A stretch of DNA of 61,929 nucleotides from NCBI GenBank assembly GCA_902812875.1, contig CADDZV010000007.1, forward strand, positions 1 to 61,929. The letters are read 5' to 3'. A program made the translations under genes and the position numbers. This document shows, piece by piece, positions 1 through 61,929 of this stretch. Numbering within the stretch: the stretch's first letter is position 1; the number at the start of each line of letters is the position of its first letter. The DNA is from Clostridiales bacterium. Lineage in GTDB: Bacteria; Bacillota; Sulfobacillia; CADDZV01. A model generated the notes under the pieces. It had not been told where the DNA came from. It ran no database searches and was given only the letters and a program-made list of their open reading frames with translations.

Positions 1-197
1 TAGTTCTTGAAGGCGACGTCCCAAGCCCGATCAATCCGCCACCCGGCTGTCGGTTCCAGTCGCGCTGCCCGCTGGCAACGGATATCTGCCGGCAGATCGA
101 GCCGGAGCTCGCCACGGTCGGCGACGACCATGTCGTGGCCTGCCACCAGGTTGGCCGGTCGGCAGCGTCGCCTCTGCAGGCGGTAACTGAAAAATAA
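1..197 (+). CDS. Oligopeptide/dipeptide ABC transporter ATPase, C-terminal fragment (cut by window edge)
   Basis: Only the last 64 codons are present, open at the left edge and ending at TAA 195-197. They read as the oligopeptide-transporter C-terminal region (oligo_HPY type): a proline/glycine stretch, then NPPPGCRF, SRCPLATDIC and a VACH-like end. These cysteines and the NPP..GCRF..RCP pattern are typical of OppD/OppF/DppD/DppF. The nucleotide-binding domain lies outside the window. The gene runs towards the minus-strand dpp-type operon, whose last gene ends with a closely similar tail, so two peptide-transporter operons converge here. The family call is firm; OppD versus OppF type cannot be settled from the fragment. 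Confidence 0.85.
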   Translation, partial: VLEGDVPSPINPPPGCRFQSRCPLATDICRQIEPELATVGDDHVVACHQVGRSAASPLQAVTEK

Positions 198-226
198 AGT
201 CACCCGCCACGGCCGGGCGGGGCTTT
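190..226. terminator. Bidirectional intrinsic terminator between convergent transporter operons
   Basis: Stem CCCGCC (203-208) pairs with GGGCGG (215-220). Read on the minus strand the hairpin is followed by a T-rich tract (TTTATTTTT, within 190-199), so it should end the operon that finishes at 226. On the plus strand only CTTT follows, so termination there is weaker. Confidence 0.6.
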
Positions 227-1233
227 CAGACCAGATGGCAGGCCGCCAGGTGGCCGCCGCCGATATCGTGCAATAGCGGCTCCTCCGCACGGCAACGAGA
301 GGTGGCAAAGGGGCAACGGGTCTGGAACCGGCACCCGGCGGGAGGATTGACGGGGCTTGGTACGTCTCCCTCCAGGATGATCCGCTCCCGCCGCACGGTG
401 GGGTCAGGCACCGGCACGGCGGAGATGAGGGCGTTCGTATATGGGTGCGCCGGATGATAATAAAGCTCGTCGGACTCGGCAAGCTCCACGAGCTTTCCCA
501 GATACATGACGCCGATGATATCTGAAACATGCGACACGACGTGCAGGCCATGGGCGATGAAAAGATAAGTCACGCCGTACTCGCTCTGGAGATCGAGCAG
601 GAGGTTCAGTATCTGGGATTGTATCGACACGTCGAGGGCGGAAACCGGCTCGTCGGCCACGATCAAGGCAGGATTCATGGCCAACGCCCTGGCGATGCCA
701 ATGCGCTGACGCTGGCCGCCCGAAAACTCGTGCGGAAATCGCAGGGCATGGGCGGGTTCCAGCCCCACCCGCTCGAGTAGCTCAAGCACCCTTTCCTGCA
801 AAGCGTCCCCCTGCCACATTTTATGGAAAGCCATGGCCTCGCCCACGATTTCCATCACCGTGCGGCGAGGGTTGAGGGACGAGTAGGGGTCCTGGAAGAT
901 TATCTGCATGCGTGGACGAAGGCGGCGTAACGCTTCTGGGCTGAGCGATCCCAGTTCGATGCCGTCGAATCGTACCCTGCCCCCGGTTGGCTTGACCAGA
1001 TAAAGTAAAGCCCGGGCGACCGAAGTTTTCCCGCAGCCGGATTCCCCCACCAGCCCAAGCGTTTTCCCGCGCGGGATGGTGAAGCTGACTCCGTCCACGG
1101 CCTTGACGTATCCGACCACCCGCGAGCGGAGGCCGCGCTTGATGGGATACCAGAGGCGAAGGTCTTCCACCTCTACTAGCGGTGCGGACGATGGTGGATT
1201 CGCAGTACCTACGAGTGTAGACTCCATCGCCAT
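226..1233 (-). CDS. Dipeptide/oligopeptide ABC transporter ATP-binding protein (DppF/OppF type)
   Basis: Predicted 335-aa cytoplasmic ATPase that would power peptide import with its partner ATPase and two permeases. Visible are Walker A GESGCGKT near residues 63-70, the Q-loop ([11 protein letters not shown]), signature FSGGQRQR, Walker B (LIVADEP) with the D-loop SALDVS, and the C-terminal [14 protein letters not shown] region of peptide-transporter ATPases. I start at ATG 1231-1233 because GGGGGGAGG precedes it at good spacing; the longer open frame reads into the upstream gene and looks non-coding. It is the last gene of the operon, 4 bp after the DppD-type gene, and is followed by a terminator. 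The family is certain; the exact peptide substrate is not. Confidence 0.93.
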
Positions 1234-1237
1234 GTGC

Positions 1238-2278
1238 CTAATCCCTCCCCCCGGGCAGCCAGCAACGCACCAAGTGGCCGGGCGACGCCTCTTGCAGCGA
1301 GGGTGACTCGTGGCGGCAACGGTCAGTGGCCAGGGGGCAGCGCGGGTGGAACCGGCATCCAGACGGCGGATTCGCCAGATCGGGTACGCTGCCCTCGATG
1401 ACGTGGAGGCGCTGGCCACGGTTTCCTGGCCGCGGGATCGATCGCAGCAGGCCGTCGGTGTACGGATGTAGCGGCCGGGCGAACAGGTCCTCGACTTTGG
1501 CCTGCTCGACCACTTGGCCGGCATACATTACCACGACCCGCTCCGCCATTTCTGCGACCACTCCCATGTCGTGGGTGATCAACAGGATGGACATGCCAGT
1601 TTCTTCTTTGAGTCGCCGCATGAGGTCGAGGATCTGCGCCTGGATGGTCACGTCCAGTGCCGTCGTGGGCTCGTCCGCGATCAAGAGCCCCGGGTGGCAA
1701 GACAGGGCCATGGCAATCATCACCCGCTGTCTCATGCCCCCGGACAGCTGGTGGGGATACTCGTGGGCACGGCGTTCCGGCAAAGGTATGCCTACCTGCC
1801 GCAGCATGTCAACGGTCTTCAGCCACGCTTGTCTACTGTCGTGGCCTTGATGGCGTTGAATGGCCTCCGCAATCTGGTCACCAACCGTAAAAACGGGATT
1901 CAGCGAGGTCATGGGTTCCTGGAATATCATGGCAAAGCGATTGCCGCGCATGTCGCGCATGCTGGCGTCATCTTTCGCCAAGAGGTCCTCGCCGTCAAAT
2001 AAAATCTGTCCGGACACGATTCGGCCTGGCGGTGACGGGACCAGGCGGAGCACCGAAAGGGCGGTGACGCTCTTACCGCAACCAGATTCCCCCACCATCC
2101 CGAGGGTCTCGCCGGTCCGGATATCAAAGCTCACCCCGTCCACCGCCCGCACTACTCCCTGGTCCGTCCGGAACTCCGTGACCAGGTCGTGCACCTGCAG
2201 AAGCACGCGTTCACTGGCGTGTTCCGGGGCGGGCGGGGCGTTTTGGGCTGCGGTCAAAGCTTGGGCATCAGTGGCCAA
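1238..2278 (-). CDS. Dipeptide/oligopeptide ABC transporter ATP-binding protein (DppD/OppD type)
   Basis: A 346-aa ATPase with about 25 extra N-terminal residues rich in Ala, Pro and Gln. Walker A GESGCGKS lies at about 63-70, signature LSGGMRQR from about 178, and Walker B LLIADEP at about 198-204, followed by [13 protein letters not shown]. The C-terminal [19 protein letters not shown] segment is the peptide-transporter extension. It should pair with the next ATPase. Its start overlaps the end of the NlpC/P60 gene by 11 bp and its stop is 4 bp before the DppF-type start, so translation is probably coupled. D versus F assignment follows from order and motifs (inference); membership of the peptide ABC family is clear. 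Confidence 0.93.
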
Positions 2279-3467
2279 GAGAAATCACCCGCCTTGCACC
2301 GATGTATTGCCGGTCGAGCGTCGCGTTGTAGTCAGGATCGGTGGGTACAAAGCTGTAGATGACGACGCCCGGGTCGGCAGCATTTATGTAACGGCCGTTG
2401 CCGATGTATATCCCCACATGCGAGGGACCGGCCTTGTAGGTGCTAAAAAACACGAGGTCCCCCAGTTCAAGGTGTGCCCGATCCGGTATGGCTTGGCCGG
2501 ACTGGAATTGCATGTCGGTGTCACGGGGCAGGGGAAAGCCGTTGTAGCCGTACACAAACTGGGTAAACCCAGAACAATCAAATCCGTACGGGGAGCTGCC
2601 TCCCCAAAGATAACGAATGCCGCGGAGCGACAAGGCGGTGGCGAGAAGATCGTCTGGCGTGCCACGCACGCTTGTGAGGGCTACGTATGATGCATATATG
2701 CGTACGTCATCCTGGCGGAGGTATCCTTGCCGGCCGCCGGGAAGGGCCGCAAGCACAAAGCCGGCCGTCTTGGCCGACAAAACGGGAAGGATTGTGCCCA
2801 TGACCACCTTGGTGACGGCTGGCGAACGGACGCTCGCCTCCTGGTAGACGGTGGCGAACCGCGTCACGACGCGGGCTTGTTCCCCTTTTCGCCAGCTGGC
2901 GGCCTGTTCCGGAGTCACGCGCACAAGGTCGCGGCCGCTTATCCATCCGAGGTATTTGTCTGCCATGCGCACGTGGTACCAACCGCCTTGTTCCTGGAGG
3001 ACGTCTACCACCGCCCCCATGAGAGCTTGGGTGACACGGTGGCTGCCGGTCGACTGCCCCGGAGCGTCTCCAAGGTCTGCCACCGGCGCCGAGATTATTC
3101 CCAGGGTGGTTTTTCCAAGTGACGGGTCAGGCAAAAGCGTGATGTTGTCCGCCACCGTGCGGACACCGTCTACCTGCCGCGTTGCCTTCACATAGGCGTC
3201 CCGCAGGTCCTTTTCACTCACCACGCCGGCCAAGGTCACGTTGCCGCTCGACACATTCACCGTGACCTTGGAAATGACCAGGCGCGGATCCACTCCCATG
3301 GCCTGGTCAACTGCCGCTAGCCTAGCCCGTACGGCATCACCCAGGGCAGCGTCGCTGACCACCGGCCGGTGCGCCGTACACGCGCTGCCGAGGGCCAGGT
3401 ACAGCCCTGCCAGCAGTACTGCCAGGATGTATACCGACGTCGAGTCCTGCCGTTTTGCTCTGCCCAC
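2268..3467 (-). CDS. Secreted BON-SH3b-NlpC/P60 cell-wall peptidase
   Basis: Probable gamma-D-glutamyl-diamino acid endopeptidase acting on murein peptides outside the membrane. An N-terminal hydrophobic segment ([19 protein letters not shown]) is a signal peptide, possibly a poor lipobox at the Cys. Then come a BON-like domain (about 45-115), one or two SH3b-like segments (about 125-265) and a C-terminal NlpC/P60 domain with catalytic Cys in FDCSGF and His in [10 protein letters not shown] prefer GTG 3465-3467, with AAGGGG seven bases upstream, over GTG 3486-3488, which overlaps the dppC stop but lacks a good site. It lies between the permease and ATPase genes, as YkfC-type peptidases sit beside peptide transporters in Bacillus. 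The BON domain in this architecture is unusual. Confidence 0.88.
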
Positions 3468-3484
3468 TTCTGCACCCCTTACGT

Positions 3485-4471
3485 TCACGACTTTAGACGC
3501 GGGTCGAGGGCGTCGCGGAGCCCGTCACCAAAAAGGTTGAATGCGAACACGGTGAGCATGATGGCGATGCCGGGGAAAACTGAAAACAAGGGGTCCGTGG
3601 TGAAATAAGGCCTGGCATCGTAGATCATACTTCCCCACGAGGCGAGCGGCGGCTGGGCGCCAAGGCCCAGAAACGAAAGTCCGGCTTCCCCCATGATGGC
3701 GCCAGGGATGCCAAGACTGATGGAAACGATGATCGGCCCGAGGCAGTTGGGCAGTATGTGCCGTGTCACAATCATCCAGTCCGATAGCCCCTGGGCACGG
3801 GCCGCCTCCACAAAGTCCATTTCCTTGAGGGCAATCACTTGGCTACGGACAAGCCTTGCCATTCCGGCCCACCCTACGACGCCCAGGGCGATGAATACGT
3901 TGAAAATGCTCGGCCCGAGGGCGAACATGATGCCTATGGCAAAAAGAAGATCCGGGAAGGCAAACATGATGTCCGATATCCGCATGATTATGTTGTCGAC
4001 GCGGCCGCCGTAATAACCTGCGATGGCACCAAGCGTAATGCCGATGACGCTCACGATGAACTCTGACACTAGTCCGACGGCCAGCGATATGCGTGAGCCG
4101 TAGATAATGCGGGACAGGATATCGCGCCCCATGTGGTCCGCCCCGAGGATGTAAACGCCGTGGCCGTCAGCCCGGGGCGTACCGGGTGGTGCGAGCCGCA
4201 GGTCCAGCTCCTGGGCGTAGGGGCTCACTGGAGCGAGCAGAGGGGCGGTCAAGGCCACTACGACAAGAATGATGATGAAAGCGAGGCCGGCCATGGCCGG
4301 CCGGTTCTTTTTCAGCCGGTGCCACGAATCCACCCACAGTCCGGTGCCTTTGGTAAGCACCATGCGGCCTGGTTCTGTGTCGCTTTCCAAAGCCGTACGG
4401 CGGAAGAGTGAAAAGCCATTGGACGTCTGGCGGCGGGTGTTGTACTTGGTTGGCGGCACTGTGGTTCCCAC
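3485..4471 (-). CDS. Dipeptide ABC transporter permease (DppC/OppC type)
   Basis: A 328-aa inner-membrane permease. A hydrophilic N-terminus of about 50 residues precedes the OppC N-terminal segment (RPAMAGLAFIIILVVV). The binding-protein-dependent transport domain follows, with GADHMGRDILSRIIYGSR and the EAA loop (EAARAQGLSDWMIVTRHILPN) that contacts the ATPase. At least five further hydrophobic segments are visible. The start is GTG; AGGAGG lies about 12 bases upstream, slightly far, inside a small palindrome (GGAGGCCTCC). It follows dppB by 18 bp. Family certain; substrate range inferred from the operon. Confidence 0.93.
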   Translation of the reverse strand: MGTTVPPTKYNTRRQTSNGFSLFRRTALESDTEPGRMVLTKGTGLWVDSWHRLKKNRPAMAGLAFIIILVVVALTAPLLAPVSPYAQELDLRLAPPGTPRADGHGVYILGADHMGRDILSRIIYGSRISLAVGLVSEFIVSVIGITLGAIAGYYGGRVDNIIMRISDIMFAFPDLLFAIGIMFALGPSIFNVFIALGVVGWAGMARLVRSQVIALKEMDFVEAARAQGLSDWMIVTRHILPNCLGPIIVSISLGIPGAIMGEAGLSFLGLGAQPPLASWGSMIYDARPYFTTDPLFSVFPGIAIMLTVFAFNLFGDGLRDALDPRLKS

Positions 4472-4489
4472 GTTTTTGGGAGGCCTCCT

Positions 4490-5410
4490 CTACTCCAGGC
4501 GAATACGAGGATCCAGATAGGCGTATGAAATGTCTACGACCAGGTTGGAAAGCACATAAATGACGGCCGTGAAGAGCACTGTCCCCTGGATGAGCGGAAA
4601 GTCCCGGTGATTGATCGCGTCGATGGCCAGCCGGCCCAGGCCGGGGATCCCAAAGACCGACTCGGTCAATATGGCGCCGGTAAGAAGTCCACCGATCTGC
4701 AGCCCGATGACTGTGACGACAGGGATGATGGCATTTTTCAAGGCATGCTTGAAGATAACCACCCGTTCGCTGAGACCTTTTGCCCGTGCCGTACGCACGT
4801 AGTCCTGCCTGGTGGTCTCCAACAGACTTGACCGGGTAAGCCGGGCAATCGAAGCGGCATAGCGGGAGCCGAGCACGACCGCCGGTAGCACCATCGAGCG
4901 CCAGCCGGTATATCCCGAGATGGGCAGCACTTTCCAGTACATGCCGAAGAGGATTTGCAACATAATCGCCACCCAGAAAATTGGGGCCGAAATGCCTGCC
5001 AGTGCTAAGATCATACTGCCGTGGTCGAACCACGAATACTGTTTCACGGCCGATATGATTCCTACCGCGAGCCCAAGAATCAGCGCCACCAGCATGGAGC
5101 TCACAGCCAGTTTCACGGTGGCGGGGAAGTGCTCCATGATCGCTTGCGTAACGGGCTGTTTGGTGCGGAATGATTTGCCCAGGTCACCTTCCACCGCGTG
5201 GCCGAGAAAACGGAGGTACTGCAAATACAGTGGGGCGTCAAGGCCGTACTCGTGCCTCAGTTTGGCCACAGTCGCCGGGTCGGCCCGTTTTTCCATCATC
5301 GCGGTGATGGGATCACCTGGTACCACATTGACCAGGATGAATGTGATCAGGGTGACACCAATCAAAACCGGAATAGTGGCCAAAATGCGTCTGGCGATAA
5401 ACTGCAGCAA
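4490..5410 (-). CDS. Dipeptide ABC transporter permease (DppB/OppB type)
   Basis: A 306-aa inner-membrane permease starting MLQFIARRILATIPVLIGVT, the classical DppB N-terminus, with VNVVPGDPI next. The EAA-type loop reads TARAKGLSERVVIFKHALKN and the C-terminal block GSVLFTAVIYV-like to DPRIR is typical. The start is TTG at 5408-5410. It is the first permease gene after the binding-protein gene and is separated from it by 91 bp that contain a strong hairpin. It forms the translocation pore with the DppC-type protein. Confidence 0.93.
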   Translation of the reverse strand: MLQFIARRILATIPVLIGVTLITFILVNVVPGDPITAMMEKRADPATVAKLRHEYGLDAPLYLQYLRFLGHAVEGDLGKSFRTKQPVTQAIMEHFPATVKLAVSSMLVALILGLAVGIISAVKQYSWFDHGSMILALAGISAPIFWVAIMLQILFGMYWKVLPISGYTGWRSMVLPAVVLGSRYAASIARLTRSSLLETTRQDYVRTARAKGLSERVVIFKHALKNAIIPVVTVIGLQIGGLLTGAILTESVFGIPGLGRLAIDAINHRDFPLIQGTVLFTAVIYVLSNLVVDISYAYLDPRIRLE

Positions 5411-5445
5411 TTCTCATCGCCTGCCTTGCTCTGGGTTCCGGCCAA

Positions 5446-5477
5446 GGCGGGGGAAGCATAAAGTAGCCTCCCCCGCC
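5446..5477 (-). terminator. Intercistronic hairpin between binding-protein and permease genes
   Basis: A perfect 9-bp stem, GGCGGGGGA (5446-5454) with TCCCCCGCC (5469-5477), lies between the binding-protein stop and dppB. Only a TT follows on the transcript, so it is more likely a partial attenuator or 3'-end stabiliser that keeps the binding protein in excess over the permeases, a common arrangement, than a full terminator. Confidence 0.5.
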
Positions 5478-5501
5478 CTAAGTCGGCCGCGGGCCGGGAT
5501 A

Positions 5502-7088
5502 CTACTGTCCCTGGTTGCCCTTGTACACTGCCCGGTAGGAGTTCACGCCGGTCGGATGCATGATCACGCCGTGGACATCCGGCTGCACCGCGAGGTAATC
5601 CTTCAAGTGGAACAGCGGAACCACTGCCACGTCGTCGTAGACGATGATCTGCTCCAGCTGCTGGTATATGGCTGCCCGTTTGGCGGGATCCGTGGTCGTG
5701 CGAGCCTCGTTTAGGAGCTGGTCGACCTTGGGATTGTTATAGTTGGACGACATGGACTTTGACTGGCTCGAGTGGAAGTACGTGTACATGTAGTTGTCGG
5801 GATCAGGGAAATCGGCCCACCAGTTGCCATAGTTCATGGGTACCTGCCCGTTTGCACGCGCCTGGCGGAACGCCGCCCGGTCCATCATAGTGATCTTCAG
5901 GTCGATGCCCACTTCTGCCAATTGCTGCTGGATGGCGACCACCACGTCCGGCGGCGTGCTGCCGATCTGCCAGATCTCGAGCGAGAGGTGGTCAACACCG
6001 GCATCGTGCAGGAGCTGTTTCGCCTTCTCAGGGTCGTACGGGTACCCAGGGAACTTGGACGGATCCACGCCGGGTATGCCGGGCGTCACGAACGTGGTAG
6101 CGAGCGTGCCGTGCCCGAGAAGAATGGTGTCCAGTATCTTCTGCTTGTCGATGGCGTAGGCAATGGCCTTGCGCACCCGGACATCTTTGAGGGCGTGGTT
6201 TTTCATGTTGAAAAGTAGGTAATATGTGTTGAGAGGCGTGCTCTCAAGGATCTGGTACTTGCCCGACTTGGTCCACTCGTCGAACTTCGCGGACGGAATA
6301 GATGAAACATCGAGATTGCCGTTCTCAAACTCGAGGTTGGCGGTGGCATCGTCGCTGATTATGCGGTAGTCAATGCCATCGAGCTTGGGTAGGCCGGGTT
6401 CAAAGTAGTTCGGGTTTTTCTTGAGGACGACCTCGGTGTCATGCGTCCACGAGTCCAGCACAAACGGACCAGTGCCAATCGGGTGGTTCGAGAATTCGTC
6501 GTTACCAACTTTCGTGATGTAGTCGGCAGGCAGGATCGAGGCCGACGGTACCGCGAGGTATTCGATAAACGGGGCGTACGGATAGGACAGGGTGATCTCA
6601 AACGTGTATGGGTCGATGATCTTGAACCCCGCCAGTTCCGTGGCGGTGCCGTCTTCCATCTCTTTGGCCCCTTTGATGGGCTCAAACAGCCATGGGCTTT
6701 GGCCCACACCGCCCTTCATCAGCATGCGCTCCATGGTGAACTTGACGTCCTTGGAAGTGAGCTCGGTCCCGTCACTGAACTTCACGCCCTGCTTGAGTTT
6801 GAAGGTGTACGTGAGACCGTCGGGCGATATGGTGGGCATTTCCGCCAACAGCTCGGGCTCCAGTTCAAGGGTATTGCCTTTGTAGCGGACGAGCGTGCTG
6901 AAAAGCTCGCGGGCCAGGCTGTAGATCATCAAAGTGGTATCGGCTTGCGGGTCAAATCCTGGGGGATCTTGGGAGAAGTAGTCGTGGAGGATGTTGGTTT
7001 GGGCGGTTTGGGTCTGTCCGCAGCCACCCAACGGTATCAAGACGAGTGCTACCAGGAACAAGACGAGGGCGAACCGGAACTTCCGCAT
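5502..7088 (-). CDS. Peptide-binding lipoprotein of ABC transporter (SBP family 5, DppE/OppA type)
   Basis: A 528-aa extracytoplasmic binding protein and the first gene of the transporter operon. The signal peptide MRKFRFALVLFLVALVLIPLGGC ends in a lipobox (LGGC), so the mature protein should be lipid-anchored. Family 5 hallmarks include the segment from YTFKLKQGVKFSDGTELTSKDV and the C-terminal YQQLEQIIVYDDVAVVPLFH block. I start at ATG 7086-7088 because AAGGAGG sits seven bases upstream; the open frame extends further but reads non-coding sequence. It would hand peptides to the DppBC-like permeases. The leader of about 270 bp holds a 13-bp palindrome. Confidence 0.93.
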   Translation of the reverse strand: MRKFRFALVLFLVALVLIPLGGCGQTQTAQTNILHDYFSQDPPGFDPQADTTLMIYSLARELFSTLVRYKGNTLELEPELLAEMPTISPDGLTYTFKLKQGVKFSDGTELTSKDVKFTMERMLMKGGVGQSPWLFEPIKGAKEMEDGTATELAGFKIIDPYTFEITLSYPYAPFIEYLAVPSASILPADYITKVGNDEFSNHPIGTGPFVLDSWTHDTEVVLKKNPNYFEPGLPKLDGIDYRIISDDATANLEFENGNLDVSSIPSAKFDEWTKSGKYQILESTPLNTYYLLFNMKNHALKDVRVRKAIAYAIDKQKILDTILLGHGTLATTFVTPGIPGVDPSKFPGYPYDPEKAKQLLHDAGVDHLSLEIWQIGSTPPDVVVAIQQQLAEVGIDLKITMMDRAAFRQARANGQVPMNYGNWWADFPDPDNYMYTYFHSSQSKSMSSNYNNPKVDQLLNEARTTTDPAKRAAIYQQLEQIIVYDDVAVVPLFHLKDYLAVQPDVHGVIMHPTGVNSYRAVYKGNQGQ

Positions 7089-7361
7089 AAGAAACCTCCT
7101 TCTCGTCACGTGTCGGATCTGGCCAGAAAAATCGGGACCGGTCGGGAAAACGGGAAAGGGGGAATGCGTCGCACGAACTCGTCCTTTGGCACCCAGAACG
7201 TCAGGCAATGCGACCGCACGGTGAATGATTTTATGGTCTTTCCTCACCCCCCGCGCCAGGAAGCAGTGGGAAAACCGTGGGTATTGTGCACGAGGGTAAA
7301 TTCTTATCTTGATTTCAGAAATCCTTTTTCTACCGGGGGACTTTTGAACAAAGAGTGGCAA
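7089..7361 (-). promoter_or_regulatory. Leader region of the peptide-transporter operon with 13-bp palindrome
   Basis: This gap between hfq and the binding-protein gene holds no gene. A perfect palindrome GATTTCAGAAATC at 7311-7323 has a core, TTTCAGAAA, identical to the centre of the Bacillus CodY consensus (AATTTTCWGAAAATT); outer positions differ. CodY represses dpp operons in Bacillus. I saw no convincing -35/-10 pair. The operator role is inference. Confidence 0.35.
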
Positions 7362-7631
7362 TCAGCTTGGCTGGGAGGGCTCCGTGTCGTGCTCGGCAAG
7401 CTCAGACATGAGCCCAGCAATCGGGCGGGCTGGTATGAGTGTGGACATGGCATGCTTATACACCAACGATTGCCGACCTTCGTTTTCAACCACCACGGTA
7501 AAACTGTCAAAACCGCGTACAAGGCCCTTGAGCTGTACCCCGTTGACAAGGTAAATGGTGATCGGGATGCGCTCCTTTCGTACCTGGTTCAGGAACGTAT
7601 CCTGGAGGTTCAGCTGACCTTTATTTACCAT
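7362..7631 (-). CDS. hfq: RNA chaperone Hfq
   Basis: An 89-aa Sm-like hexameric RNA chaperone. The Sm1 motif ([21 protein letters not shown]) and the Sm2 signature ([10 protein letters not shown]) are clear. The C-terminal tail is short and acidic ([10 protein letters not shown]). GGGAGG lies nine bases before the ATG. It follows miaA in the usual miaA-hfq order and is the last gene of a miaB-mutS-mutL-miaA-hfq run. It probably assists sRNA-mRNA pairing, though in many Gram-positives its role is minor. Confidence 0.97.
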
Positions 7632-7670
7632 ACCTGGTACCCTCCCCGCCCTCGCTTGGGGCGATGTATT

Positions 7671-8627
7671 CTACTTGCCTTTCCAGTATCCTTCCGCCAG
7701 CTCGCAAACTGTTTGGGCAATCTCGCCGGCGGTTGCTCCCTCCAGCCACGCGACCCAGTGGATACGCGGTTCCCGACGCCACCACACCAGCTGTCGCCTG
7801 GCGAAGTGACGGGTGTTTCGCTTCAGGATGCGGATCGCCTCTTCCATGGATATGCGGCCGGTCAGAGCCATTGCCACTTCCTTGTACCCGAGGGCTGTCA
7901 TGGCAGGCAGTTCGGGACTATATCCGGCCGCGAGGAGCCGGCCTACTTCGCCCAGCAGGCCGCGTGCGATTTGTTTGTCTACCCGGGCGTCAATGCGCCG
8001 GTAAAGCTCGTCCCGTTCTCGCCACAACCCGACCATCAAGGCATCGTAGGGGCCGGCAGGGGACTTGGTTTGGGCGATTTCAGAAAAGGGCTTACCCGTA
8101 ACATGATGCACCTCGAGGGCTCGGATGATTCGTTTGGCATCACGCGGGTGAACGGCGGCCGCCCGTTCCGGGTCGATTTCCGCCAGTCGGGCGTGCAGGA
8201 CCTCCGGACCCTTTTCGCGGGCGATGGACCACATGGCGGCCCGGAACTCGTCGTCACGTGCCGCGGGCACAAACGCGTACCCATCCACTACCGCCTTGAT
8301 GTACAAGGCGGTACCCCCCACCAGCATGGGAAGGTGGCCCCGGGCTACGATCTCTTTGGCGGCCTGGAAGACCAGCGCCTGGAACTCGGCGACCGAGAAC
8401 CCCTCGTCCGGGTCGCGGAGATCAATCAGGTGGTGCGGCACCACCGCACGCTCCGCCGGTGTGGGTTTATCGGTGCCAATGTCCATGCCGCGGTAAACCT
8501 GGGCAGAATCGGCGGAGATGATCTCTCCCTGCAGACGCTTGGCGACCTCCATCGCTACCGCCGATTTCCCCACGGCGGTGGGGCCGAGTATTACAAGAAG
8601 CGGCAGGCGGTCCGAAAGCTGAGCCAT
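7671..8627 (-). CDS. miaA: tRNA dimethylallyltransferase MiaA
   Basis: A 318-aa enzyme adding dimethylallyl to A37 of tRNAs that read UNN codons. P-loop GPTAVGKS lies near the N-terminus, followed by DSAQVYRGMDIGTDKPT, which binds tRNA and substrate, and RDPDEGFSVAEFQ. The length is normal. ATG is preceded by TTAGGA. It lies 7 bp after mutL. MiaB, encoded upstream in the same run, acts on the MiaA product, so both steps of ms2i6A formation are encoded here. Confidence 0.97.
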   Translation of the reverse strand: MAQLSDRLPLLVILGPTAVGKSAVAMEVAKRLQGEIISADSAQVYRGMDIGTDKPTPAERAVVPHHLIDLRDPDEGFSVAEFQALVFQAAKEIVARGHLPMLVGGTALYIKAVVDGYAFVPAARDDEFRAAMWSIAREKGPEVLHARLAEIDPERAAAVHPRDAKRIIRALEVHHVTGKPFSEIAQTKSPAGPYDALMVGLWRERDELYRRIDARVDKQIARGLLGEVGRLLAAGYSPELPAMTALGYKEVAMALTGRISMEEAIRILKRNTRHFARRQLVWWRREPRIHWVAWLEGATAGEIAQTVCELAEGYWKGK

Positions 8628-8634
8628 GGCGTTC

Positions 8635-10362
8635 CTAACGGCCGAATCGCCGGCCTAATTCGTCCAGTCCGAGGCGGATTACGGTCGGACGGCCGTGGGG
8701 GCAGGCGTATGGGTGGGTAGTGTTGCGCAATTGGGTGATCAGGTCCGCCATCTCTTGCGGGGACAGCTTGTCATGGGCCCGCGTCACCGCGTGACACGCT
8801 GCCAGGGCCCGCCGGGCACGCAGGTATTTGGCGGTGCTGTCCAGCACGCTGTCCGCCTGGTCTGCCGGGGCACCGCTCAATTCCGCCAGCAGGTCGCGCA
8901 CGACGCCGGGGCCCAATGCCGCGATCGCGGCTGGCAGGCTTCTCACCAGGACGCTTTCGCTGTCAAACGGTTCGACGTCTACGCCGAGGCCGCCTAGGAC
9001 CGTGGCGTACTCGCGGCAGGCGGCCACGCCATCGACTCCCACTTCTACCCGCGCGGCCGCGGTCAGCGGCTGCGACGCGGACGGCACGGGCGCGGCGAGC
9101 CGATCGAACATGATTCTTTCGTGTGCGGCGTGCTGGTCGATGATATAAAGCCCGTCCGGCCCGGCGGCCACGATGTAGGTTTCCGCCAGCTGCCCGAGCG
9201 GGACGAGGGGCGCTAGCATGCCTTCGTGTGGGACGTTTTCCGTCCATGGGCCCGCTTCCGGCTCCCGCAAAAGCCCGGCCACTTCTTCGCCGACCGCAGG
9301 CCACATGGGAGGCACGGGCACTGCTCGGGAATACTCGCCATGGTACTTGCCAGCGGCACCCGTCACGACGAGATCGGTTTTTGCCAGGGCCGCCCTCACC
9401 GCTTCCTCCGTTATCGTGCGCAGTTTTCGTTCGTCCCGGAACCGCACTTCCCGTTTAGTCGGGTGCACGTTCACGTCTACGTTCTCCGGCGGGGTGTCCA
9501 CGTAAATCACGGCCGCCGGCCGCCGATCCGGTGGTATCAACTCCCGGTAAGAAGCCTCCACGGCAGCGATGACGGGGCGGCTGTACACCGGCCGCCCGTT
9601 GACGACCGTGACCAACCGGTCCCGTTCCGAACGGGCCATGGCCGGCGGGGCCAAAAGTCCTGATACGGTTGTGTCGCCGGCGGCGAAACCGATTGGCACG
9701 CACGCCTGGGCGAGTTCGCGACCCCACACGGCGGCCACGGTGGCCCGCAGATCTCCCCCGCCGGTGGTGGCCAGCACAAGACGACCGTCCAGCTCGAGCC
9801 GGAAGGCAACCTCCGGACGTGCCAACGCCAGATTTGCCACCGTCTGCACTATTCTCGTTTGCTCCGTTTGCGTGCTTGCGAGAAACCGGCGCCGGGCCGG
9901 CGTGTTGTAAAAAAGTTCACGCACGGTCACCACCGTTCCGGGGGCACACGCTTGCGGCCTCTGCCGCTGCACAACGCCAGCCTCACACGCGAGAAAATAG
10001 CCAAGCGGCTCTGACGCCGGCCGCGTGAGAATTGACAGGCGGCTCACGGCGGCAATGCTTGCCAACGCCTCTCCCCGGAAACCCAAGGTGCTGATCCGCC
10101 ACAGATCCTCAGCACCCGCGATCTTGCTGGTGGCATGCGGCAAAATGGCGATCGGCACATCCTCGGCAGCAATGCCGGTACCGTCATCCGCCACCCGTAT
10201 GAGATCGAGCCCGCTGCCAAGCACGGTGATGGTAATCCGCCGGGCACCGGCGTCCAGGGCGTTTTCACACAACTCCTTTGCCACCGAGGCTGGGCGTTCC
10301 ACCACCTCCCCGGCAGCAATGAGATTGGCTACCTCGGATGGCAGCACGGCAATTTTGCCCAC
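8635..10362 (-). CDS. mutL: DNA mismatch repair protein MutL
   Basis: A 575-aa mismatch-repair ATPase/endonuclease. The GHKL ATPase domain shows ENALDAGA, DDGTGI and GFRGEAL; the S5-like domain includes NVDVNVHPTKREVRF. The C-terminal domain carries the metal-binding endonuclease motif of MutL proteins lacking MutH, here DQHAAHERIMFD, with Asp where the last Glu of DQHA(X)2E(X)4E is usual, and the late ACHAV and CPHGRPT motifs. It starts at GTG directly after the mutS TAG (no gap), with GGGAG upstream, so the two are translationally coupled. Confidence 0.97.
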   Translation of the reverse strand: MGKIAVLPSEVANLIAAGEVVERPASVAKELCENALDAGARRITITVLGSGLDLIRVADDGTGIAAEDVPIAILPHATSKIAGAEDLWRISTLGFRGEALASIAAVSRLSILTRPASEPLGYFLACEAGVVQRQRPQACAPGTVVTVRELFYNTPARRRFLASTQTEQTRIVQTVANLALARPEVAFRLELDGRLVLATTGGGDLRATVAAVWGRELAQACVPIGFAAGDTTVSGLLAPPAMARSERDRLVTVVNGRPVYSRPVIAAVEASYRELIPPDRRPAAVIYVDTPPENVDVNVHPTKREVRFRDERKLRTITEEAVRAALAKTDLVVTGAAGKYHGEYSRAVPVPPMWPAVGEEVAGLLREPEAGPWTENVPHEGMLAPLVPLGQLAETYIVAAGPDGLYIIDQHAAHERIMFDRLAAPVPSASQPLTAAARVEVGVDGVAACREYATVLGGLGVDVEPFDSESVLVRSLPAAIAALGPGVVRDLLAELSGAPADQADSVLDSTAKYLRARRALAACHAVTRAHDKLSPQEMADLITQLRNTTHPYACPHGRPTVIRLGLDELGRRFGR

Positions 10363-13002
10363 CTAGCCCACTCCCTCGCCACTCGCCGTCTCTTTGAGGG
10401 CCTTTTCCCTGAGCTCCGCAAGCTTGTTGATGGCTTCGAGCGGTGTCATGTTGGTAGGATCGGTGGCACACAGCTCCGCCAGCACGGCCGATGGCAGGCT
10501 AGCAAATAGAGGCAACTGCCAAGCCACACGCCGGTTTTTCCTGACGCGGCGGTAGGAACTGTCCTTGGCGGCCCGGTCCTCGAGCGCCTGCAACACCTCC
10601 GTCGCCCGTGCGACCACCTCCGGTGGTACGCCAGCCAGGCGCGCCACTTGGATGCCGTATGACCGGTCGGCGCGGCCAGGCAAAACACGATGTGTGAAGA
10701 TAATCTGCCCGTCGGGCTCTTCCACCTGGGCGGCATAGTTCCGCACGCCTGCCAGTTCGCCTTCCAGCTCGCACAGCTCGTGATAATGGGTGGCAAACAG
10801 GGTTCGGCCCGTGGGGTGCTGGCTCAGGTATTCCACGACTGACCAGGCGAGCGCCATCCCGTCAAAAGTGGCTGTGCCTCGGCCAACCTCGTCCAGCAAT
10901 ATTAGACTTTCCGGCGTGGCCTCACGCAGTATGGTGGCTAACTCTTTCATCTCCACCATGAACGTGCTTTGCCCGGCGGCCAGATCATCTTGGGCACCGA
11001 TGCGGGTGAATATGCGGTCCACCGGCGTGATGGCAGCCTTGGCCGCCGGTACAAACGAGCCCGCCTGGGCCATGATCACGATCAGAGCAACCTGCCGCAG
11101 GTAAGTGCTTTTGCCGCCCATGTTCGGTCCGGTCACGATCAGGAAGCGTTGGTCTTGGAAGTCGAGGTGGGTGTCGTTCGGCACGAATTCCCCCACCGGC
11201 AAGGATTTTTCTACCACCGGGTGCCGGCCGCCTTCGATGTGGATCACCCCATCGCGGCGTATCGCCGGGCGCGTGTAGCCGTTCTCCAGTGCCGCTGTGG
11301 CCAGAGCGGCCACTGCATCGGCCGTGGCCAGGGCACGGCCGGTGCGCTGCAGGGCCGAAGCCTCCGCCGCACATGCGTCCCGGAGCCGGCAAAAGATGTC
11401 GTACTCGAGTGCGGTCAGCCTCGCCTCGGCCGCAAGGATTTTCTCCTCTTGCTCCTTGAGAGCCGGGGTGACAAAGCGTTCCGCCCCGACAAGGGTCTGT
11501 TTGCGGATATAGTCGGCGGGCACCTGGGACAGGTTCGGATTGGTGACCTCGATGTAATAGCCGAAGACCTTGTTATAGCCCACCTTGAGCGATTTGATGC
11601 CGGTTCTCGCCCGCTCCTGTGTCTCGAGCGCCGCTACCCAGTCCTTGCCACCTTTGGCGAGCTGCCGCAGCTCGTCGACGTCCCGATCGAACCCGTCTCG
11701 GATGATGCCGCCGCTCGTGCTTTCTGCTGGCAGGTCGTCTGCCAGCGCACGCGTAAGCAACTCCGCCAGTGCTGGGACGGGATCGATCTCGGCGGCCAGG
11801 TTGCGGAGGACTTTGCTGTCAGCCTGTGCCATCAGTGCCTGGATGGCTGGCAGACGGCGCAGCGTGTCGCGCATGGCGCCGAGATCGCGCGGGGTAGCGA
11901 CGCCGGTCGCTGCCCGACCGACAAGACGCTCAAGGTCTTTGGTGCCAGCGAGCTGCCGGCGCAAATCATCCCGCAGCACACCGTCGTGCCAGAGCTCTTC
12001 CACTGCATCCAGGCGGTCCAGGATCGCCTCGGGTTTTCGCAGGGGCGAGACGAGGAAGCTTGCCAGCATGCGTGCTCCCTGGGGTGTCATGGTGCGGTCG
12101 AGCACACCGAAAAGGCTGTGCGACTGGCTTGTGTCCCTTTGCCCGGGTAAGAGTGCGAGGTGCCGCCGCGAATCGGCATTGATTAACATGAACTCGCCCG
12201 GGGTGTAAGCGGCCAGGTATGTAAGGTGGCGAAGGTTTTTGCCTTGCGTGTTGGACACGTAAGACAGAAGGGCATAAGCAGCTCCCAACCCGGGGCTAAA
12301 AACGCCCGGAACGGCATTTTGCCCGAACTGCCTGGCCAGGTTTTCCATCGCTTCTGCCGGATCGGGACCACCGACAGGCAGCAGCTGTGGCTCACCGGCC
12401 AAATACGGTTTCACGGCGGCCAGGAGATCTTGGTCTTTGGCCAGGTCTTCCGTGAGCAAAAGCTCCACCGGCCGCAATCTTGAAAGCTCGGCCAAAAGGC
12501 TTTCGCGTGCGTCGTCTTCCAGCCATTGCGTATAACGGAACTCGCCAGTAGAAAATTCCAGGAACGCCAGTCCGTACCCTTCGCGGTGAACTGCCGCCGC
12601 CATGAAGTTGGGCTGCGCGGCCGTGAGCATCGATTCGTCGGTGACGGTGCCAGGCGAGATAATCCGCGTCACCTCGCGCCGCACTAGACCCTTGGCGCTA
12701 CGCGGGTCCTCCATCTGGTCGCACAGGGCGATCTTGTAGCCGCGTTGCAGCAACCGGGCGATGTAGGTGTTCGCAGACTGGTAGGGAACCCCGCACATCG
12801 GCACCCGGCCGAGTTCTCCTGCCTCCCGGCCCGTGAGCACCAGTCCCAGCACCGACGAAACCGTGACCGCATCGTCGAAAAACATCTCGTAGAAGTCGCC
12901 TAGGCGGAACATGACGATTTTGTCGGGATGGGCTTTTTTGATGGCCTGGTATTGGGCCATCATGGGGGTCAGGTTGGCTGCTTTCACTTCAGGCACGGGC
13001 AA
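10363..13002 (-). CDS. mutS: DNA mismatch repair protein MutS
   Basis: An 879-aa mismatch-recognition ATPase (MutS1). The mismatch-binding N-domain has MFRLGDFYEMFFDDA with the Phe-X-Glu element. The core clamp domains follow, then Walker A GPNMGGKST, Walker B LILLDEVGRGT and the conserved FATHYHELCELE. Length and motif order are normal, and the C-terminal tail ends MTPLEAINKLAELREKA, as in bacterial MutS. It overlaps miaB by 14 bp and abuts mutL. Confidence 0.98.
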   Translation of the reverse strand: MPVPEVKAANLTPMMAQYQAIKKAHPDKIVMFRLGDFYEMFFDDAVTVSSVLGLVLTGREAGELGRVPMCGVPYQSANTYIARLLQRGYKIALCDQMEDPRSAKGLVRREVTRIISPGTVTDESMLTAAQPNFMAAAVHREGYGLAFLEFSTGEFRYTQWLEDDARESLLAELSRLRPVELLLTEDLAKDQDLLAAVKPYLAGEPQLLPVGGPDPAEAMENLARQFGQNAVPGVFSPGLGAAYALLSYVSNTQGKNLRHLTYLAAYTPGEFMLINADSRRHLALLPGQRDTSQSHSLFGVLDRTMTPQGARMLASFLVSPLRKPEAILDRLDAVEELWHDGVLRDDLRRQLAGTKDLERLVGRAATGVATPRDLGAMRDTLRRLPAIQALMAQADSKVLRNLAAEIDPVPALAELLTRALADDLPAESTSGGIIRDGFDRDVDELRQLAKGGKDWVAALETQERARTGIKSLKVGYNKVFGYYIEVTNPNLSQVPADYIRKQTLVGAERFVTPALKEQEEKILAAEARLTALEYDIFCRLRDACAAEASALQRTGRALATADAVAALATAALENGYTRPAIRRDGVIHIEGGRHPVVEKSLPVGEFVPNDTHLDFQDQRFLIVTGPNMGGKSTYLRQVALIVIMAQAGSFVPAAKAAITPVDRIFTRIGAQDDLAAGQSTFMVEMKELATILREATPESLILLDEVGRGTATFDGMALAWSVVEYLSQHPTGRTLFATHYHELCELEGELAGVRNYAAQVEEPDGQIIFTHRVLPGRADRSYGIQVARLAGVPPEVVARATEVLQALEDRAAKDSSYRRVRKNRRVAWQLPLFASLPSAVLAELCATDPTNMTPLEAINKLAELREKALKETASGEGVG

Positions 13003-14320
13003 TCATCTCGCCAATGAGGTAGAACGTCTGTGCGGTGGTGATCTTTACCAGCACAAACTGTCCTGCCAGCTCTTCGGGGCTGTCAAAGATCACGATCTTG
13101 TTCGTGCGGGTCCGTCCCTCCAGATGGTCGGCGTTGGTCTTGCTAGGTCCTTCGACCAGCACTTCTACCGTCTGGCCTACCATTCTTTCGTTCACCCGCC
13201 GCGAAATGCTGTTCTGGAGGGCATTCAGACGATTCAGGCGGTCGTGCTTCACTTCGTCCGGCACCTGCGGCATGGCGGCGGCCGGGGTGCCGGTGCGCGG
13301 TGAGTAAAGGAATGTGAATGCCCCGTCGAGTTGGGCCTTGTCCATCACGGCCAGGGTCTCCTGGAAATCGGCTTCTGTCTCGCCCGGGAAGCCGACGATG
13401 ATGTCGGTAGTAATCGCGATTCCCGGTATGGCGGCCCGCAGGGCTTCTACCAGATCAAGGTAGCGCTTGTGGGTGTAGCCTCTCCGCATGGCCCGCAGCA
13501 CGCGGTCAGAGCCGGCCTGCAATGGCAGGTGCACGTGCTCGCACACGTGCTCGCTTTCAGCCATAGCCTCGATGACCCGCGGGCTGAAGTTGAGCGGGTG
13601 CGGGCTGGTGAAGCGGATGCGTGGAATGCCGGTGGCGTTAACGTCGCGAAGAAGATCGGCGAAATCGTACCGCTCCGGCAAGGTGCGGCCATAGGCGTTC
13701 ACATTCTGGCCGAGAAGGGTCACTTCCTTGTAGCCATTTGCCACGAGGTCCTTCACTTCTTGGACGATGGCGGCCGGGGTGCGGTCTCGCTGCCTCCCGC
13801 GTACTGTCGGCACGATGCAGAAAGAACAGTGGTGGTTGCACCCGTACATGATGTCCACGTATGCCTGGTAGCGGCTGGTATGACGCGTGGGCAAGTCGTC
13901 GAAGGTCGCTTGCGGGGCATCCCAAATCTCCAACGCCTGCGTTTTCTGTTGCCGGGCCTGTTCGAGGAGAGCCGGGAACCGATTCAGGTTATGCGTGCCA
14001 AGAATGACGTCCAGGTACGGAGCACGTTCTGCCAGCCGGCCCGCCACCCCGGGGGCCTGCACCATGCAACCGCTTATTCCCAACACCAGGTGCGGGCGAC
14101 GTGCCTTCAGCCTTTTGAGCTCCCCCAGTTTGCCCCAGATCTTCTGGTCAGCGGAGTCGCGTACTGTACACGTGCTGACCATGATCACGTCCGCGTCTTC
14201 CTCGTCCCGGGCGCGGACATAGCCCATGTCTTCCAGCATGCCGGCGATGCGTTCCGAATCGTGCTCGCTCATCTGGCAGCCGTAAGTGATAGTCAGATAC
14301 TTGCCCTTGTTTGTCTGCAC
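12989..14320 (-). CDS. miaB: tRNA-2-methylthio-N6-dimethylallyladenosine synthase MiaB
   Basis: A 443-aa radical SAM methylthiotransferase. The N-terminal UPF0004 domain has the cluster-binding ITYGCQMSEHDSE, the radical SAM loop is YGCNHHCSFCIVP (CxxxCxxC), and a C-terminal TRAM domain ends the protein. I start at GTG 14318-14320, giving MQTNKGKYLT; AGAGGGG lies eight bases before it, whereas the longer frame has no ribosome site. A candidate extended -10 sits in the end of hldC, so miaB-mutS-mutL-miaA-hfq may have its own promoter as well as read-through from the glycan operon. Confidence 0.96.
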   Translation of the reverse strand: MQTNKGKYLTITYGCQMSEHDSERIAGMLEDMGYVRARDEEDADVIMVSTCTVRDSADQKIWGKLGELKRLKARRPHLVLGISGCMVQAPGVAGRLAERAPYLDVILGTHNLNRFPALLEQARQQKTQALEIWDAPQATFDDLPTRHTSRYQAYVDIMYGCNHHCSFCIVPTVRGRQRDRTPAAIVQEVKDLVANGYKEVTLLGQNVNAYGRTLPERYDFADLLRDVNATGIPRIRFTSPHPLNFSPRVIEAMAESEHVCEHVHLPLQAGSDRVLRAMRRGYTHKRYLDLVEALRAAIPGIAITTDIIVGFPGETEADFQETLAVMDKAQLDGAFTFLYSPRTGTPAAAMPQVPDEVKHDRLNRLNALQNSISRRVNERMVGQTVEVLVEGPSKTNADHLEGRTRTNKIVIFDSPEELAGQFVLVKITTAQTFYLIGEMIARA

Positions 14321-14358
14321 ATGCGATACCCCTCTGGCAGTGTGATGACAGCGCATCG

Positions 14359-14874
14359 CTATATTGTACCACTACCACCGAGGCGGCTAATGACGTTTGT
14401 GGTGGAACGGCCGGGCAGGAGCGGCACAAAGTGTAACTTTGCTCCCACCGCCCGCGCCGTCTTTGCCTCCGGGAGGGTATCCTCCTGGTAGTCGGCTCCC
14501 TTCACGTAGATGCTCGGACGCACCACCCGGATGAGCTCGTCGGCGGTGGTGTCCGAAAAAATCACCACCGCGTCCACCGATCGCAGGGCAGCCAGGACTG
14601 CCGCCCGGTCATGCACCGGATTGATGGGACGTCCAGGGCCTTTCAGTCTCTGCACCGACTGGTCGTCGTTCAGGCCTACGACGAGAAATTCCCCGAGTTC
14701 CCTGGCCTGCTCGAGATAACTTACATGCCCGGCGTGCAGGATATCGAAACACCCGTTGGTGAGCACCACCCGCCGGTTCGGCCTTCGCAGAACCGCAGCC
14801 AAGGCAGCCGCCGGTGTGCCCTCCCGCGGCGCTACCAGTTCCTCCAGATAGACAATGGCGGCTTTATAGCTCAC
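14359..14874 (-). CDS. hldC: D-glycero-beta-D-manno-heptose 1-phosphate adenylyltransferase (HldC / RfaE domain 2)
   Basis: A 171-aa cytidylyltransferase-fold enzyme expected to make ADP-heptose from heptose 1-phosphate and ATP. TNGCFDILHAGHVSYLEQA carries the nucleotide-binding HxGH, and VKGADYQEDTLPE is typical of the RfaE2 subfamily. It starts at GTG overlapping the hldA stop (GTGA). In Escherichia coli this domain is fused to the kinase as HldE; here it is separate. The phosphatase GmhB and isomerase GmhA needed upstream in the pathway are not in the window. Another transferred sugar is possible, but the pairing with HldA favours heptose. Confidence 0.88.
   Translation of the reverse strand: MSYKAAIVYLEELVAPREGTPAAALAAVLRRPNRRVVLTNGCFDILHAGHVSYLEQARELGEFLVVGLNDDQSVQRLKGPGRPINPVHDRAAVLAALRSVDAVVIFSDTTADELIRVVRPSIYVKGADYQEDTLPEAKTARAVGAKLHFVPLLPGRSTTNVISRLGGSGTI
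14363..14371 (-). promoter_or_regulatory. Extended -10 promoter candidate for miaB
   Basis: On the minus strand TGGTACAAT fits an extended -10 (TGnTATAAT, one mismatch), 43 bases before the miaB GTG. The TACAAT is formed by the last codons of hldC. The -35 position (TTAGCC at 17 bp) is poor, as is usual for extended -10 promoters. Confidence 0.4.
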
Positions 14875-15941
14875 CCGTGCCTCACCTGTTCTGCCGGCTT
14901 GGCGGCGGCAGCGGGTACCAATGGCATGACCAGTGGGTGCCAGCCGGACATGGCTTTGAGGATTTCGGTTCTGTTGACGCTGGCAGCTCCCGCCTTGCGG
15001 ACCACCAAGCCCGCGGCGAGGTTGGCGAGGACGGCCGCCTCGACGGGAGAAGCCCCGGCCAGAAGGCCGAGCACCAGGGTGGCAATCACCGTATCACCGG
15101 CACCCGTGACGTCAAAAACCTCGGCCGGCGACACGGCGGGAATGTGCGTGAGGTGGGCCGGCGACTCGAACACCGTCATGCCATCCTCTCCCTGTGTGAG
15201 CACAAGTAACCCCCCCAGGCGTTCCTGGATGGCCAGACCGGCGGCGATCACGTCGTCCCCTCTACGGATGCGGTTCCCCCACACGCCTTCCGCTTCCTCG
15301 ATGTTCGGGGTGGCCACGTCTACGCCCACGTACTGGCTCAGGTTGTAGCGGGAGTCGGCTGCTACCAGGATGCCACGCTGCCGGCAGGCCGCCACGAGTT
15401 CGGGTATGATCGCATCCGTGAGGGTGCCCAGCCCGTAGTCTGAGATGATCACCGCCTCCACCTTGGGCAGGGCCTCGATCGCCGTTTGCAATATTTGTCG
15501 ACTGATTTTCTCCGTAGGACTTTTTTCATCCACCCGGTCGAGGCGTACCACTTGCTGTTTCATCCCCTGCCGGTAGCCGGCCATAAGCCTGATCTTAGTG
15601 GGGGTTGGCCGGCTCGAATCCGGCACGAGCAGCGTGTTGACAGCGTTGGCCCTCAACATGGTCTCCAGGCGGCGGGCATGGTCATCCGCCCCTGTAAGGG
15701 ATACGAGGGTGGGCAAGCCGCCCAGAGCGCGCAGGTTGGATGCCGCGTTCGCGGCCCCGCCGGGGCGAGTAGTTTCTTCGCGGTAGTGGAGAATGAGCAC
15801 CGGTGCCTCGCGCGAGACGCGGGCGGGTTCGCCCCAGACGTATTGGTCTACGATGGCGTCGCCGACTACGAGGACGCGCCGCCCGGCGAAGCCCCGGAGA
15901 AGCTGACGCAGGCGCGATTTTTCTACTGCCGGTTCTTGCAC
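14871..15941 (-). CDS. hldA: D-glycero-beta-D-manno-heptose-7-phosphate kinase (HldA / RfaE domain 1)
   Basis: A 356-aa PfkB/ribokinase-family sugar kinase. Signature elements are VVGDAIVDQYVWGEPARVSREAPV near the N-terminus (RfaE1 subfamily), RPGGAANAASNLRALG, DYGLGTLTD and the anion-hole/catalytic DVTGAGDTVIA. I start at GTG 15939-15941: GAGGTG lies six bases upstream and it avoids overlap with the preceding gene, which ends at 15952. It would phosphorylate heptose 7-phosphate at C1, feeding HldC. Both genes overlap, supporting one pathway. Confidence 0.88.
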   Translation of the reverse strand: MQEPAVEKSRLRQLLRGFAGRRVLVVGDAIVDQYVWGEPARVSREAPVLILHYREETTRPGGAANAASNLRALGGLPTLVSLTGADDHARRLETMLRANAVNTLLVPDSSRPTPTKIRLMAGYRQGMKQQVVRLDRVDEKSPTEKISRQILQTAIEALPKVEAVIISDYGLGTLTDAIIPELVAACRQRGILVAADSRYNLSQYVGVDVATPNIEEAEGVWGNRIRRGDDVIAAGLAIQERLGGLLVLTQGEDGMTVFESPAHLTHIPAVSPAEVFDVTGAGDTVIATLVLGLLAGASPVEAAVLANLAAGLVVRKAGAASVNRTEILKAMSGWHPLVMPLVPAAAAKPAEQVRHG

Positions 15942-15951
15942 AGGGATCACC

Positions 15952-16986
15952 TCAGGTCCGCCGTAGCTGGGGAGGCTCACCGACCAGCCGGGCAAAGCTG
16001 AACCCGCCCACCGCCAGGCTCAGATAGAACGTGATAAACCGCCACATGGCCACAAACGGCGCCACGGCCGCGGCCGGTACCATGTTACCAAAAAGGTACG
16101 CGAACGCGAGCTCGGCTCCCCCGCTGCCGCCAGGAGTGGGAATCAGCGGTTCGAGGATGTAGAAAAGCACCTGTGCCCCCAGGGCGAGCACAATGTTTAC
16201 CCGCAACCCCATGCCCCAGAGCAGCATGATGGGAACGAGCAGGAACACAAACCAGTACCACACGGTCAGCAAAAATCCCCACACTATCGCCATGCGGCGC
16301 CGGTAAAACACCAGTGCCAGCGCCTGTCGCATGAGGGTATACTCGCGAGCGACCCTGGCACCCCAGCTGGACGTGCGCTGGGCACCGAACACTTTCACCA
16401 GCAGGCGACTACGGCTGATCCTGCTCGTCAGGCCGGTCACGACATCCGGCCGCCGCACGAGCATGTAAGCAATACCTGCCAGGAGCAGAAGAATCCCCGC
16501 TATCCAAAGACTGGCTTCCCGAAACGAAGGCCTAGCCGGTAGCCCGAACCGCCACGCCAGTACCAGAAGCGGCACCAAAAGAACGGGTACCACTGCCGAC
16601 AGCAGGTTTTCCAATACGGTGAGAGCGGTCGATTTCGCCACCGACAGCCCTTCCCGGCGCATCAAGTAGAAATACAAAGGGATGCCTCCGGCACTGAAGG
16701 GCGTGACGTGGGCGGCGAACGCCGTCGACACGTAAATCTGCAAAAGGCGCACCACCGGTATCCGCCGGCCGAGCGCTGACACCAAAAGGTGCGAACGCAC
16801 TGCGCGGGTTGTCCAGGCGGTGATCATTAGGACCGTGGCGGCGAGGAAATACCAAAGGTTGACGCGATGCCAAAAAGCAAATCCTTCCTGGCCACGGAAA
16901 AGTGCAATGACGATTACGATCGCGGCGACGCTAATGCCGATCGATATGGAAAGGCCTCTTCGCCAAGCGGTGGCTGTATCGTTCAG
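15952..16986 (-). CDS. UPF0104 / lysylphosphatidylglycerol synthase TM-domain membrane protein (flippase-like)
   Basis: A 344-aa integral membrane protein with about eight hydrophobic segments and the family motifs FSAGGIPLYFYLMRREGLS (about 95-115) and PTPGGSGGAELAF near the C-terminus. Relatives include AglD/YbhN-like proteins and the MprF flippase domain; it may help move a lipid-linked sugar across the membrane. The likely start is CTG 16984-16986: it overlaps the upstream TGA as CTGA, GGGAGGT lies just upstream, and no ATG, GTG or TTG occurs in frame until codon 52, inside the second membrane segment. It sits between GT4 and hldA, so a role in the same glycan is inferred. Confidence 0.85.
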   Translation of the reverse strand: MNDTATAWRRGLSISIGISVAAIVIVIALFRGQEGFAFWHRVNLWYFLAATVLMITAWTTRAVRSHLLVSALGRRIPVVRLLQIYVSTAFAAHVTPFSAGGIPLYFYLMRREGLSVAKSTALTVLENLLSAVVPVLLVPLLVLAWRFGLPARPSFREASLWIAGILLLLAGIAYMLVRRPDVVTGLTSRISRSRLLVKVFGAQRTSSWGARVAREYTLMRQALALVFYRRRMAIVWGFLLTVWYWFVFLLVPIMLLWGMGLRVNIVLALGAQVLFYILEPLIPTPGGSGGAELAFAYLFGNMVPAAAVAPFVAMWRFITFYLSLAVGGFSFARLVGEPPQLRRT

Positions 16987-18149
16987 ATCGGTACCTCCCT
17001 TTGCTGGCGCTTCTCGAACACAAGAGACTGGTATAAATGCAAGAGCTTCTCTGCCATCACCCGGGCAGAAAAAAGGTTGGCTTGTTGTCTGGCCGCCGCT
17101 CCCATGGCCGCGCGCCGGGACGGATTTGAAGCCAGCTCCAGCACCTCCGCCGCAAAGGTGCGGGGTGAGGGCGGTACGAGAAGTCCGCTGCGCCCGTCCA
17201 CGATGGTATCTTCCACGCCGGGGCCGTGGACGGCTACCACCGGCAGTCCGCTGGCCATCGCCTCCAGCACCACGAGGCCTTGCGTTTCCGACGTGGAGGC
17301 AAAAACGAATACGTCGGCACCGGCGTAGCAATCTACCAATACTTTTTCTGTGACGGCCCCCAGGAATCGCACATGCCGGGCGAGTCCGAGCGTGGCGGCC
17401 TCGCGCTCCAGACGTATTCTATCTGGACCGGCCCCAGCGAGGATGAGATAAGAATTAGAACGGGCCCGCACCACGTGCTGCATGGCGTAGAGCAGAAAGT
17501 CGACATTTTTCTCCCGCCCCAGCCTGCCGCTGTACAAGAGAATGAGAGCGTCAGGCCCCAGACCCAGGTGTTCCCGTAGGTAGCGGGGATCACCGTGCTG
17601 GAACCGCAGGGGGTCGATGCCGGTCGGAATGACTTCGATCCGGGTAAAGATGCCTTGCTGTCGCAACTCTTCTCGCATGCGTTGGGAGGGTACTACCACG
17701 CTGTCGCATTGCTTGGCGAAGGTGGACACCCAGGCCAGCACGGCACGGCGGGACGGCTCCGCCGCCAGCGGCACGTAGTGGACGTACTGGTCGTAACGCG
17801 TGTGATAAGTGAAAACAAGTGGTACCTGCAGCCGGCGGGCCAGCCGGGCTCCCAGCCGCCCGAGCAGAAAGGGCGAGTGCACGTGTACTACGTCCAGAGC
17901 GAGTGCTCTGGCGGTGGCCAGCAGGCGTGGCGAAATGGGTATCGCCAGGGAAAACCCCGGATGCGTGGGAGACCGGATGGAACGGAAACGGAAGATGTTT
18001 CCCGTGCGCTGGACGTAGTGGGGGTAGGCGGGTGCGAAAATGTATACTTGGTGTCCCATCGCCTCAAACTCGCCGGCGAAGGTATCGATGGACCGCACTA
18101 CCCCACTCAGATAAGGCTTGTAGCTGTCGGTGAAAACGCCGATGTTCAT
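16983..18149 (-). CDS. Glycosyltransferase family 4 (diacylglycerol glucosyl/mannosyltransferase-like)
   Basis: A 388-aa GT-B fold transferase. The N-terminus MNIGVFTDSYKPYLSGVVRSI with the Gly-rich acceptor loop, the C-terminal LYSGRLGREKN, and the donor-site E-x7-E region (ASTSETQGLVVLEAMASGLPVVA) are GT4 hallmarks. Closest types known to me are 1,2-diacylglycerol 3-glucosyltransferases and PimB-like mannosyltransferases. The protein is probably peripheral to the inner membrane. Start ATG 18147-18149 has GGAGG seven bases upstream and overlaps the GT9 stop by four bases (ATGA). The acceptor is unknown. Confidence 0.9.
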   Translation of the reverse strand: MNIGVFTDSYKPYLSGVVRSIDTFAGEFEAMGHQVYIFAPAYPHYVQRTGNIFRFRSIRSPTHPGFSLAIPISPRLLATARALALDVVHVHSPFLLGRLGARLARRLQVPLVFTYHTRYDQYVHYVPLAAEPSRRAVLAWVSTFAKQCDSVVVPSQRMREELRQQGIFTRIEVIPTGIDPLRFQHGDPRYLREHLGLGPDALILLYSGRLGREKNVDFLLYAMQHVVRARSNSYLILAGAGPDRIRLEREAATLGLARHVRFLGAVTEKVLVDCYAGADVFVFASTSETQGLVVLEAMASGLPVVAVHGPGVEDTIVDGRSGLLVPPSPRTFAAEVLELASNPSRRAAMGAAARQQANLFSARVMAEKLLHLYQSLVFEKRQQREVPI

Positions 18150-19249
18150 GAGCTGGCCTCCAGGCGGCGGGTGGCGTGCCGTTCCAGCTGGGCCATCACT
18201 GCTCTTGTGACCGCGAGGGGCGTGATCGCACGCATGCATTCCCGCTGGCACCTGGGAGTAAGGCGGCCCAGATAGTGCGTGGGGCCGTCGAGCCAGTGCA
18301 GGCACGGGGAACACGCCATTGGATGGTGAATGACTGTGTCCTCGGGATTGAAGGGGGCAAAGTTCGCCGGGTCAGATGGTCCGAACAGGGCGACGGTCGG
18401 CGTGCCTACTGCGGACGCCACATGCAGGGGGGCAGAGTCGTTGCCCACAAACACATCGCATTTGGCAATGAGGGCGGCCGTCTCTTTCAGCGAAAGCCGG
18501 CCGGTGGCGTCGAGCGGTTGGCGGCGCATCAGCGCCATGATCTCGCGCGCCAAGGAGCGGTCTTCACGGCCGCCGACCAGGACGACGGCAATGCCGCTTG
18601 CCAAAAGGGCATCAGCGGCCGCCGCAAAGCCCTCCACCGGCCACCGTTTCATCTGATGATGTTGGCCCCCGGGGTGCATGGCTACCACCGCTGTCCGGCC
18701 GGCGTCCACCTGGGCCAAAAAGCGCTCGGCCGCCTCCACGTCCGCCTGCGAAGGGAAAATCTCCATATGCCGGCCCCGCGGCTGGACGCCGACCGCCCGC
18801 ACCACGTCGAGGCAGTAATCGATGGCGTGCTGGTCACGCCGGTCCGGCACGTTGCGATAGTAAGCCCAGCCAAGCGTCTGGGACACGAAACCTACCCGGA
18901 AAGCCCGCGGAAAGGTCACTGCAAGATAAGAGCCGAGGTGCGACAACCCTACGACCAGGTCAAAACCTTCCTCTTGAAGCTGGATCAGGTGCCGTTGCAA
19001 ACCGGCGGTTCCCTTGGCCCTGAGAAGCCTATCCACGTGAGGGTTGCCGTCCATGACGGCCGCGTTCGAGGTCCAACACAAATCGACGATTTCGGCCGCC
19101 GGGAATCCGGCCCGCAAGGCCCGGACTGCCGGGGTGCCGAACAGCGTGTCCCCGATCGGGCATAGCTGGAGAACCAGGATCTTGCGGATGTCGGCTGTGT
19201 TCCTGAGGCTAGGATTTCTCCCCCACCGCCGCGTCCCCAATGTAGGCAT
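18146..19249 (-). CDS. Glycosyltransferase family 9 (heptosyltransferase-like)
   Basis: A 367-aa GT-B transferase of the ADP-heptose:LPS heptosyltransferase family. The N-terminal ILVLQLCPIGDTLFGTPAVRAL, the donor-site VAMHPGGQHHQMKRWP and GNDSAPLHVASAVGTPTVALFGPSDP, and the C-terminal Cys cluster (CSPCLHW ... CQRECMRAITP) are the family pattern. I use ATG 19247-19249, with GGAGG seven bases upstream; GTG 19253-19255 overlaps the previous stop but is only one base from that site. Together with HldA and HldC it suggests a heptose-containing glycan. GT9 enzymes also occur in monoderm cells, so a lipopolysaccharide is not proven. Confidence 0.9.
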   Translation of the reverse strand: MPTLGTRRWGRNPSLRNTADIRKILVLQLCPIGDTLFGTPAVRALRAGFPAAEIVDLCWTSNAAVMDGNPHVDRLLRAKGTAGLQRHLIQLQEEGFDLVVGLSHLGSYLAVTFPRAFRVGFVSQTLGWAYYRNVPDRRDQHAIDYCLDVVRAVGVQPRGRHMEIFPSQADVEAAERFLAQVDAGRTAVVAMHPGGQHHQMKRWPVEGFAAAADALLASGIAVVLVGGREDRSLAREIMALMRRQPLDATGRLSLKETAALIAKCDVFVGNDSAPLHVASAVGTPTVALFGPSDPANFAPFNPEDTVIHHPMACSPCLHWLDGPTHYLGRLTPRCQRECMRAITPLAVTRAVMAQLERHATRRLEASS

Positions 19250-19251
19250 AG

Positions 19252-20277
19252 TCACGCCTCCGCGATGGAAGCCGCAATTTCAGGGACTGGCAACCGCACT
19301 CCGGGACCCACGATTTCGAACTGGACACGGCCGCCCACTGGCACCACGGTGTCCGCCAGCAGGACGGCGTTCCGTACCTGGCTTTGATGGTGCAAGACGC
19401 TGCCAGGGCCCACTACCGCGAGCGGGCCGACGGTAGCCCCGGCATGCACCACCGCTCCCCGCCCCACCAGGCAGGGGGCCCGCAGGTGGGCGCCGGGCTC
19501 TACAACTGCCTCTTCCTCTAAATATATACCAGGGGCTACTTCATTCCCCGGGACCGGCAACCCGGCACGTCCGCTGATGAGATCGAAATTGGCCTGCAGA
19601 TACTGGGCCGGCACCCCCATGTCGAGCCAGTAACCGTCGAGAGCCACCGCGTAGACTGGGTACCCTTGAATAACCAGCTGCGGGAAAAGATCGCGTCCGA
19701 AATCGAAAGCCTGCCCGTCTGGAATAAGGCCGAATATGTCAGCCGACAGCATGTAAATGCCCGTGTTCACAAGGCCAGGCTTCCCTGCCGACCGCGGGTC
19801 TTTTTCATGGAACGCAAGCACCCGCCCGTCATCGTTCGTCTCGACCGTGCCGTACCGGCCACAATCGTCCACCGGGCTTAGCACCATGGTGGCCAAGGCG
19901 TGATGCTGGCGGTGGTAGCCCACCACTTCTGCAAACGGCACGTTTACTACACAGTCGCCACTGATCACCAGGAACTCCCGTTCACCGTCAAGATAGCACC
20001 GCGCAAGCTTGAGCCCGCCGGCAGTGCCCAGTGGAGGGTCTTCAATGGAAAACTGGCAATGTACCCCAAATTGCTGACCGTCCCCTAGATAAGACACTAT
20101 GGCCCCGGCACCAAACCCTGCTGTGATGACAATCTCCGTAAGGTTGGCCTTTGCAAGCCCACTAATTGCCCATGATATGGTAGGGCGATTGGCGATGGGG
20201 AGCAAAGGTTTGGGAGTTTTCTGGGTCAGGGGGAAAAGTCTCGTGCCGAGACCGCCGGCCATAATGACAGCCTTCAC
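19252..20277 (-). CDS. Sugar-1-phosphate nucleotidyltransferase with left-handed beta-helix tail
   Basis: A 341-aa NTP-transferase resembling mannose-1-phosphate guanylyltransferase or HddC. MKAVIMAGGLGTRLFPLT is the nucleotide-binding signature (GGxGTRL), TPKPLLPIANRP carries the catalytic Lys, and EDPPLGTAGGLKLA is the sugar-binding loop. From about residue 250 hexapeptide-like repeats (YLEEEAVVEPGAHL, GRGAVVHAGATVGP) form a left-handed beta-helix. The start is GTG with AAGGAG upstream. It heads the glycosyltransferase series and should supply an activated hexose or heptose. Confidence 0.9.
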   Translation of the reverse strand: MKAVIMAGGLGTRLFPLTQKTPKPLLPIANRPTISWAISGLAKANLTEIVITAGFGAGAIVSYLGDGQQFGVHCQFSIEDPPLGTAGGLKLARCYLDGEREFLVISGDCVVNVPFAEVVGYHRQHHALATMVLSPVDDCGRYGTVETNDDGRVLAFHEKDPRSAGKPGLVNTGIYMLSADIFGLIPDGQAFDFGRDLFPQLVIQGYPVYAVALDGYWLDMGVPAQYLQANFDLISGRAGLPVPGNEVAPGIYLEEEAVVEPGAHLRAPCLVGRGAVVHAGATVGPLAVVGPGSVLHHQSQVRNAVLLADTVVPVGGRVQFEIVGPGVRLPVPEIAASIAEA

Positions 20278-20356
20278 AAGATGCCACTCCTTCCGGTATC
20301 AGAGACAGACTGTCCACCAGGGAGTGGACCTCACGAGGTGCTTGAGGCCTTCGCTA

Positions 20357-20746
20357 TTATTCTTCGCCGGGGCGCTCTATCCTGCCGGTCCGGCGGGGTG
20401 ACCCCCGCGGCCACACCGGCAGCGAGAGGTAGCGGCGGTTGGCTACGCAATAGAGGGCGGCGCCAGAAGCGATCAGCACAGCACTGTCGAGTATGCGACG
20501 CCAGCGCTCACCGCGAGCCCGCGCATAGGCCTGCGAAACCATGAATTCAAACTGGGAAGCCAAGTCGGGGGCATTCGGGCCGCTTTGCAACAGGGCTGGG
20601 TCGGTAGGTGGCAGCATATACGGCGGCGGGGCGGCCCTGAAAACAAGCTCCAGGGCCGATTGGAGAAACACGACGCTCCCCCAGGTCACCAAAAGGAGCC
20701 CGACCAACCCTGCGAGGAAATAGACGGTGCGTTCGTGATCAGGCAT
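20357..20746 (-). CDS. Small membrane protein of unknown function
   Basis: A predicted 129-aa protein with two hydrophobic segments (VYFLAGLVGLLLVTWGSVVFL near the N-terminus and ILDSAVLIASGAALYCVA near residue 100) separated by a loop of about 50 residues, Pro-rich at first (APPPYMLPPTDP), and a basic C-terminus. Start ATG 20744-20746 has GGGAGG eight bases upstream; a longer frame lacks a site. It lies 79 bp upstream of the nucleotidyltransferase and may be the first gene of the glycan operon. I do not recognise the family. Confidence 0.65.
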   Translation of the reverse strand: MPDHERTVYFLAGLVGLLLVTWGSVVFLQSALELVFRAAPPPYMLPPTDPALLQSGPNAPDLASQFEFMVSQAYARARGERWRRILDSAVLIASGAALYCVANRRYLSLPVWPRGSPRRTGRIERPGEE

Positions 20747-20803
20747 TGGGCAATCCTCCCGTGCATTCATAATCCCCGTTTGTGGCCCAAATGTTGCAGG
20801 AGG

Positions 20804-20846
20804 TTTTGCGTGTTCTCCGAAATTGTTTAACGCAAAAAAGGGGGGG
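20804..20846 (+). promoter_or_regulatory. Inverted repeat in the acuB leader
   Basis: TTTTGCGT and ACGCAAAA form a perfect 8-bp inverted repeat about 18 bases apart, immediately before the acuB ribosome-binding G-run. It may be an operator or an mRNA hairpin controlling acuB. I found no clear sigma-A promoter. Confidence 0.35.
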
Positions 20847-20853
20847 TCGCAGC

Positions 20854-21492
20854 ATGTTTGTACGTGACGCCATGGCATCACATCCGCTAACCATCACGGA
20901 CTCGACCACGCTTGGGGACGCGCTGGCAATGATGGACGCGCACGACCTGGAAGGGCTATCGGTCGTCCGCGATGGCGAGCTCGTCGGCGTTGTCACGGTG
21001 TGGGACATTCTCCACGCCGGACTGGACGCCCACACGACGCCGCGCGAGTTTCTCAGCCAGACGACAGTCGAAAAAGTAATGAGCAAAAACGTTTACACGG
21101 TCCGGCAGGACGACCCCATTGAGCAGGCTGCTTACGTCATGTCTCAAAAAGAAGTCGATGTGTTGCCGGTCCTCGACAAATCCGACAACGTGGTGGGAGT
21201 GATCAGCGAACCCGCCATGCTCAGGACCTTCACCCACATGCTCGGGCTGCGGGAACCGGGCACCCGCATCACACTAGAAGTCGACGACCGCGTAGGCCAA
21301 GTGGCAGCAATCACAGGCATTGTGCGCGATCACGGCGTTAGCATTGCCAGTGTTTCGACGTACAAAGAAACCGAGGGACGCTACTATATCGTCGTGCGCA
21401 TTCGGTCCACCGAGCCCAAGGCCGTTGTGGACGCCCTTTGGCAGGCAGGTTACAAAGTAGTGCACATCTCGCAAGTGTGGGAGGAAACCTAA
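20854..21492 (+). CDS. acuB: AcuB-like CBS-CBS-ACT protein
   Basis: A 212-aa cytoplasmic regulator. Two CBS domains (about 1-55 and 70-125; MFVRDAMASHPLTITDSTTLGDAL and VEKVMSKNVYTVRQDDPIEQAAYVM) precede an ACT domain (about 138-212, RITLEVDDRVGQVAAITGIVRDHGVSIASVS). Length and order match Bacillus AcuB, encoded with the deacetylase AcuC and the acetyltransferase AcuA, neither of which is here. It probably senses adenine nucleotides. ATG is preceded by a G-run at six bases. The upstream sequence has an 8-bp inverted repeat (TTTTGCGT/ACGCAAAA). Its TAA overlaps the TAG of the convergent gene. Confidence 0.85.
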   Translation: MFVRDAMASHPLTITDSTTLGDALAMMDAHDLEGLSVVRDGELVGVVTVWDILHAGLDAHTTPREFLSQTTVEKVMSKNVYTVRQDDPIEQAAYVMSQKEVDVLPVLDKSDNVVGVISEPAMLRTFTHMLGLREPGTRITLEVDDRVGQVAAITGIVRDHGVSIASVSTYKETEGRYYIVVRIRSTEPKAVVDALWQAGYKVVHISQVWEET

Positions 21493-22121
21493 CCGCCAAA
21501 AAGTCGACGCCAAAAGCCGCGGTGCCGGTCACGCCGCGATTGTGATGCTGCCAGCTCGTACCGCAGGTGCTGGATCTCCATCTGGGTGCGCATGATCAAA
21601 GTTACCAGGCGGTCCCTGTCTTCGGTGCGCCGCTCTTCCGACTTCGCAAGTTTGGTGTTCAGTTCCTGCAGTTTTTCCTGCAAGGCCTGCAGCTGGTCTG
21701 GTGACAAGGGCGCGACGCTGCCGGCACTCGCGGCGGCAATTTCCATTTCGGCAGGGGCCTGGCCGGTGTAGCGCGACAGGGCTGCGGGCTCCGGTGAGGC
21801 GGTTTTCTGCTCTCCGCTAGCCGTTCCCGTCACCAGCAGCTGCCGGACTTCTTCGGGCGGGTGGCCTTCGTTCCGCCATTTCAGGATTTGTGCCAGCAGC
21901 GTGAGGCTCTTCTCGGTCACGCCGATTACCGGCCCACCCGTATTCGGCTCGATCAAATCCCTGAATTGCGTGTAGATCTGCCGGAACGTGTGCGGGGCGA
22001 TACCGAGGCGCGTAATGGCCTCTTGGAAACTCATCAGTCTGCCCAGGGCATGCTGTGAAGTAATCGTGTCTTCGGCATCGCGGTTGGAAGACACCTCATA
22101 CTCCTGACCTGCGTCGTCCAT
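21489..22121 (-). CDS. MerR-type HTH / coiled-coil protein, RacA-like
   Basis: A predicted 210-aa protein in three parts: a MerR-like helix-turn-helix with wing (about 30-105, FQEAITRLGIAPHTFRQIYTQF then VIGVTEKSLTLLAQILKWRNEG), an Ala/Pro/Ser-rich linker, and a coiled coil (about 140-190, LQALQEKLQELNTKLAKSEERR) ending in a basic, aromatic tail (RRDRHRGFWRRLFGG). This plan resembles Bacillus RacA, which anchors the chromosome at the cell pole in sporulation; phage and plasmid MerR-like proteins can share it. ATG 22119-22121 is used; GGAGGG lies 13 bases upstream, rather far. Convergent with acuB, stop codons overlapping. Function is inference. Confidence 0.7.
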   Translation of the reverse strand: MDDAGQEYEVSSNRDAEDTITSQHALGRLMSFQEAITRLGIAPHTFRQIYTQFRDLIEPNTGGPVIGVTEKSLTLLAQILKWRNEGHPPEEVRQLLVTGTASGEQKTASPEPAALSRYTGQAPAEMEIAAASAGSVAPLSPDQLQALQEKLQELNTKLAKSEERRTEDRDRLVTLIMRTQMEIQHLRYELAASQSRRDRHRGFWRRLFGG

Positions 22122-22141
22122 ACCCAGCGTGAATCCCTCCC

Positions 22142-23167
22142 CTATGTCGCTGTGCTCCCTTTCGCGCCCGTGCTGGTAGACTCCTCCCATATGGCGACGG
22201 AGTAATGCTGGCCGCCTACGTTAACCCGCCAAAACCGTGGCGACCGGTCGCCTGTTTTTCCCAGCGGCACCGGTACGAACATGATACGGTCCTGCGGAGC
22301 GATCCGTCCCAACTTCGGCAGGTCGTCGTTGACGACGACCCCGATGACGGGGTAGCCGCCGGTTGTCTGGTGGTCGGGCAAAAGCAGGATAGGATTCCCT
22401 TCGTGGGGCACCTGCAGAGTGCCGGTGGTGACGCCAGCAGATGGTATCCCCTTCACGGCCGGTACGATGCGTGTGCCCGACAGCCGAATGCCGGTACGGT
22501 CGCTGTCCGGCGCTGCAGTGTAGATGGAGTTGACAAATCGCTGCCGGGTGGCACGATCGAACATCCGGACGTCCGGACCCCAGAGAAATCGTAAGATCCA
22601 TGGTTCACCCGGAGGAGGAGCAAAATCAGCCGGCACCGCCAGCCCCGGCCGCCTTCCGGCCGCGGCAAGGTCACGTTCACCGGCGGGAGGGGCGGAGAGC
22701 GTGTCACCGGCCTGCAGGGCCCGTCCCCCCAGGCCGCCGAGGGAAGCGGGCAGGTAGGTGCCCCTGCCCCCTAAAACGCGTGGCGATTCGAAGCCGCCGA
22801 GGACGGCTATATAGGCGCGCATGCTGCGCCAGGGGCTCGGCACCGGGACGCCTGGACCTTTGATCACATCGCCCGGCCGCAAAAGGCGGGGAACGAAAGG
22901 GGCAAGCGACTGTCCCCCGGCGACGACCACCGGACCGGGGCTTACTGCTATCACGGTGGGCGCCACTACCGCCAGCGCTGGCGCGGCAAAAGTGATCTCG
23001 AGCACCGGCACACCAGGGTCGTTGCCCAAAGTCCGGTTGGCCAGCACGGCTGCCTCCGGATCGCAGGCCCCCCCGCGCGGGATACCAACCCGGGCGTAGC
23101 CCGGCCGTCCAAGATCCTGGATGGTGGTGAGCGGTCCCGGGGCCAAAACGCGAAAGACGACGGTCAT
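22142..23167 (-). CDS. pxpC: 5-oxoprolinase subunit C / KipA-type biotin-dependent carboxyltransferase-like protein
   Basis: A 341-aa PxpC/KipA family protein. FRVLAPGPLTTIQDLGRPGYARVGIPRGGACD is the conserved N-terminus and GIRLSGTRI with NPILLLPDHQTTGGYPVIGVV the conserved C-terminal part. With PxpB and PxpA it opens 5-oxoproline using ATP; in Bacillus, KipA and KipI also modulate the sporulation kinase KinA. ATG overlaps the pxpB stop (ATGA), with GGAGG upstream. No pxpA (LamB/YcsF) is present in the window. Metabolic versus regulatory role cannot be decided here. Confidence 0.92.
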   Translation of the reverse strand: MTVVFRVLAPGPLTTIQDLGRPGYARVGIPRGGACDPEAAVLANRTLGNDPGVPVLEITFAAPALAVVAPTVIAVSPGPVVVAGGQSLAPFVPRLLRPGDVIKGPGVPVPSPWRSMRAYIAVLGGFESPRVLGGRGTYLPASLGGLGGRALQAGDTLSAPPAGERDLAAAGRRPGLAVPADFAPPPGEPWILRFLWGPDVRMFDRATRQRFVNSIYTAAPDSDRTGIRLSGTRIVPAVKGIPSAGVTTGTLQVPHEGNPILLLPDHQTTGGYPVIGVVVNDDLPKLGRIAPQDRIMFVPVPLGKTGDRSPRFWRVNVGGQHYSVAIWEESTSTGAKGSTAT

Positions 23168-23907
23168 GGCATCGCCTCCACCATTACTCCCCCATCCGCC
23201 CGGGCGACCAAGGACCGGAACTCTTCCTCGTCCACCGGGCGGAAACGGACCTGGTCCCCGGGACTGAGGAGGGCCGGCGGTGTCCTGGCAGGGTCCCAGA
23301 TGCGGGCTGGCGTTCGCCCGATCAGGTGCCAGCCGCCGGGCGCGGCGAGGGGGTAAATGCCGCATTGTCCTGCGGCGATGGCCACGGAACCTGGGGGCAC
23401 CCGCAGCCGCGGTGTCGCCCGTCTGGGCAGGTCAATGGCGGCGGGCAGCGGCCCCATGTACGGAAACCCGGCCATGAACCCGAGAAAGTACACGGTGTAG
23501 ACAGTGCTGTAATGAAGCGAGACCACTGTTTTCTCGTCGAGGCCGCAAGCGGCCGCCACGGCTGGAAGGTCAGGTCCCGCTTCTATCCCGTACCACACCG
23601 GGAGCGTCCACAACCGGCTTGAGACCGCCGCAGATGCAAACGGGAGGGCCTGCAACGCCTGTAGGTGGCGCACCACGGCCGGGAAAGTTGCCACCTTGGC
23701 GTCGTAGTAAACGAGAAGCGATGCCATCCCTGGCACCGCTTCCACATATCCATTAAACCCGTGTTCCTGCAACTGGCGGTCGAGGCGATGGACAGCGGCA
23801 TTCAAATCCCCGGTGCCGGAAAAGCTTACCAAAACCGCCTGCTCTCCCGCTGCGTAGTACCGTACCGTTGCCCGCTCCGGCCCTGGTTTTTTCAGATCCT
23901 CTTTCAG
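23164..23907 (-). CDS. pxpB: 5-oxoprolinase subunit B / KipI-type protein, probable CTG start
   Basis: A 247-aa PxpB/KipI family protein (cyclophilin-like fold). LHYSTVYTVYFLGFMAGFPYMGPLP and RLRVPPGSVAIAAGQCGIYPLAAPGGWHLIGRT are the family core. The usual N-terminus of the family (RYYxAGxQAxLVxF) is encoded upstream of the first TTG (23832), which would delete it. In frame before that TTG there is no ATG or GTG; CTG 23905-23907 overlaps the TldE-like TGA as CTGA with GGGGTGA seven bases upstream, so I use it. Coupled to pxpC by ATGA. Confidence 0.87.
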   Translation of the reverse strand: MKEDLKKPGPERATVRYYAAGEQAVLVSFSGTGDLNAAVHRLDRQLQEHGFNGYVEAVPGMASLLVYYDAKVATFPAVVRHLQALQALPFASAAVSSRLWTLPVWYGIEAGPDLPAVAAACGLDEKTVVSLHYSTVYTVYFLGFMAGFPYMGPLPAAIDLPRRATPRLRVPPGSVAIAAGQCGIYPLAAPGGWHLIGRTPARIWDPARTPPALLSPGDQVRFRPVDEEEFRSLVARADGGVMVEAMP

Positions 23908-25262
23908 AATTGGGTCACCCCGGTGAAGTTGAAGCCATGCAAGCGCAGGGCCGGCACCATAGCCCCGCCCATGAATCCTCCCTCCAGTTTCGCCTTGGCA
24001 CCGATCATGTCGACGTGAGCGAGGGCTTCTAGTATGTTCTGCGTAAAGCGGAGATTCTTCAGCCCCCGGATCACCCGTCCGTTCTCCACCAGGAAGGTGC
24101 CGTCGCGCGTCATACCCGTGAACAAGGTGCGCACCGGATCAACCACGTTCGTGTAGTGGAACCTGGTCACCAGGATGCCTCGTTCGGTTTTGGCGACCAT
24201 CTCCTCAACGGACGACTCTCCGGTGCCCAAAAAGAGGTTGAGTGGAAACGGGCCCCATTCGTTGGGTGCGGGCAAAGCATGCCCGGTCGAGTGGGCACCA
24301 GGCTCCTGGTCGGCGGTGTACGAATCGTACACGACTCCGCCTGCAACGCCGTGGTCGATGAGCATCACCTTGTCTTTCGGTACCCCTTCGAAATCAAAGG
24401 GTATGGGCATGCCGGCGGGATCGTTGCCGTCGTCCCACAGGGTGATGTTCTCGCCCGTGATCCGCTCCCCGAAGTGGCCGTTCATAAAAGACCGCCCTTC
24501 CTGCACGGCGAGGGCGCTCAGTCCCATATAACCGAGGGTCGTCAGCATGTCTGCCACGGCGGCCTCTTCCAGGATTACTGTGTATTCCCCCGGTGCGAGC
24601 TCGTCCGGGTGCACCGAACGCTTTGCCTTCTCGACCGCACGGTCCGCAGCCGCGGCAAAGTCGATGGCAGAAAAGTCAGGGCTGATCTCGTCCGCAAATC
24701 CGCTCGAGTCTCCGCTCATGACCACCAGGTTGAGTCCTGCCGAGGTTGCACGATCGTAGACGCGTATCCCGAGCGAGTTGGCCACTGCCATTTCCGTGTA
24801 TCCGGTGTAGACGGCACCCGCCGCCTCCAGCGAAGCCCGTTTTGCCCGGTCGATGATCAGGCCGGCCTTCTCTGCCCTGGCCGCCGGCGTGGCCGCTTCG
24901 GTAGCTGGGGCAAAAATAGCACGGCCGGAAACCGGACGGGGCCCCGGCAGTGAACGAAAACGTGGGTTGGGAGGCTGCAAACGGGCAACCTCGGCCGCCT
25001 GCTGGAGTGTCTTTTGGACGGCCTCCGGGGTGAACTCGTTCGTGCTGGCGACCCCAACCCGCTGTCCGAAGACGACCCGGACGTTGACGTTGGCATCTTC
25101 TTCGGCGGTGTTCTGGTGGATGTAGTTGTTCGCAAAACGCGTCAGATAGTTGTGCTGGGTCAAAACCAGGATCTCAGTCTGGTCGGCGGGGGAGTTCTTC
25201 AACGCCGCTTCGCAAAGCGCCAGAATGCGGTCCCGGCCGAAAAGCTCACCTTGGTTTGACAC
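23904..25262 (-). CDS. TldD/PmbA-family protein, TldE-like (no HExxxH)
   Basis: A 452-aa member of the TldD/PmbA (modulator of DNA gyrase) family. Known TldD-TldE pairs cleave small peptides; TldD carries the HExxxH zinc site and TldE lacks it. I find no HExxxH, so this is the TldE/PmbA type. Family elements include ITLWDDGNDPAGMPIPFDFEGVP, AGGVVYDSYTAD and the C-terminal GMTRDGTFLVENGRVIRGLKNLRFTQN. Start GTG 25260-25262 has GGAGG seven bases upstream. It lies 20 bp after pepA. No TldD partner is seen in the window. Confidence 0.88.
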   Translation of the reverse strand: MSNQGELFGRDRILALCEAALKNSPADQTEILVLTQHNYLTRFANNYIHQNTAEEDANVNVRVVFGQRVGVASTNEFTPEAVQKTLQQAAEVARLQPPNPRFRSLPGPRPVSGRAIFAPATEAATPAARAEKAGLIIDRAKRASLEAAGAVYTGYTEMAVANSLGIRVYDRATSAGLNLVVMSGDSSGFADEISPDFSAIDFAAAADRAVEKAKRSVHPDELAPGEYTVILEEAAVADMLTTLGYMGLSALAVQEGRSFMNGHFGERITGENITLWDDGNDPAGMPIPFDFEGVPKDKVMLIDHGVAGGVVYDSYTADQEPGAHSTGHALPAPNEWGPFPLNLFLGTGESSVEEMVAKTERGILVTRFHYTNVVDPVRTLFTGMTRDGTFLVENGRVIRGLKNLRFTQNILEALAHVDMIGAKAKLEGGFMGGAMVPALRLHGFNFTGVTQF

Positions 25263-25282
25263 CTGTGCACCTCCTGCGTGGG

Positions 25283-26800
25283 TCATACTGAAAGGGAGTA
25301 ATCCAGCACAAAATGCGTGAGCGTCCGCACACCGACGCCGGTGGGACCCTTCGGCCACTCACCGTAATCCTTGTCTGACCGCCAGGCGGTCCCGGCAATG
25401 TCCAGGTGGACCCATGGGGTGTTTCCGGCGAAATACCCGATGAAATAACCGCCGGTGATGGTGCCGGCAGGCCGGCCCCCCGTGTTCTTGATGTCGGCGA
25501 TGTCGCTCTTCATCTGCTCTTTGTACTCGTCATACAGCGGCAGCCGCCAGATGCGCTCGCCCGCCTCAGCCCCCGCCTGGATAACGGCGTTGGCCAGTTC
25601 ATCGTTGTTGGCGACGAGGCCGCTCGCATGGTTGCCCAGGGCCACGACGCAGGCGCCGGTGAGGGTGGCGATGTCTACGATCGCTCCCACCCCGAGCGTG
25701 TTGGCGTAACAGACGGCGTCAGCGAGGATGAGACGCCCCTCGGCATCGGTGCTGATGATTTCGATGGTTTTGCCGTTCATGGCCCGGACCACGTCGCCCG
25801 GACGCTGGGCGGTGCCAGACGGCATGTTTTCAGTGGCGGGAACGATGCCGTATACTTCCACCCCAGCCCCCAACTCGGCGATTGCCTGCATCGCCCCCAG
25901 GACCGCAGCCCCACCGGCCATGTCCATTTTCATGTCGCCCATGCCTTCCCCGGGCTTCAGGGAGATGCCACCGCTGTCGAAGGTAATTCCCTTTCCCACC
26001 AGGGCGATCGGACGCCCGCCGCGATTTTGGGCTGGCCTGTAATGCAGCACGATCAGCTTGGGCGGCTCCGCACTACCCTGGGCCACCCCCAGGAGGGCAC
26101 CCATGCCAAGACGCTGCATGTCGGCACGTTCCAGTATTTGCACCTCCAGAGGCAGGCCACGCGCGAGTTCGGAAGCGGCCTCGGCCATCCGGGTTGGGGT
26201 CATATCGTTGGCCGGTGCCGCCACGAGGTCGCGGGTAAAATTCACGGCCCGGGCCAGCACCTGCCCGCGCCGCACACCGGCTTCCATCAGGCGGGCCTTG
26301 TTGGCGTCCTGCTCGACGATAATCACCTTCTGCACGTCGTGCTTTGGTTCATCGGCATCAGACGTGCGGTAGCGGTCAAAGCGATAAAGACCCATGGTGG
26401 TGCCTTCCGTGGTCGCCCTGGCCGCACGGGCAGCCTCCAGCCCGCCGATCCCCGCCCCATGCACAATCGTTGCCATCGTGCCGGCTCCAGCCTTGCGCGC
26501 TTGCCGGGCGGCCGCACCCGCGGCCGTCCGTGCCCGATCGTAGGTAAACTCCGCCGCCGGCCCCAGGCCGACCACGACCACGGCGGCACTGGGCAACCGT
26601 CCCATGGTATCGATGGTGACCGTTTCACCGAGCTTGCCGGTGAACTCTCCCCGGGCAATGGTCCTTGTGATGGCCCCGCCGAGTGCCCTGTCTACCGCCC
26701 CAGTGGCACCGCCAGGTGTTTGGACTCCTTTGAAGAGGTTCACGACGATGACGTCTGCTTGCACTTCGGTAATGGACGAAGCCTGTACTGCCAGCTCCAA
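25283..26800 (-). CDS. pepA: Cytosolic leucyl aminopeptidase (M17)
   Basis: A 505-aa two-metal aminopeptidase releasing N-terminal residues from peptides. The catalytic C-domain has LVGKGITFDSGGISLKP (metal and catalytic Lys), MKMDMAGGAAVLGA and STDAEGRLILADAVCYA (metal Asp/Glu and Arg). Length is standard. It starts at TTG 26798-26800 with GGAGG eight bases upstream. It belongs to a run with an M19 dipeptidase and the TldE-like gene, suggesting intracellular peptide breakdown that could use peptides from the transporter at the left end. Confidence 0.95.
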   Translation of the reverse strand: MELAVQASSITEVQADVIVVNLFKGVQTPGGATGAVDRALGGAITRTIARGEFTGKLGETVTIDTMGRLPSAAVVVVGLGPAAEFTYDRARTAAGAAARQARKAGAGTMATIVHGAGIGGLEAARAARATTEGTTMGLYRFDRYRTSDADEPKHDVQKVIIVEQDANKARLMEAGVRRGQVLARAVNFTRDLVAAPANDMTPTRMAEAASELARGLPLEVQILERADMQRLGMGALLGVAQGSAEPPKLIVLHYRPAQNRGGRPIALVGKGITFDSGGISLKPGEGMGDMKMDMAGGAAVLGAMQAIAELGAGVEVYGIVPATENMPSGTAQRPGDVVRAMNGKTIEIISTDAEGRLILADAVCYANTLGVGAIVDIATLTGACVVALGNHASGLVANNDELANAVIQAGAEAGERIWRLPLYDEYKEQMKSDIADIKNTGGRPAGTITGGYFIGYFAGNTPWVHLDIAGTAWRSDKDYGEWPKGPTGVGVRTLTHFVLDYSLSV

Positions 26801-26840
26801 AAAGAAGACCTCCTGTCAATAAGAAGTTGCGACGAAATGA

Positions 26841-27857
26841 TCAGACATCGGCCGGCCACCCGAGCTCGCCGGGAGCGTGCCACACCTGGTTTATGACCCG
26901 CAGGAAATTGCCGCCCAGAATCCCGGCGATATCATGCTCTTTGTATCCGCGTTCCAGCAGTTCCCTGGTCACTGCCGGCATCTGGGACACGTCCGGAACT
27001 CCGCTAGGCACCTTTTCGATGCCATCGAAGTCTGATCCCAGACCCACGTGCTCTGGTCCCACCAACGACGAGATATGGTCGATGTGGTCCACCAGGCGTT
27101 TCACATCAGCCTCGCCCGACGCGTCGAGGAAGCCCGGGTAGAAATTGATGCCCATGACGCCGCCTTTTTGGGCCAGGGCCTTGATCTGGTCATCGGTCAG
27201 ATTCCTCGGAACATCACATAACGCCCGCGCGTTGGAATGGGTGGCCACCACCGGGGCATTGGACACCTCCATGACATCCCAGAACCCAGCATCGGAAAGG
27301 TGGCTGACATCCACGATCATGCCGAGGCGGTTCATTTCCTGCACGGTCTCCACGCCAAGGCGCGTCAGCCCGCCGCGCGTACGGGTTTCCCACGACCCGT
27401 CCGCCAGCAGGTTCCGTTGGTTCCACGTCAGACTCATGGCCCGGACGCCCAGCCGGTACATGGCACGCAGGTGGGCAAGGTGGTCACCAACCGCCTCGCC
27501 GCCTTCGATCGAGATGATCACGGCGATTTTACCGGTCGCGTGGATGGCCTCCACGTCGCCGCGGTTGAGAGCGACCGCTGCCTGGTCCGGGTAAGCCTGC
27601 ACTTGCCCCCAGATCGCATCTACCAGCTGGATGGCTCGCTGGACGCCACGGTCCGGTTTGTATTGTGGTTCGATATAGGCCGCGAAAAACTGGGCGCCGA
27701 CGCCGCCTTCTTGCATCCGCGGAAAATCCAGGTGCCCGCTGTTCGATTTTTCCCCGAGCACGCGGCGGCCCCGCAGGACATCGTGAATGGTATCGCAGTG
27801 GGCATCCACCACGATGTACTTCCTGTGCAGCGCAAGGGCCTCCTCCAAGCTGACCAT
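26841..27857 (-). CDS. Membrane dipeptidase-family zinc peptidase (M19)
   Basis: A 338-aa amidohydrolase-fold dipeptidase. The zinc ligands are visible in VVDAHCDTIHD, IISIEGGEAVGD, IVDVSHLSDAGFW and VATHSNARAL, and GSDFDGI is the second conserved Asp region. Bacterial members cleave L-D or L-L dipeptides. No signal peptide is seen, so it is cytoplasmic. AAGGAGG precedes the ATG; the gene follows the acyl-CoA dehydrogenase by two bases. Confidence 0.93.
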   Translation of the reverse strand: MVSLEEALALHRKYIVVDAHCDTIHDVLRGRRVLGEKSNSGHLDFPRMQEGGVGAQFFAAYIEPQYKPDRGVQRAIQLVDAIWGQVQAYPDQAAVALNRGDVEAIHATGKIAVIISIEGGEAVGDHLAHLRAMYRLGVRAMSLTWNQRNLLADGSWETRTRGGLTRLGVETVQEMNRLGMIVDVSHLSDAGFWDVMEVSNAPVVATHSNARALCDVPRNLTDDQIKALAQKGGVMGINFYPGFLDASGEADVKRLVDHIDHISSLVGPEHVGLGSDFDGIEKVPSGVPDVSQMPAVTRELLERGYKEHDIAGILGGNFLRVINQVWHAPGELGWPADV

Positions 27858-27859
27858 GG

Positions 27860-29068
27860 TTATGCCTCCTTGTCATCCGGGAAGGGCCATGGCACCGGCG
27901 GGCAGCGTAGCGGCTTGTCCTGCCGGTATCCGAGGGCGTATTCCCCCTGCATGAGTTCTTGGATCTCGCGGGTACCCTCGTAGATTACGGCGCCTTTCGC
28001 ATTCCGCAGGAATCGCTCCACCGGGTACTCGTCCGAGTAGCCGTAAGCACCGTGAATCTGGATGGCGTCGCTGGCCGCCTCGAAGGCAGCGTTGGTAGCC
28101 ACCCATTTGGCCAGGGCGGTTTCCCTGGTGCTCCGTTTGCCCTGGTTTTTCAGCCAGCCCGCACGGTAGGTCAAAAGACGGCTGGTTTCCTCGCCAGCGA
28201 CCATGTGGGCGATCATACGCTGTACAAGCTGGTGTTGGCCGATTTCCTTGCCAAACGTGCGGCGCTCGTGGGCGTAGCGAATGCTGGCTTCCTTGGCCGC
28301 CCGGATGAGCCCCACCGACCCGGCTGCCACCGTGTAGCGACCGCCGTCTATGCAGGACATGGCGATCTTGAAGCCTTCTCCTTCTTCCCCAAGACGTTCC
28401 GAGACGTGCGCACGGTAGTTCTGGAGTACGATGCTGCCCGTGTCGCCTGCCCGGACGCCTAATTTGCCGTGGATTGGGTGGCTTTGGAAACCGGGCCGGT
28501 CGCGCTCGATGATGAAGGCCGTGATGCCGTTGTGTCCTTTGCTTTTGTCCGTGTAGGCGAAGAAAATGAAGGTGTCAGCGACGTCCGCGAGCGAGATCCA
28601 CATCTTCTCACCGTTGAGGATGTAGTAATCACCTTCGCGGACAGCCGTGGATTCGATGGCAGCGGCGTCAGATCCGGCGTTGGGCTCCGTAAGGGCAAAC
28701 CCGCCGAGTTTCTCGCCCGAGGCCAGCGGAGCGAGGAATTTCTCCTTCTGCTCCGGCGTGCCCCATTGCATCAGTCCAGTACCGCACAGACCGGCATGGA
28801 CCGAGAAGGTAACCCGCAGCGAAGTGTCTACCCGCTCCATTTCTTCGCAGGCAATGGCCAAGCTGATGTAATCGAGACCAAGTCCGCCATATTTTTTGGG
28901 CATGGCCACTCCCAAAAGGCCAGACTCAGCCAACTCCCGGTAAAGCGAAGGATCGTACGTGCCCGCACGGTCGTTTTCGACAATCCGCGAAAGAAAGCGT
29001 TCCGCGTATCGCCGGGCGGTCTCCTGAACCATGAGGTGGTCATCAGTGAGGTTGAAATCCACATCCAT
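27860..29068 (-). CDS. Acyl-CoA dehydrogenase
   Basis: A 402-aa FAD enzyme. The three domains are clear: N-terminal helices; the middle beta-domain (GGFALTEPNAGSDAAAIESTA, EKMWISLADVADTFIFFA); and the C-terminal helices with the catalytic-base region (GAVIYEGTREIQELMQG), where Glu of YEGT is the catalytic residue in short-chain and butyryl-CoA dehydrogenases. Branched-chain acyl-CoA from leucine or valine breakdown is plausible next to peptidases. I use ATG 29066-29068; GTG 29060-29062 has the better-spaced G-run and is an alternative. No electron-transfer flavoprotein genes are nearby. Confidence 0.93.
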   Translation of the reverse strand: MDVDFNLTDDHLMVQETARRYAERFLSRIVENDRAGTYDPSLYRELAESGLLGVAMPKKYGGLGLDYISLAIACEEMERVDTSLRVTFSVHAGLCGTGLMQWGTPEQKEKFLAPLASGEKLGGFALTEPNAGSDAAAIESTAVREGDYYILNGEKMWISLADVADTFIFFAYTDKSKGHNGITAFIIERDRPGFQSHPIHGKLGVRAGDTGSIVLQNYRAHVSERLGEEGEGFKIAMSCIDGGRYTVAAGSVGLIRAAKEASIRYAHERRTFGKEIGQHQLVQRMIAHMVAGEETSRLLTYRAGWLKNQGKRSTRETALAKWVATNAAFEAASDAIQIHGAYGYSDEYPVERFLRNAKGAVIYEGTREIQELMQGEYALGYRQDKPLRCPPVPWPFPDDKEA

Positions 29069-29163
29069 CCCCCATCTCGTGGAAAGCTGGGCTAAACGTA
29101 AGCCTAATTCCACGCCCGGCCCGGCATCCCTGCAACAAAAGGGCACCGGGGCGGGAACGGCGG

Positions 29164-29940
29164 CTACGGCCTCATGGCGACGCGTTCGATGTTGGTAGGC
29201 CGGCCTGCGTCATTCCAGTCGACCAGTACCCCCTGCACCATAGCCTTGCCGCCTGCCACCTCAAGCCGCTCCGGGATTTGGGTGAGAAACCGCTGGATGG
29301 AGTCCGCCGGGCGCATTCCGATCACCGAATCGACGGGCCCGCACATGCCGGCGTCGGTGATGAAGGCCGTACCTTTCGGCAAGATGCGTTCGTCCGCGGT
29401 CTGGACGTGGGTGTGGGTGCCGATGACCGCGCCGGCACGACCGTCCAGGTAAAATCCCAGGGCGGCTTTTTCCGAAGTGGCGTCAGCATGGAAATCGACG
29501 ATGACAAAGTCGGCCTTTGTTACCAGGGCAGACAGCGCCGCGTCGGCCGCCCGGAACGGACAGTCGAGATGCACCTCGCTGAACACCCGCCCGAGAAGGT
29601 TTACGACGCCGAGCCGTACCCCGTTTCTTTCCACCACCGTATAGCCGCGCCCCGGCACCCCGGGCGGGAAGTTCAGCGGCCTGATCACCCGCAACTCACT
29701 GTCAAGAATGCTTGTGATCTCTTTTTTTGAGAAAGCGTGATTTCCCAGGGTCAAAACGTCCAGGCCGAGGGAAAACAGCTCCATGGCCAGCTCCGGCGTC
29801 AGCCCCACTCCGCCGGCGGCGTTTTCGGCGTTTGCGACCAAAAAATCGGGCTGATGCTTCTCGACGAACCGCGGAATGGCATCGCGCACCGCCTCCCGCC
29901 CTGGCCTCCCCACGATGTCGCCTAAAAACAGCAGTCTCAT
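29164..29940 (-). CDS. ymdB: YmdB-family metallophosphoesterase
   Basis: A 258-aa dinuclear-metal phosphodiesterase. Metal-ligand motifs are GDIVGRPGR, LVANAENAAGG, LTLGNHAF, VDFHADATSEK and GTHTHVQTADE, ending with DAGMCGP. In Bacillus YmdB has 2',3'-cNMP phosphodiesterase activity and affects biofilm and motility switching; it lies next to rny as here. ATG 29938-29940 has GGGGTG six bases upstream. It sits just after the rny terminator, so it may depend on read-through. Confidence 0.93.
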   Translation of the reverse strand: MRLLFLGDIVGRPGREAVRDAIPRFVEKHQPDFLVANAENAAGGVGLTPELAMELFSLGLDVLTLGNHAFSKKEITSILDSELRVIRPLNFPPGVPGRGYTVVERNGVRLGVVNLLGRVFSEVHLDCPFRAADAALSALVTKADFVIVDFHADATSEKAALGFYLDGRAGAVIGTHTHVQTADERILPKGTAFITDAGMCGPVDSVIGMRPADSIQRFLTQIPERLEVAGGKAMVQGVLVDWNDAGRPTNIERVAMRP

Positions 29941-29955
29941 TTCAGCCACCCCATC

Positions 29956-29984
29956 AAAAAGGGCAGCCCTTGCCGGCTGCCCTT
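29956..29984 (-). terminator. Intrinsic terminator after rny
   Basis: On the minus strand AAGGGCAGCC and GGCTGCCCTT form a 10-bp stem with a short loop, followed directly by TTTTT. It lies between the rny stop and the ymdB start, so ymdB would be expressed only by read-through or another promoter. Confidence 0.85.
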
Positions 29985-30015
29985 GGTGTCTACCGTGCCC
30001 CCACACATTTTGCCC

Positions 30016-31572
30016 TCAGCGGGCGTACTCGACCGCACGGGTTTCCCGAATCACGGTCACTTTGATCTGGCCCGGGTATTGCAGCTCCTGCTCGATCTTC
30101 TTGACGATGTCACGCGAAAGTCGCACCGCCCCGAGGTCATCGATCTTTTCCGGTTTGACCATGATCCGTACCTCGCGACCGGCCTGGATGGCGTAAGACT
30201 TCTCAACTCCCTCGAACGACTCCGCAATTTCTTCCAGACGTTGTAGCCGCTGGAGGTAGGTTTCCAGACTCTCCCGCCTGGCGCCTGGCCGCGAGGCTGA
30301 GATGGCATCGGCAGCCGTCACCAGGAAGGCCTCAATAGTCACCGGTTCGAACTCGCCGTGATGGGCGGCGAACGAATCGATGACCGCCTTGGGTTCGCGG
30401 TACTTGCGGCAAATTTCCATGCCGATTGCCACGTGCGTCCCTTCGACTTCGTGGGTCATGGCCTTGCCGATGTCGTGCAACAGGCCGGCCCGACGGGCAA
30501 GCTGGGCATCCGCCCCCACTTCGTCCGCCATAAGGCCCGCCAAAAGGGCGACCTCCACCGAATGCTTGAGGATGTTCTGGCCGTAGCTCGTGCGATACTT
30601 GAGCCTTCCGAGCAGCTTGATCAGCTCCGGATGCAGACCGTGCACGCCGGCTTCCATCGCGGCTTGCTCGCCAGCTTCCTTGATCCGCTGGTCGACCTCC
30701 TTCTGGGCTTTTTCCACCATTTCCTCGATACGTGCGGGGTGGATGCGTCCGTCCGCCACCAAACGCTCCAGGGCAATCCTGGCCACTTCCCGCCGGATCG
30801 GGTCGAAGCCCGAGATTACCACCGCCTCGGGCGTATCGTCGATGATCAAATCCACCCCGGTGAGTGTTTCGATGGTGCGGATGTTGCGGCCTTCGCGGCC
30901 GATGATGCGTCCTTTCATTTCCTCGTTGGGGAGGTTTACCACCGATACCGTAACCTCGGCCGTGTGGTCGGCCGCCGTGCGTTGGATAGCTTGGACGATA
31001 ATTTCCCGCGCCTGTTTGTCGGCGTCTTCCCGGGCGCGTGCGAGGGTATCGCGGACGAGCTCGCTCGCCTCCTGGGAAACCTCTTCGCGCACGGTCTTCA
31101 AAAGAATGTCCCGCGCCTGTTCGGAGGTCAAACCAGCCACGCGCTCGAGTTCGGCACGGCGTTTCTTCTCGAGCTCATCCACCGCCTGTTCCCGTTCCTG
31201 CAGGTCCTTTTCGCGGCGGGCAAGGGCGTCCTCTTTTTTCTCAAGGGCTTCGGCCCGCCTGTCCAAAGACTCCTCGCGTTGTGCCAAGCGTCTTTCCTGC
31301 CTCTGCAACTCGATGCGCTGGGCCCGCAGCTCGTCCTCCATTTCTTTCCTGGAGCGCATGATTTCTTCCTTGGCCGACAAAGAGGCTTCGCGCTTTATGG
31401 CTTCGGCGTCTTTCATGGCGGCGTCCCTGATGCTACGGGCCTGCTCTTCGGCACTGGCCACCTGGGCTTCGGCCACGTTCTTCCGCAGGAAATAACCTGC
31501 GGCCGCACCCGCGAGCAAAGACGCTACCGCCACGGCAATCACGATTAGTACAGTGAGGTTTATTCGCTTCAC
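30016..31572 (-). CDS. rny: Ribonuclease Y
   Basis: A 518-aa membrane-anchored endoribonuclease that starts mRNA decay. A single N-terminal membrane segment ([23 protein letters not shown]) is followed by a long charged coiled coil (about 35-200), a KH domain (about 205-265, [22 protein letters not shown]) and an HD domain ([15 protein letters not shown], with HD ligands). The start is GTG at 31570-31572, with an AAAGGGGG run immediately adjacent, closer than normal. Order rny-ymdB downstream of recA-recX is standard. Confidence 0.96.
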
Positions 31573-31627
31573 CCCCCTTTCACCGACGTATAAACGTTTA
31601 CTTGCGTGCTACCGTCCAGTCTTGAAA

Positions 31628-31658
31628 GTCAAAAGCCAGGTCCGAAAGTGGACCTGGC
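31628..31658 (-). terminator. Intrinsic terminator of the recA-recX transcript
   Basis: GCCAGGTCC (31635-31643) pairs with GGACCTGGC (31650-31658); on the minus strand the stem is followed by TTTTGACTTT. It would end transcripts coming from recX and the structured gap before rny. Confidence 0.75.
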
Positions 31659-31684
31659 CCTTGAATACCTGGTCGATCACGGGC

Positions 31685-31817
31685 ATTTCTCACGCTGCTG
31701 TGACGCTTGTGCCGGCAAAGCCGGCAGGCTATGGCAATCCCTCTACCGGGCTTCTAGCCCCGGAAAGACCTCAATCATTGGCACCTCTAAGGAAAGTCAT
31801 TGCCTGCTGTGAGAAAT
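31685..31817 (-). ncRNA. Putative structured RNA or small inverted-repeat element
   Basis: ATTTCTCAC (31685-31693) and GTGAGAAAT (31809-31817) are perfect 9-bp inverted repeats. Nested inside are GGCAAT (31733-31738) with ATTGCC (31799-31804), a CCGGGCTTCTAGCCCCGG hairpin (31746-31763) and a GCCGGC-AAA-GCCGGC hairpin (31711-31725). On the minus strand the recX terminator follows 27 bp downstream, which suits a processed RNA. A MITE-like remnant is the main alternative; no target-site duplication is evident. Confidence 0.35.
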
Positions 31818-31831
31818 ATCATCGCAACAAT

Positions 31832-31885
31832 CGGCTCGCATGGTTCGCCACCTGCTGCTGGAGCCTTCGAAGAACCGCCGAGCCG
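31832..31885 (-). other. Second stem-loop in the recX-rny gap
   Basis: CGGCTCG (31832-31838) pairs with CGAGCCG (31879-31885), and inside it GGTTC (31842-31846) pairs with GAACC (31872-31876). Together with the adjacent element it gives about 200 bases of foldable sequence. Confidence 0.4.
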
Positions 31886-31967
31886 AACTTGCTTTCCGAA
31901 CCAGAGCATTCTATGGGCCAGCGTACACAGGCACCAATTCTGATTCTAGACAGCTAGCGCCAGCTGG

Positions 31968-32477
31968 TCAAGAAATACTTTTGTGGGGCCCGTTCTGCTC
32001 GCAGTCGGCGCTCGTGGGAAGCAATGTGTCGGTAGCCCTGCGCACCACCGCCGCGGTAAAACCACGGCGCTCCAGAAAACCCGCCAGCCGCCGGCGAGCG
32101 GCTGCACGTGCGTCGCACCGCACCGGCACCTTTTCCAGGCGCCTGGAAGCCACACTCAACGCCTGTTGAAATTCCGCTTCCTCGTCTAGGTCAGCGAGCA
32201 CCTCGTCGCAGATCTCGCGGCTCACGCCGCGAAGCTGCAGTTCCCGCATGAGCCGCCGCCGTCCCATGGGACGAAAAAGCTGCCGCTGCTCTACCCACCA
32301 AGCCGCGAACGCGCGATCATCGAGAAGCCCGCGGGCCGAAAAGTAACGAATGGTATCATCGATGGCACCTGGAGAAAAACCTTTCCGCTGCAGGCGGTCA
32401 GTCAGTTCCGATATCGCCCGTGGGCGGTTGAGCAAGAGTTTCAATGCATATTGGTGTGCGGCTTCCGCCTCGTCCAA
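31968..32477 (-). CDS. recX: Regulatory protein RecX
   Basis: A 169-aa RecX made of three-helix repeats; motifs ALKLLLNRPRAISELTDRLQRKGF and the following FSARGLLDDRAFAAWWVEQR are typical. RecX limits RecA filament activity. It starts at TTG 32475-32477, two bases after the recA stop, with a GGTGG-type site. Standard recA-recX coupling. Confidence 0.93.
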   Translation of the reverse strand: MDEAEAAHQYALKLLLNRPRAISELTDRLQRKGFSPGAIDDTIRYFSARGLLDDRAFAAWWVEQRQLFRPMGRRRLMRELQLRGVSREICDEVLADLDEEAEFQQALSVASRRLEKVPVRCDARAAARRRLAGFLERRGFTAAVVRRATDTLLPTSADCEQNGPHKSIS

Positions 32478-32479
32478 CG

Positions 32480-33508
32480 TTAAGCTTCACCACCGTCGTC
32501 GCTTGCTACCGGCACCTTGACCGCACCGAGCTTGAGGGCTTCGCGTATCTTGTTTTCGATTTCGGTAGCCACGGCCGGGTTTTGTTTGAGATATTCCCTG
32601 GCATTTTCCCGGCCCTGCCCGAGCTTTTGGTCGCCATACACGTACCAGGATCCCGTCTTCTGGATGAAGCCGCTGTCGGTTCCCACGTCCAGAAGGCATC
32701 CAGCCCGCGAGATTCCTTCGCCATAAAGAATGTCAAACTCGGCTTGGCGGAAAGGCGGTGACATCTTGTTTTTGACCACTTTTACCCGGGTGCGACTGCC
32801 GATGACATCATTTCCCTGCTTGATAGCTTCCACGCGGCGGACTTCCAGTCGCACGGAAGCATAAAACTTGAGGGCGAGTCCGCCAGGCGTGGTTTCCGGA
32901 TTGCCAAACATGACCCCCACCTTCTGGCGGATCTGGTTTATAAAAATGGCACACGTTTTGGACTTGCTGATGGCACCCGTGAGTTTGCGCAAGGCCTGCG
33001 ACATCAATCTGGCCTGCAGGCCCACATGAGCATCGCCCATTTCGCCTTCGATTTCTGCCCTCGGCACCAGGGCAGCAACCGAGTCGACTACCACCACGTC
33101 AATGGCTCCGCTACGTACCAGAGCCTCCGTGATTTCCAGTGCCTGTTCGCCGGTATCCGGTTGGGAGATCAAAAGGTTGTCGACATCGACCCCCACCCTT
33201 TTTGCGTACGCGGGATCCAGGGCATGCTCCGCGTCGATAAAGGCGGCAATGCCGCCAGCTTTTTGGGCTTCGGCGATGATGTGGAGTGCCACCGTGGTTT
33301 TTCCCGACGCTTCCGGGCCGTAGATTTCCACCACCCGCCCGCGCGGCACTCCCCCGACTCCGAGTGCGATGTCGAGGGACAACGCACCAGTGGGAATCAC
33401 CGCCACCGCGTCATGGGCAGCGGACTCTCCGAGCCGCATAATCGATCCTTTGCCAAACTGTTTTTCGATTTGGTTAAGGGCGATTTCCAAAGCCCGCTCA
33501 CGTTCCAA
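32480..33508 (-). CDS. recA: Recombinase RecA
   Basis: A 342-aa recombinase. The Walker [31 protein letters not shown], the L2 region ([22 protein letters not shown]) and the C-domain are intact. It starts at TTG 33506-33508 with GGAGG eight bases upstream. A good sigma-A-type promoter lies in the 64-bp gap behind thpR. I find no Firmicute LexA box (CGAAC..GTTCG) in that gap. Confidence 0.98.
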
Positions 33509-33544
33509 CTATGCTTCCTCCCCCCGGTTTTCACCTGACACCAG

Positions 33545-33572
33545 TTTATACGTTATACCCAGTTATTGGCAA
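33545..33572 (-). promoter_or_regulatory. Sigma-A-type promoter of recA-recX
   Basis: On the minus strand TTGCCA (33567-33572) and TATAAA (33545-33550) are 16 bp apart, about 36 bases before the recA TTG. Overlapping direct repeats of CCAGTT are present, but no recognisable SOS operator. Confidence 0.6.
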
Positions 33573-34154
33573 CTACGATTTGGACGTGCGGCCGAAGTCG
33601 GCTATGGAAAGAGGTGTGTAGATGGGACCAGTAGGGTGCAGGTCGCTGCGAAAAACCGTCAGGGACGCCACCTCAAACCGGCCAAACTCATACCTGCCCA
33701 ATTTTTCGGCCGCCTGCTGCAACAGCCCTGACCGTCCGGGGGAACGTTCTCGCCCCAGGGTGAGGTGGAGGGTGAACGTGCGGTCATCGGGGGGAAATCC
33801 GAGTACAAACATGGCATCTTCTACGCGGCGCCACAGTGCCGTTGCCTCTTGGACGCCTTCAGAGGCGCCGACCCAGATGACCCGCGGATGGGCCAAATTC
33901 GGGAACGCTCCCACACCGGTAAGCGATATGTGGAAAGGCTCGATTTCCGCGGCCGCCTTACGCAGGGCGAGACCAACGGCGGTCAGGCGATCGGCAGGCA
34001 CCCCGCCCAGAAATTTCACAGTCAGGTGAAGATTTTCCGGTTCCACCCACTTGAAATCGGCACCGGTGCGGCGGAGATCGTCTTCTACCGCGGCCATCCT
34101 GCTCCGGATCTCGGATGGCAATGTGATCGCAATGAACGTTCGTACGTTTTCCAT
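33573..34154 (-). CDS. thpR: RNA 2',3'-cyclic phosphodiesterase (ThpR/LigT)
   Basis: A 193-aa 2H phosphoesterase. The two catalytic HxTx motifs are HLTVKF (about 42-47) and HLTLGR (about 128-133). It opens 2',3'-cyclic phosphates at RNA ends in vitro; its cellular role is unclear. It lies between cinA and recA, a common location in Firmicutes. Confidence 0.93.
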   Translation of the reverse strand: MENVRTFIAITLPSEIRSRMAAVEDDLRRTGADFKWVEPENLHLTVKFLGGVPADRLTAVGLALRKAAAEIEPFHISLTGVGAFPNLAHPRVIWVGASEGVQEATALWRRVEDAMFVLGFPPDDRTFTLHLTLGRERSPGRSGLLQQAAEKLGRYEFGRFEVASLTVFRSDLHPTGPIYTPLSIADFGRTSKS

Positions 34155-34169
34155 CAGGTTACTCGTGTT

Positions 34170-35435
34170 CTAGGATGGTCGCTGTTCTCCTGCCGGCGCC
34201 GGCATGGCCAGCCACAGCATACCAAGGGCAGCCTGCATGGTCCGGTGTTTGTTGTCGAGCCGGTCGCCAGAAAAGAGAAAACGCTGTACGCGGTCTTCAC
34301 CCGGGAGGTGGAGGCCAACATACGCCAGTCCGACTGGCTTGTCGGGGGAGCCGCCACCCGGACCGGCTATCCCGGTTACTCCTACTCCGGCCACGGCGCC
34401 GGTGACCTCTGCCACGCCCCGGCTCATGGCCGCCGCTACCTCGGGGCTCACGGCACCGTGGCGGACGATGAGTTCCGGGTCCACGCCTAGCAGGGCACTT
34501 TTGGACTCGTTGCTGTAAGTGACCAGGCCCGCCAAAAAGAAGTTGGACGCTCCTGGCACATTTGTGATCGTATCTGCGATCAGCCCGCCCGTGCAGGACT
34601 CCGCCACCGCCAAGGTCCAGCCGAGGGTCTGAAGCCGGCTGGCCACTGCCTTTTCGAGGGTGATGCTGTCTACGCCAAAAATATACCGGCCAAGCCGCTC
34701 TGCGACCCGCCTTTCCATGTCGTCCAAAAGCAGACGTGCCTCGTCGAGATCGGCCGTCTTGGCGGTAAGCCGGATCTGTACTTCGCTTCCGTTCACATAC
34801 GTGGCCAGGGTCGGGTTGGTCTGATGAGTGATCAGGTCTGCAATCCGGTCCTCGACGGTGGACTCGCCGATGCCAATCACGCGCACGAGCCGGGACTGCA
34901 GGTATGTCCGATGACCTTTTGTCCGGGCCTCGATCCACGGGACCACTTCTTCTTCGAACATGGGGGTCATCTCAGAAGGGGGCCCCGGCAACAGGATCAC
35001 TGTTTTGTCCCCGGCCGGGATAATCACTCCTGGTGCCGTACCGACGCGGTTGGGAATGAGGCTACTTCCTTCCGGGATCATGGCCTGACGGGCATTAGAA
35101 GGTACCATCTCGATGCCGCGGCGAGCAAAGAACTCCCGGATCGCCTTCATGGCCGCTTCGTCTTCGACCATGCGAAGACCGAGAGCGTCGGCCACCGCCT
35201 GTTTGGTCAGGTCGTCCTGCGTGGGGCCAAGCCCCCCGGTACTGATGACGATGTCCGACCGCGCCAAGGCCTGCCGGAACGTGGCCACCACCCGCCCGGG
35301 GTTGTCGCCCACGGTGGACTGGAAATACACTTCTACTCCAAGCTCCGCGAGGCGTCTTGAGAGGTAAGCCGCATTGGTGTTCACGATCTGACCGAGCAGG
35401 AGCTCAGTACCCACCGCTACAATCTCTGCGATCAC
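34170..35435 (-). CDS. cinA: CinA-family nicotinamide mononucleotide deamidase / competence-damage protein
   Basis: A 421-aa two-domain protein. The N-terminal molybdopterin-binding-like domain (COG1058; IVAVGTELLLGQIVNTNAAYLS, ISTGGLGPTQDDLTKQA) is followed by the C-terminal CinA amidohydrolase domain (AVAESCTGGLIADTIT with catalytic Ser, GITGIAGPGG-like GVTGIAGPGGGSPDKPVG). It recycles NMN by deamidation and is induced with recA in competence in some species. I use GTG 35433-35435 with GGGGGGCAGGG upstream; TTG 35450 is an alternative. Confidence 0.94.
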   Translation of the reverse strand: MIAEIVAVGTELLLGQIVNTNAAYLSRRLAELGVEVYFQSTVGDNPGRVVATFRQALARSDIVISTGGLGPTQDDLTKQAVADALGLRMVEDEAAMKAIREFFARRGIEMVPSNARQAMIPEGSSLIPNRVGTAPGVIIPAGDKTVILLPGPPSEMTPMFEEEVVPWIEARTKGHRTYLQSRLVRVIGIGESTVEDRIADLITHQTNPTLATYVNGSEVQIRLTAKTADLDEARLLLDDMERRVAERLGRYIFGVDSITLEKAVASRLQTLGWTLAVAESCTGGLIADTITNVPGASNFFLAGLVTYSNESKSALLGVDPELIVRHGAVSPEVAAAMSRGVAEVTGAVAGVGVTGIAGPGGGSPDKPVGLAYVGLHLPGEDRVQRFLFSGDRLDNKHRTMQAALGMLWLAMPAPAGEQRPS

Positions 35436-35489
35436 AGCCCTGCCCCCCAAAAGTGATTGCTCCCCTGGTAATTCTCCCCGCAGGACCCC

Positions 35490-36998
35490 CTAACCTGCCA
35501 GGGCTGGCTGTTCGTCGTTGCGTAAAGCTGCCTGCACAACCTGGCCTGCGATGGTCTCGTGCTTGATCAAATCGCTGGTCACCTCATCGAGGGCACGCCG
35601 GTGCAGCGTAAGCAGGGCAGTGCAACGCTTCTCCTGTGCGGTCAGGATGTCGCTGACTGCCTTTTTCACGTCTTCAGAATGGAAGTCCTCGGCATCTACA
35701 AATCCGAGCGCGGACATGCCGTTCTGCACCATGGTCCGCGCCAGCTCCACTGCCCGGTTCAGGTCGTTAGTGGCGCCGGTGCTACGGTCTCCCAAGACCA
35801 GTTTTTCGGCGGCGGATCCGGCGAGCAGCACGGCGATCTCGTTTTCCAGTTGGGTCATGGTATACATGTGAAGGTCGTCCGAAAAGGCGTGCCGCACATA
35901 GCCCATAGCCTGGCCGCGCGGGGCGATTGTCACAGTTGCCACCGAACCCGGCCTCACCATTTCCGATACCAGGGCGTGGCCGGCTTCGTGATAGGCCACC
36001 CGCCTCCGCTCGTCCTGGCCGGGCGACCGCTCCGCCCGGTCGCCGAGCATCACCTTGTCGATGGCCTCGTGCAGAAGCTCACCAGTAATCTCGCTTAACC
36101 CCCGCCTGAGAGCCAGTATGGCCGCCTCGTTGACAAGACTCTCGAGCTGGGCACCGGAAAACCCGTAGGTGGCGTGTGCCACCTCCGCGAGGTCGACGTC
36201 GGCAGCGAGCGGACGCTGCCGGGAATGGAGCTGCAAGATGGCCAGCCGCCCCTCGTAATCCGGAAGATCGACCCGCACGATGCGGTCGAAACGGCCTGGA
36301 CGCAGCAGCGCCGGATCCAAAAGATCGGGCCGGTTGGTTGCCCCGATGACAAGGATCTGCACCTTGCTGGCCTGGATACCGTCCATCTCCACGAGGAGCT
36401 GGTTGAGCGTTTGGTCATATTCGAGGTGGCTCTGGTGCCGGCCGCGCTGGCCCCCAAGGACGTCGATTTCATCGATAAAAATGATGGCGCTGTGCCGCGC
36501 CGCGCGTTCCGCCGCTGCCCGGGCGTCGTTGAAAAGACGGCGTACCCGCTGGGCGCCGACGCCGGCGTAAACCTCTACGAACTCACTCCCGGAAGCGGAA
36601 AGAAATACCGAATTGGTGTATGTCGCGGCCGCCTTGGCCAGCATGGTCTTGCCGGTGCCGGGCGGTCCCGCCAGCAGTATGCCCTTCAGCGGCCGGATTC
36701 CCAGTGCCTCTGCTTCTTTTTTGTGGGCGAGGAAGTCAATGGCTTCGATGAGCTCGCGTTTCGCCGTGCCTTGGCCGCCAATGTCGTCAAAGCTCACGGC
36801 GACAGGGTTGGCCACTGTAGCGGCAAAGCGCTGCGGGCCGATCTGGCCGCGGGACTGGTACACAAACGCCAGCACGAGGGCGGCCACAAGCACGACCGGT
36901 AGCACATTTACACCCGAAACGGCGAGAAAGGCCGTCACACCCATTAAAACGCCGATACCGATTTCGCTCCACAGCTGCCAACGGTGGTTATGGCGCAC
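35490..36998 (-). CDS. Short FtsH-like membrane AAA+ zinc protease
   Basis: A 502-aa FtsH paralogue, about 100-150 residues shorter than housekeeping FtsH. Two N-terminal membrane segments (about 13-48) are joined by only a few residues, so the usual extracytoplasmic domain is missing. The AAA+ core is complete: Walker A GPPGTGKT (111-118), Walker B IIFIDEID, and [23 protein letters not shown]. The protease has HEAGH (about 337-341) and the third ligand Asp in [11 protein letters not shown] (about 412), so it should be active. It overlaps the upstream unknown membrane-protein gene by 11 bp. Substrates are unknown. Confidence 0.92.
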
Positions 36999-37533
36999 TC
37001 GAACTCACCCCTCCGGAGGGGTTTTGGCGTGGTACCACACGGTAAAGGTAATGCCCGGAGTCTTGCATCTGTACGAGGATTTGCTGCGGTTCGACGTAAA
37101 TCCGGTAAGATATCCCGTGGGCTTCGTGCATCACCTTGTCCACCTGTGCCAGCATGGAGACAAAGTCTCCCTGAACCGCGGCCTCTTCCACAGCGAAGTG
37201 GACATTGTAGTAAGCATTAGTAAGCGTCTGGTCTGGGTTGTCCTGCAGCACCACGGAATAAGGCCGGCCGCCCAGTGCCTGGTTGATGGCCGATCCGAGT
37301 TGCGTATAGGTGTCGCCGAGGTTAGCCACCGGTCCCAGTTTTACGGTGACGACCGTCTCGGCCCCCTGGGGGGCGGCGGCCACGGCGGTCACGCCGGGCA
37401 CCGCCATTACCGTCCGCCGCAAAGAGCTTTCCACAAACGTTATGTGAAACACGCTCGTCGCCAGGAACAAGAGCACGAGCGTGACGGCAGCGGAAAGTAG
37501 CACATTTCTTACTCGCAACCCGCCAAAGATCAA
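36988..37533 (-). CDS. Membrane-anchored protein of unknown function, coupled to FtsH-like protease
   Basis: A predicted 181-aa protein: one N-terminal membrane segment (VLLSAAVTLVLLFLATSVF) and an extracytoplasmic domain with a region resembling an alpha/beta sensor fold (TAVAAAPQGAETVVTVKLG) and C-terminal RIYVEPQQILVQMQDSGHYLYRVV. Starting at TTG 37531-37533 (GGGGGG 11 bases upstream); a second TTG 15 bases downstream is possible. Its end overlaps the protease gene, so the two are probably co-translated and may interact. No family recognised. Confidence 0.7.
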   Translation of the reverse strand: MIFGGLRVRNVLLSAAVTLVLLFLATSVFHITFVESSLRRTVMAVPGVTAVAAAPQGAETVVTVKLGPVANLGDTYTQLGSAINQALGGRPYSVVLQDNPDQTLTNAYYNVHFAVEEAAVQGDFVSMLAQVDKVMHEAHGISYRIYVEPQQILVQMQDSGHYLYRVVPRQNPSGGVSSSAP

Positions 37534-37599
37534 GACCGGACGGCCCCCCTACAAAATTAGATCAAGCGCAGTCAAAATACTGTCGTCTGGATGACATAA

Positions 37600-37626
37600 C
37601 TGTCGACAGGCGTCGGGTTTAGTCGA
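37600..37626. promoter_or_regulatory. TGTCGAC palindromes, possible operator
   Basis: A perfect 10-bp palindrome CTGTCGACAG (37600-37609) is followed by a second GTCGAC (37621-37626 region) on the downstream side of a candidate -10. Repeated TGTC/GACA half-sites also occur at 37580-37595. The placement suits a repressor site; the regulator is unknown. Confidence 0.35.
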
Positions 37627-37630
37627 CATA

Positions 37631-37660
37631 AATATACCATCGGCCCGGCAGACCGGTCAG
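37631..37660 (-). promoter_or_regulatory. Promoter candidate for the unknown-membrane-protein/ftsH-like operon
   Basis: On the minus strand CTGACC (37655-37660) and TATATT (37631-37636) are 18 bp apart. The start site would fall next to the TGTCGAC palindromes, about 95 bases before the first gene. Confidence 0.45.
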
Positions 37661-37723
37661 CGCGGGATTACTGCCAGCTCTGGCAGGATGTGTTACGGCG
37701 GCATTGCGGAAGACGTACGGGCG

Positions 37724-39061
37724 CTAGATTGGGCTGGCGTAAAGGTCATACGCACCGGCCTTCTCCACTCGTACCCGGTGGATCTCCCCTGGCCGGCCGT
37801 TGCGTATGCCGCGCACATATACTGCCCCGTCCACATCCGGTGCCTGCCGCCGGGAATGCGCTACCCAACGGCCAGCTCCCGCCGGGCGGTCCAGCATGAC
37901 CTCCGTGTCTTTGCCCACCATGCCTTGCAGGATTTCGGCGGAAATCGCCTTCTGCAGGCGGAGAAGACGGCGGCGGCGGTCTTTTTTCAATGCTTCCGGG
38001 CATTGCCCAGGCAGGCTGGCTGCTTCCGTGGACTCTTCCGGAGAATAGGTGAAAACCCCCAGGTGGTCGAACCGCACCTCTTGCACGAAGCGGGTCAGGT
38101 GAGAAAAAGCCTCGTCGTCCTCGCCCGGGAAGCCGACGATCAGTGAGGTGCGGATAGCGACTTCCGGGATCGCCGCACGGATCTCCTGCAGCCGTGCCAG
38201 GGTACGGTCGGTGTCGGCCGGGCGGCGCATCGCCGCCAGGATGGCCGGGTGGCTGTGCTGCAAGGGCAGATCCAAGTACGGGCAGACCCGCCTTTCGTTC
38301 GCCATGACATCGATCAAGCGATCGTCGACACCCTGCGGGTAGAGGTACAGCACACGAATCCAAGCAATCTCTTCTAGCTGGGCCAAGGCAGAAAGGAGAT
38401 CAGGCAAGGCCCGCCGCCCATACAAATCGAGCCCGTAGGAGGTGGTGTCCTGGGCGACCAAAATGAGCTCCTTTACACCTACGTTGGCCAGCTGCCTTGC
38501 TTCTGCCACGAGTTCCGGAATCGGACGGCTGGTGTTTGGTCCCCGCAGGCTCGGAATGACGCAGAACGAACAGCGGTGGTCGCATCCCTCGGCGATCTTC
38601 AGGTAGGCGAAATGGCCCGGCGTGGTGAGAAGGCGCGGCAGCGGCAAAAGGCCATCGGTGCCAGGCTGGTAACGCCCCAGATACGCTTGGTGCTTTCCCT
38701 GCAGGACATCATCAATGACGCTGGTGATTTCACAGAAACGACCGGTGCCCACTACGGCATCAATCTCAGGCATTTCCGTCAAAAGGTCGCTGGCATAGCG
38801 CTCGGCAAGACAACCCGTAACGACGAGGGCTTGGCACGATCCTTCGGATTTGTATTTCGCAAGCTGCAGAATGGTATCGATAGATTCCTCCTGGGCCGGA
38901 CGGATAAAGGCACAAGTGTTGACGACGATGACGTCTGCTTCGGCCGGGTCCGCACCTACGACATATCCCGCCGCGGCCGCCTGGGCCAACATGACCTCGC
39001 TGTCAACCTGGTTCTTCGGGCAGCCCAGGGAGACCATCGAAAGCTTCAAGCCCGCGGGCAT
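37724..39061 (-). CDS. rimO: Ribosomal protein uS12 methylthiotransferase RimO
   Basis: A 445-aa radical SAM methylthiotransferase. The N-terminal MVSLGCPKNQVDSE identifies RimO among UPF0004 proteins, EGCDHRCSFCVIPSLRG is the CxxxCxxC cluster loop, and a C-terminal TRAM domain is present. It modifies an Asp of ribosomal protein uS12. ATG 39059-39061 has GGGGGT six bases upstream. It starts four bases after bshB1. Confidence 0.96.
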   Translation of the reverse strand: MPAGLKLSMVSLGCPKNQVDSEVMLAQAAAAGYVVGADPAEADVIVVNTCAFIRPAQEESIDTILQLAKYKSEGSCQALVVTGCLAERYASDLLTEMPEIDAVVGTGRFCEITSVIDDVLQGKHQAYLGRYQPGTDGLLPLPRLLTTPGHFAYLKIAEGCDHRCSFCVIPSLRGPNTSRPIPELVAEARQLANVGVKELILVAQDTTSYGLDLYGRRALPDLLSALAQLEEIAWIRVLYLYPQGVDDRLIDVMANERRVCPYLDLPLQHSHPAILAAMRRPADTDRTLARLQEIRAAIPEVAIRTSLIVGFPGEDDEAFSHLTRFVQEVRFDHLGVFTYSPEESTEAASLPGQCPEALKKDRRRRLLRLQKAISAEILQGMVGKDTEVMLDRPAGAGRWVAHSRRQAPDVDGAVYVRGIRNGRPGEIHRVRVEKAGAYDLYASPI

Positions 39062-39065
39062 ATCG

Positions 39066-39758
39066 TTACCCCCACAGCCCCGGCAGCGCAAGCGGGGTCA
39101 GGCTGATAAAACCTTCGGCATAGCTGCTTTGTATTTGGGCGCCGGACATGGCGTCGCGGTGGCGTAAAAATCGTAGAAACTCACCGTTGTTCAAGTCTGT
39201 TTCCACCGCGCCGGCCTTCCGGTCGAACTGGCTGCGGTGGCACATGATCGCCCGCAGCTTGATATCGAACTCTGCCGTGATATCCACGTAAAACTGGGCT
39301 TGTTCGACAGCATTGATAAAGTAGTAATACGCTTTGGGCGCCTTCCAAGGCGTATATGTACCCCCTACGCCAGCCAAGCCAGCTAAAAACCACGCCTCTT
39401 TGACAATGGCAGCGGTGCCGGCATGGTCCGGATGGTAGTCCGCCGGATGCGGCATCAACACAGCCGCCGGCTGCCAGCGGCGGATGGCTTCCACTGCCAG
39501 CTCCACTGCTTCGCGGGTGGGGCGTACCTGGGTGTCCGGAAGGGCCAGGTTCTCCCGGGCCGCCAGCCCCATCACCTTTGCCGCCATCTGTGCCTCGGCC
39601 CCCCGTATCTCCGGGGTGCCATTGGCAGATTTTTCTCCTTTGCTCATATCAACGACTACGCACACACGTCCGGCATGCGCTGCTTTGACGATCGTGCCCC
39701 CGGCACCGATTTCGGCGTCGTCAGGGTGAGGTGCGAAGACAAGAAGGTCGCATGGCAT
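39066..39758 (-). CDS. bshB1: BshB1-type N-acetylglucosaminyl-malate deacetylase (PIG-L/LmbE)
   Basis: A 230-aa zinc deacetylase. FAPHPDDAEIGAGG carries the PHPDDAE zinc motif, PHPADYHPDH the third ligand, and FYVDITAEFDIKLRAIMCHRSQF is the BshB1-type C-terminus. It would deacetylate GlcNAc-malate in bacillithiol synthesis. No BshA or BshC is seen here, so a bacillithiol role is likely but not proven. An extended -10 lies about 48 bases upstream. Confidence 0.9.
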   Translation of the reverse strand: MPCDLLVFAPHPDDAEIGAGGTIVKAAHAGRVCVVVDMSKGEKSANGTPEIRGAEAQMAAKVMGLAARENLALPDTQVRPTREAVELAVEAIRRWQPAAVLMPHPADYHPDHAGTAAIVKEAWFLAGLAGVGGTYTPWKAPKAYYYFINAVEQAQFYVDITAEFDIKLRAIMCHRSQFDRKAGAVETDLNNGEFLRFLRHRDAMSGAQIQSSYAEGFISLTPLALPGLWG

Positions 39759-39805
39759 GGCGACTCAACTCCAGTACAGCGTTTTCGCAAGCACAGTCAC
39801 AAGAC

Positions 39806-39814
39806 ATTGTAGCA
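39806..39814 (-). promoter_or_regulatory. Extended -10 promoter candidate for bshB1-rimO
   Basis: TGCTACAAT on the minus strand matches an extended -10, 48 bases before the bshB1 start, in the divergent gap with mrfA. It has the same TACAAT hexamer and TG spacing as the site before miaB. Confidence 0.45.
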
Positions 39815-39905
39815 TAATGGGCAACCGCAACCTGGCTTCACCATCGAACGCCCGGGGCTTGAGGGGGAGCAGGACTGCCCTTGGCTGCGTGGAAAAGCTA
39901 AAATC

Positions 39906-42176
39906 ATGACCATCGAGCAGGTACTAGACCAACTGGCAAACGACCCCCGCTGGCGACGCAATATCACACACTGGGAGGTAATCCCGGCCCAAGCCGGCCG
40001 CTACGCCGCCATCCCGGACTGGATCGACCCGCGGCTCAGACGGGCCTTGCAATCCCGGGGCATCGAACGACTTTACTCGCACCAGGCCGAAGCAGTAGAG
40101 GCAGTGCGGCGGGGCGAGAATCCGGTCGTCGTCACCCCCACGGCTTCGGGCAAAACCCTTTGTTACAACCTGCCCGTGCTGGACACGATCCTGGAAGACC
40201 CAAAAGCCAGGGCCATCTACCTTTTTCCGACCAAAGCCCTGTCGTGGGACCAGCTGTCCGAGTTGCAGGAACTTGCCGGCGCCATTGATGCCGGTATCCG
40301 CACCTACACGTACGATGGCGACACGCCGGTGGATGCCCGCACCAGCATTCGCAACCTCGGACACGTGGTCATTACCAACCCCGATATGCTCCACACTGCC
40401 ATATTGCCGCACCACCCGCGCTGGGCGCGCTTGTTTTCCAACCTCCGATACGTGGTTATAGACGAAATGCACCAGTATCGCGGCGTATTTGGCAGTCATG
40501 TTGCCAACGTGCTGCGGCGGCTGCGGCGGGTGGCGGCGTTCTACGGTGCCAGCCCGCAGTTCATCTGCTCATCTGCCACCATTGCCAATCCGGCGGAGCT
40601 GGCGCGTGCCCTGACCGGAGTGACGCCGCGCGTCATATCGGAAAACGGTGCCCCGTCAGGAGAGCGTCATCTCCTGTTGTACAACCCGCCCCTCGTTAAC
40701 CGGGAACTGGGCATCCGCCGCAGCGCCCTGCTCGAGGCACGCCAGCTGGCCAACCTCTTCCTATACCACAACATTCAGACCATCGTGTTTGCCCCGTCGC
40801 GGGTGGCCACCGAGGTTCTTCTCACCTACCTCCAAGAAGATGCCGTATCGGCCGGACGCAGTCCCAAAAGCGTACGCGGGTACCGCGGTGGCTATCTGCC
40901 CGCCGAACGGCGAGAAATCGAGCGCGGGCTGCGCGAAGGCAAAGTCCGCGGCGTGGTGAGCACAAATGCACTCGAATTGGGGATCGACATCGGTCATCTC
41001 GATGCGGCGGTGCTCACCGGCTACCCGGGTACCATCGCCAGCACTTGGCAGCAGGCCGGCCGCGCTGGTCGGCACGCCGGCACTTCAGTGGCTGTGCTGG
41101 TGGCCTCTTCCAATCCGCTCGACCAGTACGTCGTGAACCACCCGGACTATCTTCTCGGGTCTTCCCCCGAGCATGGGCGGGTAAATCCCGAAAACTTGTA
41201 CATCCTCATGAGCCATCTTACGGCTGCCGCCTTTGAGCTCCCGTTTACTGACGACGAGGAGTTCGGGGTGGCCTCTACCCAGCAGGCGCTGGCATATCTG
41301 GAGGAGCAGGGGCTTTTGCGACACGCCGCCGGCCGTTGGTACTGGTCGGCACCGGCCTATCCGGCTGCCGACGTGAGCCTGCGCTCGGCCAGTTCGGAGA
41401 ACTTTGTGGTCGTCGACACCACCGGGAGCTCGCCGCGGGTGATCGGTGAGGTAGACCGGGTTTCGGCCCCCATGCTTCTACACGAAGACGCCATATATAT
41501 CCACCAAGGGCAGCAGTACCACGTAGACCGCCTTGATTACGAGGCAAAAAAGGCCTACGTACATAAGGTGGACGTGGACTACTACACCGATGCCGATCTT
41601 TCGGTTGACATCCAGGTGCTGGATATCCTGAAGAGTGATGCTTCGCACCCATTGCCGCGGGCTTTCGGGGAGGTAAAGGTGTCGTCCCTGGTCACGCTCT
41701 TCAAAAAGATCAAGCTTTACACGCACGAGAACGTCGGCTCCGGCCCTGTCCACCTGCCTGAGGAACAGATGCACACGCAGTCGTATTGGCTGCAATTCCC
41801 GGCGTCGGTGTGTGCGGGCCTTGGGCAGGAGGAATTGACCGCTGGCCTCGGCGGCATTGCCTATCTGTTGGCCAACCTGGCGCCCTTGTATGTCATGTGC
41901 GACCGGCGTGATTTGCAGGCGGTACCGCAGGTGCGTTCCCCGTTTACCGCCGTGCCGACGGTTTTCCTGTACGACCGTTACCCTGGCGGCATCGGGCTCT
42001 CGGAAAGGCTCTACGACCTGCACGACGAGCTTTTGCACGGCGCGTTGGCAGTGGTGGAAGCGTGTCCGTGCAGCGATGGGTGCCCTTCTTGCGTTGGCCC
42101 ACCCCAGGAAGTGGGGCACGCTGCCAAGGCGTCCGTTTTGCAGATGCTACGGCGGGTGGTGGGGGCTCACATATGA
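39906..42176 (+). CDS. mrfA: DEAD/DEAH-box helicase MrfA (YprA, DUF1998)
   Basis: A 756-aa superfamily 2 helicase. Motif I TPTASGKT, motif II VIDEMH, motif III SSAT, the motif IV-VI region (ALELGIDIGHLDAAV, QQAGRAGR) and a C-terminal DUF1998 domain with a four-Cys cluster (ACPCSDGCPSC) identify the YprA/MrfA family. In Bacillus MrfA works with the exonuclease MrfB in mitomycin-lesion excision, independent of UvrABC. The start ATG has only a weak GGAAA site. Its TGA overlaps the mrfB ATG. Confidence 0.94.
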   Translation: MTIEQVLDQLANDPRWRRNITHWEVIPAQAGRYAAIPDWIDPRLRRALQSRGIERLYSHQAEAVEAVRRGENPVVVTPTASGKTLCYNLPVLDTILEDPKARAIYLFPTKALSWDQLSELQELAGAIDAGIRTYTYDGDTPVDARTSIRNLGHVVITNPDMLHTAILPHHPRWARLFSNLRYVVIDEMHQYRGVFGSHVANVLRRLRRVAAFYGASPQFICSSATIANPAELARALTGVTPRVISENGAPSGERHLLLYNPPLVNRELGIRRSALLEARQLANLFLYHNIQTIVFAPSRVATEVLLTYLQEDAVSAGRSPKSVRGYRGGYLPAERREIERGLREGKVRGVVSTNALELGIDIGHLDAAVLTGYPGTIASTWQQAGRAGRHAGTSVAVLVASSNPLDQYVVNHPDYLLGSSPEHGRVNPENLYILMSHLTAAAFELPFTDDEEFGVASTQQALAYLEEQGLLRHAAGRWYWSAPAYPAADVSLRSASSENFVVVDTTGSSPRVIGEVDRVSAPMLLHEDAIYIHQGQQYHVDRLDYEAKKAYVHKVDVDYYTDADLSVDIQVLDILKSDASHPLPRAFGEVKVSSLVTLFKKIKLYTHENVGSGPVHLPEEQMHTQSYWLQFPASVCAGLGQEELTAGLGGIAYLLANLAPLYVMCDRRDLQAVPQVRSPFTAVPTVFLYDRYPGGIGLSERLYDLHDELLHGALAVVEACPCSDGCPSCVGPPQEVGHAAKASVLQMLRRVVGAHI

Positions 42177-43414
42177 GCGATTTCTCCGCCAAGCTCCGCG
42201 AATGGCTTGCCAAGCCGCCCGGGCGGCCGGCGTTTTCCGGGATGCCGATGCCAGAAACGTTTCGTTCGCCCCTGGCCGCGTCTGCCGGCGGGCGCGTGGT
42301 AAACACCCCCTACGGCCCCTGTGTGGAGTTCAGCCACGCCACGTCTGTCCTGGGGTTAGACGGTACGGATCGCGTGGCCGCTTTCGACCATGACGAGCTA
42401 AGCCAGGCCTGGCAGCTCGTTTTCGGTCAGGACCTGCCCAGCCCGGCTGGCTTGCAGGACGTCGTCTTCCTCGATACAGAGACCACCGGTCTTGGGGGCG
42501 CCGGGGCGGTCGTCTTCCTGGTTGGACTGGGCAGACTCGATGCACAAGGACATTTCCTCATCCGGCAGTTCTTTCTCGAAGATTATCAGTACGAACCAGC
42601 CCTGCTCGATGTCCTCGCGGGCGAGCTTGCCGGGGCCCGTGCCCTGTGTACGTACAACGGACGCGCCTTCGACGCTCCCATTATCGATAACCGTTTTGTC
42701 CTGAACCGGCGGCAAAGCCCGCTGGCCGCCCTCGTGCATTTTGACCTCTTGTATCCTGCCCGCCGCCTTTATCGCCGCCAGACACAGGACTGCTCTCTTA
42801 CCACGCTGGAAAACCAGGTGCTCGGAATTTCCAGGGCCGGGGACGTCCCAGGAAACATCGTCCCTATCCTGTACCAGGACTACCTGGCCAGCCGCAACCC
42901 GGGGCCCATGGCCGCTGTACTCGCCCACAACCGTCAAGACGTGTACTCGCTTTTTCTCCTCACACGGCAGCTTCTGCACGAGGTCACCGCCCCCCTCGCA
43001 GCAAGTCATAAAAGTCACCATCTTGATCTGGGCACCCTGCTCGAGCAGCGCCAGCGGTTGCGGGAGGCGGCCACGGTTTATGAGCTTGGGTTGCTAGAAA
43101 AACCTTCCGGCTCCGAAGATTTTGCCTTGACAAAAGAGCGGCTGTCGCTCTTGTACAAGCGTCTTGGCCAGCTCGACAAGGCTGCTGCCTTGTGGGAGGA
43201 AGAGGTACGCAGAAAGTCCTCCCGGTACCTTCCATACATCGAGCTGGCAAAATACCTGGAACATGTGCGCCGCGACCTTTCGCTGGCCCTGGAAGTTGTG
43301 GCCGCCGCCCGCGGCCACCGGATGCATGACCAATGGCCGGCTTGGGTGCAGGCCGACCTCGAACACCGCTTCCAACGCCTTGCCAGGCGTACCAACTCCC
43401 ATACTGCCCAATGA
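42173..43414 (+). CDS. mrfB: MrfB (YprB) RNase H-like exonuclease with TPR tail
   Basis: A 413-aa protein. The exonuclease domain has FLDTETTGLGG (DxE), TYNGRAFDAPII and VLAHNRQDVYSL (HxxxD), the DEDDh pattern. The C-terminus (about 300-400) contains TPR-like helices. MrfB is the partner of MrfA in mitomycin repair. The ATG overlaps the mrfA stop (ATGA), so the pair is coupled. A strong GC stem follows the stop. Confidence 0.92.
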   Translation: MSDFSAKLREWLAKPPGRPAFSGMPMPETFRSPLAASAGGRVVNTPYGPCVEFSHATSVLGLDGTDRVAAFDHDELSQAWQLVFGQDLPSPAGLQDVVFLDTETTGLGGAGAVVFLVGLGRLDAQGHFLIRQFFLEDYQYEPALLDVLAGELAGARALCTYNGRAFDAPIIDNRFVLNRRQSPLAALVHFDLLYPARRLYRRQTQDCSLTTLENQVLGISRAGDVPGNIVPILYQDYLASRNPGPMAAVLAHNRQDVYSLFLLTRQLLHEVTAPLAASHKSHHLDLGTLLEQRQRLREAATVYELGLLEKPSGSEDFALTKERLSLLYKRLGQLDKAAALWEEEVRRKSSRYLPYIELAKYLEHVRRDLSLALEVVAAARGHRMHDQWPAWVQADLEHRFQRLARRTNSHTAQ

Positions 43415-43420
43415 ACTCCA

Positions 43421-43449
43421 CCGGCAGCCGCGGTCTACGACCGCGCCGG
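43421..43449 (+). terminator. Strong hairpin after mrfB
   Basis: CGCGGTC (43429-43435) pairs with GACCGCG (43439-43445) over a 3-base loop, extended by CCGG/CCGG outside. The T-run (TTTT) comes only about 10 bases later, so termination efficiency is uncertain; pdaB lies 46 bases beyond. Confidence 0.45.
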
Positions 43450-43494
43450 CGGGCATAAGTTTTACCGCCGAGAATACTGCCGGGGGGATGGGCC

Positions 43495-44238
43495 TTGCTG
43501 TTCGTCACCCTTCGTAGGAATACAAAGACCCGCATCCTGCTTGCCAGTGGCTTCCTCCTGGCCATTGTTTTCGTCCGCCTCGGGATCGGCGTCATTACAG
43601 GCGAGATACCCGTAGCCGGGCGGCTGCAACCGCTCCGCCGTGTCACTACGTCCCAGCCGATGGTGGCCCTCACGTTTGACATCTCTTGGGGCGAAAACGT
43701 ACCCACGCCTGTGCTCGACATTCTGAAGGCGCAGGGCGTGCATTCCACGTTTTTCATATCGGGGCCGTGGGCCAGCACCCACCAGGACATCGTCCGGCGA
43801 ATCGTCAGCGAAAAGCACGAGCTTGCCAGCCACGGCTGGAAGCATGTCAACTACAGCCAGCTCTCGCGCGAGGACATCCGGACCAACATCTTCCAGGCCC
43901 ACGAGACCTTGCAGCAGATCACTGGAGTCAGCCCGCACCTGATTCGCACCCCGAACGGCGACTACAATGACACGGTCATCGAGGTTGCGACCGAGCTCGG
44001 GTACACCGTGGTGGAGTGGAGTCTGGACTCCCTGGATTGGAAAAAGCCGGGTGTAGATACCATCGTGAGCAGGGTGGTCGACAGGGCGAAGCCCGGCGAT
44101 ATCATCCTCATGCACGCCAGCGACACTGCCGCCCAGACTCCGGACGCGTTGCCAGCTGTCATTGATGGGCTGCGGGCCAAGGGACTGCAGCTGGTAACTG
44201 TCGGCGAGCTTTTGTCTGCAAGCAGTGCCCCCCACTGA
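43495..44238 (+). CDS. pdaB: Polysaccharide deacetylase, PdaB-type sporulation protein
   Basis: A 247-aa protein with an N-terminal membrane segment (ILLASGFLLAIVFVRLG) and a NodB domain. TFDISWGENV is the PdaB variant of motif 1 (TFDDG elsewhere), SHGWKHVNYSQLS motif 2, and RTPNGDYND motif 3; GDIILMHASD is motif 5. PdaB maintains spore cortex peptidoglycan in Bacillus. The TTG start has GGGGGG seven bases upstream. It is followed by a strong terminator. Confidence 0.9.
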   Translation: MLFVTLRRNTKTRILLASGFLLAIVFVRLGIGVITGEIPVAGRLQPLRRVTTSQPMVALTFDISWGENVPTPVLDILKAQGVHSTFFISGPWASTHQDIVRRIVSEKHELASHGWKHVNYSQLSREDIRTNIFQAHETLQQITGVSPHLIRTPNGDYNDTVIEVATELGYTVVEWSLDSLDWKKPGVDTIVSRVVDRAKPGDIILMHASDTAAQTPDALPAVIDGLRAKGLQLVTVGELLSASSAPH

Positions 44239-44275
44239 CAGGCGGGCACCGTTCCCGGTCTTCCCCCCTCACCTG

Positions 44276-44303
44276 GGGCCGGGCTTCTACCCGGCCCATT
44301 TTT
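44276..44303 (+). terminator. Intrinsic terminator of pdaB, overlapping the dacF stop codon
   Basis: GGGCCGGG (44276-44283) and CCCGGCCC (44290-44297) form an 8-bp stem, followed by ATTTTT. The loop contains the stop codon of the convergent dacF gene, so the dacF 3' end encodes the structure. Confidence 0.85.
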
Positions 44304-45465
44304 CTTGCAACCAGTACCAGACGCTCGCAATGATACTCCGCTTTCCGGTACCCGCCCGGACGCTCAGGGAGGCCCGTGCGAGGGTGTGTCCGTTGATGAC
44401 AAGGCTTGCTTGGCCGACCACCTGCCCTGCCTGTACCGGCGCCCGAAGTTCAGTGGGCAGCGCGACCTGTATCACCACGGCGTCCGCCCACTTTTTCGGC
44501 ACTACGGCTACCAGGTCTTTGTCCAACTGGACGGGCAGGTACCGTACTCTCCCGCCAGCCACCGGCAACGAGCGCATAAAGTCGTCCTCTCGCCCGGCCA
44601 CCACCGGCGTGAAGTGCGTGAAACCCCACTCCAGAAGGCGGGCCGAATCGCTCCACCGGTCCCCGCTGTGGAGCACTACCGCGAGCAGGCGCCAGCCGGA
44701 CCTCGTCGCCGAAGAAACAAGGCACTGCCCCGCTCGTGCGGTCGTACCCGTTTTGATGCCGTTCGCGCCGGGGAAAAAGTCCAATAGCCGGTTTGTGTTG
44801 TACAGGGTGTACGGGGAACGACCGTGAAGGGGGAAAACCGTGTACTTTGTAGTGCTGACCAGCTGGACGAGATAAGGATTACGCATGGCGTAAGCCGTAA
44901 TCAAGGCCAGATCATAAGCAGTCGTCTTATGTCCTGCCGCCGTCAAACCGTGCGGATTTTCGAAATGCGTGTGCAGGGCACCGAGTTCCACAGCCTTTTT
45001 GTTCATCAGGGATACGAAGTTCGCCACCGAACCGCCAATGTATTCTGCAATGGCCATGGCGGCATCGTTCCCGGATGCCATCATGAGACCGTGCAAGAGA
45101 TCATCGAGGGTATACACCTCGCCGGGGACGATGCCCATCCGCGAGCCCGATACAACGGCGGCCGAGCGGCTGATGGTAACCTCATCCTGGGGGTGCCCGA
45201 GTTCAATGGCCACGATGGCGGTCATGATCTTGGTGGTGCTGGCCGGATCCATCGGTACATGGGCGTTTTTTCCCCACAAGACGAGGCCGGTTTCAAAATC
45301 CATCAAGATGACACTGCGTGCCGAGAGGGTCGGCGGGGGCACATCACCACTGCCGCTGGCACCGAATGCTTCTGCAGCTGCCCACGCCGGTTGGGCGATG
45401 ACGCTGATGGTTATCCATAGGCTGCAAAGCAATACCGCACCCAAATTACCGGGGATGCGCATCAT
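44287..45465 (-). CDS. D-alanyl-D-alanine carboxypeptidase (DacF/DacB type)
   Basis: A 392-aa penicillin-binding protein of the low-molecular-mass class. A signal peptide (AVLLCSLWITISVIAQPAWA) precedes the serine active site STTK, then SGN (MASGNDAA) and KTG (GIKTGTTARAG). The C-terminal domain is the PBP5_C type. It trims D-Ala from muropeptides, affecting cortex cross-linking if sporulation-specific. ATG has GGAGG eight bases upstream. It lies 37 bp after the rodZ-like gene. Confidence 0.93.
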   Translation of the reverse strand: MMRIPGNLGAVLLCSLWITISVIAQPAWAAAEAFGASGSGDVPPPTLSARSVILMDFETGLVLWGKNAHVPMDPASTTKIMTAIVAIELGHPQDEVTISRSAAVVSGSRMGIVPGEVYTLDDLLHGLMMASGNDAAMAIAEYIGGSVANFVSLMNKKAVELGALHTHFENPHGLTAAGHKTTAYDLALITAYAMRNPYLVQLVSTTKYTVFPLHGRSPYTLYNTNRLLDFFPGANGIKTGTTARAGQCLVSSATRSGWRLLAVVLHSGDRWSDSARLLEWGFTHFTPVVAGREDDFMRSLPVAGGRVRYLPVQLDKDLVAVVPKKWADAVVIQVALPTELRAPVQAGQVVGQASLVINGHTLARASLSVRAGTGKRSIIASVWYWLQEKWAG

Positions 45466-45502
45466 TGAAAGCGCCTCCGAGGCGACCGGGCGCGGTCGAC
45501 GC

Positions 45503-46360
45503 CTACTTTATTATGAACTCGAGATTACGCGGTATGCCCGCCTGACCGACCTGGCCGATGTCCACGCCGTTGATGGCAATACTGATCGCCGCCGGATCAC
45601 CGACGCGGACATAAAGTTTGCCGGTGGCGGTCCACGACTCCGTCTGGCCGGAAGAAAGCGTCCCCTCGAACACCAGTTTCTGGTCTGCCTCCACGTGTAG
45701 CCAGCAACGGCCGCTGGCCCGCACGGTGGCGGTAATGGGGCCTTGGGAAACCACGTAATGGGAGGTTACGTTCGACCCCACGCCGTCAGTGCCCGCGAGG
45801 TTTACCACGGGAAGGGCGGTTGGTCCCCCACCTTGGGTCTGCCCGGCAGTCGCGCCGGGATTGGCGGGCCCGGGTGTCGACGTGCCGGGAGGGTTTGTCT
45901 CGTTGCTTGGAGTGGGCGCGGGTTCAGACGCACGGCCAAGATAGCCATATCCGTAAAATGCCAAAGCGACCACTACGAGCCCCAGGACAAGGTAGATCGC
46001 AACTCGCTGCCACTGCCGTGCCCCGGTGCGATGCGTAGCCGCCAGGGCCGGTCGGGCGGGTGCGGAGGCTGACGCCGGCTTGGGGGCCGCCTGGACCTCT
46101 TCGCCGTCGCTGCCGGCCCGCGCCGCCAGGTGCCGGTTGTATTCCTCCACCAGCTGCCAGCCGTCCAGCCCGAGCTCGTTGGCATAGGCGCGCAAAAAGC
46201 CTTTCAGGTACACAATGGCCGGAAAAGCCGACTCGTCCCCCGCCTCCAGGGCCACCAAGTATTTGTGCCGAATTTTCGTGTTCGCTTGGATGTCTTCAAG
46301 CGTCAGGTGTTTTTGCTCGCGCGTCTCGCGCAGTAACCTGCCTATTTCAGCCAGGTCCAT
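45503..46360 (-). CDS. RodZ-like cell-shape protein (HTH_25, TM, DUF4115)
   Basis: A 285-aa bitopic protein: an N-terminal helix-turn-helix of the RodZ/YmfM type (IGRLLRETREQKHLTLEDIQANTKI), a short linker, one membrane segment (VAIYLVLGLVVVALAFYGYG, about 135-155), a Pro/Thr/Gly-rich stretch and a C-terminal DUF4115 domain. RodZ links MreB to the elongation machinery. I use ATG 46358-46360, with GGAGG nine bases upstream; ATG 46417 is an alternative. An AT-rich palindrome lies about 90 bases upstream. Confidence 0.88.
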   Translation of the reverse strand: MDLAEIGRLLRETREQKHLTLEDIQANTKIRHKYLVALEAGDESAFPAIVYLKGFLRAYANELGLDGWQLVEEYNRHLAARAGSDGEEVQAAPKPASASAPARPALAATHRTGARQWQRVAIYLVLGLVVVALAFYGYGYLGRASEPAPTPSNETNPPGTSTPGPANPGATAGQTQGGGPTALPVVNLAGTDGVGSNVTSHYVVSQGPITATVRASGRCWLHVEADQKLVFEGTLSSGQTESWTATGKLYVRVGDPAAISIAINGVDIGQVGQAGIPRNLEFIIK

Positions 46361-46448
46361 AAGCTTTGTCCTCCGTTGGTCCGTGATGCCCTCCCACACT
46401 TGCTCCGCCTTCGACATCGACTGGTGAAACCCTTCCAGTCCCCAACAC

Positions 46449-46465
46449 GAAAATATGATATTTTC
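46449..46465. promoter_or_regulatory. AT-rich palindrome between asnS and rodZ-like gene
   Basis: GAAAATA-TGA-TATTTTC is a perfect 7-bp inverted repeat in an otherwise GC-rich area. It may be an operator, a promoter-region element for the rodZ-like gene or a weak asnS terminator. Confidence 0.35.
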
Positions 46466-46483
46466 AGTCGTTTTTGCAGGCTT

Positions 46484-47779
46484 TCACGGACGGAGACGGT
46501 TCAAAAGACGCGGGAAGGGGATCGTCTCGCGCACGTGCTCAAGCCCGGCAATCCAGGCCAAAGTACGCTCGATGCCGAGGCCGAAGCCCGAATGGGGCAC
46601 AGACCCGTACCGGCGGAGGTCCATGTACCACCGGTAGGCTTCTTCGGAAAGCCCGTTTTCCCGCAAACGCTGGGCGAGCAGCTCGGGGTCGTCAATACGC
46701 TGGCCACCCCCGATGATCTCGCCGTAGCCCTCTGATGCCAGAAGATCCGCGCCCAGTACCACTTCCGGCCGCTCGGGATCAGGCTTCATGTAGAACGCCT
46801 TCGCTACAGCAGGATAGCGGTGCACAAACACAGGCCGGTCAAATTCCTCGCTGATCGCCGTCTCGTGCGGAGCCCCGAGGTCTTCACCCCAGGGTAAATC
46901 CAGTCCTTTGCGGTGGAGCAGCGCGAGTGCCTCGTCGTAGGAAATCCTGGGGAAAGGCGGTTTGACTCGCGCAAGCGGAGCGGTGTCCCGCCCGATTACC
47001 GCCAGCTCTTGCCGCCGCCGCTCCAACACCCGCGCCACGACAAAGCTCACGAGCTCTTCTTCGAGGGCCATCGTCTGGTCCAGGTCCCAGAAGGCCATTT
47101 CCGGCTCCACCATCCAGAATTCCATGAGGTGCCGGCGGGTCTTGGATTTTTCCGCCCGGAAGGTAGGGCCAAAACAATACACGCGCCCAAGTGCCATGGC
47201 GGTGGCCTCGTTGTAAAGCTGCCCGCTCTGCGTGAGATAAGCCTTCTCGTCAAAATAACTGACCTCAAACAAGGTGGTGGTGCCCTCGGCAGCGTTCGGG
47301 GTGAAGATGGGTGCGTCTACCAGGGTGAAGTCATGGTCGTCCAGGAAGTCGCGGATGGCCTTGATCACCTCTGCCCGGATCCGCATGATGGCGACCTGTC
47401 TCGGGGTCCGCAGCCACAGATGGCGGTGATCCAAAAGAAAGTCAACCCCGTGTTCCTTGAGGCTAATGGGATAGTCCGGACTGGCAATCTGGATGATTTC
47501 CAAGCGCCGTCCCGTCACTTCGTATCCGCCGGGGGCCCGTGCGTCTGCACGCACCTGCCCCCACACCCGTACGGACGATTCCTGCGTCAACCGGTCACAG
47601 GCCGCGAAAGTGTCGGCATCGACCTCCCCGGCCGCAAAGACCACTTGGGCAAAACCCGTACCGTCGCGCAATATAAGGAACTGGATTTTGCCGCTGGAAC
47701 GGCGGTTATATACCCACCCCTGCAGCATTACCTCTTGCCCCACGCATTCACTCAACTTCGCGATATCACACGCACCCAT
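46484..47779 (-). CDS. asnS: Asparaginyl-tRNA synthetase
   Basis: A 431-aa class IIb synthetase charging tRNA-Asn. The N-terminal OB-fold ([24 protein letters not shown]) reads the anticodon; motif 2 is [26 protein letters not shown] and motif 3 [13 protein letters not shown]. The R-x-S-K-T...HL..F pattern fits AsnRS more than AspRS. It lies between UPF0182 and the rodZ-like gene without obvious functional linkage. Confidence 0.95.
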
Positions 47780-47814
47780 CTTTCCCGAACCCCCTGGTGG
47801 CTCATGTTATGTAT

Positions 47815-47844
47815 GGCGCGGGCGCCGGTGGCGGCACCCGCGCC
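47815..47844 (-). other. GC-rich hairpin after the UPF0182 gene
   Basis: GGCGCGGG (47815-47822) pairs with CCCGCGCC (47837-47844). No T-run follows on either strand, so I call it a hairpin rather than a terminator; it may influence processing between UPF0182 and asnS. Confidence 0.5.
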
Positions 47845-47853
47845 AGAATGACG

Positions 47854-50571
47854 TTACGGCGTCGGTCCGGTACTGGTTCCCGATTGTCCGGCCAGTTTGT
47901 TCAGGACATCGCCGAGTTGGTTCATAAGCTGGCCGTAAGTGGCCCAGTCGCCCGCCCTGATCGCATCCTGGGCCTGCTTGTACAGGTCCTGGGCCTGTTT
48001 GATCAGGTCAGCGGCGGACATGGTCCCGGGCGTCGTACCCACCGTGCTGGTGGGCGATACATTGAAGACGCCCGCCAGGGCGGAGACGAGGTCCTGGGCC
48101 ATGACGACATGATCGCCATAGGCCACAATCACGCGCTTCAGCTCTGGCAACTGGGCATCGGTGGATTGAAGGTAAAGCGGCTCCACATAGACGAGGGAAC
48201 CAGCAATTGGTATGACAAGGAGGTTGCCGCGGATGACCTGGGAGCCGGCCTGGCTCCAAAGCGTCAAGTCCTGCGAAATGACCGGATCCTGGTTGATGCG
48301 GGCCTCGATCTGCATGGGGCCGAACACCAGCTTCGACTTGGGAAACTCATACACCACCACTTGGCCGTAATTTGGAAAGTCGCAGCGGGCAGCCATCAAA
48401 GCCACCATGTTCTGTTTGTTCACCGGAGTAAATGGCATCAAGGCCAGAAACTCTGCGCCGCTCGCACCCGGTGGGCTCATGATCACGTAGTAAGGAGTGA
48501 TCGGGCTCTGCTGGCTCTCCGAGCCACTGAGCCCGCTGAGCTCGTTCGGGATGGCCCACAGGTCTTCCTGGTTGTAGAAGACTTTGGGATCGTCCATGTG
48601 ATAGCGTGCATAGACCTGGGCCTGGATGTACTCAAGCCCAGACGGATAACGCACGTGCTTCACAAGTCCCGCCGGCATGGCGGAAAACGGCTGGAATAGG
48701 CCGGGGAAAATCCGGGCGTAAGTCTGCACGAGGGGGTCGCTGGGGGCAAACATGTAGAACGTGACCTTGCCGGTATACGCGTCCACGACCACTTTGGCTG
48801 CGTTCCGCACATAGTTCACCGTTGTCCCTTCCAGGACGTAAGGTTCGGAAAACGGGTACTGCCGCGACGTCGTATAGGCGTCAATCATCCAGTACAGGCG
48901 TCCGTCGTCGCCGATCACGATGTAGGCGTCCGGATCGTAGGTGAAAAACGGCGCGATCTTCGCCACACGCTCGGTGATATTCCGGTAAACGAGCAGCTGG
49001 GCATTCGGCCCGATCACTCCGGAGACCAGGATCTGGTAGGACCCGAGGCGTAACGCCCAGGCCGCCTTTACCAACGGAGAACTCAAGCGGATACCGCCGG
49101 TACCCTGGTAGGTTGTGTACTGGTTCGTGTCACCGACCGGGTAATCGAACTCGGGCTCTTTCGTGTCCACGATGGCATAGTCGTTCGTCAGCTCGCCGTA
49201 GTAGATCTCCGGACGCGACACCTGCAGCCCGGGTACGCTTTCCGGCGGCAGGTTTTTGACCCAAAAATCTGGCAGACCTTCCGAGCCGATCTCGTTGACG
49301 GGGCTCGCCACCACCCCGTAACCATGCGTGAACGTGAGGTGCACGTTGAGCCAGGTCGGTTCCTGCAACGCCGAGGTGTTCATCTCGCGTGCGGCGATCG
49401 CGACTTGGCGGTAGTCTCCTCCCACCGTATAACGGTCAAAAGCGACACCAGTGAACTTGTAATACAGGCGGATCTCCTGTAGCTGACTGTAAGTGTCCAA
49501 AAGCGGAGTGGTGTCCCACAGGCGTACGTTTTTCACCGTGAGCGGATCCTGCTGTACTTGGGCCCAAGTGAGCGTATCCGAGGCCGGGTACTGTTCCGTC
49601 TTGAAAGATTTCAAGTCATAAGCGTCGCGGGTCAGGGCAATGTTGTAGCCAATATATGGTCGTTCCTTGTTGAGCTGGTCGGGTTCCACCACGAATTGCT
49701 CGATAAAGGCGGGATAGGCGCTCCCCAGGACCAGGGAGACTCCCACCACCGCCACGGCTGACCACAACACCCACCGGTCGCGACGGACGCGGATGGCCAC
49801 CAGTGTGACAACGCCGCCTAATATGGCAAGCCCCAAAAGCAAACGTTGGGCGAAAAGTACGGCATGCAGGTCGGTGTAGCTGGCCCCGAGCACGACACCC
49901 CGCTGCGAGTACACGAGGCGGTAGGCTGCCAGCCAGTAATCCCACGCCTTTAAAAAGAAGAACGCGGCCACCAGCGAAAATAGATGTGCACGGGCACGCG
50001 GCGACAGTACCAGCCTCCCGTCGATGTAATCAAGCCCCCGGCCAAACAGGTATATCACCGCTGCGCTAAGCACCGACACCAAAAGTAGGCCCAAAAGACC
50101 GGCGTAGATGTACCCGTAAAACGGCAGGGTGAACATGTAAAACGCGATGTTCTTGCCAAAGATCGGGTCCGTGGACCCGAACGGAACCTGGTGCAGGTAC
50201 CGCCACACTGTCAGCCAGCCCGCCGACAGGGCATTGCCTGCGAAGGCACCCACCACTACTGCCAGTGTCGCCATGCCCCAGCGCACGATGCGGGAAGCCG
50301 CCTGGCGGGCCCCCTCGTGGATAATGCCGTCACTCAATACAAAATGGCGCCCGCGTGCCAAAGAAAGGTTCAGCCAAACCACCAGGCCGAAGACAATCCC
50401 GCTCACAAGCCCGACCAGGAGCCGTGCTTTCAAGGAGATGCTGAACACCTGCAGGTAGCCAAGCGACTCGAACCACTGCCAATCGGTGTAGACCGTGTTG
50501 AGAAGCACAAACAGGCCCACGACGACTACGCCAACCGCCAATACCAGGTAGATAAACGTCCGGCGTGGCAT
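47854..50571 (-). CDS. UPF0182 family seven-TM membrane protein
   Basis: A 905-aa protein. Seven membrane segments occupy about residues 1-300 (examples FIYLVLAVGVVVVGLFVLLN, LLVGLVSGIVFGLVVWLNLSLA, LLLGLAILGGVVTLVAI), then a large extracytoplasmic domain with LTFTHGYGVVASPVNEIGSEGLPDF and YIVIGDDGRLYWMIDAYTTS, typical of COG1615. The tail is Gln/Ala-rich (LYKQAQDAIRAGDW). Function is unknown in the family. It starts immediately after the ftsK stop with no gap. Confidence 0.94.
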   Translation of the reverse strand: MPRRTFIYLVLAVGVVVVGLFVLLNTVYTDWQWFESLGYLQVFSISLKARLLVGLVSGIVFGLVVWLNLSLARGRHFVLSDGIIHEGARQAASRIVRWGMATLAVVVGAFAGNALSAGWLTVWRYLHQVPFGSTDPIFGKNIAFYMFTLPFYGYIYAGLLGLLLVSVLSAAVIYLFGRGLDYIDGRLVLSPRARAHLFSLVAAFFFLKAWDYWLAAYRLVYSQRGVVLGASYTDLHAVLFAQRLLLGLAILGGVVTLVAIRVRRDRWVLWSAVAVVGVSLVLGSAYPAFIEQFVVEPDQLNKERPYIGYNIALTRDAYDLKSFKTEQYPASDTLTWAQVQQDPLTVKNVRLWDTTPLLDTYSQLQEIRLYYKFTGVAFDRYTVGGDYRQVAIAAREMNTSALQEPTWLNVHLTFTHGYGVVASPVNEIGSEGLPDFWVKNLPPESVPGLQVSRPEIYYGELTNDYAIVDTKEPEFDYPVGDTNQYTTYQGTGGIRLSSPLVKAAWALRLGSYQILVSGVIGPNAQLLVYRNITERVAKIAPFFTYDPDAYIVIGDDGRLYWMIDAYTTSRQYPFSEPYVLEGTTVNYVRNAAKVVVDAYTGKVTFYMFAPSDPLVQTYARIFPGLFQPFSAMPAGLVKHVRYPSGLEYIQAQVYARYHMDDPKVFYNQEDLWAIPNELSGLSGSESQQSPITPYYVIMSPPGASGAEFLALMPFTPVNKQNMVALMAARCDFPNYGQVVVYEFPKSKLVFGPMQIEARINQDPVISQDLTLWSQAGSQVIRGNLLVIPIAGSLVYVEPLYLQSTDAQLPELKRVIVAYGDHVVMAQDLVSALAGVFNVSPTSTVGTTPGTMSAADLIKQAQDLYKQAQDAIRAGDWATYGQLMNQLGDVLNKLAGQSGTSTGPTP

Positions 50572-52812
50572 TCACCTGCCCCCCCCTCTTCCCTCGGCGT
50601 TGATGTCCTGTCCGAACAGGCGCCGGTATTGTTCTAAGCCGATGAGGATTTCGCGCGGCTTTGCCCCTTCGTGGGGGCCCACAATCCCGCGGCTTTCCAT
50701 GATGTCAATCAGCCGGGCCGCACGGGTGTACCCCACCCGCAGTCTTCGCTGTAGCATCGAAGCCGATGCCTGTCTAGTCTCAAGGATAACACGCACGGCG
50801 TCCGGCAATAGCGGGTCATCAAGTTCTGTCTGGGTTTCCCCGTCATCGTCCGCGACTGCAATTTCCTGGAATTGTGGGCTGGCCTGGTTACGCACAAACT
50901 CGACCACCCGTTCCACCTCGTAATCCGAAACATAGGCGCCCTGGGCACGGATGGCATGCGAGGCCCCGACCGGATGGAACAGCATATCTCCGCGACCAAG
51001 AAGCTCCTCCGCTCCCTGCCCGTCCAGGATCGTCCGCGAGTCCGCCTGCGACGAAACCGCAAACGCTATGCGACTCGGGATGTTCGCCTTGATCACCCCT
51101 GTGATGACGTCGACGGACGGCCGCTGGGTTGCGACCACCAGGTGAATCCCGGCCGCCCTGGCCATTTGGGCCAGTCGCCAAATGGCATCTTCGACATCGC
51201 TGGCCGCCACCATCATGAGGTCTGCCAGTTCGTCGATCACCACCACGATGTACGGCAGATATTCGCCATCGTGGCCAGCGCTCACGAGGTCGTTGTACTT
51301 GTTGACGTCACGTACCCCCGCGGTTGCCAAGAGCTCGTAGCGCCGCATCATTTCCTTTACGACCCAGCGCAGGGCTTGGGCCGCGTGTTTGGGATCGGTA
51401 ATGAGGGGCGTAACGAGGTGTGGAATGCCGTTGAATACGCTAAGCTCTACCCGCTTGGGGTCAATCATCAGAAAGCGCACCTGGTCTGGACGTGCCCGAA
51501 AGAGCAGGCTGCAGATAAGAGCGTTCAGGCAAACACTCTTGCCGGAACCGGTGGCCCCGGCGATCAGTAGGTGTATGGTTTGTCCGAGATCCGCCACTAC
51601 CGGCCGGCCAGCGATGTCCTGGCCCAAGCCTACAGTCAGCAGGGACGGCGATTGCTGGAACTCTGGGCTTTCCAGCACCTCGCGCAGGTAGACAGTGAGC
51701 ACTTCCTGGTTGGGGACCTCCACACCCACGGCCGCCCGGCCCGGGATCGGGGCCTCGATGCGGATCGTGCGTGCGGCCAGCGCGAGTGCCAGATCGTCTG
51801 CCAAAGCCTTGATGCGTGCTACCTTCACCCCTTTGGCGGGCTGCAGGTCAAACCGAGTCACCGTCGGCCCCTGGTGGATCTCTACCACGCGCGCTTGGAC
51901 GCCAAAGCTCTGCAGCGTTTCCTCCAAGAGCCGCGCCCGCCCCTGTACATCGAGAACCTGCCCCTGCGGGCGCCGCGGCGGCCGGCGCAGCAGCTGCAAA
52001 GGCGGCAGCTGGTAGTTCTCGTACATGTGCTCTTGTGCCGCCGGAGTCGCCGAAGACGTTTTTTCGCCCTGCAGCGTCGCACCAGGCGGCAGTACGCCCT
52101 TGGGCGGCTTTTCCTCCGGTTGCGGCGACGGCCCTGACTCGTTTACCCGGGACTCGTTTTCACCTTCGTCCGGTTCGGCCGGCCCGCTTTCCGCATAGGG
52201 CTCGCCACCCCGGTAGACAACCGGTGCCGGCCCGCCGCCCAAGGTCTCGGTGGCCGGGACGTCGTCGAAGGCGTCAGCAGGCGAAGGCCTGGCAACACGC
52301 CTTCTTTTCCTGAGGATCTTGAGGAATTCAACTGCCGGTGCAATGAGCGGGCGGTCGACTGCCAACAGAAGCCCCAACAGTAAGGCCGCGAACAGGACGA
52401 CCCAACGCCCTGCCGTGCCCACGAGCCGCACGGTCGCGACCATTACTGCGGCACCCACAAGTCCGCCGCCGATGCCCTGGCGGCCGTAAAACATGGCCTC
52501 CGAAAGCGGCGCCGTTAGGTGGAAGAAGGCAGCAATCACCACCAATACAAGGAATCCGCCGACCAGTCGCCTGGCTTTGTGCACGACGCGCCGGTTCAAA
52601 ATGAGGTAGGCGCCCCACACCAGATACGCGGGAAGAATGGGGGCCGCGCTCCCGGCGAGAACCCGCATAAGCCCATTCGCCCACGCACCCAGCGCGCCAG
52701 CTCCATGCGTAAAAAGGGCGACGTAGCCAAATAGCCCCATCGCTGCCAGCACTACGCTGGCGAGTTCCGAGTCGATGCTAGGCCCCTTCCGCGGTGCAGC
52801 TTTTTTCGCCAT
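50572..52812 (-). CDS. ftsK: DNA translocase FtsK/SpoIIIE
   Basis: A 746-aa DNA pump moving chromosomes through the division or sporulation septum. Four to five N-terminal membrane segments (about 18-155), a Pro/Glu-rich linker (about 170-265), the RecA-like motor with Walker A GATGSGKS (419-426) and Walker B VVVIDELADLM, and a C-terminal gamma winged helix (LRVGYTRAARLIDIMESRGIVGP) are visible. The position beside tepA, ylzJ and dapA matches Bacillus spoIIIE. ATG follows GGAGG. Confidence 0.96.
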   Translation of the reverse strand: MAKKAAPRKGPSIDSELASVVLAAMGLFGYVALFTHGAGALGAWANGLMRVLAGSAAPILPAYLVWGAYLILNRRVVHKARRLVGGFLVLVVIAAFFHLTAPLSEAMFYGRQGIGGGLVGAAVMVATVRLVGTAGRWVVLFAALLLGLLLAVDRPLIAPAVEFLKILRKRRRVARPSPADAFDDVPATETLGGGPAPVVYRGGEPYAESGPAEPDEGENESRVNESGPSPQPEEKPPKGVLPPGATLQGEKTSSATPAAQEHMYENYQLPPLQLLRRPPRRPQGQVLDVQGRARLLEETLQSFGVQARVVEIHQGPTVTRFDLQPAKGVKVARIKALADDLALALAARTIRIEAPIPGRAAVGVEVPNQEVLTVYLREVLESPEFQQSPSLLTVGLGQDIAGRPVVADLGQTIHLLIAGATGSGKSVCLNALICSLLFRARPDQVRFLMIDPKRVELSVFNGIPHLVTPLITDPKHAAQALRWVVKEMMRRYELLATAGVRDVNKYNDLVSAGHDGEYLPYIVVVIDELADLMMVAASDVEDAIWRLAQMARAAGIHLVVATQRPSVDVITGVIKANIPSRIAFAVSSQADSRTILDGQGAEELLGRGDMLFHPVGASHAIRAQGAYVSDYEVERVVEFVRNQASPQFQEIAVADDDGETQTELDDPLLPDAVRVILETRQASASMLQRRLRVGYTRAARLIDIMESRGIVGPHEGAKPREILIGLEQYRRLFGQDINAEGRGGGR

Positions 52813-52848
52813 TTTTGCCTCCGGACCGGCCGCAAAATCTTGTAGTTG

Positions 52849-53640
52849 CTAATGTGCGAGCCAAAGGGTCAAAAGCCCGACCAGCCAGCAGTAATACGAA
52901 AACACGCTCAGTTTTCCTTTTTCGATTATCCGCAAAAGAATGCTGATCGAAGCGTATCCGGTCACGGCGGCGACGGCAAACCCCAGCCAGTCGGGGCCGT
53001 GCCAAGCCATGGCGCCGCTCGCGCCTACCCCGTGCAGCAGGTCGAGGGCAAACGCGCCGGCGATCGCCGGCACCGAAAGCAAGAAAGCGAAACGGGCAGC
53101 AAACTCCCTTTCGAAACCCAAGAGAAGACCCGTGGAGACAGTAAGTCCGGAACGTGATATCCCCGGGAAAACGGCAATGCCCTGGCCAATTCCGACCACC
53201 ACGGCCTGCCATGGAGTTGCCCGGCTTACACCGGTGCGCCCAGCGGGCTTATGCCCCGCCACCCACAGCACAACCCCCGTCAAAATAAACGAGACGCCTA
53301 CGGCAGTCAGCGAACCAAAGGCCTGTTCCACCCGGGACGCCAGTAAAAGCCCCATGATCCCAGTTGGCACCGAGGCAATTACCAGTAGCCAAAAAAGCCG
53401 GCGCCATTTTTTCGGCTCCCGCCCTGCCCCAAAAACGCCTTGCAAGATGGCCCAGAGGTCCCTGGCGTAAAACACGATCACCGCAACGAGTGTACCGGCA
53501 TGCAACAGGATGGAAGATCCCAGGTCGGGAGCGATGCCCAAAAGGTGAGCGGCCACTGCCAAATGCCCACTCGACGAGACCGGTAGGAATTCGGTCAGAC
53601 CTTGTACAATCCCCAGTAGCACGGCCTGTGCATACGTCAA
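52849..53640 (-). CDS. uppP: Undecaprenyl-diphosphatase UppP (BacA)
   Basis: A 263-aa polytopic membrane enzyme recycling the lipid carrier for cell-wall synthesis. GIVQGLTEFLPVSSSGHL and FPGISRSGLTVSTGLL are the two active-site blocks. I start at TTG 53638-53640 (MTYAQAVLLG): GGGGG lies nine bases upstream and the family length fits; the longer frame adds unlikely residues. The gene is inserted between ylzJ and ftsK, which is not the Bacillus order. Confidence 0.95.
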   Translation of the reverse strand: MTYAQAVLLGIVQGLTEFLPVSSSGHLAVAAHLLGIAPDLGSSILLHAGTLVAVIVFYARDLWAILQGVFGAGREPKKWRRLFWLLVIASVPTGIMGLLLASRVEQAFGSLTAVGVSFILTGVVLWVAGHKPAGRTGVSRATPWQAVVVGIGQGIAVFPGISRSGLTVSTGLLLGFEREFAARFAFLLSVPAIAGAFALDLLHGVGASGAMAWHGPDWLGFAVAAVTGYASISILLRIIEKGKLSVFSYYCWLVGLLTLWLAH

Positions 53641-53725
53641 AATGAAAATTCCCCCTGATTCCGTCGTGTAAGAGGCCAATTCACAACTGTACGGTATTCG
53701 GCAATGGCCTGCTCAGTCCTTTGTG

Positions 53726-53950
53726 CTAGCGGTCGCCGGACCGTATGTACTCGTGTGGAAAGACAGTGACTGGACTAAGGTAGGCAAAGGGGTTAGTGTG
53801 TTCCAACCGCACGGCGGCCCAGGTACCGTCGTCCTGCCTTTGAATGGTCAAAAATCCTCCCGCCCACGGTATGCACCGCAGGCGACGGGAATCTTCGTCA
53901 TCTGGTGGGCCCATTATGAGCTCCCCCGGCAGCGCTACGTGATGGATCAT
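53726..53950 (-). CDS. ylzJ: YlzJ-like protein
   Basis: A 74-aa protein with a charged centre ([26 protein letters not shown]) and the C-terminus [13 protein letters not shown], matching the YlzJ-like family encoded between tepA and spoIIIE in spore-formers. Function is unknown. The ATG overlaps the tepA stop (ATGA), so it is coupled to tepA. Confidence 0.85.
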
Positions 53951-54762
53951 TGGGAAACCATTCCGGGCGAGGGTGCCCAGTTCGCCGCGATCAGGTTCTC
54001 CAGCTCCTGGATAGCATCCCCCACCCCTCCCACGCGATCAACGAGCCCCTCCCGGACCGCATCTTCCCCTACGAGCACGGTGCCGATATCGCGCGCCAGT
54101 TCACCGGTGCGGAGCATCAGCTCGCGCAGGCGCTCTTCCGAGATGTGGGAATGGTCGACGATAAAGCGGATGACCCGTTCCTGCATGCGGTCAAGATACT
54201 CGTACGTCTGCGGTACCCCCACAACGAGGCCGGTAAACCGGATCGGATGGATGGTCATGGTGGCACTCGGGGCAATAAATGATCTGCTGGTGCTGACGGC
54301 GATCGGAATGCCGATGCTGTGGCCGCCTCCAAGCACCACCGACACGGTGGGCTTACGCAAGGTGGCAAGCATCTCGGCGATGGCCAGACCGGCTTCGACG
54401 TCGCCGCCGACCGTGTTTAGAAGCACGAGGAGGCCTTCGATTTCGCTTGCAAGTTCCACGGCGACCAGCTGAGGCAATACGTGCTCATATTTGGTGGTCT
54501 TGTTTTGTGGCGGCAGCACCAGATGGCCCTCGATCTGTCCGATGATGGTAAGACAATGTATGTGCGACTCGGGAAAGGTATGCGGAAAACCAAACGGCCC
54601 CGGAACCTGTGCGGCGTACGCCTGGAGGCGGGGTTCGGCCCCCGCCGGGAAAGCCCCTGGTGGCGTCACCACGGGGGGACTCCCTTGCTCGCGGGCCGGC
54701 TCGCCCGCCTCTGCCTTATACCGTTCTCCACTGTCCCCAGCCAGCATCGCTTGAACCTCCAC
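53947..54762 (-). CDS. tepA: ClpP-family serine protease TepA
   Basis: A 271-aa ClpP-like protein. The catalytic Ser is in [11 protein letters not shown] (about 150) and the His in MTIHPIRF; the oxyanion-hole [18 protein letters not shown] is present. A disordered, Pro/Gly/Glu-rich N-terminus of about 50 residues precedes it. TepA is reported to aid translocation in Bacillus and sits next to ylzJ and spoIIIE. The start is GTG with GGAG upstream. Confidence 0.92.
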
Positions 54763-54823
54763 GGCATTCTCCCCATATAATCCCCCGGCCGTGGGGTTCC
54801 TACCACACGGATGGCAACGCTCG

Positions 54824-56482
54824 CTAGATTTCCATGATCACCGGCAGGATCATCGGCCGACGGCCGGTCTTTTCCTGCACGAACCGGCCCAGGACGTCGC
54901 GGATTTTCCCTTTCACGCTCGCCCACTCGCCGTTTCGGGAGCCGTGCAAACGCGAAAGGGCTGCCATTACCTGGACACGGGCTTCCCCGATGAGTTCGTC
55001 CGATTCCCGTACGTAGACAAACCCCCGGGACAGTATTTCCGGACCGGCAACGATCTCGCCTGACTGGCGGCTCAGTCCCACCACCACCACGATGATGCCG
55101 TCTGTCGCCAGTTGTTCGCGGTCACGCAGCACCGTTTTGCCGACGTCGCCTATCCCGAGGCCGTCAATGAGAACCCGGCCGGCCGGCACCCGTTGGCCGA
55201 CGGTGGCCTCGTCGCGGGAAAACTCGAGCGTCGTACCGTTATCAGCCAGAAGGATGTTCGCCCGCGGCACTCCCACTTCTTCTGCCAGCCAGGCGTGGTG
55301 CATGAGATGTCGCTGCTCACCGTGGATAGGCACGAAAAACCGTGGCTGCATCAGGTTCAGCATCAGCTTCAGGTCCTCGGCACTGCCGTGGCCAGAGACG
55401 TGCACCCCATCTTCGGCACCCAAAAGCACGCGTGCCTGCCGCTGGTACAAAAGGTCCATGGTGCGGTAAACCATGCGCTCGTTACCCGGTATGGGTGTAG
55501 CGGAAATGATCACGGTCTCGCCGGGGATCACTTGAATGTGCCGGTGCTCGCCGCTTGCGATGCGTGCCAATGCCGAAAGCGGTTCTCCTTGGCTGCCCGT
55601 GGTCACCACGACCTGCCTGTCCGCGGGAAGCCGCGAGATGTCCTCGATGTCGACCACCGCACCATCGGGTACATCCAGATAGCCAAGACGTTGGGCCACT
55701 TCCACGCTGTTTACAAGGCTTCTGCCCGTAAAAGCGACCAGGCGGCCGTTGGCCACGGCAGCGTCCACCACCTGTTGGACCCGGTGGATGTTCGATGCGA
55801 AAGTGGCCACGATGATGCGGCTCGTACTGCGGGCGAAAATGTCCTCGAGTTGCCTTCCGACTTGTTTTTCCGAAGGAGTGTAGCCCGGGCGCGGGGCGTT
55901 CGTGCTGTCAGACAAAAGGATATGCACGCCGCGGGCTCCGAGGGTGGCCATAAACTGCAGGTCTGCCACCCGGCCATCGACCGGCGTCTGGTCGAACTTG
56001 AAATCACCAGTATGCACGACCAGTCCCACAGGCGTCTGCACCGCCACGCCCACGGCATCGGGAATACTGTGGTTCACCCGGAACATTTCGACCGTAAAAG
56101 GACCGATCGTGAGGCGTTCCCGCGGGCGTACAACCCGCGAGCCGGGCGGCAGGGGGATGTTCTCTTCCAGTAACTTTTCTTCCACCAACCCCATGGTTAG
56201 CCTGGTGGCAAAAACAGGCACGGAGACGTTGCGAAGCAGGTACGGCACCGCACCAATATGATCCTCGTGTCCGTGCGTCAGTACCAGACCTTTGATATCC
56301 CGCTGGTGTTCCACGAGAAAGGTGAGATCGGGAAGCACGAGGTCTACCCCGGGCTCGTCCCGGGGAAACGTTAGGCCGCAATCGATTACAAGCAGGTTGT
56401 CTTGATAGTTAATGACCGTTACATTTTTGCCGACTTCTCCTAGGCCGCCTAGGAAATGGATCTTAATCTTGTTTTGGCTCAA
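54824..56482 (-). CDS. rnj: Ribonuclease J
   Basis: A 552-aa metallo-beta-lactamase/beta-CASP nuclease with 5'-3' exo- and endoribonuclease activity. HGHEDHIGA (70-78) is the zinc motif, [21 protein letters not shown] and [22 protein letters not shown] the beta-CASP region, and the C-terminus is the dimerisation domain. It starts at TTG 56480-56482 with GGAGGT nine bases upstream. Its own promoter and a folded leader of about 160 bases precede it, so translation or processing may be autoregulated. J1 versus J2 is undecided; rnjB holds this position in Bacillus. Confidence 0.95.
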
Positions 56483-56496
56483 TACATGCTACCTCC

Positions 56497-56627
56497 GCAT
56501 CACGCGAGATTTCGTCAGGTGGGCGATAAGCAATACACACAAGCGGGGCTGCCCACTCGAGCCGCCCCGCTACCGCCAGCACCCAGCCCAGTTCGGCTTC
56601 CGACGGGCGCTGGCCTGACACCTGACG
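56497..56627 (-). promoter_or_regulatory. Structured 5' leader of the RNase J gene (three-way junction)
   Basis: Three perfect helices fit the minus-strand leader. P1: 56619-56627 with 56513-56521 (9 bp, CACCTGACG/CGTCAGGTG). P2: 56609-56614 with 56575-56580 (GCTGGC/GCCAGC), with inner GGGC/GCCC and CCG/CGG. P3: 56564-56571 with 56542-56549 (8 bp, GCCCCGCT/AGCGGGGC). The 3' strand of P1 ends 16 bases before the SD, so folding could affect ribosome access or cleavage. I do not recognise it as a known riboswitch. Confidence 0.5.
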
Positions 56628-56648
56628 TCCACGCAGAATAGTCGCCTT

Positions 56649-56676
56649 ATTTTACCACGCCAGCCTACGCTGTCAA
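56649..56676 (-). promoter_or_regulatory. Sigma-A-type promoter of the RNase J gene
   Basis: TTGACA (56671-56676) and TAAAAT (56649-56654) are 16 bp apart on the minus strand. The -35 overlaps the dapA stop codon. The start site is expected near 56642. Confidence 0.7.
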
Positions 56677-57563
56677 AGAATTCCCGCCGCTTTCAAGGCG
56701 CCGGCAATAACCTGCAACTCACCGTCGGTGGCCGGCACGAGCGGCAGCCGCGGCGCGCCAACCTTCAGCCCTAGCATGTTGACTGCGGCCTTTACGGGCA
56801 CCGGATTGGTCGTAACGAACATCGCCTTGAAAAGCGGGAAGAGCTGTTGATGCAAAGCCGCGGCCTTTCCGGTGTCACCGTTCACGTATGCTTCGATCAT
56901 GTCCTTGATGGCACGGCCTGCCACATGGGAGGCCACGCTGACGACGCCGACGCCGCCCACCGCCAGCATCGGTAAAGTCAAGCTGTCGTCCCCGCTGTAG
57001 ACTGCGATCTGCGGCGTTCCCCGTAGAATTTCGGAGACCTGGTCGAGGCTTCCGGACGCCTCCTTGATGGCCACGATGTTGGCAATCTTCGCAAGCCGTA
57101 TCACCGTAGCGGGTAGCAGGTTGACTGATGTGCGCCCTGGCACGTTATACAGAAGAACCGGCAGGTCGACACTTTCGGCCACCCGGGCGAAATGCTGATA
57201 CAGTCCCTCCTGGGACGGTTTGTTGTAGTACGGGCAAACCAACATGAGACCGTGGGCTCCGAGATCGCGGGCGGCCTTGCTGAGCGAGACGCTCTTGGCC
57301 GTGCTGTTGGTTCCCGTGCCGGCCAGTACGTACGCCCGGTTGCCAACCGCCTCCACGACCACCTTGATAAGCTCAAGCCGCTCCTCGTCAGTCAGGGTGG
57401 CCGACTCGCCGGTGCTCCCGGCTACTACCAGGCCGTCGGCCCCCTGCTCGTCGACGAGGTACCGTGCGAGCTCCCTGGCCACCCCGTAGTCGACGGCAAG
57501 ATCGTCGGTGAACGGTGTGATCATGGCCGTGAGCAATCTGCCAAACGGAGTTTTCTCTGCCAT
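56673..57563 (-). CDS. dapA: 4-hydroxy-tetrahydrodipicolinate synthase
   Basis: A 296-aa aldolase condensing pyruvate with aspartate semialdehyde. GSTGESATL binds pyruvate, [12 protein letters not shown] carries the Tyr-containing loop, and VAIKEASG the Schiff-base Lys. ATG 57561-57563 starts [18 protein letters not shown] lies 13 bases upstream. It follows dapG by 23 bp. Its product feeds DapB (lysine/DAP) and dipicolinate synthase. Confidence 0.96.
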
Positions 57564-57586
57564 GCCTTCTAATCCCCCTTCCCTTC

Positions 57587-58807
57587 TCAACCCTGCCCCA
57601 GCTGGAATTCCGAATGCAGTGCCTGCACAGCGGCCTTCACCAGGTTGCCCGGCACCAGGCACGAAATCGTCAGGTGGGAGTCAGAGGTCTGCAATATGGG
57701 CACCCCGGCACCGTGGAGAGCCCGCACGACTTTGGCCATTACCCCTGGTACGCCCCGCATGCCGAGCCCCACCACCGAGACCTTTGCACAGTCCGCCACC
57801 ACTTCCACGCTAAAACCAAGGCCAGCCAGTATCTTCTCCGCCCGTTCCGCCACTGCCTCGCTGACAGTGAACGTCTGTCCGTTTTCACTCACGTTGATGA
57901 GGTCGACGCTGATGCCAGCTTGCGCCAGGCTTTCAAAAACCTCGAGACTTCTGTCTTGGTGGTCCGGCGCCCGCACGCGCAGTTGTGCCACGCCGCCAAG
58001 GTACGTTACAGCCGTCACCGGGCGCCGCAGCCGCTGCTCGCTGAACACGCCGGTGCCATTGTTGGGGTGAGCCGTAATGAGCGTACCGGTGCCTTTGCCG
58101 GTGGTGTCGAGCACCCGCACCGGGATGCTTTCCGCCATGGCGATTTCTACTGCCCGCGGATGGACCACCTTGGCCCCCGCGTGTGCCATTTGCCAGATCT
58201 CGGAATAGGCCACCTCGTCGATGGTGCGCGCTTCGGGTACTAGCCGCGGGTCTGCGGTCTTGACGCCGTCCACGTCGGTGTAGATTTCCACCACCTCCGC
58301 GTGCAGGGCTGCTCCGACCGCGGCGGCCGTCGTGTCGCTGCCGCCCCGTCCCAAGGTGGCGATCTCGCCGTCAGGCGTCATCCCCTGGAAGCCGGTGATC
58401 ACCGGGATACGCCTGTTTTCCAGGTGACGTGTCAGACGCGACGTGTCCACACGCGTGATGATCGCGTTTCCAAATGTGTCGTCCGTGACAATGCCGGCCT
58501 GCCACCCCGTAAGCGGAATCGGGTCAAGCCCGTGGCGCCTGAGATGGTAAGACATCACCACTGCTGAGATGATTTCGCCGCAAGCGGCCAAGAGATCAAG
58601 GTCCCGCTCCGGCATCATCCCGTCGCGACCGACCAGGTCGAGCAGGCTGTCGGTCGCGTACGGTTCCCCGCGGCGTCCCATCGCGGACACCACCACGACC
58701 GGCCAGCGGCCCGATTCCACAGTGGCCTGCACACGGCGAGCTGCCTCCTCCCGCCGCTCGGGGGTGTTGACCGACGTGCCGCCGAACTTCATTACGACTA
58801 CGTTCAT
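57587..58807 (-). CDS. dapG: Aspartate kinase I
   Basis: A 406-aa aspartokinase. MKFGGTSV and the later [11 protein letters not shown] are active-site loops; two C-terminal ACT domains (about 270-400; [45 protein letters not shown]) form the allosteric part. DapG in Bacillus is the DAP-inhibited isozyme in the same cluster. ATG has GGGGG upstream. Confidence 0.94.
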
Positions 58808-58831
58808 GTGCTTTACCCCCGTATCACGACG

Positions 58832-59836
58832 TCACGTGCCGACCCCGAACAGAGTTTCGGCAATTTGCACTGCGTTGGTAGCTGCCCCTTTTCGCAGGTT
58901 GTCAGCCACTACCCACAGCACAAGCCCATTGGGGACCGTGGGATCTCGCCGCACTCGCCCCACCATCACCGGATCCTTCCCGGCAGCATCGAGCGGGGTA
59001 GGATACCCGTTGCCCTCCCATAGCTGCACGCCTTCAGCACGGCTCAAAATTGCCTGTGCCTCCGCCGGGCCGAGTTCCTCCTCCGTTTCCAGCCATACGG
59101 CCTCGGCGTGGGAAATAAACACCGGCACCCGCACGCAGGTGGCAGTGATCGGGAGCGTCGGCAGACCGAGAATCTTGCGCGTTTCCCGCACTATTTTGAT
59201 CTCCTCCCCGGTGTTGCCTTCCAGGTCGAAGTCATCAATGTGTGGGAACAGGTTGAACGCGATCGGCCGCGGGTAAAGCTCGGCAACAGGCGTTTTGCCG
59301 GCCAGCACGTCGCGCGTCTGTGTCTCCAGCTCCGACATGGCCTTCTGCCCTGTACCGGAAACCGACTGGTACGAGGCCACCACCAGTCGCCTGGCACCCG
59401 CTCGGCGGATGAGGGGAGCCACCGCCACCACCAACTGGATGGTGGAGCAGTTCGGGCTTGCGATAATGCCGTGGTGCTCTTCTAGGTCCCGCGCGTTCAC
59501 TTCCGGCACTACCAGCGGGACAGCCGGGTCCATCCGGTAGAAGCTACTTTTGTCGATCGCTACTGCGCCGGCGGCCACGGCTACTGGAATCCATCGGCTG
59601 CTGATATCAGCACCGGTGGCGAAAAACGCCACATCAACTCCCTGAAAAAGTTCCGCGGTGACCTCGTGTACAGTCAGGCTTTCGCCCTCGAAGGTCACCG
59701 TGCTGCCGGCAGAGTGGCTGGAAGCCATCAATACGAGTTCCCGCACGGGAAACTTTCGTTCTGCCATCACCTGCAACAGTGCGTGCCCGACTGCCCCCGT
59801 GGGGCCTGCAATGGCGACTTTCAAACCGGATGACAT
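58832..59836 (-). CDS. asd: Aspartate-semialdehyde dehydrogenase
   Basis: A 334-aa NADPH enzyme reducing aspartyl phosphate. GPTGAVGHALL is the nucleotide fold and IASPNCSTIQLVV carries the catalytic Cys; SYQSVSGTGQKAM and the later HAEAVWLETEE are typical. ATG 59834-59836 has GAGGGGAAG upstream. It lies 20 bp after dpaB and provides substrate for DapA. Confidence 0.95.
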   Translation of the reverse strand: MSSGLKVAIAGPTGAVGHALLQVMAERKFPVRELVLMASSHSAGSTVTFEGESLTVHEVTAELFQGVDVAFFATGADISSRWIPVAVAAGAVAIDKSSFYRMDPAVPLVVPEVNARDLEEHHGIIASPNCSTIQLVVAVAPLIRRAGARRLVVASYQSVSGTGQKAMSELETQTRDVLAGKTPVAELYPRPIAFNLFPHIDDFDLEGNTGEEIKIVRETRKILGLPTLPITATCVRVPVFISHAEAVWLETEEELGPAEAQAILSRAEGVQLWEGNGYPTPLDAAGKDPVMVGRVRRDPTVPNGLVLWVVADNLRKGAATNAVQIAETLFGVGT

Positions 59837-59856
59837 GGTATCTTCCCCTCTTCCTG

Positions 59857-60444
59857 TCACGTACGCGGCCCTAAAAGAAGTGGCTGCAGTTGGCGACCGG
59901 CCAGGGCAGCCTCGATGGTGGGCAGGAGCAACGCGTCGTCAGAGTCTACCGAGTACGGTTTTTCCCCCGGATTATCCTGTCCGAACGGCACAAAATAGAC
60001 GTTTTTGGCTGCCAACAGGATAGCAAGATTGGCAGCGTTCAGTCCCAGGATGTCATTGCTGCTGATCGCCAGGACGACGGGACGCTTGCTGCGCAGGGTT
60101 GCCTTTACCGCCATCAGCACCGGCGAGTCGGTCAGCCCATGGGCGATGCGCGCCAGCGTATTGCCAGTGCATGGAGCAACCACGGTGACGTCCATGGCCT
60201 TCATCGGGCCGAGTGGTTCCACCTCCGGAATGGTAAGCAACGCTTGATGAGCAGTAATGTTACGCAGGCTCGCAAGCCATTGCTCCGGGTCGCCAAACCG
60301 CGTGCTTTCGTGGGAAACGCTCCAAGACAGCACTGGCACCACATCCAGACCGGCCGCCACGCCCTCCTTCATCCTGTTCAGGTAACGTTGAATATTATGA
60401 TGCGATCCCGTAATACCCCAGACCACCCGTACTCCTGCGAGCAC
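59857..60444 (-). CDS. dpaB: Dipicolinate synthase subunit B (SpoVFB)
   Basis: A 195-aa flavoprotein-like subunit. WGITGSHHN, RFGDPEQW, EPLGPMKAMDVTVVAPCTGNT and the C-terminal NVYFVPFGQDNP follow Bacillus SpoVFB closely. It should complete spore dipicolinate synthesis in the mother cell with DpaA. I start at GTG 60442-60444, with GCGGAG five bases upstream; the longer frame overlaps dapB and reads non-coding. No dpaA is present; dapB occupies the expected position. A sigma-K-like promoter lies upstream. Confidence 0.93.
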   Translation of the reverse strand: MLAGVRVVWGITGSHHNIQRYLNRMKEGVAAGLDVVPVLSWSVSHESTRFGDPEQWLASLRNITAHQALLTIPEVEPLGPMKAMDVTVVAPCTGNTLARIAHGLTDSPVLMAVKATLRSKRPVVLAISSNDILGLNAANLAILLAAKNVYFVPFGQDNPGEKPYSVDSDDALLLPTIEAALAGRQLQPLLLGPRT

Positions 60445-60503
60445 CGGTACTCCGCCCCCTCGCCGCTCATCAGTATTGTCATGTCCGCCGTCGCGGTCCG
60501 GGG

Positions 60504-60529
60504 TAATATATGTGTCAACGAAGCACAGT
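60504..60529 (-). promoter_or_regulatory. Sigma-K-like promoter candidate before dpaB
   Basis: CATATATTA on the minus strand matches the sigma-K -10 CATAnnnTA. An AC dinucleotide lies 15 bases upstream (another at 18; 16-17 is usual). It overlaps an inverted repeat AAGCAC/GTGCTT. Located in the 112-bp gap between dapB and dpaB, about 60 bases before the dpaB start. Confidence 0.4.
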
Positions 60530-60556
60530 GGTGCTTGTACCCAGCGCAGGCGCTCA

Positions 60557-61360
60557 TCACGGGCCGTCGTCCAACAGCTCGGCCAGGTCGTAAACGACGC
60601 GGTTGAGTGCGACCACCTTTTTGATAGCAATGATAAGTCCAGGCATGAAAGCGTTGCGGTCGGTACTGTCATGGGTAATTTCGATGGTCTGGCCCGGTCC
60701 CCCCAGTACCACCGTATGCCGGGCCATGACGCCCGGCAGGCGCAGGCTGTGGATGCGGATGCCGTTGACGGCCCCCCCGCGTACGCCAGGAAGGCGCTCG
60801 ATGCTGGCAGGCCGGTTGACAGTGTGAATGCGTGCTGCCAGCTCCTGCGCCAGGTGCAGGGCGGTACCGGAAGGAGCGTCTACCTTGTCTTGATGGTGCA
60901 TCTCGATGATTTCAATCTCCGGAAAGTACCTGGCTGCTTCCATGGCAAACCGGGCCAGGAGCGACGCACCCAGCGAGAAGTTTGCGATCACGGCGGCTCC
61001 GAGCCCAGATTTCTCACACGCCTCTTCGATGGCAGCCAGGTCCTCTTTCTTTAGACCGGTGGTGCCCACGACTGGCCTGGCTCCTTTGGCCAGGGCCCAA
61101 AGGGCATGCTGGGCACCTACCTCCGGGTGGGTGAAGTCCACTAGCACATCCGGCCGGTCCGCGTCTAGGCACTCCTGCACGTCCGCGCGGCAGTTGATGC
61201 CCCATGGCTGGCCGGCCATCACTTCGCCCAGGTCGCGGCCAGCCCACCGCCTTGCCACGGCACCGACAAGCTGCAGGTCCGTATCCGATCGGATGGCTGA
61301 CACGGAAGCTTGGCCCATCTTGCCGCTTGCTCCGGCCACTGCCACCTTGATCCTGCCCAT
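60557..61360 (-). CDS. dapB: 4-hydroxy-tetrahydrodipicolinate reductase
   Basis: A 267-aa reductase. VAVAGASGKMGQ is the dinucleotide fold; MHHQDKVDAPSGTALHL holds the catalytic His and substrate loop. AGGAGGAGC precedes the ATG. It reduces the DapA product towards lysine and DAP, the same branch point used by DpaAB. In Bacillus dapB is elsewhere; here it heads dpaB-asd-dapG-dapA. Confidence 0.95.
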   Translation of the reverse strand: MGRIKVAVAGASGKMGQASVSAIRSDTDLQLVGAVARRWAGRDLGEVMAGQPWGINCRADVQECLDADRPDVLVDFTHPEVGAQHALWALAKGARPVVGTTGLKKEDLAAIEEACEKSGLGAAVIANFSLGASLLARFAMEAARYFPEIEIIEMHHQDKVDAPSGTALHLAQELAARIHTVNRPASIERLPGVRGGAVNGIRIHSLRLPGVMARHTVVLGGPGQTIEITHDSTDRNAFMPGLIIAIKKVVALNRVVYDLAELLDDGP

Positions 61361-61521
61361 TTACTGCTCCTCCTCTAACCCCTGTTCGTATGACCTTCTA
61401 TATGTGGCCTAAACATACCACAGGCGAAAGGCTCAAACCTAGGGCTTTTGAACCCTGACGGAAGACCTCGCGGCGTCCGGATCGGGTTCTGTTCCAGTGA
61501 CAGGCTATGATCATAAGCTGA

Positions 61522-61553
61522 GGCCGGCGGCTCATCGCCCGCCGGCCATTTTT
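61522..61553 (+). terminator. Intrinsic terminator on the plus strand with no visible gene
   Basis: GGCCGGCGG (61522-61530) pairs with CCGCCGGCC (61539-61547), followed by ATTTTT. No plus-strand gene lies upstream, and the convergent minus-strand gene would read it in the wrong orientation for a T-run. Confidence 0.7.
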
Positions 61554-61603
61554 CCCGTTGCGACAGCACCTCCACCCGTCAAGCCGCTCGTCAGGCGGGT
61601 CTC

Positions 61604-61929
61604 TCAGCGGGTGACGACATCATGGGCCCCGTTTTCCCGGAAAATCCTCGCGGCGTCTGCTACCTTGGTTTCGGACGACTTTATCGCCACGAGTACCTCG
61701 CCCTTTTTGATGTCCTCCTCGTAACGCCGGCCCTCGTTCTCAGGAATGCCGTAGTCGATCAGGGCACCGCCCAACCCCCCGGCCGCCATCCCTGTCAAGG
61801 CGCCTGCCAACGGTCCCGCTGCCAGTATCGGTCCGATGCCGGGGATGGTAAGTGCCCCCAGGCCGGCCAACAGACCGGCTGCCCCGCCAGCAGCACCACC
61901 CCAGGCCGCGCCTTGGCTTACGTCTTCGC
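61604..61929 (-). CDS. General stress protein 17M/YflT-like, partial
   Basis: The C-terminal 107 or so codons; the frame is open to the right edge. A Gly/Ala-rich, glycine-zipper-like hydrophobic stretch (ALTIPGIGPILAAGPLAGAL, GMAAGGLGGALIDYGIP) precedes a small alpha/beta domain (YEEDIKKGEVLVAIKSSETKVADAARIFRENGA). This arrangement is common in YflT/DUF-type stress proteins. The N-terminus is outside the window. Confidence 0.7.
   Translation of the reverse strand, partial: EDVSQGAAWGGAAGGAAGLLAGLGALTIPGIGPILAAGPLAGALTGMAAGGLGGALIDYGIPENEGRRYEEDIKKGEVLVAIKSSETKVADAARIFRENGAHDVVTR

Follow-up and report, generated by a model that had tools for sequence, protein, structure and literature searches.

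What is encoded in the long gap between recX and rny, the gene of RNase Y? In the DNA stretch analyzed here, 61,929 nt of a Clostridiales bacterium of the class Sulfobacillia (contig CADDZV010000007.1; below termed the window), recA, recX, the gap, rny and ymdB follow each other on the minus strand, and the gap, which a sequence-only reading had estimated at nearly 400 bases, measures 395 nt when the GTG at 31572 is taken as the start of rny. As RNase Y, a main mRNA-degrading enzyme, initiates mRNA decay in many Bacillota, its level matters for all transcripts. The sequence-only reading had described nested inverted repeats and a second stem-loop in the gap, and had proposed either a processed or independent RNA next to an endonuclease gene, or a decayed inverted-repeat element. 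A protein-coding gene was rejected, as none of the open reading frames in the gap had a match in Pfam. On computational grounds, namely a promoter-like site, a terminator sequence, helices that exclude each other, recurrence in relatives, cognate pairing and linkage to rny, we propose, with a probability of about 0.78, that the gap encodes a leader RNA of rny that is read on the minus strand and would function as a transcription attenuator.

A predicted promoter, a structured RNA and a predicted terminator precede rny

The features of the locus are compiled in Table 1. The predicted promoter matches the consensus at 10 of 12 positions, its −35 element overlaps the recX stop codon, and it is the sole promoter-like site on both strands of the region 31400–32600, for which shuffled sequences let expect 0.3 sites. 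Transcription of the leader is predicted to start near 31936. About 270 nt of structured RNA lie on the minus strand between this promoter and a strong, likewise predicted intrinsic terminator, a minus-strand hairpin followed by T residues that had already been noticed and that was now called by a scan written for this analysis together with folding. The U run of the terminator is short in the window, which counts against an attenuator. Only some 50 nt separate the end of the terminator from the rny Shine–Dalgarno sequence in the window, and the scan of 31400–32600 detected no promoter-like site in the stretch between terminator and rny.

Table 1. Coordinates of the leader and of the flanking genes in the window
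Feature	Position	Strand	Description
recX	31968..32477	-	Pfam RecX_HTH1-3; upstream neighbor, outside the element
Predicted leader promoter	31943..31971	-	TTGACC (31966-31971), 17 nt, TAGAAT (31943-31948); sigma-70-type
Antiterminator strand GUGUACGCUGGCCC	31915..31928	-	near the leader 5′ end; 12 predicted pairs with the terminator 5′ arm GGGCCAGGUCCAC
P1 5′ strand, GAAUGC-CUGGUUCGG	31896..31911	-	closing helix below the antiterminator; in the minimum-energy structure
Inner stem-loop A	31829..31889	-	perfect 8-bp base
Inner branched domain B	31680..31822	-	9-bp perfect ends
P1 3′ strand CGACCAGGUAUUC	31663..31675	-	immediately 5′ of the terminator; in the minimum-energy structure
Intrinsic terminator	31629..31664	-	15-bp hairpin with 6-nt loop (CAAGGGCCAGGUCC-ACUUUC-GGACCUGGCUUUUG), short U run
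rny Shine–Dalgarno sequence GGGGGGUGA	31569..31577	-	
rny (RNase Y)	30016..31572	-	Pfam RNase_Y_N 2e-58, KH, HD; start uncertain; gene 3′ of the leader

The repeats that had drawn attention to the gap could all be located. The nested inverted repeats, which constitute domain B, have perfect 9-bp ends (31685–31693/31809–31817), the GGCAAT/ATTGCC helix lies within an imperfect 17-nt pair (31724–31740/31791–31807), and the second two-part stem-loop, which is stem-loop A, is closed by a perfect 8-bp helix (31831–31838/31879–31886). The interval 31665–31967, which had been taken as one structured unit, did not hold up as such, as neither strand folded better than its dinucleotide shuffles (z −0.89 and −0.69). 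The border at 31665 excludes the terminator, the key pairing partner of the 5′ end. With borders set by promoter and terminator (minus strand, 31936–31622), the fold reached a z of −3.79, and none of 100 shuffles was as good. The leader up to the terminator loop had a z of −2.64 and the terminator alone a z of −7.0, and stem-loop A and domain B, each folded alone on the minus strand, had a modest z of −2.3, with 3% and 2% of the shuffles, respectively, being as good. P1 alone was not better than shuffles in the window (p 0.4).

When the RNA ends at the terminator loop, positions 31928–31915 are predicted to pair with the terminator 5′ arm with a probability of 0.90–1.00, and this pairing closes the whole structure, with P1 beneath it and then stem-loop A and domain B. 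When the 3′ arm is included, the full RNA is predicted to be more stable in the terminator state (−131.0 kcal/mol) than in the antiterminator state (−123.6 kcal/mol), a difference of about 7 kcal/mol. The antiterminator and terminator helices share the terminator 5′ arm and are thus predicted to exclude each other, and folds that are mutually exclusive, as modeled here, typify transcription attenuators.

Many lineages have the same layout before rny

Close relatives of the window genome are lacking, and the nearest ones belong to the same class; the pairing in the window therefore rests on one sequence and on the pattern seen across families. We collected the regions upstream of rny from about 95 class genomes and, in addition, from wider Bacillota. 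Many relatives have a promoter, often with 10–12 of 12 consensus matches at the corresponding site, an RNA of about 80–360 nt, and a terminator that often contains CCGAG..CTCGG, followed by rny. Of 94 class loci, 67 have a strong terminator ahead of rny, compared to 1–4 in shuffled sequence, and 33 of these 67 have a promoter with at least 10 of 12 matches upstream of the terminator; in the other 27 loci, the scan used found no strong terminator. In the wider Bacillota, 32 of 79 rny loci have a strong terminator (shuffles 0–2), 29 with a promoter, and in a further set, which consisted of the 30 rny loci closest to the Desulforamulus locus, 26 had the layout. The leader thus appears to recur in many lineages, including the culturable Desulforamulus and Thermincola. 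From family to family, the inner domain is very different in both length and sequence, and the sequence of domain B is not conserved. Several relatives share a conserved AUAGAU box. The CAUAGAA of the window lies between two helices, and its homology to this box is unproven.

These comparisons also bear on the proposed decayed MITE or other inverted-repeat element. The nested inverted repeats are in line with such an origin, and several dispersed copies would be required, but the genome contains a single copy, the DNA of the element has no match in 60 relatives, and the same layout occurs at the same place in many other families. We therefore rejected this explanation, to which we assign practically no weight.

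The leader 5′ end and its terminator arm are cognate

Covariance across relatives, which had been suggested as a check, was analyzed by a swap test in place of a covariance model, because a MAFFT alignment of the joined leader ends put P1 out of register. In this test, each leader 5′ end from 21 families was paired with the terminator 5′ arm of every family, row and column effects were removed, and own pairs were compared with foreign ones; the leaders were those in which our own scan had found both promoter and terminator, and the families are not fully independent. Own 5′ ends and arms paired better than foreign ones, with p = 0.0003 for the 21 families, which is the limit of the permutation. 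The length of the 5′ window (30, 45 or 60 nt) did not alter this value, nor did omission of the window genome. Reversed arms, the other arm of the terminator, and shuffled 5′ ends had no or marginal effects. The window genome had −8.0 kcal, the best rank in its row. In the leaders, the first 45 nt held the terminator arm to 0.69, and to 0.39 when the 5′ ends were shuffled.

P1 also paired better with its own partner, in 21 of 21 families of the class and likewise in 25 Peptococcaceae-like leaders. One of the three shuffled P1 controls was significant as well (p 0.001) and thus not perfectly null, so that the claim for P1 in the class is less firm than that for the antiterminator. The 5′ strand of the Peptococcaceae-like group directly adjoins the terminator, and its overlap with the terminator arm amounts to no more than about two bases.

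The RNA is associated with rny and not with recX

Among rny loci without an adjacent recX, 12 of 23 retain the layout. Conversely, recX was found in 10 of 15 examined class genomes without rny, and in none of these 10 does such an RNA follow recX. As the terminator is moreover close to the Shine–Dalgarno sequence of rny without a promoter-like site in between, the RNA appears to belong to rny and not to recX.

This has consequences for the notion of an independent RNA. The part of the earlier proposal that saw a structured RNA beside the endonuclease gene could be retained, and the RNA can now be tied to rny. A fully independent RNA, such as a trans-acting small RNA that has its own promoter and terminator and is merely located before rny, would agree with the complete promoter–RNA–terminator unit of about 300 nt, and a terminated leader would be a small RNA in any case. 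However, the element accompanies rny rather than recX, little sequence and no promoter-like site separate the terminator from rny, and a pairing of the own 5′ end with the own terminator arm would be needless for such an RNA, which is why we regard a free small RNA as improbable and less likely than a leader. The terminated product of the leader could nevertheless also act as a small RNA.

The same data argue against an ordinary operon end, in which the hairpin would only terminate recA–recX transcription and rny would be transcribed from a promoter after the hairpin. We found no other terminator in the stretch between recX and the leader, so that the hairpin must also end read-through from recA–recX, but the promoter-like site precedes the terminator and does not follow it, the antiterminator pairing is cognate, and the layout is retained where recX is not upstream. 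This alternative thus appears very improbable.

Comparison with known leaders and a possible regulator

An Rfam scan, another suggested check, revealed no family at the gathering threshold, and matches to the 4227 Rfam families remained at chance level for the window and the loci of 29 relatives, with gathering as well as relaxed thresholds. The rny leader is thus an RNA without a name in Rfam, and we judge it to be unnamed. No report of an attenuation of rny was found in a search that covered mainly the open literature. 6S RNA was rejected as the identity of the gap RNA, as the above-threshold RF00013 match of this genome (74.9 bits) lies on another contig (G000:C2:75632-75833).

T-box and terminator-type riboswitch leaders have a comparable architecture, with a promoter, a structured leader, mutually exclusive antiterminator and terminator, and then the gene. 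The rny leader differs from them in that it has no Rfam match, that no conserved aptamer or T-box core was found, and that the downstream gene encodes a ribonuclease. A ligand-binding riboswitch would be the same attenuator, with the inner domain sensing a small molecule and not RNase Y; it is a rival only with respect to the regulator, and part of its weight is shared with the attenuator reading. While the architecture and the long structured inner domain would suit a transcription-termination riboswitch, the inner domain changes too much from one family to the next, in length as in sequence, for a typical conserved aptamer, and neither the window nor the 29 relatives' loci had an Rfam match. 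We therefore consider a riboswitch unlikely.

The rny attenuator that we propose would work as follows. While the leader leaves the polymerase, its 5′ end would pair with the terminator 5′ arm as this emerges, stacked on P1, which would hold both inner hairpin domains. If this antiterminator lasts until the polymerase has passed, rny would be transcribed, whereas loss or displacement of the 5′ strand would let the terminator form and end transcription before rny. We infer from the sequence that the leader attenuates in this way in the cell. As to the signal, RNase Y itself is our favored regulator, because RNase Y of Bacillus subtilis cleaves its own 5′ UTR. Free RNase Y would cut the leader and thereby weaken the antiterminator, which would favor termination of its own gene. 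This assignment of the signal is tentative. A difficulty of this model is that a membrane enzyme would have to cleave fast, while transcription is under way. The B. subtilis enzyme represses its own synthesis through two regions of its mRNA that it cleaves, the 164-nt 5′ UTR and the first 100 nt of the reading frame (Korobeinikova et al., 2023; PMC10303841). RNase Y favors G/A within RNA that is AU-rich and weakly structured (PMC11780869), and it prefers to cut after G (PMC4608709).

The B. subtilis system thus resembles ours in that a long rny 5′ UTR is involved in rny control and is cut by RNase Y, but there the control is exerted at mRNA decay, and the main text of that study does not contain the words terminator, attenuation or hairpin (PMC10303841). 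The leader described here, in contrast, is predicted to contain an intrinsic terminator and a covarying antiterminator. The 5′ UTR of Escherichia coli rne is a further structured leader of a decay-initiating endonuclease gene that is used for feedback, according to the part of the B. subtilis study that refers to it (PMC10303841). The enzyme and the RNA are unrelated to RNase Y and the rny leader. Furthermore, the rne 5′ UTR acts via decay of the full mRNA and is not known to use a terminator. That many lineages have a leader with a covarying antiterminator/terminator suggests that, beside the published autoregulation by mRNA decay, rny is also controlled at the level of transcription, and with Desulforamulus and Thermincola, there are culturable relatives in which the rny leader is a defined and testable RNA.

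A non-canonical start codon of rny and genomes without RNase Y

The listed GTG start codon of rny (31570–31572) falls inside the Shine–Dalgarno sequence, and rny therefore probably starts at a non-canonical AUA (31561–31563), 8 nt after the Shine–Dalgarno core. By the same rule, AUC, AUU, AUA or CUG is found at the start position in 26 of 94 class loci, including the window, with a control on ymdB and recX having been hampered by poor N-terminal anchors. These rny starts recall the AUU starts that occur in infC and pcnB. One could go further and assume an RNA family, widespread in Bacillota, whose cleavage lets RNase Y gauge how much of its activity is free; the cut leader would release the terminator and stop transcription of rny, and many lineages would add a weak AUA, AUU, AUC or CUG start as a second brake; taken as a whole, this scheme is rather doubtful.

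A part of the class appears to have lost RNase Y. Three genomes (G005, G031 and G048) and the families f6, f46 and f47 have no rny match above the thresholds, and three of them have none at an E-value of 0.001. The genomes without an rny match still carry recA, which in several of them is followed by recX and a ymdB-like gene.
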